Origin: an uncultured Centipeda sp.
GTDB taxonomy: Bacteria; Bacillota; Negativicutes; Selenomonadales; Selenomonadaceae
Reading direction: 5' to 3'
Assembly: GCA_937925565.1 (NCBI GenBank)
Contig: CALALM010000519.1
Location: forward strand, 1-10,321
Length of the DNA: 10,321 bases
Shown here: positions 1 to 10,321 of the stretch, one piece after another
Position numbering within the stretch: position 1 is the first letter of the stretch
How the letters are laid out: each line of letters begins with the position of its first letter
Made by a program: the position numbers and the translations under genes
The notes under the pieces: generated by a model
Told to the model about the DNA's origin: nothing
What the model saw: the letters and a program-made list of their open reading frames with translations, nothing else
Database searches by the model: none

Positions 1-1
1 C

Positions 2-1471
2 ATCGTCCTCGCGCTCTGGACGAAGGAAGTCTATATGTCGCTCATCATCGGCATCTTCTCGGGCGCCATGCTCTTCGCGGGCGGCAACTTTCTGCAGGCA
101 ACGCTCACGATGTTTCAGGTCATGGCGGACAAGGTTGGGAGCAACGTCAACATCCTAGTCTTTCTCGTCATCCTCGGCATCCTCGTCGCCGCCATCACGC
201 GCTCGGGTGCGATGAATGCCTACGGCGAGTGGGCAACACGCACGATCAAGGGGAAGCGCAGCGCCTCTCTCGTCACCGTGCTGCTCGGCATCGTCATCTT
301 CATCGACGACTACTTCAACTGCCTCACCGTCGGCACCGTCATGCGTCCCGTCACGGACAAGTTTCAGATCGCGCGCACAAAGCTCGCCTACATCATCGAC
401 GCGACGGCGGCACCGATCTGTATCATCGCCCCCGTTTCCAGCTGGGCGGCGGCAGTTGGCTCGTCCCTGCCGGAGGACGCGCCCATCGATGGCTTTATGC
501 TCTTCTTGCAGACAATTCCATTCAACCTTTACGCATGGCTCACGATTCTCTTTATGCTCTTCATCATTTGGACGGGACGCGACTTCGGCGCCATGCGAAA
601 GAGCGTTGAAAAATCCAACGCACATTTCGAGATCCCAAAGGAGTATCAGGACACGGCGGAGGCATCCGCGAGCGCGGCAAGCGAGGGACGCGGCAAGATG
701 ATCGACCTCATGCTCCCCCTTCTCGTCCTCATCGGCGCGTGCATCTACGGCATGCTCTATACGGGCGGCATTCATGAAGGCGCGAGCATTGCCGACGCCT
801 TCGCCAACTGCGATTCATCAAAGTCACTCGTCCTCGGTTCCTTCATCGCCTTCGTCTTTACGGGGCTCCTTTACCTGCCGCGCCGCGTTGTTTCGTTCAA
901 CGTGTTCTGCGACAGCTTTGGCTGGGGCTTCAAGGCGATGACCCCCGCCATCTTCATCCTCTGCCTCGCGTGGACGCTCTCGGGCATCTGCAGCAAGGAA
1001 TACCTCGACCTCGGCGGCTTTGTCGGCTCCGTCGTGCAGGCAAATGCGGGCGTCGTCATGTTCCTTCCGCCGCTCTTCTTCCTCGTCGCGGCAGGTCTTG
1101 CCTTCGCCACCGGCACGAGCTGGGGCACATTCGGCATCCTCATTCCGATCGCGATCGCTGTCCTCGGGCAGAGCGCACCGGACATCCTCGTCGTTTCCGT
1201 CGCTGCCATCCTCTCGGGCGCAGTCTGCGGTGACCATGCCTCGCCCATCTCCGACACCACCATCCTCGCCTCGGCGGGCGCACAGTGCCACCACCTCGAC
1301 CACGTATCGACACAGCTGCCCTACGTCGCCGTCGTCGCCTCCTGCTCCCTCCTCGGCTACATTGCCGACGGGCTCACAGGAAACGGCTACATCGGCCTCG
1401 GTATCGGCATCGTCGCCCTCGCACTCACGATGGCAGTCATCTCCACACGCATCAGTTCGGCGGAGAAGTAA
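2..1471 (+). CDS. NhaC-family Na+/H+ antiporter, 5'-truncated by window edge
   Basis: Multi-pass inner-membrane cation/proton antiporter of the NhaC type, predicted to expel Na+ (or exchange another small ion) against H+. The reading frame is open from base 2, and the residues before the first ATG at 35 (ending TKEVY) fit the family, so that ATG is internal and the real start lies left of the window. Recognisable conserved stretches are the acidic DDYFNCLTVGTVMRP segment at about residues 86-100 counted from the ATG at 35, IIDATAAPICIIAPVSSWAAA at about 119-139, a TGTSWGTFGILIPIAI segment at about 362-377, and a late SPISDTTILAS segment. Many hydrophobic helices run along its length, with one soluble charged loop at about residues 190-225. 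It ends at TAA, followed by a strong stem-loop. It is probably unrelated in function to the genes on the right. The family is a confident call; the transported ion is not determined by the sequence. Confidence 0.9.
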   Translation: MVLALWTKEVYMSLIIGIFSGAMLFAGGNFLQATLTMFQVMADKVGSNVNILVFLVILGILVAAITRSGAMNAYGEWATRTIKGKRSASLVTVLLGIVIFIDDYFNCLTVGTVMRPVTDKFQIARTKLAYIIDATAAPICIIAPVSSWAAAVGSSLPEDAPIDGFMLFLQTIPFNLYAWLTILFMLFIIWTGRDFGAMRKSVEKSNAHFEIPKEYQDTAEASASAASEGRGKMIDLMLPLLVLIGACIYGMLYTGGIHEGASIADAFANCDSSKSLVLGSFIAFVFTGLLYLPRRVVSFNVFCDSFGWGFKAMTPAIFILCLAWTLSGICSKEYLDLGGFVGSVVQANAGVVMFLPPLFFLVAAGLAFATGTSWGTFGILIPIAIAVLGQSAPDILVVSVAAILSGAVCGDHASPISDTTILASAGAQCHHLDHVSTQLPYVAVVASCSLLGYIADGLTGNGYIGLGIGIVALALTMAVISTRISSAEK

Positions 1472-1479
1472 AAGAATCA

Positions 1480-1562
1480 CGGATAAATTCGGCACACAAA
1501 AATGCCGCCAATGAGGCACATCTCCTCATCGGCGGCATTTTAAGTATCTCTGAATTTATCCG
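1480..1562. terminator. Nested bidirectional terminator between convergent genes
   Basis: The core is an 18-bp stem with one A/C mismatch (arms 1499-1516 and 1524-1541) around a 7-nt loop. The stem starts with AAAA and ends with TTTT, so each strand reads a GC-rich hairpin running into a short T tract. Outside it lies a perfect 11-bp inverted repeat (1480-1490 with 1552-1562, CGGATAAATTC), so the whole element could form a two-tier structure. The antiporter stops just left of it. The minus-strand membrane protein has its stop codon inside the outer right arm (1556-1558). This placement suits a terminator shared by both convergent transcripts. Confidence 0.85.
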
Positions 1563-2257
1563 CTTTTCCTAAACCTGAACAGAGTCCCAAGAGATGCCTG
1601 CGCAATCCGTCTGTCTATGATGTGTGCCAAGAGACCGGCAACCTGCGTCGCAATGAAATTGATCACGGCGAGGAGAACTATCATACAGTTGAGTCCCAAG
1701 AAAGAAAGCAGCGTGATCGGTCCCAGAACGATAAAATAAACGACGGTCAGCACCTTTACCAAAAACACGCCAAGAATGGTACTTACAATACCGCGTCGGA
1801 CAAGGCGGATATTGCGCGTATGCTGATGCAGGAAGGTTTTGATCCGCCTTGATATCTCACCCGGAGAACGAATCTCTGCCCACAGCTTTTTCAGCGCAGC
1901 CCACTTCCTACGTATGAGTTCGCATAACCGCCCGTTTAGATTTCGGTATACCTCGGAGACGGAGGAAAGACGACCGAGTTCATATCCCCATCCTCTGAGA
2001 TCAATCATACTCCCCAGACTGCTCTTCAGCGTCCCAAAAAAAGATACGAAATGGATTTTCCGCAAGAACTGCCAGATTGCCTGCGGAGATAAATCCGGCA
2101 TCGGCACTGACATGATGACCTTAATCAGACCAACGCATATTCTCAGGATCACACTGATCACTTGCAGAAGAATCCAGAGTCCCAACGATGCGGCATACAC
2201 TTTCGGCTTCCGCTGCATGCCGTTCTTCCTGCGCCTCAGTCGTTCCATCAATGTCAT
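1556..2257 (-). CDS. Unrecognised membrane protein with three hydrophobic segments
   Basis: 233 residues; I do not recognise the family. There is a very basic N-terminus (residues 5-20, RLRRRKNGMQRKPK). A long hydrophobic stretch at about 21-50 is followed by a soluble, basic, probably helical middle (about 55-155). Two hydrophobic segments follow at about 157-182 and 183-212, and the tail is basic. The first ATG is preceded by GGGGGAGG about 12 nt upstream, slightly long but better placed than for the ATG three codons in. It is the last gene of the minus-strand group, starting 27 bp after the HTH gene stop, so it is likely cotranscribed. GC content looks lower than in the helicase gene upstream, which hints at a separate origin. 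Possible roles are a membrane effector or a membrane anchor for its neighbours; that is inference only. Confidence 0.7.
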   Translation of the reverse strand: MTLMERLRRRKNGMQRKPKVYAASLGLWILLQVISVILRICVGLIKVIMSVPMPDLSPQAIWQFLRKIHFVSFFGTLKSSLGSMIDLRGWGYELGRLSSVSEVYRNLNGRLCELIRRKWAALKKLWAEIRSPGEISRRIKTFLHQHTRNIRLVRRGIVSTILGVFLVKVLTVVYFIVLGPITLLSFLGLNCMIVLLAVINFIATQVAGLLAHIIDRRIAQASLGTLFRFRKSG

Positions 2258-2284
2258 TTACGTACAGCACCTCCCCCGTATTCC

Positions 2285-2812
2285 CTAAACCTCACTTACA
2301 CTCCCCCTGCGGTTCGTGAGCGGCTTATGCCCATAGTGATCCAAATAGACATTCACTTGATCGACATTGTATTTGCGATGCACAATAAAGAACTCAACGA
2401 TAAGGTCACTCTCGCTGCTGTGCGAGAGTGTATAGCCCGCACGCCGCAGAAGATCCTGCGCATCATCGAGCGAGAGATGTAGCGCAATCGCAAAGGCGAG
2501 CGCCGTCTCCTTCGTCGGATGATAGTTCTTGTCCGTCCGAATCTTGGAGAAATGCGCTTTCGTCACGCCCGCCTTCGTATAGATCTCGGAGGGCTTGCGC
2601 CCTGTGCGCTCAATCAGATAGAGAAGATGCTCCGAGAAGGAATCCTCCATCTTTTTGAGCAGACCATTGATCGCCCCCAAAAGATCAATGGATGACGTGC
2701 GCGGTCCTGCAAATGTACGCAGATCATCTACGTGCAGCCGGCGAACCTCTCGCTCCGCTTCGTAATGCGCATCGATATATGCCGCAATTGCGGCAAGAAG
2801 ACGCTCATCCAT
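2285..2812 (-). CDS. Helix-turn-helix (XRE-like) protein with conserved C-terminal extension
   Basis: 175 residues from the chosen start. Residues 1-55 form a charged helical lead. Residues 58-125 resemble a compact HTH domain: SFSEHLLYLIERTG, then SEIYTKAGVTKAHFSKIR as the helix-turn-helix core, then ALAFAIALHLSLDDAQDLLRRAGY. After this comes SHSSESDLIVEFFI and a short helical tail. From memory, this pattern (HTH core, RAGY-LSHSS, then a (D)-(L/I)-I-(V/I)-E-(F/Y)-FI segment) recurs in a family of small Firmicute proteins found beside diverse accessory genes; their target is unknown to me. The frame stays open up to an ATG at 2878, but I prefer the ATG at 2812. It overlaps the helicase stop by only 8 nt (ATGGATGA) and has a GGAG 10 nt upstream, whereas 2878 would overlap the helicase by 74 nt. 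It may be an autoregulator of the group or an RNA/DNA-binding partner. Confidence 0.8.
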   Translation of the reverse strand: MDERLLAAIAAYIDAHYEAEREVRRLHVDDLRTFAGPRTSSIDLLGAINGLLKKMEDSFSEHLLYLIERTGRKPSEIYTKAGVTKAHFSKIRTDKNYHPTKETALAFAIALHLSLDDAQDLLRRAGYTLSHSSESDLIVEFFIVHRKYNVDQVNVYLDHYGHKPLTNRRGSVSEV

Positions 2813-2826
2813 TCGCTCTGCACTCC
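2805..2826 (-). promoter_or_regulatory. Stop-start overlap and internal ribosome binding site for HTH gene
   Basis: On the minus strand the helicase ends in the overlap ATGGATGA: the ATG at 2812-2810 starts the HTH protein, and the TGA at 2807-2805 stops the helicase. A GGAG inside the helicase's last codons lies 10 nt before that ATG. This arrangement favours translational coupling, with terminating ribosomes re-initiating on the HTH frame, and it decides the HTH start. Confidence 0.65.
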
Positions 2827-4547
2827 ATTCCGAGCCAGCTCGCAATCCCCTGTGGGGTGGGTGCGACCTCCTCGCCAAGCTGCACCGTCAGCGCAGGATA
2901 TTCCTCCGACGAAACATCATTGAGGAAGAGCGTTTCAAGATATGCGGTCGCCCTTGAGCTTCCCACGTAGATGAGGCGTTGACAAGTCGAATCGGTGAGC
3001 CTAGATACGCGCACATCCACGAGCAGCACCGCCTTCGCCTCAAGCCCCTTGTAGCGGCGCACCGTCGTGAGCCAGAGTTTCCCCTCCTCCGGCTTGTGCG
3101 AAATGGGAATCCCCGCGAGCTCGGTCAGAGAACCGAGCACAGATTTTACGAGCGTCGATACCGTGAGGATCACAATATCCCTCAGTTCCAATCTCTCCGC
3201 GCTGCGCATACGGCGCACAAAGTCAGCCGCCGCCTGTGCAAGCGCCTCCGTTTGGGAGACGAATACTGCACACGGGCGCTTGCCGTGAACATCGCTCAGG
3301 TAGTTCTTGTGTCTGCGCTCGATGAAGCTCCCCACCGTCCGCCCGATCTCCGCCGTATTGCGGCAGTTGCGGTAGAGCACGAGACGGCAGTCCATGTGTG
3401 CATCAATCCACGTCGGAGCCATCTGTAGAGTCTGCCCCTCAACGCGGCGGGAAAGAATCGTCTGCCCGCGGTCATAAAAGAGATAGAACGCCCCGTCATA
3501 AAGCTCGGCGAGCATCGCGAACTGTTCCAGAAGCGCACTCGGGAAATCCTGCGCCTCATCGACAATGATGTTGGGATATGCCCACTCCGTCCCATCGTAT
3601 TCGTTTTGGAAAAAATCCTCGAACTCCCGCAGCACCGTCTCAATGCGAAGCTCCCGCCCCGTCATCAGCTCCTCCGCAAGCGTGCGCTCGTTATGAATCA
3701 TGATGTTTGCGTCCCAACGACAGGAACGCAGACGCTCCAGCAGAAACTCATTGAAGCAGAGATAGAGCACCTTCTGCCCCTCGCGTGCAAGCATCCGCGC
3801 CTTCTCCGCCGCGAGCAGACTCTTGCCCGTGCCCGCCGCGCCGTGAATCGCCGCCGTGCGCTGATCGCGCAGATACTCCAGCAGCGCGAACTGCGCGTTC
3901 GTCAGACGCGCCGTTGACTGCTCCACCGCCGCCGACACGGCGGCGAGCGTCTCCACGATGCGGAACACAGGCTGCAGGATTTGAACGGTCTGCCGAAACT
4001 CCGCCGACGACTGCGTGCGCTCCGGAATGTGAAGAATTCCGCGCCAATACGCGTATATACGCTCCAACCTCTCCTTCGGGTCGCGCAGATCGTCCGCATC
4101 GAGGATGATGTCACGCGGCGACTCAAGCGGGAGCGGCTTCCCCTGCGGAATCTGAACCGACGTGAACCAGACCGCCTTGCCCACGAGCGGAACATTCTGC
4201 TGCATTCTCTTTTGCAGCTCCGCGAGAACCCGCTGACGACTCCTCTCCGCCTGCTGAAACGGGTAGATCACACGCGTCTCACCCATATTGCGGTTCGTCT
4301 GCCGCCACGCGCCGCCCTCGTAGGCAATCCCGCCCGCCTTCACCTCGATCGCGAGAATGCCGTGACGGGGGTGGAGGACGAGAAAGTCCGCCTCCCCCTG
4401 TGCCGCCGTCCGCACACCATCGCCAAGCCAGCAGTAGGAGTGAAACACCGTATAGTCATCCCCGAGCGTCTGGAGCGCATGATACGCCAGCCGCTCCCCC
4501 TCGCTCCCGTGAAAATCCCCTACGAATGCAGGATAGAATCGTGCCAT
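2805..4547 (-). CDS. NERD-domain nuclease fused to UvrD/Rep-like superfamily 1 helicase
   Basis: 580 residues, predicted to act on DNA (possibly RNA) in the cytoplasm. Residues 12-130 form a NERD (nuclease-related) domain: SEGE at 15-18, GEADF at 51-55, and EVKAG at 68-72. E16/E18, D54, E68 and K70 would be the metal-dependent nuclease site. The helicase part begins near 215, with Walker A GAAGTGKS at 236-243, Walker B IIVDEAQD at 327-334, a YDRGQ segment at 358-362 where a motif III glutamine sits, YRNCRNT at 392-398, RRYKGLEA at 497-504 (motif V) and RLIYVGSSRA at 524-533 (motif VI). All key residues are present, so it should be active. A near-ideal GGGGAGGA lies 5 nt before the ATG. Its stop overlaps the start of the HTH gene. 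NERD-helicases are thought to take part in DNA processing, and some fused nuclease-helicases act in phage defence. The fold call is firm and the role is inferred. Confidence 0.9.
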   Translation of the reverse strand: MARFYPAFVGDFHGSEGERLAYHALQTLGDDYTVFHSYCWLGDGVRTAAQGEADFLVLHPRHGILAIEVKAGGIAYEGGAWRQTNRNMGETRVIYPFQQAERSRQRVLAELQKRMQQNVPLVGKAVWFTSVQIPQGKPLPLESPRDIILDADDLRDPKERLERIYAYWRGILHIPERTQSSAEFRQTVQILQPVFRIVETLAAVSAAVEQSTARLTNAQFALLEYLRDQRTAAIHGAAGTGKSLLAAEKARMLAREGQKVLYLCFNEFLLERLRSCRWDANIMIHNERTLAEELMTGRELRIETVLREFEDFFQNEYDGTEWAYPNIIVDEAQDFPSALLEQFAMLAELYDGAFYLFYDRGQTILSRRVEGQTLQMAPTWIDAHMDCRLVLYRNCRNTAEIGRTVGSFIERRHKNYLSDVHGKRPCAVFVSQTEALAQAAADFVRRMRSAERLELRDIVILTVSTLVKSVLGSLTELAGIPISHKPEEGKLWLTTVRRYKGLEAKAVLLVDVRVSRLTDSTCQRLIYVGSSRATAYLETLFLNDVSSEEYPALTVQLGEEVAPTPQGIASWLGMECRANG

Positions 4548-4552
4548 GGGTG

Positions 4553-4621
4553 TCCTCCCCTATTGTCAAATAATAAGACCTCCGATATGTATATAATACA
4601 CCATTTCAGAGGTATTTGCAG
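4553..4621 (-). promoter_or_regulatory. Candidate promoter with inverted repeats upstream of nuclease-helicase
   Basis: On the minus strand a CTGCAA (plus-strand 4616-4621, 3 of 6 matches to the -35 consensus) stands 17 bp before TATTAT (4593-4598, 5 of 6 matches to the -10), about 30 nt before the GGGGAGGA ribosome binding site at 4553-4560. The -10 sits in a palindrome TGTAT-ATA-ATACA (4588-4600). It lies within a wider imperfect inverted repeat, ACCTCCGA at 4578-4585 and TCAGAGGT at 4606-4613. The repeats could be an operator, perhaps for the HTH protein encoded downstream. The weak -35 keeps this tentative. No clear terminator separates it from the small gene upstream. Confidence 0.4.
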
Positions 4622-4659
4622 CGTTATTGCAGAAATACATCCCCTATGCGGCGTTCTCT

Positions 4660-5109
4660 CTACACCATCGCTTTCGCTGGCTGCAATTCCTTCAACGTCT
4701 TATCCATAAACTGCGCAAGCTCATCAAGCACCTCTCGAATGTTCTGAACACATTTTGTCTGCACAGGCTGTTCACACACTAGATCTTCCTCTTCTCCCTC
4801 CTCCGCGAACTGCGCTTCCAGTTCCGCGATAATCTCCTCACCGCGCTCGGCAAGTTTCTCCTGCAAAGCACCGATGGATGTCTTGATTTTGGCATACACA
4901 GCATCGCGCTCCTCATCGCTCGTGCATTCCTCCATCGCCCACTCCGCCTCGCGGCGCAGCTTCTCGGCAAGGACGGCGATACCATCCACGTCGCGCAGTC
5001 CCTCAGAGCTGCATTCTGCACCATCATCGTCCGCCTCAATCACCGCAGCCACACAGAGTCCGATGATGCCGCCCGTCGCGAGCAGCAGACCGTTTTTTAC
5101 CCATGACAT
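4660..5109 (-). CDS. Small acidic membrane-anchored coiled-coil protein, unknown function
   Basis: 149 residues; I do not recognise the family. One hydrophobic segment at about 6-24 (GLLLATGGIIGLCVAAVI) follows a short MSWVKN lead, so it is probably a single-pass anchor rather than a cleaved signal. The rest is strongly acidic and helical, with likely coiled coil at about 45-105 ending in an EEGEEEDL cluster at 103-110. Three cysteines (33, 62 and 112) plus C120 lie in the soluble part. A very strong AAAGGAGGAG is placed 6 nt before the ATG. It is transcribed divergently from the dynamin operon and lies 112 bp upstream of the nuclease-helicase on the same strand. It could be expressed with either set. 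The anchor-plus-coil design resembles YtxH-like envelope stress proteins in outline only; I would not assign it there. Confidence 0.75.
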   Translation of the reverse strand: MSWVKNGLLLATGGIIGLCVAAVIEADDDGAECSSEGLRDVDGIAVLAEKLRREAEWAMEECTSDEERDAVYAKIKTSIGALQEKLAERGEEIIAELEAQFAEEGEEEDLVCEQPVQTKCVQNIREVLDELAQFMDKTLKELQPAKAMV

Positions 5110-5169
5110 AGTAAACTCCTCCTTTAATCCTAAACAAAAACCACATTCAGTATAAATGATGAAAAGAGG

Positions 5170-5198
5170 GAAAAGGTCGCCTGCCAGGCAACCTTTTC
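5170..5198. promoter_or_regulatory. Symmetrical hairpin in the divergent intergenic region
   Basis: A 29-nt inverted repeat is centred at 5184: GAAAAGGT, one c/a mismatch, GCCT, loop GCC, AGGC, then ACCTTTTC. It sits between divergent genes, 61 bp upstream of the minus-strand start and about 55 bp before the plus-strand -35. On either strand it is followed by only a broken pyrimidine tract, so it is a poor intrinsic terminator in this position. It could be an operator palindrome or a 5' leader hairpin of the minus transcript. Confidence 0.5.
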
Positions 5199-5253
5199 AA
5201 TTTCTATCTATGCTAAAATACAAACGACCATCAAAGCCCAAATAATTTCTCTT

Positions 5254-5281
5254 TTGAAAACGACTCTAAAAATAGTATAAT
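5254..5281 (+). promoter_or_regulatory. Near-consensus promoter of the dynamin operon
   Basis: TTGAAA at 5254-5259 (5 of 6 consensus) and TATAAT at 5276-5281 (perfect) are separated by 16 bp. This predicts a start near 5288 and a leader of about 33 nt before the ATG at 5321, with AAAGGAG at 5305-5311 as ribosome binding site. It is the only strong promoter I see for the plus-strand operon, whose later genes follow with gaps of only 9-19 bp. Confidence 0.75.
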
Positions 5282-5320
5282 AGTCTCATAGATTTTCATA
5301 AACTAAAGGAGCAAACAGAC

Positions 5321-6955
5321 ATGGAACACACAAAACGCTTTGAAGATTGCCGCCATGATATGCAGACCATCCTTACAATGGAGGAAAAATACGGGATTGC
5401 AGAGGAGAGCTTCCGTACGGCACTTGCCACCCTCGACCAGTTCTACGTCATTACGCCCATCGTCGGCAAGTTCAGTACGGGCAAGAGTTCTCTGATCAAC
5501 GCCCTGCTCGGCAAGAACTACCTGCGTATACAGATTACCCCCGAAACCGCCATCCCGACCGAACTGCGCTGGGGCAGCTCAGAGCGCGTCATCCTCCACC
5601 GCAAGAACGGCGCACAGGACGAAATCTCGCTTGAGGCATTCATGGACACAGACTATCGTGTTGAGGACATGCACAGTATCGAACTCATCCTCAATAATCC
5701 CGCGCTGAAAGCCATCTCCACGGTCAAAATCGTCGATATGCCCGGCTTCGACTCCGGCATTGAGATGCACAACCGCGCCATCGACGAATACATCTCTAAG
5801 AGCCATGCTTACATCATCGCCTTTGATGCTTCCGAGCCACTCATCGCTGAGAGCATTGTACGCTTCCTGCAGGAGCTGAAGCTTCACGATATGCCCGTCT
5901 ACCTCGTTATCACGAAGGCGGACAAGGTCACGGAGGAACAGCTCGCAGAAACAAAAGAGCGGATTCGTAGTGACGCGGCACAGTATCTCGGATTGACGGA
6001 CATTGCACTCGTCACAACGAATGCAAAAAAGAACACGGATATCACCGAATTCTCCGCCATCCTTGAGAAAATTGAGTCTGAGAGCCAGACCATCTTCGAG
6101 AAAAACACACGCGCTCGCATCCGAAGCGAAGCCACCCGCACGGAGCAATATCTGACCGCCTCCATCAAGAAGGCAGACCTCTCTCCCGATGAACTTGCCG
6201 CAGAGGAGGAGAAATGCCGCCGTGAACTCGAACGCATGAAGGAGGGCATCGAAAAGGAAAAAACAGCCTTCGTACGCCAGATTGACGAGAGCAGTGTAAA
6301 CATCGGTCGCCGTGTCGAAGCCGCACTCTCCGGTGCGGCGAGTGACCTCGAACGCATGGTGCTGAACAACGCCGATATCTCTGCAAAAGTCAACGCTATT
6401 GTGCGGCAAGCGGCACTTGAGGGACTAAAGGAGGACTTCGAGCCGCGCCTACACCGCTATCTGCACAAACTGACATCGGTCATACAGGTCAACGTCTCTG
6501 CGCAGCTGTCGGATCTAGACATCCAGAAGATTGATACCGATACGGCGACAAAGGAAATCGCAAAACAAGTTCTCCCTCTTATTCTCCTAATTATCGGGCG
6601 CACAGGAGGTCCTGTCGTCATCCTCATCCAAAAGGTGTTGGAGGAAATTATCTCCTTCTTCTCTCGCAAAAAAGTCCAGGAAGAGCGTCGCCAAAAAGTA
6701 CATGAACAGTTGCACGATGTTATCATCCCACAGATTGTAACGGAGACAGAAGGCGTGATTCGCGATGGTCTGACTCAGCAAGTCAGTGATATCAACCAGA
6801 TGATTGAGGACGAAGCAAAGGGGCAGATCGCCGTGCAGGAAAAAGCACTTGCGGATCTCCGCGAGAGTCGCGAAAAGGCAGCCGCCGAGCGCGAGACACG
6901 CCTTACCGAGATGCGCACCGATCTCGATGCCGTACAGAAACTGCTGACTGCATGA
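5321..6955 (+). CDS. Dynamin-like GTPase 1 with hydrophobic membrane-type segment
   Basis: 544-residue bacterial dynamin-family GTPase, expected to bind GTP, assemble on membranes and remodel or protect them. The G domain is complete: P-loop GKFSTGKSS at 49-57, switch threonines in TPETAIPTE (73-81), G3 DMPG at 139-142, G4 TKAD at 198-201. Long charged helices follow (about 285-320 and 450-540), as in a dynamin stalk. A hydrophobic stretch at about 416-440 (VLPLILLIIG, then PVVILIQKVL) could form a membrane-inserting paddle or hairpin. It is the first gene of the operon, directly behind a near-consensus promoter, with AAAGGAG 9 nt before the ATG. The next gene starts 10 bp after its stop. Bacterial dynamins are often encoded in pairs that form mixed complexes (for example Campylobacter DLP1/DLP2), and GTPase 2 downstream would be the partner. 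The family is firm; the cellular role is inferred. Confidence 0.92.
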   Translation: MEHTKRFEDCRHDMQTILTMEEKYGIAEESFRTALATLDQFYVITPIVGKFSTGKSSLINALLGKNYLRIQITPETAIPTELRWGSSERVILHRKNGAQDEISLEAFMDTDYRVEDMHSIELILNNPALKAISTVKIVDMPGFDSGIEMHNRAIDEYISKSHAYIIAFDASEPLIAESIVRFLQELKLHDMPVYLVITKADKVTEEQLAETKERIRSDAAQYLGLTDIALVTTNAKKNTDITEFSAILEKIESESQTIFEKNTRARIRSEATRTEQYLTASIKKADLSPDELAAEEEKCRRELERMKEGIEKEKTAFVRQIDESSVNIGRRVEAALSGAASDLERMVLNNADISAKVNAIVRQAALEGLKEDFEPRLHRYLHKLTSVIQVNVSAQLSDLDIQKIDTDTATKEIAKQVLPLILLIIGRTGGPVVILIQKVLEEIISFFSRKKVQEERRQKVHEQLHDVIIPQIVTETEGVIRDGLTQQVSDINQMIEDEAKGQIAVQEKALADLRESREKAAAERETRLTEMRTDLDAVQKLLTA

Positions 6956-6965
6956 GGAAAAAGAA

Positions 6966-8303
6966 ATGAGCACACAGACAATGAGCGAGCAAATTGCCCT
7001 GCTCAAAAATATTATCGCAAACCTGCGCGGACAGGTGGAGGAAGCAGATGCGACACTTGAGCGCATCCGTACGGCATTGGAGGAGGAAAGCGGCGCGGCA
7101 AAGCAGGAAACGGACTTCACCCGCCTCCGCTACGAGAGTGGAAAGCATCCCTATACAGGGCATCCCGCCGCACGCAGCTCCATGCCCGAGCTGTACTATT
7201 TGCTTCTCCTCACCGTCCTCACCTCTGCCGAGGCGACGGAGGCGCAGTGGATGCACCTCTATCGCGTCGCGGCAGGGGCGGGATATGAGCAGGATGTGCG
7301 CGACCTCCTGCCCGCCGCGCATGCCATCACGGACGCGAAAATCATCGAGTGTGTGGAGAGTCTGCATCGTGATAACCTCGTCAATGCCTTCCTGCTTGAC
7401 GCTATGCTGCTCGCACTCTTGCGCGAAGAGTCTGCGGCTATACTTGAATATATTGCAGAGCTATTTGCGTTAATCGGCGCACCACGCGAGGCGGTCAATG
7501 AAACTATACAGGCGGCAAAAATCATCATAGCACAAGACCGTGAAGCGTATCTTGCAGCAATGAGAGAAGCGATACATCTCCGTGCTCGAGAAAGCTACTT
7601 TTATTTGTATTCCCCAAATAAGACAGCTGTCGTCAACGATCTCGTACAGATCGAATCCATAGCATCTGAACATTTGATTGTACTTTGCGTAGAAGCAAGT
7701 AATGCAACACTGAATTTAGATACATGGGAAGCGGACAAAATATCATTTCATGACTGCAATTTTGAAAATAGCACAATAAAAACCTCCCAAAAAGAAGTTG
7801 CTTTCACTGGATGCCATTTCTACGAAAAAAATGCCAATACAGGAAGCACCCATTTATTGGCAGGAAAAGCAAGCGTACTAACAAAGTGTACGTTCAAAAA
7901 TATAACTGCTAAAACTCGTGTACTCTCCTTATATAATGCAACAATAGAGCATTGTACATTCTCAGATTGTACTGTCTGTGATGCCTCGCTGCTCGATTTA
8001 GTCAGTAGCAACATGACAAGCTCAGAGTTTACGCGCTGCACCTGCAAGGACAAGGAACAGCTAATTTCTGTAAGGAAAACAAACATCATACGTTGCAATT
8101 TCTTAGCTTGTTATACCGAAGCCAGTGCATCAAAGGTATTTATTATTGCTGCTAATGAAGATTCTGCGATAAAGAATTGTCAATTTGACAAATGCTCAAC
8201 CAAAGGTTGGTATAATGATTCTAGACGTATAATTTGCCTATATCTATCAAACGCGAGCGATAACACCTTCCATAGTTGCTCATATTGGAAACCATATTAT
8301 TAA
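6966..8303 (+). CDS. Chimeric protein: coiled coil, conserved helical domain, C-terminal beta-helix
   Basis: 445 residues; I do not recognise the full architecture. Residues 7-45 begin with SEQIALLKNII and look like coiled coil. Residues 50-215 form an all-helical domain opening with RLRYESGKHPYTGHPAARSSMPE (split here: RLRYESGK, then HPYTGHPAARSSMPE). The part at 50-155 is about 75% identical to the protein at 9766. Its two helical halves (about 76-118 and 138-188) recall the TerB-type fold, but weakly. Residues 255-440 hold seven or eight repeats of the form hydrophobic-x-x-C-x-F about 19-28 residues apart (C264/F266, C283/F285, C308/F310, C330/F332, F355, C377/F379, C405/F407, F435), which fit a right-handed parallel beta-helix. 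GAGG lies 8 nt before the ATG; the ATG at 6981 is an alternative start. GC falls sharply in the beta-helix half. It sits between two dynamins, so it may be an adaptor or a ligand-sensing partner. Confidence 0.85.
   Translation: MSTQTMSEQIALLKNIIANLRGQVEEADATLERIRTALEEESGAAKQETDFTRLRYESGKHPYTGHPAARSSMPELYYLLLLTVLTSAEATEAQWMHLYRVAAGAGYEQDVRDLLPAAHAITDAKIIECVESLHRDNLVNAFLLDAMLLALLREESAAILEYIAELFALIGAPREAVNETIQAAKIIIAQDREAYLAAMREAIHLRARESYFYLYSPNKTAVVNDLVQIESIASEHLIVLCVEASNATLNLDTWEADKISFHDCNFENSTIKTSQKEVAFTGCHFYEKNANTGSTHLLAGKASVLTKCTFKNITAKTRVLSLYNATIEHCTFSDCTVCDASLLDLVSSNMTSSEFTRCTCKDKEQLISVRKTNIIRCNFLACYTEASASKVFIIAANEDSAIKNCQFDKCSTKGWYNDSRRIICLYLSNASDNTFHSCSYWKPYY
7113..7430 (+). repeat. Direct repeat copy A encoding the helical domain
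   Basis: This segment encodes residues 50-155 of the chimeric protein. It is matched by copy B at 9778-10095, about 2.66 kb downstream in the same orientation. I count 80 identical residues of 106. The DNA is also similar: for example both copies contain catccctata and cagtggatgcacctcta. The two copies lie in different protein contexts. Confidence 0.85.
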
Positions 8304-8322
8304 CCCCAAAAAGGAGATTACC

Positions 8323-9756
8323 ATGACCAACATCACACCCGAGGAGCAAATTTCCCTCCTCAAGAAAATCATCGACCCGAACCGCGATGAGCGGATTCTG
8401 CCCGCACGGCTTGAGGAACTTGAGAACACCATCAAGAAGCGTCTGCCCGAGGCACTTGAGAAGAATGCCCCGCCCGATTTCCCCGCGCTCTACTTCGATT
8501 TTTGCTACATCTATGACCGCTTCTATGATTTCCTGCTCTTTCGCCCGCTCATCGGCAAGACCATCGTCGCGCTTGGCGGCGGGTTCAGCAGCGGGAAGTC
8601 GAGCTTTCTCAACGCTCTGCTCGGCGGCGCACGCCTTTTGCCGACCGCCGTCACTCCCTCCACCTCCGTCCCCGCCTACGTTCTGAGCGGCACAGACGAG
8701 ACAGCACGCGGCATCAATATCTTTGGTGCGAGCGTCCCCATGCAGATTGCGGACGTTCGCACCCTCGCGCACGGATTCGGCGAGGATGAGGAATCTGAGG
8801 AAGCCCCGCTCGGACATCTCCTGCGCAGCGTGTTTATCGAGACACCGCTCCACGCCTATGCAGGGATTGCCTTCCTCGACACACCGGGCTACTCTAAGCC
8901 CGACAGTGCCGCCTACTCCGCACGCACGGATGCCGAGATTGCACGCAGTCAGCTGAACGCGAGCGACTATATCCTCTGGTTCGTCCCTGCCGATGCCGGC
9001 ATCATCAGCAACGACGATCTCGACTTTCTGAATGCCCTCGATAAGAACATTCCGAAGCTCATCATCATCACGAAGGCGGACAAAGTCCCCTCTGCGGACG
9101 ATCTCCACCGTATGACGGACGGTGTACACGCCGCACTCGACCAGAAGGGCATCCGTTACGAGGACGTTCTGACCTATTCGCGCCGCGCAGGTGCAGACTG
9201 CGACCGCGATGCTGTGGCGAGCTATCTCACACGCCTCGACACGGGCAAGCATGATGCGGACTTTGCCTATCAGTTCAAGAAACTCTTTACCGCCTGCAAA
9301 AACTACTATGACGAAGTCATTCACGAGGAAAAGCGCCGTCTTGTCGGACTGAACCGCGCCCTCACCCATGTCGGCGATGTGCCGGAGGTCGAGGATGGAC
9401 TTGCCTCCTTTGCCCGCGAGGTGCGGGAGAAGATACAGGAGCTGACGGAGACAAAGGAGGCACTCAAAGAGCTTCAGCTTGACTTCTTCACCGAGCTGAA
9501 AGGCGTTGCCGACGAAGTCGGGATTGCCCTGCCCGAGCCGAGCGAGATCGACCTCCTCGAGGATCGTCGCACAGATGCCGCCGCCGTTGTGCAAAACCTT
9601 CTCAAACAGCGCGGTCTGAGCATCGACGATGACATCCTGCACCACATGGAGCGCGAGTTCCGAAACGTCAGTGCCGAGATCAGCAAACTGCCGGGCGGCG
9701 CATCCTACAAGCAGGAACTTCTCGCCCATATGCAGCGCGAGCTTGCCCGTGCCTAG
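8323..9756 (+). CDS. Dynamin-like GTPase 2, no hydrophobic segment
   Basis: 477-residue dynamin-family GTPase. The N-terminus (residues 5-17, TPEEQISLLKKII) matches the start of the preceding protein. A helical lead (about 25-75) comes before the G domain: P-loop GGFSSGKSS at 86-94, switch threonines in TAVTPSTSVP (108-117), G3 DTPG at 186-189, G4 TKAD at 250-253. The C-terminal third (about 315-477) is charged and helical. No stretch is hydrophobic enough to insert in a membrane, unlike GTPase 1. AAGGAG lies 6 nt before the ATG, 19 bp after the previous stop. Its TAG stop overlaps the ribosome binding site of the next gene. The shorter, soluble form suggests it is the cytosolic partner in a GTPase pair, recruited through its N-terminus or through GTPase 1. 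The pairing is inference from gene order and family precedent. Confidence 0.92.
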   Translation: MTNITPEEQISLLKKIIDPNRDERILPARLEELENTIKKRLPEALEKNAPPDFPALYFDFCYIYDRFYDFLLFRPLIGKTIVALGGGFSSGKSSFLNALLGGARLLPTAVTPSTSVPAYVLSGTDETARGINIFGASVPMQIADVRTLAHGFGEDEESEEAPLGHLLRSVFIETPLHAYAGIAFLDTPGYSKPDSAAYSARTDAEIARSQLNASDYILWFVPADAGIISNDDLDFLNALDKNIPKLIIITKADKVPSADDLHRMTDGVHAALDQKGIRYEDVLTYSRRAGADCDRDAVASYLTRLDTGKHDADFAYQFKKLFTACKNYYDEVIHEEKRRLVGLNRALTHVGDVPEVEDGLASFAREVREKIQELTETKEALKELQLDFFTELKGVADEVGIALPEPSEIDLLEDRRTDAAAVVQNLLKQRGLSIDDDILHHMEREFRNVSAEISKLPGGASYKQELLAHMQRELARA

Positions 9757-9765
9757 GAGGAACAC
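9755..9765 (+). promoter_or_regulatory. Ribosome binding site overlapping the GTPase 2 stop
   Basis: AGGAGG at 9755-9760 begins inside the TAG stop codon (9754-9756) of GTPase 2 and lies 5 nt before the ATG at 9766. This fixes the start of the last gene and suggests that the two genes are translationally coupled. Confidence 0.7.
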
Positions 9766-10125
9766 ATGGAAAATTTGGACTTTGCGCGACTGCGTTACGA
9801 GGGAGAGAACCATCCCTATACGGGACACCCCGCCGCGCGCAGCACCATGCCTGAGAACTACTATCTGCTCCTCATGACCATCCTCACCACCGCCGAGGCA
9901 AAGGAAGCACAGTGGATGCACCTCTACCGCGTCGCAAAGGGCGCGGGCTATGCGCAGGATGTGCGAGAACTGCTGCCCGCCGCGCACGCGCTGACAGGAG
10001 AGAGGGTTGTCGAATGTGTCGAGAGCATCCGCCGCGATGACCTTACGAACGGCTTTCTGCTCGATTCCATGCTCCTCTACCTCCTGCGTGAGGAGGAAGA
10101 GCCGAAACTATCTCCTGCGCGATGA
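9766..10125 (+). CDS. Second helical-domain protein (paralogue), frame ends early
   Basis: The frame gives 119 residues from a well-supported ATG. Residues 5-110 repeat the helical domain of the protein at 6966, including DFARLRYE, HPYTGHPAARSTMPE and EAQWMHLYRV, at about 75% identity. The N-terminal coiled coil of the longer paralogue is missing: this protein starts almost directly at the domain. After LLYLLREEEE the frame runs through PKLSPAR into a TGA, while the expected continuation (YLLRDEENAK, then LLEYIAGL) is present one frame over. The gene therefore appears frameshifted, unless recoding or an assembly error is involved. If the short product is real, it lacks the second half of the domain's final helices. 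Function is unknown; gene order suggests it works with GTPase 2. Confidence 0.8.
   Translation: MENLDFARLRYEGENHPYTGHPAARSTMPENYYLLLMTILTTAEAKEAQWMHLYRVAKGAGYAQDVRELLPAAHALTGERVVECVESIRRDDLTNGFLLDSMLLYLLREEEEPKLSPAR
9778..10095 (+). repeat. Direct repeat copy B encoding the helical domain
   Basis: Partner of copy A at 7113-7430, with 80 of 106 encoded residues identical and the same orientation. The differences are mostly conservative (V/I, S/T, D/E, K/R), as expected of an old duplication under selection. The similarity continues past this segment in a shifted frame to the window edge. Confidence 0.85.
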
Positions 10126-10138
10126 GGAGAATGCAAAG
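10077..10138 (+). repeat. 31-bp imperfect tandem duplication causing a frameshift
   Basis: Unit 1 (10077-10107) and unit 2 (10108-10138) align at 22 of 31 bases. In unit 1 the annotated frame reads YLLREEEEPK. In unit 2 the frame one base over reads YLLRDEENAK. Because 31 is not a multiple of three, the second unit throws the rest of the gene into the other frame. Confidence 0.75.
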
Positions 10139-10321
10139 CTGCTTGAATATATTGCGGGACTGTGTGCACTGCTCGAAGTCGCGCCACCTGTTATCACGGA
10201 AACGATAGCTGTAGCAAAATGTATCATAGAGCAGGATCACACATATTTCTCGTTGATGGCAAAAACCACCATTCTCAAGGCAAGTGACAGTTATTTTTAT
10301 CTCTACCAGCCTGATGGAGAG
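10106..10321 (+). pseudogene. Out-of-frame continuation of the second helical-domain protein
   Basis: Open in the frame starting at 10106 to the window edge. It reads NYLLRDEENAK, then LLEYIAGLCALLEVAPPVIT, a CIIEQD segment, and SDSYFYLYQPDGE. This lines up with residues 151-219 of the protein at 6966 (LLREE, EYIAELFALIGAP, IIIAQD, ESYFYLYSP), so the downstream half of the gene still exists. There is no start with a ribosome binding site of its own. Whether a beta-helix follows, as in the paralogue, lies outside the window. The alternatives are a true pseudogene, a +1 recoded gene, or a sequencing/assembly error at a repeat. Confidence 0.75.

Follow-up and report, generated by a model that had tools for sequence, protein, structure and literature searches.

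The window, that is, the whole stretch of 10,321 nucleotides analysed here, could well contain the left-hand portion of an accessory conflict system, where several dynamin-like GTPases would act together with TerB-like/beta-helix adaptor proteins (H) that sense a changing target and drive a GTP-dependent action on membranes. This tentative reading is based on the adjacency of the GTPase2 (G2) and H genes and their fusions, the division of H into constant and variable parts, the rarity and patchiness of the genes, and their insertion into a shared backbone. It is also based on the HerA-type ATPase, nuclease and immunity genes of relatives, together with their WYL regulator and TerD-dynamin fusion. 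On the other hand, it is weakened by three loci lacking H, by HerA genes found elsewhere in the genomes G001 and G002, by the lack of HerA or toxin genes near the Selenomonadaceae loci, by weak PADLOC matches, and by the moderate strength of the TerB match.

Operon layout and insertion into the backbone

The operon consists of four reading frames on the + strand, in the order G1-H1-G2-H2, with intergenic gaps of 10 bp (G1/H1), 19 bp (H1/G2) and 9 bp (G2/H2). A Shine-Dalgarno-like purine-rich stretch, judged by eye, precedes the starts of H1, G2 and H2. A promoter-like site, TTGAAA-16-TATAAT (5254..5281, + strand; consensus match only), is located 5' of G1, agrees with the consensus at 11/12 positions and is the best of the 9 sites in 4500-10321, where shuffles gave a mean of 4.3. 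An earlier sequence-only reading had described four co-oriented genes with short gaps behind one promoter, and the frames, gaps and promoter-like site are in agreement with that layout.

Both GTPases are dynamin-like. GTPase1 (G1, 544 aa, 5321..6955, + strand) and GTPase2 (477 aa, 8323..9756, + strand) match Dynamin_N at 2.5e-21 and 3e-16, with 76.8 and 60.4 bits against the Pfam cut-off of 27 bits. The P-loop, DxxG and TKAD nucleotide-binding motifs are all kept in both proteins, as GKFSTGKS, DMPG and TKAD in G1 and as GGFSSGKS, DTPG and TKAD in G2. G1 presents a strongly hydrophobic segment at residues 418-436 (nt 6572-6628; 19-residue mean of 2.12 at residue 418), and G2 presents none (highest mean 1.38). 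A Selenomonas relative of G2, P0117, is 76% identical to it over 65%, which suggests that the host of the operon is probably a Selenomonas.

The second H gene, H2, begins at 9766..10125 (+ strand), where its frame stops early after 119 aa, and continues in another frame at 10109..10321 (+ strand) until it runs off the window. The searched part of H2, residues 1-108, is a 100% match to P0062, a protein of 426 aa, and for the continuation the identities are 97% with P0060, 96% with P0061 and 75% with P0062. Judging from these matches, two alleles are combined in the second H gene as a mosaic, which arose either by recombination, leaving a scar, or by a join in the assembly. Both of the helical-domain genes described earlier are present, and the break in the frame of the second one had not been mentioned.

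Three genomes of the same backbone were compared with the window. G043 is 95.5% identical over 1-4627 and 81% over 4659-5203, G047 matches 1-1472 and 2299-5203, and G041 matches 4690-5203 only. All three matches share their end at 5203, immediately beyond a terminator-like hairpin of 13 pairs (5170..5198, - strand; consensus match only), which places the left edge of the insertion at 5203..5204. These genomes, which are within a set of 189 Selenomonadaceae, gave no G1 match at 1e-40, though other dynamins are present in them. The common end of the matches and the genomes without G1 at that threshold indicate that the operon was inserted into a chromosomal backbone common to these genomes, and that the insertion varies between strains; the right edge of the insertion lies beyond the window.

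The membrane-protein gene located upstream (4660-5109, - strand) was considered as a part of the system and rejected, since its homologues are found in 43/189 Selenomonadaceae and it belongs to the backbone shared with G1-less genomes. Counter to this rejection, a homologue of the membrane protein is encoded 5' of G1 in G002 and G020, with one gene in between.

Regarding the occurrence of the GTPases, G1 was found in 3/189 Selenomonadaceae genomes, and G2 in 3/391 and 1/398 genomes of two classes, with the seed genome counted in each. No relative was found by a profile search of genome contigs with the H alignment or by scans of viral sequences with the H and G2 alignments, and phage records contained no relative of G1 at E up to 1e-5.

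Fold and variation of the H proteins

According to predicted models and structure comparisons, H1 (445 aa, 6966..8303, + strand) is composed of a coiled coil, a TerB-like helical domain and a right-handed beta-helix. In the model, the helical domain, which is mostly near-constant, spans residues 51-213 (7116..7604, + strand), and the variable beta-helix spans residues 220-436 (7623..8273, + strand), its predicted structure and the structure comparison both placing it in the right-handed beta-helix fold. The structural model of the helical domain is confident and its best matches, of moderate strength, are TerB-family structures, the top one being 2ou3, titled tellurite resistance protein. The domain had been called novel before; the predicted model best fits known TerB-family structures instead, though moderately. 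At the sequence level, H1 matched no TerB family of Pfam at E up to 1, and none appeared for the 33 members of the H alignment among the 25 families listed of 41. The highest 19-residue hydrophobicity mean of H1 is 1.43, without a strongly hydrophobic stretch of the signal or anchor kind.

The two parts of H differ in their conservation. The median identity at residues 50-150 in four subtypes was 95% (36 pairs), 95% (28), 90% (3) and 95% (15), and in the beta-helix of the same subtypes, in the same order, it was 41, 43, 29 and 51%; the pairs come from a database clustered at 90%, which favours variable pairs and not the place where they vary. The switch from constant to variable is found near residue 195, with one subtype dipping earlier, at about 166-180. 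Past residue 255, the alignment presents 13 invariant columns, all of them I, F or C, as expected if the core of the beta-helix is kept while its surface varies. A conserved scaffold with a changing surface, as this alignment suggests, would suit a role in recognition. The variation of the beta-helix may also have causes other than an arms race.

Gene order and extended loci in relatives

A scan of named genomes with the G2 alignment gave at least 16 loci, of which L014-L016, which are weak Era-type matches, were dropped before the loci were counted; with the loci of further searches, 22 were mapped, L048 standing for L005. The sample is not random, most of these loci having been gathered through G2, and G002 and G020 are closely related (97.6% over 4.9 kb). 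A G2-profile match is present in 20/22 of them, and an H gene lies directly 3' of G2 in 16 of these 20. As for the other four, one contig ends in G2, and three loci with the order G1-G3-G2 (Synergistales L013, an E. coli plasmid and a Moraxella plasmid) have no H match, so three-dynamin sets can do without H. The G2-H adjacency spans Negativicutes, Clostridia, Bacilli, Synergistaceae and a Photobacterium plasmid; the search for a conserved neighbourhood in distant genomes, proposed with the sequence-only reading, was positive for this pair of genes.

The proposal that each GTPase is followed by its own adaptor holds for G2 and fails for G1. H follows G2 directly in the 16 loci above, and a G2 fused to an H domain was found in 4 of the best 120 of 1027 G2 homologues, whereas fusions between G1 and H were absent from the best 120 of 285 G1 homologues. 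In the 12 loci with a G1-G2 pair, G1 is always directly 5' of G2 (12/12), H never lies in between (0/12), and H comes after G2 wherever the sequence continues, one contig ending in G2. As G1 adjoins G2 in all these pair loci, a repeated module of GTPase plus own adaptor was rejected for G1. The order G1-H-G2 was only seen in the window; protein matches suggest more Selenomonas-type contigs with both G1 and H, where the order is not visible. In G321 and G004b, the stretch read contains G2 and H alone, which makes G2-H the apparent minimal unit.

Moreover, a search independent of G2 found the TerB-like part of H in 4/189 Selenomonadaceae genomes, each time beside dynamin genes (4/4), the opposite of the helical-domain genes occurring mostly without dynamins, which would have spoken against a system. 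Three more Selenomonadaceae genomes gave beta-helix-only matches, and none of the dynamin profiles matched in the stretches read there.

The earlier description of a two-dynamin operon is too narrow for the family, since a third, different dynamin (GTPase3, G3) is encoded in 13/16 G2-H loci; in G001 it lies on another contig. Nine and six of the counted loci had themselves served to build the G3 and HerA profiles, respectively, and the independent G3 matches are those of G001, G020, G010, G066, G368 and Photobacterium and of the three loci lacking H. A HerA-type ATPase is present in 7/22 mapped loci, after G3: PF01935 (HerA central domain) matches it in L006, L008, L009 and L011, the PADLOC HerA models in L005, and our own profile in L007 and L010. 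A nuclease gene (LHH, WHH or HNH) is next to HerA in 6 of the 7, namely LHH in L005, L007 and L009, WHH/colicin-DNase in L010 and L011, and in L008 an HNH match just below threshold (21.0 against a cut-off of 21.4 bits); the corresponding gene of L006 had no significant family match. The next gene belongs to an immunity family in five loci, SUKH in L005, L007, L008 and L009 and DUF6985 in L011, in a tally that covers the HerA loci other than L010. The toxins of L005 and L011 have highest 19-residue hydrophobicity means of 0.17 and -0.23, with no signal- or anchor-like stretch.

A family search placed a WYL regulator upstream of G1 in L007 and L009, and in L007 the H-G3-HerA-toxin-immunity half runs opposite in direction to G1-G2-H. 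Another dynamin accompanies HerA, LHH toxin, SUKH and WYL genes in L125, from G041 of the same family as the window, and L126 encodes a TerD-dynamin fusion in the vicinity of a HerA gene. Of 19 genomes examined, the seven extended ones match the HerA of L008 strongly (E < 1e-140), and weaker matches were obtained in G001, G002 and G041, each near other dynamin genes; those of G001 and G002 are diverged HerA genes located elsewhere in the genome. Core loci without HerA are those of G002, G003, G004, G020, G368 and Photobacterium. Core operons are carried by Ureibacillus manganicus and Clostridium sp. CX1, and an extended one by Paenibacillus silagei. Around the four Selenomonadaceae dynamin-H loci, no HerA or toxin genes were found in the sequence read, so a killing output of this kind may not extend to the operon of the window.

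Possible function and comparison with known systems

In the conflict system proposed here, G1, with its strongly hydrophobic segment, would be the membrane-inserting subunit and would form a hetero-oligomer with G2 at the inner face of the membrane. The constant TerB-like half of H would dock on G2, and the variable surface of its beta-helix could recognise a fast-changing target, such as a component of a phage or a competitor. Binding of the target would then trigger GTP-dependent assembly on the membrane, by which the attacked patch would be sealed or isolated. In relatives, a third dynamin accompanies the core, frequently along with a HerA-type ATPase, a nuclease toxin and an immunity protein, which would provide a killing output. 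A bolder version, which we consider doubtful, is a three-dynamin membrane device with TerB-like adaptors carrying an interchangeable beta-helix, constant and variable in the manner of antibodies. Its full form would power a HerA-type motor for deploying the nuclease toxin, together with the immunity protein, at membranes or through them, and it would represent a new class of conflict machine.

Other explanations were weighed against the conflict system. The dynamins could shape the membrane for the export of a cargo toxin, in a machine for toxin or vesicle release where the HerA-type ATPase of the relatives would be the pump and the variable beta-helix would pick target cells or cargo. The HerA, nuclease and immunity genes 3' of GTPase3 in relatives are consistent with this, as are the reports that LeoABC dynamins promote vesicle-borne toxin release (PMC4159319) and that the motor of type VII toxin export is an FtsK/HerA ATPase (PMC3482391). 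However, H1 and the L005 and L011 toxins lack a strongly hydrophobic stretch by their 19-residue means, and HerA-less core loci exist, so that a release machine seems unlikely.

We regard as quite improbable a membrane-stress repair set of the DynA/IniA kind, working outside conflict, with H sensing damage or metal through its TerB-like domain. Dynamins can support membrane integrity, with DynA reported to delay lysis after phage infection (PMC8844932), and the closest structural match of H carries the tellurite resistance title, but rarity and patchiness, a strain-variable insertion and a diversified beta-helix are ill-suited to a housekeeping role. That this is an ordinary dynamin pair with unrelated neighbours, the H genes being passengers, is hardly credible: most bacterial dynamin genes are reported to be paired within operons (PMC6104087) and 3/20 G2 loci have no H gene, yet G2-H adjacency reaches across distant groups, gene fusions occur, and in the G2-independent search dynamins adjoined the TerB-like part of H in every case.

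Eukaryotic dynamins have dedicated adaptors, and bacterial ones would gain them if the conflict-system reading is true. Few natural roles of bacterial dynamins are known; the operon connects these proteins with a partner that diversifies and, in relatives, with genes for toxins and immunity, and the constant/variable design of H makes the question of their targets directly testable. The sequence-only reading knew of no described system with this gene order, and a full-text literature search, whose coverage leaves out most subscription journals, revealed none among the matches listed. The novelty of the dynamin-TerB/beta-helix combination is provisional.

Eleos is composed of LeoA and LeoBC. 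LeoABC/Eleos, termed a Dynamins-like defence system (PMC11811056), resembles the operon in its co-encoded dynamin-like proteins, and G1 weakly matches PADLOC LeoA (4e-11, 40.6 bits, the best stretch being residues 47-76 only) and LeoBC (2e-6, 25 bits), both models without a curated cut-off. For the GTPases, PADLOC offered only Leo matches, all of them weak, and for H nothing relevant; with the NCBIfam LeoA model G2 reached 10.6 bits against a cut-off of 325 and G1 was not listed at E up to 1. LeoABC differs in that leoC and leoB lie upstream of leoA with neighbouring genes that are not conserved, and no TerB/beta-helix partner is mentioned in the available excerpts (PMC4159319).

With the DynA equivalog NF052648 (NCBIfam), G1 and G2 scored 36.9 and 36.3 bits, where the cut-off is 1600. 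In the PDB, G1 is matched by the chains 5owv_A (2e-9) and 5owv_C (1e-8), an entry that is the Campylobacter Cj-DLP1/DLP2 pair. B. subtilis DynA is similar in the paired action of its dynamin GTPases, for which an effect against lysis by phage has been reported (PMC8844932), and differs in having the two dynamins within one protein (PMC6104087). Cj-DLP1/DLP2 is alike in its adjoining dynamin genes and hetero-oligomer, and differs in that the excerpts available mention no TerB/beta-helix adaptor gene for that pair (PMC6104087).

The polymorphic toxin systems differ in that the trafficking modes described in the available excerpts are other systems, the word dynamin being absent from the searched text of PMC3482391, and are similar in their LHH/WHH toxin and SUKH immunity families, which are seen in the extended loci of relatives (PMC3482391). 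Finally, TerB/Ter stress proteins differ in that H1 lacks the Pfam match given above, and they are similar, to a moderate degree, in the predicted fold of the helical domain of H and, in L126, in a TerD domain joined to a dynamin.

Second H gene and related beta-helix proteins

The second of the two H genes, which pair a TerB-like helical half with a variable right-handed beta-helix half, changes both allele and frame at about position 10109 of the window (region about 10089-10125). Internal stops are also present in the H matches of two relatives' genomes (G001 and G010). Beta-helix proteins that match the variable half of H only were observed at three other loci (L060, L061 and L062), whose neighbouring genes show, by eye, a partial resemblance to one another.

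Dynamin sets on plasmids and in relatives

The GTPase G2 was matched by ten Escherichia plasmid records. On one E. coli plasmid, a diverged three-dynamin operon is found in the order G1-G3-G2 (L035, 7027-15562), where G3, a third and different dynamin, is split in two pieces; this locus also encodes a protein of 829 aa annotated as CFI-box.

Among the loci of relatives, L126 (5054-15276) presents a TerD-dynamin fusion, a HerA ATPase and, as judged by eye, TerD-like genes in a single cluster. L125 (8220-15143) brings together genes for a dynamin, HerA, an LHH nuclease and SUKH immunity; it belongs to G041, a genome of the Selenomonadaceae that has no match to G1. Furthermore, contig C1 of another Selenomonadaceae genome, G047, carries ten Dynamin_N matches grouped into three clusters.

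Backbone genes upstream of the operon

Upstream of the operon, positions 4660-5109 (minus strand) encode a small protein with a single hydrophobic helix that is common in Selenomonadaceae. In L097 and L098, its homologue adjoins genes judged by eye to be kinase-like, von Willebrand (TerY-like) and phosphatase-like. The NERD-helicase like gene (2805-4547) is part of the chromosomal backbone and is present in locus L093 too; its product matches RTasNERD-Hel in PADLOC (2e-58).
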